Source: an uncultured Candidatus Saccharibacteria bacterium
GTDB lineage: Bacteria; Patescibacteriota; Saccharimonadia; Saccharimonadales; CAIOMD01
Direction: 5' to 3'
DNA length: 34,098 bases
Assembly (NCBI GenBank): GCA_903859365.1
Contig: CAIOMD010000012.1
Span: 1-34,098, forward strand
Each line of letters begins with the position of its first letter. Position 1 is the stretch's first letter. The notes under the pieces are model-generated. The model saw nothing but the letters and a program-made list of their open reading frames with translations. It was not told the origin of the DNA and did not search any database. Below are positions 1 to 34,098 of the stretch, piece after piece. A program made the position numbers and the translations under genes.

Positions 1-2
1 AT

Positions 3-170
3 CTTGAGGAGACAGTTGCTGCATTTGCACTACTCGAGAGGGCAAGTGGAGCAACAAGTCCAATGGACAATATTCCTGCAGAGGCAAGATATTTTGCTCT
101 GGAAGAAATATCTTTAATTATATGTTTTAGTTTCATTTTTTTCCTTATTTTTTTTTATAAATTACCCTAA
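3..170 (+). CDS. C-terminal fragment of an unidentified protein (runs off left edge), ending in a hydrophobic segment
   Basis: Frame 3 is open from the window start to TAA at 168-170: LEETVAAFALLERASGATSPMDNIPAEARYFALEEISLIICFSFIFFLIFFYKLP. The other two + frames give implausible compositions. Confidence 0.4.
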   Translation, partial: LEETVAAFALLERASGATSPMDNIPAEARYFALEEISLIICFSFIFFLIFFYKLP

Positions 171-223
171 AAGAGTATCATATTTTTTTAAAAGCAACCA
201 TTCTTTATATAGTTTTCCACAGT

Positions 224-994
224 TTAATAATAGCCAGTGGCAATAAGTGTGTGGCTAAAGTTGTAAAATCCAGACGGGGTCGTGTTACTTATATTAAATA
301 TATACGTGACTGTATATGTGGTGTAGCCCGAGCTACTGGCTGATTGCGCTATTATGTCACCTTGCACATATTTATATAGGTTTGACGTGTTATATCCTGT
401 TGCCGCAGTTCCATAGCTGTAAGTGCTTGATGGAAGTTGCTGAGGATTAGACCCTATTGTTGAAGGACTTGTATTGGCTACTAAATTTATACCGAACTGC
501 TCAGTGCCTATTGTTGAAGCGGTCGGAGTGGAGGGTGTAGTTAAATAGTGTGTTATTCCGTTAGATACAGCACTTGGGGCAGGAGATCCATTTATGACAG
601 TGTAGCCACTAGCAAGATATGCCCTGACGCTAAATTGGGCTGTGGTTGATGCAGTGGATGATGAGGATAAAACTCCGACGTTTGTAACAGAATTAGGGGT
701 GACTAGTTCAATATATGGATCCGCCGTTGTTGTGTACCCACCATATGCCTGATAGTTGGCGCTACTGCTATTACCTATACCCGTATCTCCAAGGCTTGCA
801 TTAAGGCAATAATTAGTCGAGCACGCATTCACTACACCTCCTGGACTTACTGATGATTCAGTCACACAGTTTATGCTGCCACAGGAAGTCGTAGTCGCCT
901 TTACTAAGCCAGTAAAGAGCATAGGTACAGAAAAGAAAAGTAAAAAAGATAGATACCAAATTATTCTCTTCAATCTAATTATATTTATCCCCAT
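224..994 (-). CDS. Secreted hypothetical protein (signal peptide, Ser/Thr-rich beta-type sequence)
   Basis: ORF of 256 aa. N-terminal IIRLKRIIWYLSFLLFFSVPMLFTGLVKA looks like a signal peptide, followed by a Ser/Thr/Gly-rich extracellular composition. Confidence 0.75.
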   Translation of the reverse strand: MGINIIRLKRIIWYLSFLLFFSVPMLFTGLVKATTTSCGSINCVTESSVSPGGVVNACSTNYCLNASLGDTGIGNSSSANYQAYGGYTTTADPYIELVTPNSVTNVGVLSSSSTASTTAQFSVRAYLASGYTVINGSPAPSAVSNGITHYLTTPSTPTASTIGTEQFGINLVANTSPSTIGSNPQQLPSSTYSYGTAATGYNTSNLYKYVQGDIIAQSASSSGYTTYTVTYIFNISNTTPSGFYNFSHTLIATGYY

Positions 995-1104
995 AATTAT
1001 TTACTATAATAACTCTTTACGATGCTTTTAGGCAAACTGTTAACGCTTGATTGAAAATTTGTAGTATAGTTAAAGGTAATTAAAGCATAAGATTTTTTAT
1101 AATA

Positions 1105-2133
1105 ATGGAAGATAATAATAAAATAACAGAAAATGAAGAGAACTCTCTTGAAACTCCAGAGACACAATTAAATTCGCAAGAATCCCTCGACCCCACAACT
1201 TCTCCGCAACCCATAATTGATGGGCCTGGTGTATCAAGTTCAAAACCAGAAAGTACCGCAAGTGATGCTATAGAAAAACCGAAAAAATCGTTGCCTCAAA
1301 AGATAAAAAAACTCATTTCTAACATTAATATCTACCTTCTGCTCTTTCTACTATTATTAGTAGTGTCTGGTATAGCAGGATTTGCTAGTTACAGGTCAAG
1401 CAAAAGCCAAGCAAAACAAAGCAATATCTTCAATCAAACTTTGAGTGCACAAGATTTGCAAAATCTTAAAAATAACAATGCGACAGTAGGAGATTCATCG
1501 CAAGTATTAACAGTGGCATCGAATTCTATATTTAATGGTCAGGTACTGGTTAAAAATGATCTTAATGTTGCGGGTTCCATACGTGTTGGGGGTGCACTAA
1601 ATTTACCTGGTATAACAGTTTCAGGAACATCTAACTTTCAAAATGTTCAAGTGGCAAGCACACTGAATGTAGCGGGTGATTCTGGAGTACAAGGTACGTT
1701 AACAGTACAAAAAAATCTTTCAGTTTCGGGCTCGGCCACATTCGGCGGTACTATTTCTACACCTGCACTTAATGTTGGTCAATTGACGCTAAGCAATGAT
1801 TTACAGATTAATCGTCATATTACGGTCGGTGGACCTTCTCCTCGTGCGTCAAATGGCTCTAATATTGGATCAGGAGGCACGGTTTCAATAAATGGTTCAG
1901 ATACTTCTGGCACTGTTAATATAAACTTCGGCAATAACCCTTCTGCAGGATATTTTGTAAATGTTGTATTCGCGAACACCTTCACGCAAACCCCTCATGT
2001 AGTTATTAGTCCCAATGCGTCTTCTTGTGCTTCAATTGGTTATTATGTGACGCGAAGTACAACAGGATTTTCTATTGGAGCAAACAGCCCCTCAAGTGGT
2101 ACGTGCTCGTTTGATTACATCATCATGGACTAG
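1105..2133 (+). CDS. Membrane-anchored fibre/adhesin-like surface protein
   Basis: ORF of 342 aa: acidic cytoplasmic N-terminus, one TM (YLLLFLLLLVVSGIAGFASY), repeated short beta segments (DLNVAGSIRVGG / TLNVAGDSGVQGTLTV / NLSVSGSATFGGTI) and a C-terminal beta domain. Confidence 0.75.
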   Translation: MEDNNKITENEENSLETPETQLNSQESLDPTTSPQPIIDGPGVSSSKPESTASDAIEKPKKSLPQKIKKLISNINIYLLLFLLLLVVSGIAGFASYRSSKSQAKQSNIFNQTLSAQDLQNLKNNNATVGDSSQVLTVASNSIFNGQVLVKNDLNVAGSIRVGGALNLPGITVSGTSNFQNVQVASTLNVAGDSGVQGTLTVQKNLSVSGSATFGGTISTPALNVGQLTLSNDLQINRHITVGGPSPRASNGSNIGSGGTVSINGSDTSGTVNINFGNNPSAGYFVNVVFANTFTQTPHVVISPNASSCASIGYYVTRSTTGFSIGANSPSSGTCSFDYIIMD

Positions 2134-2438
2134 ACGTCCAGAAAAACAATAACATCGTTATCCTTGACTTGCATTATGCCTTTAGAGATATCTATTTGTC
2201 TGTCTTTATTGTCCGCTGTATGAATTTTTAACGTATAGGGAGAGAGGAGAGTTATGAAATTGTGATGTTGGGCTAATACATCAAATGGCCCAGTTTGATT
2301 CAGGGCAGATACGCTTTTCACAACTCCCTCAAAATATACCTTATAAGGTGCATATACTTTCAGATGAAATTCATCACTACCAAGTTCACTTTCTTCACTT
2401 ACTATTTGACCAGTAGATGCGTCTTGTCTGGATGCCAT
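2130..2438 (-). CDS. atpC: F1 ATPase epsilon-like subunit (N-terminal beta-sandwich only)
   Basis: 102 aa directly after beta. LKVYAPYKVYFEGVVKSVSALNQTGPFDVLAQHHNFITLLSPYTLKI matches the epsilon beta-sandwich pattern. No C-terminal helical hairpin. Confidence 0.75.
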   Translation of the reverse strand: MASRQDASTGQIVSEESELGSDEFHLKVYAPYKVYFEGVVKSVSALNQTGPFDVLAQHHNFITLLSPYTLKIHTADNKDRQIDISKGIMQVKDNDVIVFLDV

Positions 2439-2441
2439 GGT

Positions 2442-4590
<2,149 letters not shown>

Positions 4591-4594
<4 letters not shown>

Positions 4595-6024
4595 TTTTTT
4601 ACCCCCACAAGAATTTTATCTTTTAGCTGCTTTTTAAGTTCATCAAAGTTTGAATTCTTCTCATCTTCCTTGAGAAGTTTTGCATATTCTGGGACAAATG
4701 TTTTTAAAGCATTCACATCAACTGACTCTTGGTCTGAAAGTTCAAGAATAATCTCAAACATTAGTTGTTGAGCGGCCAAGGTAAATGATTCTGAAGGTTT
4801 TTGATTAAATAACTCTACGATTCTTTTTCCAAGAATTAAATCTTTTTGGCCTTCGAGCGCTAGTTCTGATCCAAAACGAGTATACTCTGCTGATTGGCGA
4901 TATGCTGCCAAAGCTTTAAGTGTTTTTGCTGCTATAGCTTTTTGTCTTTTATTGTGTCCTACGCCACCTACACGAGTCACCGAAAGACCATTGTTAAGCC
5001 CGGGTCTGGTACCCTCTCTAAAAATATTTAAATCTAGGATCCATTGACCATCTGTTATAGACATAATATTCGTAGGAAGATATGCTGTTATATCACCGCC
5101 ACTAGCAAGCACTACCGGTAAACAGGTCAATGTTTTAGCATTCGTAGATAATCTTCCTGCTCTCTCGAGTAAACTACTATGAGCATAGAACATATCACCA
5201 GGATAAGAGTCTCTGCCTGGGCTCTTACCACTTAATAAGGAGATTTCTCTATAGGCCATCGCATGAGTAGTTAGGTCATCATAGATTATGACTGCATCTC
5301 TACCAAGATTAATCCAAAAATGTTCTGCAATCGCACAAGCAACATATGGAGCGAGGTAACTCAAAACTAAGGAATCGAACATTGTTGAAACTATAACGAT
5401 AGTGTTTTTGAGCGCCCCACTTTCGCTTAGGTTCGTCAGCAATGAATCAACATCAGCCTTTCTTTTTCCAATAAGAACATAGATAACAACTCTGTCTGTA
5501 TTCTTTTGATTAACCGCTATTTGTGTCATGATTGTCGATTTACCTGACTTACTATCACCCAATATCGCCATACGCTGGCCTTGGGCAATAGGAAATAATG
5601 TATCGATGACCGTCACTCCAGTCTCTAGTTGATCGGATAATTGTTTACGAATATAGAGCGGGGGAGCTTCATTGAAAACGATACCAGTAGTTTCCGCGGC
5701 TATCGGCCCCTTGCCATCAAGAGGTGCTCCAAGTACATTAACAACCCTACCGATGAATTCATTACCCACTTTAGTGATTAGGTCTTTATTTTGTTCAACT
5801 ACTCCAATGCCCGTACTGAGCTCATGTTCACCTAAGTGTAATACGGTTACATGATCTTCATAAATATAATGGACGATTCCTTTGGAACCATCTTCGAACA
5901 TGACTAAGGTGTGTTGTGTCGTCGGTTGAAGACCACGTACTTTTATCATAAATTTATTAACACCGATTACTTCTCCGACCGGATGTTTAGCTTCTACAAG
6001 ACTTTGAAAGTGTTTATTATTCAC
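4591..6024 (-). CDS. atpA: F1 ATPase alpha-like subunit
   Basis: 477 aa: [14 protein letters not shown]-loop [42 protein letters not shown] (arginine-finger region kept). Confidence 0.93.
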
Positions 6025-6496
6025 CTCTTAGTGCCTTTACTAAATCTTTCTGACTATTTTGAAGGTGCTTTCTTAGGGAAAAATCGTATTGTGTTCTATT
6101 AGTGCGAAGCACGGCCCCAACTGAAATCGTAGGCTGAATACCAATGTTCAGAAGAATTTTCGGATCTACTTCTTTTCTAAACCAAGCGATAAGTTTCTGA
6201 TTCACATCATCGGATGGTTCTGTGGCAAAACTCATATGAAAAAGAATTACTTGCTTAAGGGTTTTTTCCAATTGTTTTATGAGTTTTTTGGGAACATTTT
6301 TTTCGTTAAGATTAATTTGATTAAGTTGTACTAAATCCTTAAGCCCAGCAGATAGAGGAATTGGTGATTGAGTTGCTGTTTTACGAACATTATTTTGAAC
6401 AACCAATACATCATAATCTCTAACTTCTCTTTGTATTCTGAGAATATCCTGTTTTGTTGCAATGGTCATTGGCATCTTAAGCTCCATTTTTAACAT
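6017..6496 (-). CDS. atpH: ATP synthase delta-like subunit
   Basis: 159 aa between b-like and alpha. C-terminal [36 protein letters not shown] matches the delta/OSCP C-terminal pattern. Overlaps the end of the b-like gene. Confidence 0.7.
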
Positions 6497-7100
6497 CCTC
6501 CAGAATTGCCTTTTTATTCTCCTCTAAGCTCTGGAAGATATACTCAAGTTGATCAGTGAGATCAATCTCTCCGCCAATCGCATCAAGGATATAGTGATTA
6601 AGGATGTCGGCCATATTTTTCTCAAACCGATCAATAAGGCGCTGTTTTTCTTCAGCTGCTTGGTCATTCATTTGTTGTTCAAGTTGCGTTCTTTGTTGAT
6701 CAATGACTTCTTGGGTCTTTTTTATAGATTCTAGCGCTATATCTCGTGCACTCGTTATGGATGCTTCATATTTGGAAAATTCATCTTTAAGCACTTTTTG
6801 AATCTCATCCTTCATAAAAGTGTTGAGTTCGCTAGTCGTCAATCGAAGATCTTGTTGCAAAAATAGAGCATTCTCGCTTATAACTTTTTCAAAATGTAGC
6901 CTACCTCTATTTCTTAGTTCTTCTCTAAAACTATCGTTAAAAACTTCCATTGACTTCTTTTCGGCAATTGCAGCCAAATCGATATCTGGGCTAGCTGATG
7001 TAGCTTTATTTTTTTTCGGACGAGGCCATAACAGATAAAGTAGAATTGACAGAATGGCAGCACTGATTCCTATTCCAAACGCTACCTGATACGAACTCAT
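6477..7100 (-). CDS. atpF: ATP synthase b-like stator subunit
   Basis: One N-terminal TM (VAFGIGISAAILSILLYLLW) then a long charged coiled coil; position directly upstream of delta. Confidence 0.7.
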   Translation of the reverse strand: MSSYQVAFGIGISAAILSILLYLLWPRPKKNKATSASPDIDLAAIAEKKSMEVFNDSFREELRNRGRLHFEKVISENALFLQQDLRLTTSELNTFMKDEIQKVLKDEFSKYEASITSARDIALESIKKTQEVIDQQRTQLEQQMNDQAAEEKQRLIDRFEKNMADILNHYILDAIGGEIDLTDQLEYIFQSLEENKKAILEDVKNGA

Positions 7101-7122
7101 TTCTCCACCCCCAAATTTATAT

Positions 7123-7956
7123 TTAAAGCTTTAGTAATAAGTATACGCCAAAAACACCACTCAGAAAAACTAATAAACTTATGATTACAATTTGCACTAG
7201 ACTCTTGGTAATTATTTTTTTACTTAAAGGGTTTCTTCCAATTGAAATAATGCTACTACGAACGCCTCCATAAATGAGACTTCCGGATACGAATGCTGTT
7301 ATAGCAAGTACTAAAATACTGATATAAACTCTCACTGGAGAAACTATTTTACCAGCAACCAGATTACTTGCCCGAGATAATATGCTCGGTAGACTATTGT
7401 CGGTAATCAGCAATGGATTCTTACCTATCGCTATATCTACAGTCACATACCCAATATGTAGCGTAGATGTTTTTCCTGTAGAGTCTTTAACGGTAACAGT
7501 TCCTATCTGTTGAGCACTATCGTTTGCATTGAATGTACTTATCGACTTACCTACCACCAGAGGGTCTGTCGGTGTTGCCTTGTCACCAATTCCCGTAACT
7601 GCAGATAAAGCGACGAAGTCTCCGGGACTAATAGTACCGTTTTGATCATTCACCATGACGCTTACTCTCCCCGATGTGCTTACGTACACGTTTGTGCTAG
7701 CGTTACCAATCAAAATTGTTGAACTACTGGGATTAACAACGACTCCATGAAGAAGGTTGTATTGCGACGAATTAATTGGCTCAACTTTAGTTACATCTTT
7801 TGGATCTAGTCCAACAATCATTCCATTTTGTAATAGCGTGTCCGATTTGTAACCTTGCGTTACACTTTGCGCTGATGCGATACAATTAAAAACCAAAAAA
7901 ACCGCAATAGCGGACTCAAGCGTGATCAATATTTTTTTAAAATTATACATAGTCAT
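7123..7956 (-). CDS. Secreted beta-domain protein with C-terminal c-subunit-like transmembrane hairpin (ORF extends to 8070; ATG at 7956 or 7950 preferred)
   Basis: Signal-peptide-like N-terminus (MTMYNFKKILITLESAIAVFLVFNCIASAQS). Extracytoplasmic domain with VYVSTSGRVSVMVNDQNGTISPGDFVALSAVTGIGDKAT...VVGKSI, the pattern of tail-fibre/Peptidase_G2-type domains. C-terminus: two TMs joined by GGVRSSIISIGRNPLSKKIITK. Confidence 0.7.
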   Translation of the reverse strand: MTMYNFKKILITLESAIAVFLVFNCIASAQSVTQGYKSDTLLQNGMIVGLDPKDVTKVEPINSSQYNLLHGVVVNPSSSTILIGNASTNVYVSTSGRVSVMVNDQNGTISPGDFVALSAVTGIGDKATPTDPLVVGKSISTFNANDSAQQIGTVTVKDSTGKTSTLHIGYVTVDIAIGKNPLLITDNSLPSILSRASNLVAGKIVSPVRVYISILVLAITAFVSGSLIYGGVRSSIISIGRNPLSKKIITKSLVQIVIISLLVFLSGVFGVYLLLKL

Positions 7957-7996
7957 CGGAGTAATATGTCTCTGATAATTAGTATAGCGCTTTTGC

Positions 7997-9154
7997 TTAT
8001 TTTTTAGGTATATTTTGAATAATACTATCCACGAGTTCCTGCATCGCTTTGTACTCGGTGTATTTACCAATAGTTATTCTGATACTACTTCTTGCCTGTT
8101 CATCATTTAAGCCGATAGCTTTTAGTACATGAGAAGGCTCATCATTACTTGCATTACATGCTGAGCCTGAAGCAACCATAAAACCTGATTCATCGAGTTC
8201 CATAAGTAATCGTTCGTTATCGATGCCATTAATAGTGATGTGAACATTATTAGCGATACGCTTTTTTTCCTTAGGGCCATTTAAGCTACACCCAGGAATT
8301 CTTTGCAACAGCTCATCAATAAGCTTGTTTCGGAGTTGAGTAACTCTATCGGCTTCTTGTTGGTAGTTACTCCGCACCTCATCCCAACTGACACCAAATG
8401 CAACAATTGCGGAAATATTTTCTGTACCACTTCGCAAGTTTAATTCTTGGCCACCTCCTAGTAGTAATGGACTAATGGTAACCCCAGTTTTTACAAACAA
8501 CGCCCCGCACTGCTTTGGGCCATACATCTTACCTGCATTGATGCTTAATAAATCTACTCCTAGTCTAGATACTTGAAGATCCAAATAGTTAGTTGCTTGG
8601 CAGGCATCTGTATGAAAATAAAGAGGGTAATTATTGCCTTCCTCTTTTCTTTTTTTTCTCATTTCTTCAACAAACCTACTTATTTCATAAATGGGCTGAA
8701 TAGTGCCAATTTCATTATTTGCATACATCACGCTTATGAGCACAGTTGTAGGTTTAATTATTTTCTTAATAGCTTCAACTGACACAAATCCACTTGAGTC
8801 CACTTGAATAATCGAATGGTTGTATTTTTGGGCTGGCGCCAACACTGAATCATGCTCGATTGTCGATGCTATCATATGACCATCAGGAAATTTCTGCATT
8901 ACTCCATGAATAGCCAGATTATTTGCTTCTGTCCCACCTGCCGTAAAAATAACTTCGAGTGGCTTAGCACCAATACCTTTAGCGATTTTTTGACGCACTG
9001 CTTCAATGGCATGTTTATTTTTCTTTGCGGAAAGGTAAAGCGCAGAAGCATTAAAGAATTCTTCACTTAAATAAGGTATCATAGCCTCCACAGCTTTAGG
9101 TAACATTGGGGTCGCCGCGGCATAATCGAAATAGCCATATAATTTTCTATTCAT
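7997..9154 (-). CDS. iscS: Cysteine desulfurase (NifS/IscS family)
   Basis: DYAAATPMLPKA, TAGGTEANNLAIHG, HTDACQA, SINAGKMYGPKQCGALFVK, GSACNASNDEPSHVLKAIG. Confidence 0.93.
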   Translation of the reverse strand: MNRKLYGYFDYAAATPMLPKAVEAMIPYLSEEFFNASALYLSAKKNKHAIEAVRQKIAKGIGAKPLEVIFTAGGTEANNLAIHGVMQKFPDGHMIASTIEHDSVLAPAQKYNHSIIQVDSSGFVSVEAIKKIIKPTTVLISVMYANNEIGTIQPIYEISRFVEEMRKKRKEEGNNYPLYFHTDACQATNYLDLQVSRLGVDLLSINAGKMYGPKQCGALFVKTGVTISPLLLGGGQELNLRSGTENISAIVAFGVSWDEVRSNYQQEADRVTQLRNKLIDELLQRIPGCSLNGPKEKKRIANNVHITINGIDNERLLMELDESGFMVASGSACNASNDEPSHVLKAIGLNDEQARSSIRITIGKYTEYKAMQELVDSIIQNIPKK

Positions 9155-9174
9155 TATATGAATATCCTAACAAT

Positions 9175-9546
9175 TTACACGGCTTGATGGTAGATAGAGG
9201 AAACAATTTTTTTGTAATAAATTTGGATTGCAGCTTTGAGATGTCGAACTTCAGTGGGACTTAGAGCTTGATAGCCCTTTCCGTCTTGAATTTTAACAAT
9301 ACCATTTGGACGCACATCGTATCGTGTATTCCTGACTTGCCGGGCTCCTGAGTGATCAAGCCACTCTTCGTGCCAAACCCAGGTATGTTCATCGAGACAA
9401 AAGAACTCTCTTCGATGTCCATTTGGTACTTGCCCAAAAATAGTTCCACCTAAAATAGCCTCGCGGCGTATCAAATTTCGATATGCCTCGAGACGAGTTT
9501 GAGCAAAACTATTTGATTGAACCTGTGCAATTATTTTACGCAGCAT
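9175..9546 (-). CDS. Conserved hypothetical protein (start trimmed to MLRKIIAQ...)
   Basis: ORF 9175..9648. The first 34 aa overlap the upstream gene; an internal ATG at 9546 gives an 11-bp overlap and a more ordinary protein (HTWVWHEEWLDHSGARQVRNTRYDVRPNGIVKI). Confidence 0.55.
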   Translation of the reverse strand: MLRKIIAQVQSNSFAQTRLEAYRNLIRREAILGGTIFGQVPNGHRREFFCLDEHTWVWHEEWLDHSGARQVRNTRYDVRPNGIVKIQDGKGYQALSPTEVRHLKAAIQIYYKKIVSSIYHQAV

Positions 9547-9853
9547 TTTTTTGATCCTGGGAATTAACGAGATGGGTAGCAAATGAATTTTCAACAAATG
9601 CAGACTGCACAAGGTTTCTGGCATCGATTGCTCGGTTTTCTGCTTCACTTAAGATATCGCTGTTTCTTGCTTCAACTTCTTTCACAAAAGGAGAAATAAA
9701 CATTTCCTGCGAAATTGGAGCACGCACGACGCTGGATGCTTCTTGAGAAGTTAAAACTGACAAAGCAAGTTCGGTAGCGCGATAGAGCACGTCGCATCGA
9801 ATCTCTTCGAGTGATTGGTTTTGTCGTTCGTAAATTTCTGGATGTAGTTGCAT
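9536..9853 (-). CDS. Hypothetical protein
   Basis: 105 aa ORF filling the gap between tatD and the 9175 ORF, same strand, tight spacing. Confidence 0.55.
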   Translation of the reverse strand: MQLHPEIYERQNQSLEEIRCDVLYRATELALSVLTSQEASSVVRAPISQEMFISPFVKEVEARNSDILSEAENRAIDARNLVQSAFVENSFATHLVNSQDQKNAA

Positions 9854-9855
9854 GG

Positions 9856-10653
9856 TTATACTTTAAAAAGTCTTTCTGCGTTCTTCGTTGTCTGAATCGC
9901 TAGCTGCTCTAGATGCTCCCCTCGTAGTTGACTTAAGAAATCCCCTACGAGTACCACATTTTTGGGCTCGTTTATTTTACCACGTAAAGGGTTAGGTGTC
10001 AAGAATGGAGCATCTGTTTCAAGTACTAATCTTGATAGTGGAACTTCCCTTGCTGCTTCAATTTGGTCACCATTTTTTGTAAACGTCATAATACCATTAA
10101 GCCCGATATACAGATCTCGCTTCGAAGCTTCATTAAGATCTTTTTTTGTTGCAGTAAAACTGTGAATAACGCCAGTAATTTTTGGATAATCATCATATAT
10201 TTTCCAAAAATCTTCGAAGGCTTCTCTGACATGAAAAATCATGGGAAGATTATATTTAGCAGCTAGCTCAAATTGTTTTCTTAGTGCATACTCTTGATCT
10301 TCTTTAGAAGTATGGTTATAAAAATAATCTAAGCCGCATTCTCCTATAGCTTTTACTTTTTTATTCTTAACTAATGAAGCAAATAACTTGTAGGTTGCTT
10401 TATTTCGCAATTCTTTAGCCGCACTAGGATGCACACCAACGCTTGCCCAAATGGTATCGCTTTTATTGGCAAAGTTTATTGCATCTTTACTATCTGAAGT
10501 TGAAGTACCTACGCACATCAGCTTAGTTACACCAGCGGTAGCTGCTCGCTCAACTACTTCATCTGCGGGTAGTGGAAAGCTGGGCTCATGGATGTGACAA
10601 TGAGTATCAAAAAAATTAAACACGTTCACTATTGTACACCCGATTAGAGCCAC
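9856..10653 (-). CDS. tatD: TatD family deoxyribonuclease
   Basis: FFDTHCHIHE, ASVGVHPSAAKE, AIGECGLDYFYN, PMIFHVREAFEDF, GVIHSFT, LVLETDAPFLTPNPLRGK. Confidence 0.93.
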   Translation of the reverse strand: MALIGCTIVNVFNFFDTHCHIHEPSFPLPADEVVERAATAGVTKLMCVGTSTSDSKDAINFANKSDTIWASVGVHPSAAKELRNKATYKLFASLVKNKKVKAIGECGLDYFYNHTSKEDQEYALRKQFELAAKYNLPMIFHVREAFEDFWKIYDDYPKITGVIHSFTATKKDLNEASKRDLYIGLNGIMTFTKNGDQIEAAREVPLSRLVLETDAPFLTPNPLRGKINEPKNVVLVGDFLSQLRGEHLEQLAIQTTKNAERLFKV

Positions 10654-10666
10654 ATCTCAACAATTT

Positions 10667-12103
10667 CTATTCCTTTGGAAAAAGAGGATTGTCGAGTGGA
10701 ACAACTATCTTTTGTGAAAACAAATTTTCTATTTTTTCAGATGTATCTGGCATAAATGGAGAGAGGAGATCCGCTATCTCAAGCAAGCAACTCACTGCAT
10801 ATGCAAGCACTTCCCTTAAGTGTTCTTTTTCACTCTCATCCTTGGCAAGCTGCCATGGTTTTTCTGTATCAATGTATTGATTAACTCCCCTTACTTGTTC
10901 CCAGACACTATCTAGTGCTTTATCGAAACGGCACGATTGCAATGCAAGGTCATATTGATGCATGTCATGATTTGAATCAGGTATTTCTCCGACAGCACCT
11001 TCTTGATACCGTACTATCATAGCTGCTACTCTACCGACAGCATTACCAAGTTCATTTGCGAGTTCATTATTGTATACTTCTTCAATTCTTTTCCAGCTGA
11101 AATCACCGTCACTATAACTGGGTATGTGACGCATAAAATAATATCGATAAGCATCTACCCCATACTTATCAACAATCTCGCTCGGTGCAATTGCATTACC
11201 AAGACTCTTGCCCATTTTCTTACCATCAACGTTAACGTGGCCATGCACATAAAGAATTTTAGGCAATTCAAGGTTAAGCGCCAATAAAATTCCCGGCCAA
11301 ATAAGTCCATGAAAACGAAGCACGTCTTTACCGATAATTTGTACGTCTGCTGGCCAAAACTTCTTGAAGTCTGAGCCATCGGGATACCCTAAAACAGTAA
11401 TATAATTCAATAAAGCTTCAAACCATACATAAATAACATGCTTAGTATCTCCTGGCACAGGAATTCCCCATGAGAGCTTTTCTTTAGGTCTTGAAATACT
11501 TAAATCCTCACAGCCTTCGCTTAGTAGCATAAGAATTTCATTCTTTCTGGTAGTAGGTAGAATTGAGATGACATCATTTTCAACAGCCGATTTAATTTCG
11601 TTAGCAAGCTTGCCGAGTGAAAAGAAATAATTTTCTTCTTCTAGTTTTTCATACGGTCGATTATGATCAGGACAAATACCATTGTTTTCTTCAGCAAAAA
11701 CTTCTGTAACAAATTCTTCGTGTCCGACGCAGTACATACCGATATATTTACTTTTATAGATATACTGATCTAAGTCTTTCCAAATGGCCTGAACTCTTTT
11801 TTCATGATCTCTATCGGTTGTACGAATAAAGCGATCATAGGAGATATTAAGTAATTTCAGAAGCTCTTCAAATAATTTTACATTTTTTGAAGTGAAATCT
11901 AATGGAGAAAGTTTAGCCTCTTTTGCTTTCTCTTCAATTTTTGTTCCGTGCTCATCAGAGCCAGTAGCAAATAGCACTTCAGTATCATCTTGCTTTTTAT
12001 AATAACGTGCCAATACGTCTGCATAAACATATTCGAGGGCATGCCCTAAATGAGGTGCACCGTTTACATAAGGAATGGACGTTGTGACGTAAAATTTATT
12101 CAT
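10667..12103 (-). CDS. metG: Methionyl-tRNA synthetase
   Basis: TSIPYVNGAPHLGHALEYVYADVLARY, ATGSDEHGTKIEEKA, KMGKSLGN (KMSKS-type), YFMRHIPSYSDGDFSW. Confidence 0.95.
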   Translation of the reverse strand: MNKFYVTTSIPYVNGAPHLGHALEYVYADVLARYYKKQDDTEVLFATGSDEHGTKIEEKAKEAKLSPLDFTSKNVKLFEELLKLLNISYDRFIRTTDRDHEKRVQAIWKDLDQYIYKSKYIGMYCVGHEEFVTEVFAEENNGICPDHNRPYEKLEEENYFFSLGKLANEIKSAVENDVISILPTTRKNEILMLLSEGCEDLSISRPKEKLSWGIPVPGDTKHVIYVWFEALLNYITVLGYPDGSDFKKFWPADVQIIGKDVLRFHGLIWPGILLALNLELPKILYVHGHVNVDGKKMGKSLGNAIAPSEIVDKYGVDAYRYYFMRHIPSYSDGDFSWKRIEEVYNNELANELGNAVGRVAAMIVRYQEGAVGEIPDSNHDMHQYDLALQSCRFDKALDSVWEQVRGVNQYIDTEKPWQLAKDESEKEHLREVLAYAVSCLLEIADLLSPFMPDTSEKIENLFSQKIVVPLDNPLFPKE

Positions 12104-12129
12104 ATTAATTCTTATTGTACCAGTGTTAA

Positions 12130-12300
12130 TTAATTATCTTCATAATTTGATGCTAAATGCCAAAGATTGCAATGCTTGCATTTGTAAACTTTTAATTTTG
12201 TTCCGTGTTGATGTTGAGCAACGGTGGCTGCTGTTGCTGCTTGTTTTTGAGTATCAAAAGAAAGTTTCTCACTACATGGCAACAAATTTGACTCATCCAT
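12130..12300 (-). CDS. Small zinc-ribbon-like protein (56 aa), not in the supplied ORF track
   Basis: Manual translation: MDESNLLPCSEKLSFDTQKQAATAATVAQHQHGTKLKVYKCKHCNLWHLASNYEDN*. CxxC-x2-WH motif. ATG overlaps the upstream FKBP stop (TAATG). Confidence 0.75.
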   Translation of the reverse strand: MDESNLLPCSEKLSFDTQKQAATAATVAQHQHGTKLKVYKCKHCNLWHLASNYEDN

Positions 12301-12935
12301 TATTGGCTCGCTACTAAAGTTACTACAAATACAAGTGTTGAATTAGCCGGGATCGAACCCTGCGCCTTAGATCCATAACCTACGGCGGGTGGGACAATTA
12401 TTAGTCGTTTTCCACCCACCTTCATTCCCGCAACCCCTTCCTCCATCCCAGGTATTACTTCATGGGCACCCTCAGTGAATAAAAATGGCTGTTGATTCCC
12501 GTTCGTATCCTTTTTAGTTTGATCAAAAAGAGTTCCGTTCGTTAGCCAGCCAGAATAATATATTGCAACCTTAGATCCCGCGGCAACAGCAGTACCCGTC
12601 CCTGTACTAATGTCCCCAAATAACGAATGAGCATTGCCACTATATTTTTCATATTGGATAAATGTCGTAGGATCTATTTGGTTTTGCTGGGTGCTAGCAC
12701 TTGTTTGGTTACCAGTGAGTTGAGCAACAGGATCTGATACAACATTTACTGTTTGTTGATTAGTGCTATCAACACTAATGGGTGCTGGCGTCGATTGCGT
12801 AACAGCTGCTTGTGGCCGATTAACGGTAACTAATCTCGGTTTAGCACGGTTATTAGAATTAATTAAAAATCCTAGTACTGAAGCGAGCACAACCAAGCAA
12901 CAACCGGCGATGAGCCATAAAGCTCTTTTACTCAT
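12300..12935 (-). CDS. Membrane-anchored/secreted FKBP-type peptidyl-prolyl isomerase
   Basis: N-terminal TM, then VAIYYSGWLTNGTLFDQT...PFLFTEGAHEVIPGMEEGVAGMKVGGKRLIIVPPAVGYG...IPANSTLVFVVTL. Confidence 0.93.
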   Translation of the reverse strand: MSKRALWLIAGCCLVVLASVLGFLINSNNRAKPRLVTVNRPQAAVTQSTPAPISVDSTNQQTVNVVSDPVAQLTGNQTSASTQQNQIDPTTFIQYEKYSGNAHSLFGDISTGTGTAVAAGSKVAIYYSGWLTNGTLFDQTKKDTNGNQQPFLFTEGAHEVIPGMEEGVAGMKVGGKRLIIVPPAVGYGSKAQGSIPANSTLVFVVTLVASQ

Positions 12936-14190
12936 AGCGAAGTGATTCTATTGGATCTACTTGGCTTGCTTTAAATGCCGGTAACAGGCCTGCGATCCAA
13001 GTAATTACCGAGATTACAACAATAATAAATATAATCAACGATGGACGAATATTAAGAAGCTGAATGCCGTCCACTCCCTTGAGGAATGTCTCAGCAGCAA
13101 TTTGATTGATAGCAATTTGGGCGAGAAAAGCGAAGAAAATTCCAATGATACCTCCCCAAAAACCTAGTAGTGCAGCTTCAACACTAAAAAGATAAAAGAT
13201 TGTTCTCTTTTTTGAACCTAGAGCCCTAAAGAGTCCAATTTCTCTTGTCCTTTCAAGCACTGCCATAAATAATGTATTTATAACTCCAACGATAGATGCA
13301 AGAATCGCAATTCCACTGAAGGCTGCGAGTGAAATCTGAACACCAGTAATGATATTGTTGAGGGTATTATTAATGTCTGCGAAGCTTCTGCCGGTAAACT
13401 TGGCATTCGAAAGATTTGCTTTGAGCTGCACATCAGTTATGTCGCTTGATTTAGAAATAAAAACAAAGTTAAAAAGCGGAGAACTTCCCGGAGCCTGCTC
13501 TGTTGCGATCTTTTCAGCATCTTGGCTATTTATAAAAATAGGTGCCTGTATAAGTGAGGGCTCGTAAACACCTTTTACTTTAAAAATTATAGTCGACACC
13601 ACCCCTTTAGCATTCTTGTAAGTAAGAAAAAGGCTCTTTCCTAATGCGCTCGAAATATCATTGGCTCCAACGAGCGGCAAGTATTTTTGTGAAAGCAGTA
13701 CAGAACCTGGATCAACTGAGTCCAGTGTCTTTCCTGCTACAAGATTAAGAGGATTTTTTGATAAAAATGTACTATTGGATGCTTCATACTTTGTTCCATT
13801 TGGCGAAGTTGCATAATCAAATACGACAGCATAAGGAAGTTCCAGATTTTGAACGCCTTTGACTTTTTTAATTTGGTCTATATCTGCAGAAGAAAGAAAA
13901 TTATTCTGATAATTAGCACTCGACGGAGATTTGTTAGGATTGTAAACAATAGGATCATGGTTACCCAGTCCACTAAAATTATTTAAAGTCGTCTTCTCTA
14001 CTTGATATAAATTAACCCCCTTGTATTGGCCAAGTTCTGAAGAAATATAATTTCGCAACCCCTGTCCCAGTCCTAAACTTAGCGCCAGCGTAAAGGTACC
14101 GATGCTAATTGCTAAAAGAGTCAAGAAAGTTCTAAGCTTAGAACGCCTTAAATTGCTATTTGAAGTTTTAATGATATCAATAAATTTCAT
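12928..14190 (-). CDS. ABC transporter permease (MacB/FtsX-like)
   Basis: Four TM segments, periplasmic domain after TM1, C-terminal SVITWIAGLLPAFKASQVDPIESLRYE. Confidence 0.9.
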   Translation of the reverse strand: MKFIDIIKTSNSNLRRSKLRTFLTLLAISIGTFTLALSLGLGQGLRNYISSELGQYKGVNLYQVEKTTLNNFSGLGNHDPIVYNPNKSPSSANYQNNFLSSADIDQIKKVKGVQNLELPYAVVFDYATSPNGTKYEASNSTFLSKNPLNLVAGKTLDSVDPGSVLLSQKYLPLVGANDISSALGKSLFLTYKNAKGVVSTIIFKVKGVYEPSLIQAPIFINSQDAEKIATEQAPGSSPLFNFVFISKSSDITDVQLKANLSNAKFTGRSFADINNTLNNIITGVQISLAAFSGIAILASIVGVINTLFMAVLERTREIGLFRALGSKKRTIFYLFSVEAALLGFWGGIIGIFFAFLAQIAINQIAAETFLKGVDGIQLLNIRPSLIIFIIVVISVITWIAGLLPAFKASQVDPIESLRYE

Positions 14191-14870
14191 TATTTTTTAC
14201 TCGAATTCGTATCATTTTCAATCTTACCGTCCTTGAGATAAACAACTCGTTCACATCGCTTTGCTAGGTCAGTATCATGGGTCACAATAACTAATGTTGT
14301 TCCCAGTTTTTTCTGCAATTCAAATAGTAATTTTTCAATTGCATCTCCATTTTCGGTATCAAGATTTCCAGTTGGTTCATCAGCAATCAGAATTGAAGGA
14401 TTATCAACAAGCGCTCTTGCAATAGCAACCCTTTGTTTTTGTCCACCAGACAAATCATTTGCTTTTGACTTAATTCTATCCTCAAGTCCCACCTTTTTTA
14501 ACGCTTCTGTGGCCTTAAGATTTCGTTTTTTACGCGTAAACCCCTGGAGCTTGAGGGGTAATGCCACATTATCTAATACAGAATCATTTGGTTGCAGAAA
14601 AAACTGTTGAAACACTATCCCAACATTCTTACCTCGCCAGGAATCTGTATTCATATCTTTTAAGATATTTTTTCCATTGTAGAGTACTTCACCATTCGTT
14701 GGATGATCTAAGCCAATTAGGATATGCAATAAAGTACTTTTTCCCGAACCACTTTTCCCAACAATGGCGTTTGAGGTGCCTTTTTTAAATTTGAGGGATA
14801 TTCCAGTAAGCGCACTGAATGCTTTATCCTTTTTACCATAAATTTTATTAACGTTTACTACATCTAGCAT
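14190..14870 (-). CDS. ABC transporter ATP-binding protein (LolD/MacB-like)
   Basis: GKSGSGKSTLLHILIG, LSGGQKQRVAIARALVDNPSILIADEPTGNLD, H-loop VTHDTDLAKRCERVVYLKDG. Confidence 0.95.
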   Translation of the reverse strand: MLDVVNVNKIYGKKDKAFSALTGISLKFKKGTSNAIVGKSGSGKSTLLHILIGLDHPTNGEVLYNGKNILKDMNTDSWRGKNVGIVFQQFFLQPNDSVLDNVALPLKLQGFTRKKRNLKATEALKKVGLEDRIKSKANDLSGGQKQRVAIARALVDNPSILIADEPTGNLDTENGDAIEKLLFELQKKLGTTLVIVTHDTDLAKRCERVVYLKDGKIENDTNSSKK

Positions 14871-14918
14871 AATTTTTCTCTCTAAATTAGTATAGTCTCT
14901 TTAGTCTAAATGAGCTAG

Positions 14919-17216
14919 TTAAAAAGGATTGTTTGGATTAATTGTTGACTTGTTGTCGCCCTGAGCAGGAGAATCATCCGGAACAATAACATCCTGAGGG
15001 CTAGGAGATGTTTGCTGTGGTACTACTTGAGTGGTCGGCATAACTTGGTTTGCAGTAGGTTGCACGAATTGAGGAGCAGAACCCGCAACCATGGGGCTTA
15101 TTGCTCCACTCGCTACATGTTGATTGTACAAATCGTGTTTTTTCTTGTGATTTCTGATTACAAAAATCATGACAACAGCTCCAGCAACGACTATAACAAG
15201 CCCGATGGTTAACACGATAATTGTCGGAAAACTTTTGATATCGTGTCCCTGTTGAATTTGAGAATTCGCATTTGCGATGAAAGCTGCCACTGTAGGATGT
15301 GCCGGATAAAGAGTTTTAACTTGATTGAAGTACTTTAATGACTCTGAGTAATGAGATTTATTAAATAATTCAATGGCTTTTTGCCACGCAACTTGTGTTT
15401 TTGAAGTTGTATTGAAATTAACGTTATTTTTGTTTGCAAGTGAAATTAAATCACCAATATCACGAACATAATTAAAAGTTGCATCACTTGTGCTTGCACC
15501 ATTTACAGTATAGGTGGCAATCCCTACGACACTTCCATTATCATCAATTGCTGGGCCACCACTATTTCCATGACCGATGACAGTATCAGTTTCTATAAGC
15601 TTATTCCCATTTCCTGCTGCATTTTTTATCGATGCGACCGTGCCACTTGTCAGACTAACAACTCCATCAGAATTAACTAACCCATTAGAGCTAGCCTGTC
15701 CAGGGAAGCCCAGAATATTAAGGTTTGCACCTTGCATGACGTCATTTATCGTTCCAAGCTTAACTACTGGGTAATCTGATCCGTCTATTTTCAAAAGTGC
15801 TACGTCAGACTTAACGAAACCGTTAACGCCATCTGCTGCTCTATAATCCATGGCAGAAACTTTAGCATGTAAGATAGTATCTTGCTGTGGGTAAGAGGTT
15901 AGGTTCTGGGTATCATCTATGAGTTCTGAAGGATCTGGCTGCTTTGTTCCTAGCGCTACAACGAGATTACTTACATTATTAGAAACGCTAAAGTCGCTGT
16001 CCGGTATTTTATAAAGGTCATCAATGAGTATGCCTAAATTCTTTTCATTTGAGTTATTTGATGGAAGGTCAGCTTGTGTCACTCCCGCGATGTTAGCTAG
16101 AAACTGAATATAGCTAAAATCATTATTAGTAACCGCATTATTTAGTGCGTCCATGATGACATCATCTTTGGGATTTGAGCTTACGACGTGTCCGTTGGAG
16201 GCAATAATTCCATCACTGCTAACGAAAAAGCCTGTGCCGCTGACACCCCCATTACAATCTGAAGTCAGATACATCTTTCCCTGTATAGAAACATCCTGGC
16301 AATAAACATTGTATATTTTAACGACAGCAGGGCTGTAAAGAGAACTAATGTTTTCGGAAGCAGGAGTAGAAGTATTATTTGAAGCGGCAAACGCAAGGTT
16401 TGCAAAAAGAAGACTGTCAAACCATGTTTTATGTGCCTTCGCCGCTCCAGAAACATTAGTTGGTAGCAGTGACACTGTCTTCGAATTAAAATTCATAGAG
16501 TTCAAAACATCCAAGTATGCATCAATTGATGTACTGCTTGTTGTCTGAGAAATAGAAATAGTATATGCTTTACCATTTACTTTTCCGCAATAGGTAGTTA
16601 GTACTGGATTTAGAACTTTGGAAAGCAACTGATTTGTTTGATTTTGATGCCACACAGATTTTATAAATGTGTTACCGCCGATTTGAACAGTTGAAGTACT
16701 ACTTAATATCTCACCTTTATAACTTCCTGAAGACATAAAATTTGATTCTATTTGATTCAGCGTTTCATCCGGATTAGCTAATACCGCTGCCTTTAAAGTC
16801 ATCTGGCTAGTTGATGATTTACCATTCACCCACGATGAAGACAGCCTAACTTCTTGATATTGCCTCGTAGTTGATAGCTCATCACCTATATACAGATTAC
16901 CGTTTGCAGAGTCATATGCACTTGCATAGAGCTTGTTAGTATCATACGTAAAGGTAAATCCATAGGTTGAAGATACGTTCTTTGTTGTGGAGGTATTTGT
17001 GTTAAAAAGATGACTTATGAACGTTCTTGCTTCTAGGGTACTGTTATAGACTTGGTCGTTATATTGCACCAAAAGAACCAATAAAATAACTGCAGCCACA
17101 AATAAGCCAAAAAAAGAACCATAATGTCTTTTTCTGTATGGTTTTGCATGATGATGAGTTAACTTTACTTGTTTTTTATGATTTACGCTCTTCTTGACCT
17201 TCAATTTTTGTTTCAT
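14919..17216 (-). CDS. Double-TM-anchored trypsin-like serine protease with TPR-like segment and Pro/Gln-rich tail
   Basis: His in IASNGHVVSS, Asp in VKSDVALLKID, Ser in GHGNSGGPAID. TPR-like AIELFNKSHYSESLKYFNQVKTLYP. C-terminal TM and QPTANQVMPTTQVVPQQTSPSPQ tail. Confidence 0.88.
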   Translation of the reverse strand: MKQKLKVKKSVNHKKQVKLTHHHAKPYRKRHYGSFFGLFVAAVILLVLLVQYNDQVYNSTLEARTFISHLFNTNTSTTKNVSSTYGFTFTYDTNKLYASAYDSANGNLYIGDELSTTRQYQEVRLSSSWVNGKSSTSQMTLKAAVLANPDETLNQIESNFMSSGSYKGEILSSTSTVQIGGNTFIKSVWHQNQTNQLLSKVLNPVLTTYCGKVNGKAYTISISQTTSSTSIDAYLDVLNSMNFNSKTVSLLPTNVSGAAKAHKTWFDSLLFANLAFAASNNTSTPASENISSLYSPAVVKIYNVYCQDVSIQGKMYLTSDCNGGVSGTGFFVSSDGIIASNGHVVSSNPKDDVIMDALNNAVTNNDFSYIQFLANIAGVTQADLPSNNSNEKNLGILIDDLYKIPDSDFSVSNNVSNLVVALGTKQPDPSELIDDTQNLTSYPQQDTILHAKVSAMDYRAADGVNGFVKSDVALLKIDGSDYPVVKLGTINDVMQGANLNILGFPGQASSNGLVNSDGVVSLTSGTVASIKNAAGNGNKLIETDTVIGHGNSGGPAIDDNGSVVGIATYTVNGASTSDATFNYVRDIGDLISLANKNNVNFNTTSKTQVAWQKAIELFNKSHYSESLKYFNQVKTLYPAHPTVAAFIANANSQIQQGHDIKSFPTIIVLTIGLVIVVAGAVVMIFVIRNHKKKHDLYNQHVASGAISPMVAGSAPQFVQPTANQVMPTTQVVPQQTSPSPQDVIVPDDSPAQGDNKSTINPNNPF

Positions 17217-17344
17217 AGGAAATATTTATCAAATTGCTTTAGGCTTTTTAGGCTTTTTTATTTCTTTTCTTCCCTTATCTTTTGACATAAGATTCTTTCT
17301 TTTAATTATACGTGCATTATAATGCTTATGCTTAAAAATTCAAA

Positions 17345-17374
17345 ATAAAAAAACCACCTATTTTTATAGATGGT
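17345..17374 (-). terminator. Rho-independent terminator downstream of tmRNA
   Basis: Minus-strand stem ACCATCTAT-AAAA-ATAGGTGGT followed by a T-run. Confidence 0.75.
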
Positions 17375-17385
17375 CGAAATAAATT

Positions 17386-17772
17386 TGGTGGAGCTGGCGG
17401 GTAATGCTCCCGCGTCCGCGGAACGACTTAGTTATCGTACTACAAGTTTAGTTTGCTTGTATTTCTTAGCTATAGAACGGTTAAACAAACCAAACGTTCC
17501 ATAGAGCAGGATGAAAATCTTAGCAGCAAAGCTCATACGGTACCTTGCTGAGCGTCCAGATGATATAAGACGTTAACTCTCTATCTGAAGTCAAATGTTA
17601 ACATCGCTAAAGCGATTAGGCTAAAGCTGGCGCAAATTGGCGAACGGCTAACGCACGATCAACCATTTTGCTTAAAGATGTTTTTGCATCTATTTAGGTT
17701 TGCCCTATAACGGTGAGCAACCGACTTGCACGAATAACTTGTCAATGTTCTACGTCGAGCTAAATCAGCCCC
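17386..17772 (-). ncRNA. ssrA: Transfer-messenger RNA (tmRNA)
   Basis: 5' GGGGCUGAUUUAGCUCGACG pairs with 3' CAGCUCC-ACCA over 7 bp. Internal open tag reading frame ending ...VRQFAPALA-UAA. About 387 nt. Confidence 0.92.
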
Positions 17773-17795
17773 ATAACCTCTTAACGAGTGTGTAT

Positions 17796-17804
17796 ATTAT
17801 AGCA
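17796..17804 (-). promoter_or_regulatory. Extended -10 promoter element (TGCTATAAT) upstream of tmRNA
   Basis: Minus strand TTATGCTATAATATACAC; no good -35 seen. Confidence 0.5.
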
Positions 17805-17826
17805 TAACTTCTATGTTTTTTCTATA

Positions 17827-18621
17827 CTACTGTTTTTTTTTAAAAACCTGAGAGAGCTGCACCCAGTTTTCAAGCGTTAGGTTTTGTGCCCGCAAGTCTC
17901 CATCGACTCCAGCTTCACTAAGCAAATGGTCAGCTGCCTCTTTGGTGATACCAAGTCCTCCACTCAAACTGCTACGAAGTTTTTTTCTTCGTTCGCTAAA
18001 ACCAGCTTTTACCACTTGAAAGATATTCTTTTCATCTTCACCGGCAAAGTATGGAACTTCTCTTCGATGCAAAATTAGCACTTGCGAGTCAACTTTTGGA
18101 GGAGGTGTAAAAAGAGCAGCCGGTACAACTACTCCAAGATTAGTTTTAAAATACATCTGCGTACTAATACTTAATAAAGAAGTTTGTCCTGGCTTTGCGC
18201 ATACGCGCTCGGCAACTTCTTTTTGTACAAGCAGTACTGCTATTTTTGGAGGATTCGTAGTTTCTGAGATAAGTCTGAGTAACCCCGAAGTTAAATAATA
18301 GGGTATATTAGCGACAATCTTGTAATCATTTGGGAGTAAAGTGAAATCAAATCGCATTATGTCTGCTTCACTTATTTCAAGGTTCTCTATGTTGCTCTTA
18401 ATTCGATTTGGCAGGCTTAGTGCTAAGTCATGGTCAAATTCAATGGCGTGCACTTTCACTCCATGATTCAAAAGAGTCTGCGTTAATGTACCAAGTCCTG
18501 GCCCAATTTCCACAACGTAATCATCTGGTGAAATAGCAGCAGCATCACAGATAGTTTCCAAGATACCCTGATCATGAAGCCAGTGTTGGCCTAACTCTTT
18601 TTTCGGTTTAGTGTCTGTCAT
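17827..18621 (-). CDS. rsmA: 16S rRNA dimethyladenosine transferase
   Basis: KKELGQHWLHD, VVEIGPGLGTLTQTLL, VHAIEFD, IVANIPYYLTSGLL, LLVQKEVAERV, FTPPPKVDSQVL. Confidence 0.95.
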   Translation of the reverse strand: MTDTKPKKELGQHWLHDQGILETICDAAAISPDDYVVEIGPGLGTLTQTLLNHGVKVHAIEFDHDLALSLPNRIKSNIENLEISEADIMRFDFTLLPNDYKIVANIPYYLTSGLLRLISETTNPPKIAVLLVQKEVAERVCAKPGQTSLLSISTQMYFKTNLGVVVPAALFTPPPKVDSQVLILHRREVPYFAGEDEKNIFQVVKAGFSERRKKLRSSLSGGLGITKEAADHLLSEAGVDGDLRAQNLTLENWVQLSQVFKKKQ

Positions 18622-18634
18622 AAAAAGCGCTGTT

Positions 18635-19846
18635 TTACCACCACCTATTTATAGTCCAGAAATTGTATGCACTAGCCCAACTGCCATATTTACCGATTGC
18701 ATAGCTATTACACCAATTAAGCTGAGTAACAGGATTTGTTGCCCAATCACTTCCTGCTGATACCATCTTGCCCCCTGGAAGGGCCTGGCAGATACCATAA
18801 GCACCGCTACCTGCATGATTCCATTTTGTTGCACCGTTCCAGCCACCCTCATGACCGATTATGAAATCTACATAGTAGTAATCACTTGGAGAAATTCCAA
18901 CTTGTTGCATCCAATTAATAACACTTTGAGATGTGACTACTGGGAGCTGTGTTCCATCTTGTTCAACTTGAGAAATGGGTTGCGTTGAAACTACTTCTGA
19001 AATCTTCGTTTTTGTACTCACTCCGTTTACAGTTGTTACGTTATAAATAACCTGAGCTTTTCCTATAACTCCAGGAGTGATAATATTTTTTGTTCCAATC
19101 ATTGTTATTGGGTCAGGAATGGATTGAATAGAGAAAGGAACGTCTTGCTCTTCAGTAACAATTGAATCACCGGGCAGAGATACAGAAATGAGCATACCTG
19201 ATGTAATTGAAGAATTTAGTGATGGAGATACCGTAGCTCCGGAAACAGTTTTTATACCCTTTTCCTTTATAAAATCTGCGACCGTTCCAGCTTGCGTTCT
19301 ATATACAGTTGAAGAAGAGCCATAAAGGATTACATTGATAGCAATTGCTCTTTTGATAGTGACTATAGATCCGAGTACATTTTGATTTACAAAGTTTTGA
19401 GGGGATGAAATAGAAATCGTATCAGCATCGTTAAGTGTAAAGCCAGCTTCTTGGGCAAGCAAGCTAAGACTAGTTTCTGGTGACATGATACTTTGTGAAG
19501 TTACGCCATCAGTAACCGTATAGGGTTGAGCTCTAAAGATTTGCACATTAAAATTATCTTGGGTAATTGGAGTCGAGGGGCTTGGCTCCACTTTGTCACT
19601 CATCCCCAATGTTACTCCAGCTTTTTGAAGAAATTCACCGACAGTTACCGCTCTTGTCGGAACGGATGAGGTTTGGCCATCAGCATACAAATTGACAATA
19701 TGGCTATCAGTTGGTGCAAGAGTTTGACCATTTGCAACAACAAAACCACCTGCAAAAAAGAAAAAAGTGAAAAGAGTTACAAAAATACTGAATGCAAAAA
19801 AATGAGCGTGAAAAAAGTAATTGGTTATTTTTCTAAAAATATTCAT
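18635..19846 (-). CDS. RpfB/YabE-like cell-wall protein: DUF348 repeats, G5 domain, transglycosylase-like C-terminus
   Basis: Signal/TM N-terminus. ADGQTSSVPTRAVTVGEFLQKAGVTLGMSDKVEPS (DUF348), G5-like VPFSIQSIPDP...GKAQVIYNVTTVNG, then VDFIIGHEGGWNG...GAYGICQALPGGKM...WATNPVTQLNWCNSYAIGKYGSWASAYNFW. Confidence 0.9.
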   Translation of the reverse strand: MNIFRKITNYFFHAHFFAFSIFVTLFTFFFFAGGFVVANGQTLAPTDSHIVNLYADGQTSSVPTRAVTVGEFLQKAGVTLGMSDKVEPSPSTPITQDNFNVQIFRAQPYTVTDGVTSQSIMSPETSLSLLAQEAGFTLNDADTISISSPQNFVNQNVLGSIVTIKRAIAINVILYGSSSTVYRTQAGTVADFIKEKGIKTVSGATVSPSLNSSITSGMLISVSLPGDSIVTEEQDVPFSIQSIPDPITMIGTKNIITPGVIGKAQVIYNVTTVNGVSTKTKISEVVSTQPISQVEQDGTQLPVVTSQSVINWMQQVGISPSDYYYVDFIIGHEGGWNGATKWNHAGSGAYGICQALPGGKMVSAGSDWATNPVTQLNWCNSYAIGKYGSWASAYNFWTINRWW

Positions 19847-19891
19847 ACATAAACCAAAGAAGGTTACCTTTAACTATAGCAAAATTATGCG

Positions 19892-20350
19892 CTACTTTAA
19901 AGCGAGCAGATCTAGTGCTTTTTGCACGGTATCACTTGTTTTTATTTTAGAGATTTCATCTATGGCAAAAAATTGTGCTTTAGTTATTTCATATTTTCTT
20001 AATGTAAGCTTTGGCGCTTCTTCTAATTCGTATGAAAAAAGAGCATAACGGTAATAATGCTTCGCCTCCAGTAGTTCATCATTTAATTTGAGAAGGTTTG
20101 ATTCATTAATAATTATGCCCAACTCTTCTTTAACTTCTCTTGTTACTCCTTGCGAAAGTGCTTCCCCTCTCTTGATGCCACCTCCCACTAGATGCCACCG
20201 AGCAGTGTAATCCAGTGTTGATTGTGTAAGTAATACTTTTTCGTTGAGCACAAGTAATACATATGCCCTTGTGCTTCCCTTCAAAAAAAATAAAAGCAAA
20301 GGGTAGCTTAAAAAATAAACAACCCTGCCGCATAGCGTTTTAAGGTTCAA
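19892..20350 (-). CDS. NUDIX hydrolase
   Basis: Nudix box GGGIKRGEALSQGVTREVKEELGI. Confidence 0.9.
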   Translation of the reverse strand: MNLKTLCGRVVYFLSYPLLLFFLKGSTRAYVLLVLNEKVLLTQSTLDYTARWHLVGGGIKRGEALSQGVTREVKEELGIIINESNLLKLNDELLEAKHYYRYALFSYELEEAPKLTLRKYEITKAQFFAIDEISKIKTSDTVQKALDLLALK

Positions 20351-22491
20351 AGTTTTTCTAAGGGTGCAAAGGCAATATTTAGTTTTTTTGCACCCTTTCC
20401 TTTAAAGTAAATCGCAACCGTATCGCCGTCTATTTCCATGACAGTCCCTATACCAAATAGCTGATGCCTCACCTGGTCTCCTTCTATCAGTTCTGGCACA
20501 TATCGAGGCTCAGTCGAATTAGATGGACTAGAGATATTGGCCGTTCCAAAAAGTGCACTTCCTAGAGATTGAGATTGAGTTTGGAAGCTACTATCAATTT
20601 CACCTAAAAATCGAGAAGGCGGATTATGTTGCAGGCCACCATACAAAATTCTACTATCGGTATACATCATAAAAAGCTCCTCACGCGCTCTCGTCATGCC
20701 AACATAGCAAAGACGACGCTCTTCCTCCATTTCGGACTGATCGAATAACGCTCTACTATGGGGAAAGATAGACTCCTCCATACCAGGCATAAATACCACA
20801 GGAAATTCCAACCCCTTTGCTGCATGAAGTGTCATAAGAGTCACTGAATCATTACTGTTATTTAAACCGTCTAAGTCACTTATTAATGCAACCTCTTCAA
20901 GAAAACTACTTAGGCCTACTTCACTATAAGCCTTAGCGACACTCATTAGTTCTTTTACGTTTTCTTGGCGAGCCTCGGCTTGGACAGAACCATCATCCAA
21001 GTGTTTTAAATAGTCTGTAGCTTTGAGTAACTTATCGATAAGGACTGAAACTGGAAGCTCTTCACTCGCTGCCCTGAGACTCTGCACGACACTAATAAAA
21101 TCTTTCAAGGCATTTTTAGCCTTTGCCATCAAGGGTGCGTTTTCAATATTCGCAAATGCTTCATCAAGAGTAAGGTTTTCCATGATTCGCCAATCGAGGA
21201 AGTTTTGCATCGATTTTGCTCCAATACCACGAGATGGTACATTGACTACTCTTGAAAAACTTACTAAATCTTCTGGTTGGTAAATGAGTCGAAGATAACC
21301 GATGATGTCTTTAATCTCTGATCGATCATAAAACCGAACTCCACCTACGATTTTGTAAGGAATTCCATAACGAACAAACTGTTCTTCAATGCTTCGACTC
21401 TGAGCATTCGTGCGATAAAGAACTGCGAAATCGTTATACTTCCTAAGATGCATATCGACATACGTTTGAATTCTTCGGATAATAGCTTCGCCTTCTGCTC
21501 GTTCATTCTGTACTTGCACCATCTGAACCGGTTGCCCATCATTTGCGGCTGTCCACAGTTTTTTATCTGAGCGGTCTTTGTTTTTCAATATAACTGCATG
21601 CGCTGCATCCAAAATAAGTTTCGTACTTCTATAATTCTGCTCAAGTTTAATAATAGTTGCGTTAGGATAATCTCTTTCAAAATTTAAAATATTTTTAAAA
21701 TCTGCACCCCTCCAGCTATAGATACTTTGCCAATCATCGCCAACGACACATATGTTTTTATGCTCATTCGTAAATAGTTTAATAAGTTTATATTGTGCGG
21801 CGTTGGTATCCTGATATTCATCAATCAAAATATATTTAAATTGCCGACGCCACTTTTCTTTTACTTCAGGATTATTTTCAAGGAGGCTGACTGTTCGTCC
21901 AATAAGATCGTCAAAGTCTAGGGCTTGCTGATCCCGTAAACCCTTTTCATATAACGGAAAAATACGTGCTGCAGTTTTCTGATTAGGAGTTGATGCGATG
22001 CCGGTATATTCCGCTGGTGAAAGTAATTCATTTTTTGCGCTACTTATAATTGATCCTATCATTCTTGAAGGGAATTGTTTTTCATCAATTGATTGTTGCT
22101 TGGATAATTGCTTTATGAGTGCGGTTCGGTCTGACTCATCAAAAATTACAAAATTACTAGCAAGTCCAATATACTGGCCATCAATTCTTAATATTTTTAC
22201 GCACATACTATGGAAGGTACCCATATATGGCATAAAGCTCCTATGTTCCGCATTATCGCCAAGAAGGGTCGCTACGCGCTCACGCATTTCTTTGGCCGCT
22301 TTATTCGTGAACGTAACTCCAAGAATTTGCGAAGAAGTCGCGAGCTGATTCTTCACGATAAACGCAACTCTGTGGGTGAGTGTTTTAGTTTTACCGCTTC
22401 CTGCTCCTGCAAGTATTAGTAATGGGCCATCGGTTGTTTTAACAGCTTTTTGTTGTTCAGGATTCAATCCTTCGAGTAAGTCACTATGCAT
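20347..22491 (-). CDS. UvrD/PcrA/Rep superfamily I DNA helicase
   Basis: LNPEQQKAVKTTDGPLLILAGAGSGKTKTLTHRVAF, TFTNKAAKEMRERV, LIDEYQDTNAAQYKLIKLF, GDDWQSIYSWRGAD, LEQNYRSTK, VTLMTLHAAKGLEFPVVF, EERRLCYVGMTRARE. Confidence 0.96.
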   Translation of the reverse strand: MHSDLLEGLNPEQQKAVKTTDGPLLILAGAGSGKTKTLTHRVAFIVKNQLATSSQILGVTFTNKAAKEMRERVATLLGDNAEHRSFMPYMGTFHSMCVKILRIDGQYIGLASNFVIFDESDRTALIKQLSKQQSIDEKQFPSRMIGSIISSAKNELLSPAEYTGIASTPNQKTAARIFPLYEKGLRDQQALDFDDLIGRTVSLLENNPEVKEKWRRQFKYILIDEYQDTNAAQYKLIKLFTNEHKNICVVGDDWQSIYSWRGADFKNILNFERDYPNATIIKLEQNYRSTKLILDAAHAVILKNKDRSDKKLWTAANDGQPVQMVQVQNERAEGEAIIRRIQTYVDMHLRKYNDFAVLYRTNAQSRSIEEQFVRYGIPYKIVGGVRFYDRSEIKDIIGYLRLIYQPEDLVSFSRVVNVPSRGIGAKSMQNFLDWRIMENLTLDEAFANIENAPLMAKAKNALKDFISVVQSLRAASEELPVSVLIDKLLKATDYLKHLDDGSVQAEARQENVKELMSVAKAYSEVGLSSFLEEVALISDLDGLNNSNDSVTLMTLHAAKGLEFPVVFMPGMEESIFPHSRALFDQSEMEEERRLCYVGMTRAREELFMMYTDSRILYGGLQHNPPSRFLGEIDSSFQTQSQSLGSALFGTANISSPSNSTEPRYVPELIEGDQVRHQLFGIGTVMEIDGDTVAIYFKGKGAKKLNIAFAPLEKL

Positions 22492-22549
22492 ATTAGTTAA
22501 TTGTATCAGTTTCGCGTACTTAAAACTGTTGTAGAAGACGTTTTTCTAA

Positions 22550-22915
22550 CTATTTTCCGATTCGATACAACAGTATGAATATCACCGACATGGTCAATAG
22601 TGTCCACAAAAAACCAAATAGGAGTGCTTGTTTTAGGTAGCTTTTTTTCTGCATAACTTCATCGAGTGGGCGATGAATAAAATTCGTATCATAAATAAAT
22701 GGCTGCTGCATGGTTTTTTTAATTTTTTGAGCACGCAATTCCATAGTATTTGGCGTCATAGATATACCGTGATTATTTCCTAGATATGAAATATTTTTTT
22801 CGTTATGATCCTTTACTAATACTCTATTTTTTGAAGGTAATGTTTTTTTCACCTGCAAAACTTTATTTGACCGAGAAACATCTGAAATAATTTTTGGTTG
22901 TTTTTTTGTTTCCAC
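22550..22915 (-). CDS. Hypothetical protein with C-terminal TM helix
   Basis: 121 aa ORF on the operon strand; Lys-rich N-terminus and C-terminal LKQALLFGFLWTLLTMSVIFILLYRIGK. Confidence 0.65.
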   Translation of the reverse strand: METKKQPKIISDVSRSNKVLQVKKTLPSKNRVLVKDHNEKNISYLGNNHGISMTPNTMELRAQKIKKTMQQPFIYDTNFIHRPLDEVMQKKSYLKQALLFGFLWTLLTMSVIFILLYRIGK

Positions 22916-22917
22916 GA

Positions 22918-23697
22918 TTACCTTTTTTCTAAGTCATGGTGTACTTCAAAAGCCGCATCAACGATATCAGTAAATTGTGCGTAATTTAGACTGGCACCAC
23001 CCACGAGCAAACCGTCGACTCCTTCAGCCTTCAAAAAATCGGATGCAATATCAGGATTTACGCTTCCTCCATAGAGTACGCGTACGTTTTTTGACACTGC
23101 ATTTCCGTATAGACTTGCTATTGATTGGCGGATTGTCCTCACAGCGGCTACGGCTTGATCTGGGGTCGCAAAATCTCCAGTTCCTATAGCCCAAACGGGT
23201 TCGTAGGCTACAACTAATGATTCGATTTCGCTAGCGGTGATGTTTGCAAGTGCGCTTTGCATCTGATCCTCAAGAACTTGATTTGTTTCCTTATTAATTC
23301 TTTCAGTTTTAGTTTCGCCCACACACAGAATCGGCGTTATACCATTTCTAAATGAGGCTGCAACCTTTTCCTGCACCTCTTCCAAAGTTTCATTAAATAT
23401 ATGTCGCCGCTCTGAATGACCAATGAGACAATAACTTACTAAATCTCGAAGCATCGAAAAAGATACCTCACCAGTAAAAGCCCCCGAGTCTTTATGGTAG
23501 GCATTTTGAGCAGCTAACTTAAATTTTCTTCGATCAATTTGAAGACTAATAGGCTGTAAATCAAGCATTGAAGGTATTAATACAACTTCTATATCTTTAT
23601 GAAGCGCAATTCTGTCTTGTAATCTTTTTGTTAGTAAACTAGCCTCAGATACGTTGAGATTCATTTTCCAGTTACCTGCTATAAGAATTTTTTTCAT
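22918..23697 (-). CDS. tpiA: Triosephosphate isomerase
   Basis: KILIAGNWKMNLN, IGHSERRHIFNET, AYEPVWAIGTGDFATPDQA, VLYGGSVNPDIASDFLKAEGVDGLLVGGASL. Confidence 0.97.
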   Translation of the reverse strand: MKKILIAGNWKMNLNVSEASLLTKRLQDRIALHKDIEVVLIPSMLDLQPISLQIDRRKFKLAAQNAYHKDSGAFTGEVSFSMLRDLVSYCLIGHSERRHIFNETLEEVQEKVAASFRNGITPILCVGETKTERINKETNQVLEDQMQSALANITASEIESLVVAYEPVWAIGTGDFATPDQAVAAVRTIRQSIASLYGNAVSKNVRVLYGGSVNPDIASDFLKAEGVDGLLVGGASLNYAQFTDIVDAAFEVHHDLEKR

Positions 23698-23722
23698 CGA
23701 GTTTCACCCACTTAATTTCTTT

Positions 23723-25066
23723 TTAAATACTACCACTTTTTGCTATTGAAGATGCTCCCATTTTTACATCTTTGTTCTGCAAAGCTTCTAGACCTGGTAA
23801 TCGTTTCCCTGCCATAAGCTCCAAGCTTGCACCACCCCCAGTTGAAACATGATTCAATCGTTCCCTCAACCATGGCACCGACTCAACGAAACCAACGGTA
23901 TCTCCGCCACCAACAATAGTAAAAGGTTTGTTGTCATCCCTAGGGTGCTCCCCAACAAGCCCCTCGATAATCAGTTTTGTTCCATGCGAATATGGATCGG
24001 CTGCGCCATTAAGTCCCTTAACTTCTGTTACGCCCGCAGTACCATTCCATACTGCAGTGCCTGAGAGTTTCATTGCACCAGCGATACTTGAAGCTGTCAT
24101 TGGCCCAATATCCAAGATATATTCATCCGATTGAATGGTATAGGAAGAAACATCGGGAATCTTAGGATATGCAGTAATATCTGAATACGCGTGTGAGGCA
24201 ATATCGACAATTCTGGTTGGGAGTGAATTATCCATCGCTTTTGACACGACAACATCATGCGGCAAGTAAAAGGTAAACTGCTCACGTCTCATTCGTTCTT
24301 CCGCTTTTTGATACAGTAATCTAGCACTATCAAGCGCATCCTTGTCAGCCTTGGATAATCCAATAGGCACATCCTCGATCATCAAAAATGTATTGGCCAT
24401 AGCGCCGACCACAGCAACGTAATCTGCTTTTTCGATAAACACATCAAGAAGCTCAATCTTATCTGATACTTTAGCTCCACCTATAACAATAGCAAGAGGT
24501 CTATCGGGATTTAGCATTGCATTGGTAATACTTGTTACTTCTTTTTCTAAAAGAAGTCCCGCAACAGATAAAATAAAATGCGTTATTCCTTCCGTACTGG
24601 CGTGAGCACGATGTACGACACCAAAACCGTCCTGTACAAATACATCCCCAAGGGCAGCTAATTTCTTAGAAAAATTAAGATCGTTTGCTTCTTCCTCCTT
24701 ATGGAATCGTAAATTCTCAAGCAATAAGATGTCACCTGATTTTAGTTCATCAACTGCCCTTTGGATGTCTGGGCCTATGCAATCGTTAGCAAATCCTATA
24801 TCAATATGCATCAGTTCTGAAAGTCGAGTCGCACAAGGCTTAAGACTACAGGTAGAATCCTGAGCATTTTTTGGTCTACCCATATGAGAAATTAAAATAA
24901 CTTTAGCGCCTTGGCTTCGTGCGTATTCAATTGTAGGAAGTGCCATTTTAATTCGATAGTCATCAATAATGACGCCATGATCATTAAGGGGAACATTGAA
25001 ATCTACTCGTATGAGCACTTTCTTGTCTCTAATATTCACATCTTTTATGGTTTTTTTAGTAAACAT
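23723..25066 (-). CDS. pgk: Phosphoglycerate kinase
   Basis: KVLIRVDFNVPLND, ISHMGRPK, LLLENLRFHKEEE, VIGGAKVSDKIELLD, FTIVGGGDTVGFVES, HVSTGGGASLELMAGKRLPGLEAL. Confidence 0.97.
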   Translation of the reverse strand: MFTKKTIKDVNIRDKKVLIRVDFNVPLNDHGVIIDDYRIKMALPTIEYARSQGAKVILISHMGRPKNAQDSTCSLKPCATRLSELMHIDIGFANDCIGPDIQRAVDELKSGDILLLENLRFHKEEEANDLNFSKKLAALGDVFVQDGFGVVHRAHASTEGITHFILSVAGLLLEKEVTSITNAMLNPDRPLAIVIGGAKVSDKIELLDVFIEKADYVAVVGAMANTFLMIEDVPIGLSKADKDALDSARLLYQKAEERMRREQFTFYLPHDVVVSKAMDNSLPTRIVDIASHAYSDITAYPKIPDVSSYTIQSDEYILDIGPMTASSIAGAMKLSGTAVWNGTAGVTEVKGLNGAADPYSHGTKLIIEGLVGEHPRDDNKPFTIVGGGDTVGFVESVPWLRERLNHVSTGGGASLELMAGKRLPGLEALQNKDVKMGASSIAKSGSI

Positions 25067-25074
25067 AATTTTTT

Positions 25075-26517
25075 CTACTTTATGACTCTCACTTTAATAG
25101 TATCGGTCGCTCCAACTACTCCTGGATATGCACCAGATGCTGAGATAATTATATCTCCAGTCTTGAAAACATTATGCACTCGCAGCCAATCAGTTATTTT
25201 TTGAGCTTGCATGTGAGTATCCTTTTTGATGAAGCTTTTAATTGAGTACACTATTGCGAGCTGCTGTGCTACTCGCTGTGAGCTCGTTATGGCAATAATT
25301 GGATGATCTGATCGTCTGGAGGCAATTTTTAGTGCCGTCGTACCACTTCGTGTTTCAGCAACTATTGCCGTTGCCTTCAAATCATTCGCAAGTGCAATGA
25401 TTGCTGTAGAAATAGCACCCTGTTTATTATGTGCATTTATTGATTGGATTGTATCAATTTCCTGAAGCCCAGAACTCGCTTGTACATGATTAATAACTTT
25501 TTGCATTACTCGCACAGATTCATTTGGATACTTGCCGCTTGCCGTTTCATCGCTGAGCATCACCGCGTCAGCTCCAAAAAAAACTGCAGTTGCAATATCG
25601 CTTATTTCAGCACGGGTTGGCTCAGGGTTTTCGGACATACTAGCAAGCATCTGAGTAGCAACAATAGTAGGTCTGTCATATTTATGCCCGAGACTAATAA
25701 TTTTCCTTTGCAAAATAGGTACTATTTCAGGTTCTGTCTCAACAGCAAGATCTCCCCTAGCAACCATCGTAACATCTGCAGTAGCTATAATTTCTTCTAA
25801 ATCATTAAGTGCTGCACGAGTCTCAATTTTAGCTATAATCTTCGCATCGCTTCCTAAATTCAAAAGTCGTAGACGTAATTTTTCTATGTCAGAGGCAGAT
25901 TGGACAAAACTTTGGGCAACATAGTCAAAATCATTTTCTATTCCAAAAACGATATCCTTGAGATCTTTTTTCGTAAGTATATTTCCTTGGAAATCTGAAT
26001 CGGGTAGATTGATACCTTTTTTTGCGTATAGGATCCCACTATTTTCAACCCTAGCATGGACGATACCATCTTTTACGGAGGTAATTATGGTTTGAATCTT
26101 GCCATCACAAAGATACAATCGTTCTCCACGTTTAACGTTTTTACTAAAATCATACTGGACTGGAAGGGCACCTTCACGTTCATAATCAGCGCCATACCTA
26201 AACCGAATTACTTGCCCAGCCTCAACGGGAATCATGGTGCTTAAATCACCAAGTCGTATCTTCGGCCCCTGTAGATCTTGTATAAGCGCAATTGATCGAC
26301 CAAGACTTTTAGCGGCTTTACGCACCCAGCTAATTTGTGTCAGTCGTTCTTCAGTTGTTCCATGGCTGAAGTTTACCCTAATACCGTTAGCTCCCGCTTC
26401 AAGCAACTCAAGTACTTTTTCAAATGAATTAATGGATGGTCCGATTGTTGCAATGATTTTGGTACGCGGAAAATCTACCGATTTCAAAGTCGGTATTTCT
26501 GTATTTATGTCAATCAT
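25075..26517 (-). CDS. pyk: Pyruvate kinase
   Basis: RTKIIATIGPSINSFEKVLELLEAGANGIRVNFSHG, LQDLQGPKIRLG, DFDYVAQSFVQSA, IIAKIETRAAL, MVARGDLAVETE, DAVMLSDETASGKYPNESV. Confidence 0.97.
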   Translation of the reverse strand: MIDINTEIPTLKSVDFPRTKIIATIGPSINSFEKVLELLEAGANGIRVNFSHGTTEERLTQISWVRKAAKSLGRSIALIQDLQGPKIRLGDLSTMIPVEAGQVIRFRYGADYEREGALPVQYDFSKNVKRGERLYLCDGKIQTIITSVKDGIVHARVENSGILYAKKGINLPDSDFQGNILTKKDLKDIVFGIENDFDYVAQSFVQSASDIEKLRLRLLNLGSDAKIIAKIETRAALNDLEEIIATADVTMVARGDLAVETEPEIVPILQRKIISLGHKYDRPTIVATQMLASMSENPEPTRAEISDIATAVFFGADAVMLSDETASGKYPNESVRVMQKVINHVQASSGLQEIDTIQSINAHNKQGAISTAIIALANDLKATAIVAETRSGTTALKIASRRSDHPIIAITSSQRVAQQLAIVYSIKSFIKKDTHMQAQKITDWLRVHNVFKTGDIIISASGAYPGVVGATDTIKVRVIK

Positions 26518-26587
26518 TGTTCCACCCTAAGCATTACTAGTATTGTACGGTAAAAAACAGGGGATTTAAAGCAGTTTTGCTGACTCC

Positions 26588-26935
26588 TTATTCACCAAAT
26601 ACAAATTCTAAAGCTGCTTCTTGTTCCTCAGTCATTGTTTCAAAAGAATTTGGGAATTCTATAGCTGAAAAAGGAATTGTTCTAATAATGTTTCTAACGT
26701 CTTCTGGGTATCGGGTCTTCATTTCATCTTGGCGATTTTCGGAACTAAGTGAAATAAATATTCGTGCTTCAGCATCGCTTTCAACTGTTTGTTCTATCAA
26801 AGCCTCGGCTTCGGCAGCAGAGTGTGCTCTTACTTCATATGTTTCATATCCAACCGAAACACTCCACCAGAGTGGTACTTCAAAAGAAATATTTTCTGAT
26901 GCTTCATGTGTACTTTGCTGAGAAAATTCAGACAT
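26588..26935 (-). CDS. Hypothetical protein, 115 aa
   Basis: ORF on operon strand, acidic soluble composition. The opposite-strand ORF 26577..26921 has a poorer composition. Confidence 0.6.
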   Translation of the reverse strand: MSEFSQQSTHEASENISFEVPLWWSVSVGYETYEVRAHSAAEAEALIEQTVESDAEARIFISLSSENRQDEMKTRYPEDVRNIIRTIPFSAIEFPNSFETMTEEQEAALEFVFGE

Positions 26936-26975
26936 TCACTATCCTTTTTCCACCCATTAGTTAGTAATTAAAAAA

Positions 26976-27608
26976 TTATACGCCACTATTTTCACTTTTT
27001 TGAAAAAATATATCCCCAAGGGCTGCTGACCAACCCATTGGGGCGCCTTCAGGTAATGTAGACTTTCGCTGCGCTAAGACTCCGAGCCGCTTATACGTTT
27101 CGGCATAGCTTTTCTTTTCTATAAACTCACTCAAATTTAGGGCTGCATCTATTTGCTTTTCTGTCAGCTCATCATCTGGCATAAAAATGGCATCCGAATA
27201 ATCTATCGTCACAAGAAGTGATTGTCGAGCTAGCTTTGCAATTAGGCTAGCTGCAATTTTAAACTCTGTTCTTTCTGCAAACATTCCCTTATTTGCTTCG
27301 ATAACCCTCGACGCAGCGAGAGATTTATAAAACCCTTTGGTCAGTGTTTTCTTTTGTTCTGCATAGCTGGTTGGAATGGCAGTAATCATGTGCGACGGAT
27401 TTGTTTGAGCCTGGGCTTTTTTAGAAGCAAGTTGGCGTAAGCCAATTCTTGCTAGTGGAAGGTCATGTGATCCGATATCTTCAAACACGTCATAAATACT
27501 TGTGCTAAAGCCATCAATAAATTCAGTAGTTACTCCAAGAACTCCAGCCAGATTATTATTAATTTCAGGTAATCTACCCAATATCTCTCTTGCTTCGCCT
27601 TTACGCAT
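26976..27608 (-). CDS. Hypothetical protein, 210 aa
   Basis: Intact ORF between two same-strand genes; no family recognised. Confidence 0.7.
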   Translation of the reverse strand: MRKGEAREILGRLPEINNNLAGVLGVTTEFIDGFSTSIYDVFEDIGSHDLPLARIGLRQLASKKAQAQTNPSHMITAIPTSYAEQKKTLTKGFYKSLAASRVIEANKGMFAERTEFKIAASLIAKLARQSLLVTIDYSDAIFMPDDELTEKQIDAALNLSEFIEKKSYAETYKRLGVLAQRKSTLPEGAPMGWSAALGDIFFQKSENSGV

Positions 27609-27663
27609 ATATTTTATCCCTAGTTATAAAAAACATTATACGAGAAACGACAATAAAATAAAG

Positions 27664-28920
27664 TTACTGATTCATTTTAAGTAACGTGCCATTGAGTGGA
27701 TCTTTATTGATGACATTGAACGTTTGACCGTCGAAGGATAGTGAAAAATGATCGCCTGAAACAGTCCTCGGAAAAGCAAACCTGCCCTCTTGATGGTTTC
27801 TTCCAAAAGCAACTTCTTCACCATCTGAACGAATACCCTTAAAGCCAGTTTTCTCTTTCACGTCACCCTCACGCTCAGACTTAAAGAATGATGTGTCAAC
27901 TACCAAAAAATCTGCATTGTATACAGGGCCTGTTTCACCAAAAGGAATCTTGTAAGCTCCCGTCGATGGAGCATTTCTAATATCTAAGACAAGTAGTCTG
28001 GCCTGTTCTCCCCCTCCGGCATCAATTTCAGCACATATTTTGTAAGCCCCTCTATCTTCTAGTGGTGATTCAATATTAATTGCTCTGACCTCGTTGGGCT
28101 CTAAATCATACAATGCCGAAATTTGTTGCTCGGGATTTTTAGATTCCATCTTTGGTATTTTAGGTGTTTGTTGTTCAGAACCAATGAAGCTATCAAGAGA
28201 AATCACAATTACTGACTTATCGTCATTTTTCTTACTTAATCGTAAGAATTCTTCAGCTGATTCCTGCGGCGAAGCTTTACAAAAAGCTGACTCAAGTTCG
28301 CTTTCAGATAACGCCTGTTCTTCGGTGTCGCCAGTTATACCATCTGAACAAACCATGAACTTGTCACCAGGTTTGACCTTAATCGACGAGAGTTGCTTTA
28401 AGTAAAAATCTTCACCTGTACCAATTGCATTATGTATGACATTACCTTCACCTTCGTCCATTGTTAAAACTGTCACTTCATTATCTCTATGAATATAAAG
28501 CCGTGAATCTCCTACCGAACCCCATACTGCGTGTGACTCGCCCTCAGGTGTTTTGACGATTTGTAATACGGTACCGGTAGTCATTGTTTGATCTGGAGCA
28601 GTTACAGCCCTATTAGCTTCAAAAAAGGCTGCTTTAAGCATTTCTTTACAGGATTCTACATTAGTTGGTTTTTCGGTGAAGTGTTGAGCAAAGACTCCAG
28701 CAGTCATTTGACTAGCTTTCTTTCCGTCGCCATGACCACCTACCCCATCAAAAACCCCATAGGTTCCAATTTCATTATTTACAAGTACACTGTCTTCCCC
28801 TTTTCGAGCTTTCTCTGCAATACCAACCGTCCTGCCAAGCAAAGGATGCTCGAAACTTTTCACCGCCTCAGTGGGAGGACTCTGAAGATCTGAGGGATTT
28901 AGGGGAACTTTTTCTATCAC
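27664..28920 (-). CDS. PP2C-family Ser/Thr phosphatase with C-terminal FHA-like domain
   Basis: PP2C motifs EDSVLVNN, GVFDGVGGHGDG, WGSVGDSRLY, FMVCSDGITGD, NDDKSVIVISL. Tail GRNHQEGRFAFPRTVSGDHFSLSFDGQTFNVINKDPLNGTLL has the GR...SxxH...NGT spacing of FHA domains. Confidence 0.85.
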   Translation of the reverse strand: MIEKVPLNPSDLQSPPTEAVKSFEHPLLGRTVGIAEKARKGEDSVLVNNEIGTYGVFDGVGGHGDGKKASQMTAGVFAQHFTEKPTNVESCKEMLKAAFFEANRAVTAPDQTMTTGTVLQIVKTPEGESHAVWGSVGDSRLYIHRDNEVTVLTMDEGEGNVIHNAIGTGEDFYLKQLSSIKVKPGDKFMVCSDGITGDTEEQALSESELESAFCKASPQESAEEFLRLSKKNDDKSVIVISLDSFIGSEQQTPKIPKMESKNPEQQISALYDLEPNEVRAINIESPLEDRGAYKICAEIDAGGGEQARLLVLDIRNAPSTGAYKIPFGETGPVYNADFLVVDTSFFKSEREGDVKEKTGFKGIRSDGEEVAFGRNHQEGRFAFPRTVSGDHFSLSFDGQTFNVINKDPLNGTLLKMNQ

Positions 28921-28960
28921 AATATAATTATGCCATAAGAACTATAAAGAGTTTTATCTT

Positions 28961-29638
28961 TTAGTTGATTTCTATCTCAGACTGAACATTGGCTTTTTTT
29001 GAAAGCCTTCCAAATGAGGTTAGATTTGTAATAGTAAACTGCGTTTCATAGGCTTTCATGGCAGCCACTTTTTTTATTACTTCATTTTTATCAAGCGATA
29101 TAACGCTAACTTTTAGTTTTTCACCAGTTAATGAGAAGATTCTTTTCTCTAGGCGACTAACATATGAATCGCCAGGTTTTTTAGGAATTTGCATATACGG
29201 AATATCTGCATAGAAGTTCACCTTATAGCCTTCTTTTTTAAGCTGTAATCCAATATCTCTAAGCAGTACATGGTCGGGGTGCCTATAGAGTCTACTGGCG
29301 GCAATAGGCGCATAAATAATATCCGTTTTTGCTACTTTCGCTTTAAGTTGATTATAGAGCTCGTCTTCGTCCCTTACTTCATTCATATACTGGTTATCTA
29401 GAAAATCTAGATTAACAATACGTACTCCAAGCCCTCTTAGGGCAGTCTCGTTTTCTTGTCGCCTCGCCTCCATCATATCTCTGCTTTTTTTGAAACCACC
29501 AATTCTATCCCACAAAGTGGCGTGGTTTCCGTCGGGGAGCCCAGCAAAAACTGTTATTAGCTGTGTATTTTTCTGACTAAGAATATGCCAGGTATTAAAC
29601 ACGGCATCGTCAAGATGTGGGGATAAAATACTATTCAT
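28961..29638 (-). CDS. PIG-L family deacetylase
   Basis: ILSPHLDDAVFNTWHIL and YRHPDHVLL (PIG-L/LmbE metal-binding motifs). Confidence 0.88.
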   Translation of the reverse strand: MNSILSPHLDDAVFNTWHILSQKNTQLITVFAGLPDGNHATLWDRIGGFKKSRDMMEARRQENETALRGLGVRIVNLDFLDNQYMNEVRDEDELYNQLKAKVAKTDIIYAPIAASRLYRHPDHVLLRDIGLQLKKEGYKVNFYADIPYMQIPKKPGDSYVSRLEKRIFSLTGEKLKVSVISLDKNEVIKKVAAMKAYETQFTITNLTSFGRLSKKANVQSEIEIN

Positions 29639-29757
29639 AACGGTATTTTTAAGTATAGACCATAAAGCTTAATCCTTTCTTATTCTCATTCTACCCCCCC
29701 TTCTATATATATAGAGGAAGTAAATCTTACTTTTTTTCTCTGTTAACATTCAAATTT

Positions 29758-29779
29758 TACTTGTTATCGATAACAAGTA
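29758..29779. repeat. 22-bp perfect palindrome TACTTGTTATCGATAACAAGTA, candidate operator
   Basis: Read directly; lies between divergent PIG-L (starts 29638) and lepB (starts 29842). Confidence 0.7.
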
Positions 29780-29841
29780 TTTTGATACCTTTCAAAAAAT
29801 AAATTAAACGATTAAAAATAAAAAAATGCTACCATAAAATC

Positions 29842-30459
29842 ATGCAACCAACCGTCGAAGATGATAGATTAAAACAAAATGTGTTTACCAAAGATCAGGT
29901 TGAAAAAAAAGAGCGAAAAAAGCTTTTTTTTATCATTCCAGCGGTCTTAATTACGCTATGGCTCATCGTAACTTACGTTGTTTCTCCTTTTATGGTGGAT
30001 GGTATTTCGATGCAACCTACGTTTCACACCGGAGATATCGTGCTGGTGTGGCGACTTCCACAAACCTGGGCTTCAATAACCAAGACTGAATATGTTCCAC
30101 AAAGAACAAATGTCGTTGTACTTAATCAAACTGCAGTGTCTGGAGAAGTTTTAATCAAGCGAGTGATTGGCTTACCGAAAGATCATATCGTTATTGCCAA
30201 TAACACTATCACAATATATAACACCCTCAGCCCTGGTGGGTTTAATCCTGATGGTGCAGCATTTGCAAAAAATCTCCTTCCCCCACTTGGTACCTATGAT
30301 GAAACGGTCGCGAACGGTCAAATATTTGCAATGGGTGACAATCGCAACTCAGGAGCTTCAATTGATTCTCGCTCAAATATTGGAGCTGTCACCACTAAAA
30401 CAATTGCCGGCCAGGTTATCCTACGCATCTACCCATTCAATAAAATTACGCTGTTTTAA
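29842..30459 (+). CDS. lepB: Signal peptidase I
   Basis: N-terminal TM, VSPFMVDGISMQPTFHTGDIVLV (Ser), EVLIKRVIGLPKDHIVI (Lys), FAMGDNRNSGASIDSRSNIGAV. Confidence 0.94.
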   Translation: MQPTVEDDRLKQNVFTKDQVEKKERKKLFFIIPAVLITLWLIVTYVVSPFMVDGISMQPTFHTGDIVLVWRLPQTWASITKTEYVPQRTNVVVLNQTAVSGEVLIKRVIGLPKDHIVIANNTITIYNTLSPGGFNPDGAAFAKNLLPPLGTYDETVANGQIFAMGDNRNSGASIDSRSNIGAVTTKTIAGQVILRIYPFNKITLF

Positions 30460-31430
30460 AATTTACCTGACGTAATATGCAGCGATTCATCTACCTCGCT
30501 GTAATGTGGCTTTTCAATCTGGGCTTCTTTATCTAGTCCATGATCAATTTTGTAAAAATGTCTTCGAACCAGAAAATGTATAAATGCGAGGAGGAGTAGG
30601 AAAACAAGTGCAACACCAATAACTATTCCTATTGCTACGGTCTTATTTTTTGAGCGATAGATATAGCTTCTAATTGCCAATCCCCCACTGAAATCAAATC
30701 CTCCATCAACTTTCTTAGCTATTGTTAGTAGTTGCCCGTTTTTGAATGAAACCTGAATTGTTACTTGATTGCTACCGCCAGTTAAATAATTATGATTTAC
30801 CGGATCAAGCTTTTTTGACGAATAAAGAAATGAAGGGCCATCATAGTAGTCAACTTTGGTAAATTCTGCATTAGAAATATCATCGAGTTTATACATCTGG
30901 ATATCGTCAGTGGCTTTTGAGCTGGTTGGCACTGTCAATACGCCGCTATAGTTATTAAAAGTAGTGTTACAGGCAGTTGTAACCGAGCTACAAATTGAGT
31001 TATTGGCTAGAAATAAAAGCTGAAAAGTTGCCTGATACACCTCCACGTTCTCTTGGGCTGAATACGTTATTATAACGACACCATTCAATTTTTGATTGTT
31101 CGCCTCACTCGTTACTTTGGCCCAGTTATTGATAACGGCCGTCGTTGAGCCTATAAGCTTACAGCTCATATCGCTTAGATTCTGCAAATAAACATTAACT
31201 GGTGTCGATACTTCACTCGCTGCATTCAGTCGTACGTATACTGATGTACCTCCAGCAAAGTTATCTACCGGTTCTGAAACTGAATAAGGATTAGTATCAC
31301 ATTGCCCAACGTTCGCTGGCGTCGTAGCTTGCGGAACACTAGCTGGAGACTGCGCATAGCTAGTTAGGGGCAAAACAATACTAAAAAGCATCGTAAGACT
31401 GAGACTAAAGATGGAGATTTTTATTTTCAT
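30456..31430 (-). CDS. Secreted, C-terminally membrane-anchored hypothetical protein
   Basis: Signal peptide KIKISIFSLSLTMLFSIVLPLTSYAQS, extracellular region with four Cys, C-terminal TM TVAIGIVIGVALVFLLLLAFIHFLV. Confidence 0.8.
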   Translation of the reverse strand: MKIKISIFSLSLTMLFSIVLPLTSYAQSPASVPQATTPANVGQCDTNPYSVSEPVDNFAGGTSVYVRLNAASEVSTPVNVYLQNLSDMSCKLIGSTTAVINNWAKVTSEANNQKLNGVVIITYSAQENVEVYQATFQLLFLANNSICSSVTTACNTTFNNYSGVLTVPTSSKATDDIQMYKLDDISNAEFTKVDYYDGPSFLYSSKKLDPVNHNYLTGGSNQVTIQVSFKNGQLLTIAKKVDGGFDFSGGLAIRSYIYRSKNKTVAIGIVIGVALVFLLLLAFIHFLVRRHFYKIDHGLDKEAQIEKPHYSEVDESLHITSGKF

Positions 31431-31515
31431 TTTTCTACTCTCTTTTTAATTATATGCTAAGCTAGCTAAAAATTACTCCCCACTACACGTTATTTCGCTT
31501 ACTGTGGATAACTAT

Positions 31516-31544
31516 TTTACAACATCAATGCTATTGCTTATACT
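31516..31544 (+). promoter_or_regulatory. Sigma70-type promoter for the pilin-like gene
   Basis: TTTACA - 17 nt - TATACT, upstream of an AAAGGA Shine-Dalgarno-like site and ATG at 31591. Confidence 0.6.
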
Positions 31545-31590
31545 AAGCCCAGATAGCTAAAAATATAAAAAACAGAAAAAAGGAATAAGT

Positions 31591-32226
31591 ATGAAACTAC
31601 ATTTAAAAAAGCTTAGCCAAAGTGGATTCTCCCACTTTGAACTACTAGTAATAATCGGGGTAACTGTTGTTGTTGCAGGAGTTGGTACATTTGTATATAG
31701 CAAAGTTCATAAATCTCACGCCGGTGGTTACAATTACACCTATGTCGGCTCGGCTATTGCCAAAACAAACCCTATAGACTTTTATGCATGTAAGCAACTT
31801 AACGAAGGTGGGCAAACATTCACTTATAATTTCTTTGCAAATAATTTTTCATCAAAAATAAATCCAACGGTAACCTATACCGAAATGGCTGTTGGCACTA
31901 ATAATCTCTTTAATAAAGTTATTTCATCCCACAGCTCCAATGTGTGGGTTCATAATGCTGTATCATTTGCTCCTGTTTCTCAATATGTATCAGGAGTAGG
32001 TGACAAAAATAATCCTTCCTATGTCTCCAATGTTTCGTATGCATCATACGGTAACGGATCAACACTATATAGCACACAAGGATACAAGGTGATTGTAGCG
32101 CTGAATGATCAAATAAAAATAACCCTCAATGTTAATGGCGAGATCTATATTCCTCAATCAATCTTCAGCCCACGCAACCAGCCTGCTTACGTTGCTGCTA
32201 GTTATGTCTCAAATTGTACGAACTAA
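31591..32226 (+). CDS. Type IV pilin-like protein
   Basis: N-terminus KKLSQSGFSHFELLVIIGVTVVVAGVGTFVY matches the prepilin G|F...E pattern plus hydrophobic helix. Confidence 0.75.
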   Translation: MKLHLKKLSQSGFSHFELLVIIGVTVVVAGVGTFVYSKVHKSHAGGYNYTYVGSAIAKTNPIDFYACKQLNEGGQTFTYNFFANNFSSKINPTVTYTEMAVGTNNLFNKVISSHSSNVWVHNAVSFAPVSQYVSGVGDKNNPSYVSNVSYASYGNGSTLYSTQGYKVIVALNDQIKITLNVNGEIYIPQSIFSPRNQPAYVAASYVSNCTN

Positions 32227-33441
32227 AAGGTTACAATTAAGCGTGAAGAGCAGTAACTCTACCTCTGGCAAGGATACGTTAGACAAAAAATAGAGACAAA
32301 TTGATAGTTCAAGAAGAAGCATAACAACAAGTTCAGCTGTTAATTTCGCGTGTAGTGCTCGAAGGATTGTCATACCAAATATAGCTAGATAGAGTAGGCC
32401 TGCTAGTAGGCCAAACTGCAAAATCCTATCCAAAAATATGTTATGACTCGATGAGAATATAAATCCATCAGCACATGTTTTTCTTAACTCCAGAACGCTC
32501 AATAATTTCTGGCAGGGAATCACATGCTCAATATTCCCTACCCCCACTCCCAGTAATGGTACGCTTTGCACTTGCCGCAAGGTGATGTTCTGTAGTTCCA
32601 ACCTATAACTGACACTGCTGCCATAATCCGCTACTCCAGTAATTCGCGTAACATGAATAGTAAAACTAAAGATAAGGAATATAGCTGCTGCTGCTGCATA
32701 TAAAAAAGCTAATTCTTTTCTGTGCGACTTAAGATACCAAAAAAGCACCAGACTTAACAGTATAGTAGTGACAATAACAAACCGCGTGCCAGATAGATAC
32801 AGCACTCCTGCAAGCATAGCCTCGATTCCAAAGAAAGCAGTGCGGTATTTGTGCTGTACGAATTTCGTATAGAAATAAGCATTAAGTAGCAGCCCAAGCC
32901 CTACAATCTCAGCTAATACATCGGACTGCTCGAATATACCAAAAAACCGTGAGAATCCGTGAGAGTTAAATAGTGCTACCGGGTAGCTATCTAGCCCCAC
33001 AACCACAGCAAATATATAGATAAGCCCCAGGATGAATGACCGAGACTGCTGCTGTGCCAGCAACCCAAGCAATAAAATGGATAGAAGCACTAGGCTACCC
33101 GTAGGATCATAAAACACACCCTCCAGGTTCATAGAACTATGATATTTGTATACATTTAGTCCAACAAGAATAATTAAGGCTAATAAAGGCCATCTGAGCG
33201 GTAGTTTCTTCAAATCCGAAATATGGTAGCGAATCAAATAAAACAACGCCAAAAAGCCTGCAAAAATCTGTAGGCGCATACTTACGACACCAATAGACAA
33301 ATCAAAAGTCAGGTGAGAGATAAAGATACTAAACAGCGCGAAGACAAGAATCAGCTTCTCCTGATTCGAGACCACCCTCACCCACTGACTAGCGACTTTC
33401 AACATCCTCATTGCTTTCAGTATACAGAACCACCCATCCAC
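32209..33441 (-). CDS. O-antigen ligase/polymerase-like multi-TM protein
   Basis: About ten hydrophobic segments; LLGVGVGNIEHVIP...SSHNIFLDRILQFGLLAGLLYLAIF is the Wzy/WaaL-type signature region. Confidence 0.8.
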   Translation of the reverse strand: MDGWFCILKAMRMLKVASQWVRVVSNQEKLILVFALFSIFISHLTFDLSIGVVSMRLQIFAGFLALFYLIRYHISDLKKLPLRWPLLALIILVGLNVYKYHSSMNLEGVFYDPTGSLVLLSILLLGLLAQQQSRSFILGLIYIFAVVVGLDSYPVALFNSHGFSRFFGIFEQSDVLAEIVGLGLLLNAYFYTKFVQHKYRTAFFGIEAMLAGVLYLSGTRFVIVTTILLSLVLFWYLKSHRKELAFLYAAAAAIFLIFSFTIHVTRITGVADYGSSVSYRLELQNITLRQVQSVPLLGVGVGNIEHVIPCQKLLSVLELRKTCADGFIFSSSHNIFLDRILQFGLLAGLLYLAIFGMTILRALHAKLTAELVVMLLLELSICLYFLSNVSLPEVELLLFTLNCNLLVRTI

Positions 33442-33450
33442 TCAAAAAGT

Positions 33451-33478
33451 AAAAGACCCACCGATTAGTGGGTCTTTT
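33451..33478. terminator. Rho-independent (possibly bidirectional) terminator
   Basis: AAAAGACCCAC-CGATTA-GTGGGTCTTTT, 11-bp stem with A/T flanks; lies between the stop of the propeller gene and the start of the O-antigen ligase-like gene. Confidence 0.8.
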
Positions 33479-33500
33479 AGATCATGAGGTCTTGTTTTGG

Positions 33501-34098
33501 TTACTTAACAATCTGAACAAGGCTGCCGTCTTTGGCGTTTAGTTCTGTGACTGAGTTATAACTATAAGTTGTTACCCAGATGTGTCCAAGATTATCTGAT
33601 GTTATGGCATAAGGTGCATCAAATCCGTGGCTTGCATTTTTATAGACTTTCACGAGACTACCGTCTTTGGCGTTTAGTTCTGTGACTGAGGTACCACTCC
33701 AATTTGTTACCCAGATGTGTCCAAGATTATCTGTGGTTATGGCACTAGGTTGACTAAATCCGTAGCTTGCACCTTTAATGACTTGAACGAGACTACCGTC
33801 TTTGGCGTTTAGTTCTGTGACTGAGTTACCACCCCAATTTGCTACCCAGATGTGTCCAAGATTATCTGAGGTTATGGAATGAGGTTGATTAAATCCGTAG
33901 CTTGCACCGCTATAGTTTTGAACGCGACTACCGTCTTTGGCGTTTAGTTCTGTGACTGAGTTATCTCCAAAGTTTGTTACCCAGATGTGTCCAAGATTAT
34001 CTGATGTTATGGCCCAAGGTTGATTAAATCCGTAGCTTGCACCGCTATAGTTTTGAACGCGACTACCGTCTTTGGCGTTTAGTTCTGTGACTGAGTTA
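33501..34098 (-). CDS. C-terminal part of a beta-propeller (NHL/SMP-30/Vgb-like) repeat protein, truncated at window edge
   Basis: Manual minus-strand translation gives 45-aa repeats such as NSVTELNAKDGSRVQNYSGASYGFNQPWAITSDNLGHIWVTNFGD, ending NAKDGSLVQIVK*. Not in the ORF track because the start is outside the window. Confidence 0.88.
   Translation of the reverse strand, partial: NSVTELNAKDGSRVQNYSGASYGFNQPWAITSDNLGHIWVTNFGDNSVTELNAKDGSRVQNYSGASYGFNQPHSITSDNLGHIWVANWGGNSVTELNAKDGSLVQVIKGASYGFSQPSAITTDNLGHIWVTNWSGTSVTELNAKDGSLVKVYKNASHGFDAPYAITSDNLGHIWVTTYSYNSVTELNAKDGSLVQIVK
33541..34098 (-). repeat. Coding tandem repeat, 135-bp period
   Basis: The anchor 'agttctgtgactgag' starts at 33541, 33676, 33811, 33946 and 34081, exactly 135 bp apart, with high nucleotide identity between units. 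Confidence 0.92.

Follow-up and report, generated by a model that had tools for sequence, protein, structure and literature searches.

Rotary ATPases are textbook ion machines. In the window, the whole 34,098-nucleotide stretch of Candidatus Saccharibacteria DNA analysed here, an F1 operon is headed by a gene for a putative secreted protein, P, with a hairpin like that of subunit c. The locus raises the question of what work such an F1 could do, and on which side of the membrane.

The P protein

The P open reading frame spans positions 7123–8070 on the minus strand. Translation likely starts at 7956 (MTMYNFKK...), giving 277 residues. The C-terminus quoted in the original prediction was found letter for letter, with the coordinates as given, on the minus strand. 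Kyte–Doolittle hydropathy peaks at residues 9–27, within a signal peptide that ends in CIASA ahead of QSV. Two C-terminal transmembrane helices, at about residues 210–228 and 256–274, surround the loop SIGRNPLSKK. Across 109 distinct P hairpins, this loop carries 4.2 K/R compared with 0.35 D/E. A positive loop is consistent with a cytoplasmic location and with both termini outside, as in subunit c. Thus, the F0 c topology that had been proposed agrees with the loop charge and with the two hydrophobic peaks.

Other scans of P were less informative. A Pfam scan of the window protein gave no ATP-synt_C match, and its sole match, to IncD, was judged meaningless. The AlphaFold monomer, built from two sequences, had a mean pLDDT of 36.5 and was left out of the fold search. 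Promoter and terminator scans returned chance-level results. Features are collected in Table 1.

Table 1. Features of the P locus and the adjoining second F1 operon
Feature	Position	Strand	Basis
P, chimeric: signal peptide, extracellular beta domain and ion-inert c-like transmembrane hairpin (277 aa)	7123..7956	-	sequence, homologue search, hydropathy
P signal peptide (MTMYNFKKILITLESAIAVFLVFNCIASA, followed by QSV)	7870..7956	-	sequence; hydropathy
P extracellular beta domain, module common to large surface proteins	7342..7869	-	sequence searches
P hairpin transmembrane helix 1 (approximate)	7261..7329	-	hydropathy; low-confidence AF2 helix
P GRNP loop motif, the c-subunit cytoplasmic loop signature	7228..7239	-	motif/profile comparison
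P transmembrane helix 2	7132..7218	-	hydropathy, c alignment
P leucine at P+18, the place of the c ion-binding carboxylate	nt 7174-7176	-	c comparison
b-like subunit (one N-terminal transmembrane helix and coiled coil), 22 bp after P	6477..7100	-	translation, gene order
delta/OSCP subunit	6017..6496	-	PF00213
alpha subunit, second F1	4591..6024	-	Pfam; alignment to canonical
gamma subunit, second F1	3743..4594	-	Pfam
beta subunit, second F1, catalytic residues intact	2442..3746	-	Pfam; alignment to canonical
epsilon subunit, beta-sandwich domain only, 102 aa	2130..2438	-	Pfam
tmF, transmembrane-anchored bactofilin-like surface fibre protein, convergent with epsilon; conserved neighbour	1105..2133	+	sequence, neighbour clustering
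Secreted protein (cluster 7), conserved in the vicinity at 19 loci; uncertain member of the system	224..994	-	neighbour clustering

P heads a second, divergent F1 operon

P is the first gene of an operon with the order P-b-delta-alpha-gamma-beta-epsilon, in which it occupies the atpE slot. The genes upstream of P encode cysteine desulfurase, tatD and metG. The genome that contains the window is 716 kb and 99.9% complete; being so small, and judging by the genes present, it probably belongs to Saccharibacteria (Patescibacteria). On another of its contigs is a canonical F1Fo operon, with both subunit a (PF00119, E 2e-44) and subunit c (PF00137, E 7.5e-13). Hence, the F1 in the window is additional, and the idea that P belongs to the only F1Fo of this genome was ruled out. 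The two F1 sets have diverged, as originally proposed; identity to the canonical counterpart is 43% for beta, 38% for alpha and 22% for gamma. In alignments to the canonical proteins, the second F1 keeps the P-loop, catalytic Glu, Walker B Asp and alpha Arg finger. Catalysis by the second F1 is therefore plausible from its sequence.

A quick beta tree, in which several branches are long, places the 19 canonical sequences together. A branch of length 1.03 (SH-aLRT 100) sets them apart from the other 82. On both the canonical and the P-linked side, sequences group broadly by taxonomy. This is as expected of an old duplication.

Two further observations concern the rest of the window. A tmRNA at 17386–17772 (minus strand) was detected by Rfam (90.9 bits) and missed by ARAGORN. 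By eye, 12300–17216 (minus strand) encodes, in a row, a putative FKBP-type isomerase, a MacB-like ABC transporter pair and a large membrane-anchored trypsin-like protease.

The P hairpin is related to subunit c

The original prediction held that the P hairpin resembles ATP-synt_C. For the window protein alone this did not stand, while a profile drawn from the whole phylum bore it out. Briefly, a profile of Saccharibacterial P hairpins scored 25.8 against subunit c in hhalign, compared with a permutation maximum of 20.1. Once GRNP was masked, the similarity was at background level. Because Saccharibacterial P resembles c only through GRNP, we widened the comparison to the phylum. Judged from sequence, P hairpins of other classes are less derived than the Saccharibacterial ones; aligned with each other by hhalign, the two sets match at 98.5%.

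A phylum-wide profile of 20 P hairpins (A3) was searched against 177635 PDB sequences. With matches counted at E up to 10, all 15 were ATP synthase c subunits (best E 1.7e-5). The full-length P profile found no match in the PDB. Over 8414 local open reading frames, canonical c was the top match of a hairpin profile of this kind outside the P family (best 3.5e-7). In hhalign, the phylum-wide hairpin aligns to c at 94.9% over 46 columns, covering the loop and helix 2. Masking GRNP left the same register, with a score of 17.3 that exceeded 120/120 column permutations (maximum 14.4). Three P hairpins are also picked up by PF00137 itself, with sub-threshold matches (E 0.0045, 0.037 and 0.059). From these profiles we conclude that the P hairpin is homologous to subunit c.

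GRNP is invariant in 66/66 intact Saccharibacterial homologues of P. Across the 109 motif-bearing P sequences, 101 have GRNP and the rest SRNP, IRNP, GRTP or GSNP. Helix 1 is a point of difference; it contains 2.7 Gly per 28 residues in P versus 6.5 in c, and the c-type Gly-rich packing motif is missing. Hence, a ring of P would pack differently, or P may possibly form none.

P hairpins lack the ion-binding carboxylate

Most canonical c subunits have their carboxylate at P+18, counted from the loop proline. In P homologues this position is almost always hydrophobic. Furthermore, none of the 109 distinct homologues has Asp or Glu anywhere from P+13 to P+26. All 28 canonical c subunits that we sampled within this group carry a carboxylate at P+17 or P+18. 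The absence of Glu or Asp at the ion-binding position of helix 2, noticed in the window protein, thus extends to all 109 homologues. By these comparisons the P hairpin is ion-inert. Two features of subunit c, the ion site and the glycine-rich helix 1, are missing from P, and we therefore prefer to describe P as a c-derived rotor candidate within a new variant of F1-Xo ATPase.

Some carriers of P-F1 have no a or c

We checked 35 genomes for a and c, namely 31 with P next to or near a second F1 and four comparison genomes. In 12 genomes with P-F1, neither a nor c was found above the cut-off. The same 12 contain no F-type alpha or beta beyond the P-linked set or sets. Several of them (G433, G397, G550 and G520) are single contigs. 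The other carriers checked mostly retain both the canonical and the P-linked machine. Among the conserved neighbours of P, in about 80 loci, there is no a-like gene. Without a or c, P-F1 in the 12 carriers cannot be an ATP synthase or ion pump of known kind.

P and the second F1 usually occur together

Homologues of P are present in all 6 genomes of the family and, within the order, in 174 of 295. Full-length homologues occur in many other families of the phylum. The fetched loci contain 84 P genes. Alpha or beta lies within 8 kb of 67 of these, 11 are too near contig ends to classify and six are orphans, which have no F1 nearby even though the flanks extend at least 5 kb on both sides. The expectation that P stays with F1 genes thus applies to 67/84 copies and fails for the six orphans. 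P copies away from F1 at L068, L071 and L201–L204 lie beside surface proteins of about 900–2700 residues, and L068 has tandem P genes. The clusters L169–L172 (family f114) have two P paralogues, one convergent with epsilon, with the loop variants SRNP and IRNP.

Over the 295 genomes, 160 have both P and the second beta, 14 have P only, 15 have beta only and 106 have neither (odds ratio about 81). The association is strong but not the invariant one that had been anticipated, since 15 of 175 genomes with a second F1 gave no P match. Most of these still gave none by profile search. The second-F1 operons at L111–L127 have no P at the locus, and most such genomes are also without P by profile. In those genomes the F1 must sit on something else, or on membrane parts that are independent of P. 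In the beta tree, operons without P are nested within the P-linked clade in several places. This suggests repeated loss or relocation of P.

The ectodomain of P and its neighbours point to the cell surface

The N-terminal region of P had been described as a fibre-type domain. Our searches identify it instead as a beta domain common to large surface proteins. It has weak Pfam similarity to phage cement and minor-capsid proteins; six members of the A1 set match the minor capsid family XM1_gp53 (best 3.9e-6) and one matches Phage_cement. Hence, the ectodomain may be a phage-cement-like barrel. By BLAST and genome search, the P-type beta segment is also present in surface proteins. A P beta-domain HMM run over the neighbouring genes gave no non-P match at E 1e-3. 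Elsewhere in the genome of the window, L008:308-5953 (G000:C8) encodes a surface protein of at least 1881 residues. In this protein, a P-like beta segment precedes a C-terminus like that of tmF (E 1e-6 and 9e-10). The presence of both types in one protein hints that the ectodomains of P and tmF belong together.

Clustering of flanking genes identified transmembrane-anchored, fibre-type surface proteins as the one recurrent theme besides F1 subunits and housekeeping genes. Of these, tmF-like proteins account for 32 Saccharibacterial loci. At 18 of the distant loci there are giant repeat proteins, which range from 363 to more than 2500 residues and are often cut by the fetched end. A fibre-type surface protein lies within 1.5 kb of 42/59 P-F1 clusters, and the same families occur once in 211 kb further away; this enrichment is partly circular, because the families were defined from P neighbourhoods. 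The C-terminus of tmF is H-lectin-like, and tmF adjoins the second F1 in many genomes. The secreted protein at 224..994 has 41% identity to L055:752-1501, and its family is sometimes found in tandem copies.

A candidate rotary motor with an extracellular output

The core of the original prediction, a c-like protein without its carboxylate that carries an ectodomain and serves a divergent F1, is well supported by sequence homology, gene position and distribution. From this we propose that the locus encodes a second rotary ATPase, F1-Xo, with a membrane rotor of P in place of subunit c. Briefly, P would be a c homologue that lost its carboxylate and gained a secreted N-terminal domain. Several hairpins would assemble into a c-like ring, and their cytoplasmic GRNP loops would bind gamma and epsilon. 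The beta domains would form a crown outside the membrane, with b and delta as the stator. Hydrolysis of ATP by F1 would then turn or strain the ring. With neither an a subunit nor an ion site, the complex cannot use hydrolysis to pump ions; the output would be mechanical and outside the cell. The most likely load is the surface-fibre proteins encoded beside P-F1. The ring itself, docking to gamma and epsilon, rotation, and contact between crown and fibres as output are the steps that we infer. Overall, we give a probability of roughly 0.6 to an ATP-hydrolysing rotary motor with an ion-inert, c-like P ring and an extracellular crown acting on surface fibres.

The main rival to a rotary P ring is that P is a static anchor derived from c. 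The F1 would then be an ATPase tethered to the membrane that assembles, exports or resets surface proteins, a role already proposed for F1-like X0 and MIB-MIP in Mycoplasma, with no net rotation of a crown. The missing a subunit and ion site suit such an arrangement, as does the link between P and large surface proteins. Furthermore, MIB-MIP cannot function on the Mycoplasma cell surface without the Type 3 F1-like X0 ATPase (PMC12994834). However, the operons keep b, delta, gamma and epsilon, hence stator and rotor shaft, as well as GRNP, and a mere anchor needs none of these. We consider a static anchor unlikely, though a serious competitor.

Alternatively, the second F1 could borrow the canonical a and c of its genome, and P would be an accessory or regulatory subunit of hybrid complexes. 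The window genome does contain canonical a and c, and second-F1 operons without P exist. Nevertheless, such borrowing is refuted for the 12 carriers with no a and no c above the cut-off, including the single-contig genomes, and P, a homologue of c, already occupies the slot of c. Hence, hybrid complexes are very unlikely. Least probable of all is that the hairpin is an unrelated two-helix anchor in which GRNP arose by convergence. For Saccharibacterial P alone, masking of GRNP does abolish all similarity to c, but the phylum-wide profile matches c subunits exclusively in the PDB, and that similarity outlasts the mask in register.

If the rotary reading of P-F1 is correct, its reach could be wide. 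We tentatively suggest, with rather less confidence than for the motor itself, that P-F1 is an ancient, phylum-wide Patescibacterial rotary ATPase decoupled from ions. The c-ring would have become a transmembrane drive shaft with a crown, working fibres for host attachment or movement. Much that has been recorded as incomplete ATP synthase would then be the P-F1 machine. P-F1 thus offers an explanation for Patescibacterial genomes with F1 genes but no a or c. The source bacterium is probably a Patescibacterial epibiont, and for epibionts P-F1 would be a specific candidate as the source of ATP-powered surface activity. Cultured, genetically tractable Saccharibacteria exist, so P-F1 can be tested. 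In Southlakia epibionticum, all ATP synthase components are dispensable (PMC10633639). P-F1 may help to explain this, if the strain carries P.

Comparison with known systems

We found no description of a second F1 in Saccharibacteria or CPR in a literature search that most subscription journals lay outside. F-type subunit c (PF00137) shares with P the two-helix hairpin, cytoplasmic GRNP loop and external N- and C-termini. The gene slot before b-delta-alpha-gamma-beta-epsilon is also the same, and profile similarity covers the loop and helix 2. Conversely, P has no carboxylate, few helix-1 glycines and no partner a subunit, and is fused to a signal peptide and an extracellular domain of about 175 residues. 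Both the P-type beta segment and the tmF-type C-terminal domain recur in large Patescibacterial surface fibre proteins, which differ from P in having no hairpin and no F1.

Subunits c without a carboxylate have been described before. ProAD lists 20 F/N-ATPases with c/K subunits that lack the ion-binding Glu/Asp, classed as non-catalytic (PMC11738941). These cases differ from P in being isolated and in sets containing a and c, with no fused ectodomain described in the passage concerned (PMC11738941).

By layout, the nearest analogues of P-F1 are the F1-like X0 ATPases of Mycoplasma. Type 2 acts in gliding and Type 3 is needed for MIB-MIP antibody cleavage (PMC3369863, PMC12994834, PMC8406192, PMC11864180). 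Their membrane protein (Protein 5) combines a signal peptide and a large ectodomain with two C-terminal transmembrane helices (PMC3369863, PMC12994834). Its similarity to P is at the level of this layout. In both systems, a second F1 that lacks a and c accompanies a canonical F1Fo; both are tied to surface machinery and both belong to genome-reduced, host-dependent bacteria. Unlike P-F1, the Mycoplasma clusters contain a 12-transmembrane protein (Protein 1) and a small extra protein, and no b; no 12-transmembrane protein occurs among the conserved neighbours of P in about 80 loci. P-F1, in turn, retains both b and delta, and its c homologue can be recognised as such. P-F1 would be a second evolutionary case, after the mycoplasmas, of an F1 reused for extracellular work, and one in which the stator is intact and the c-type rotor can still be recognised.
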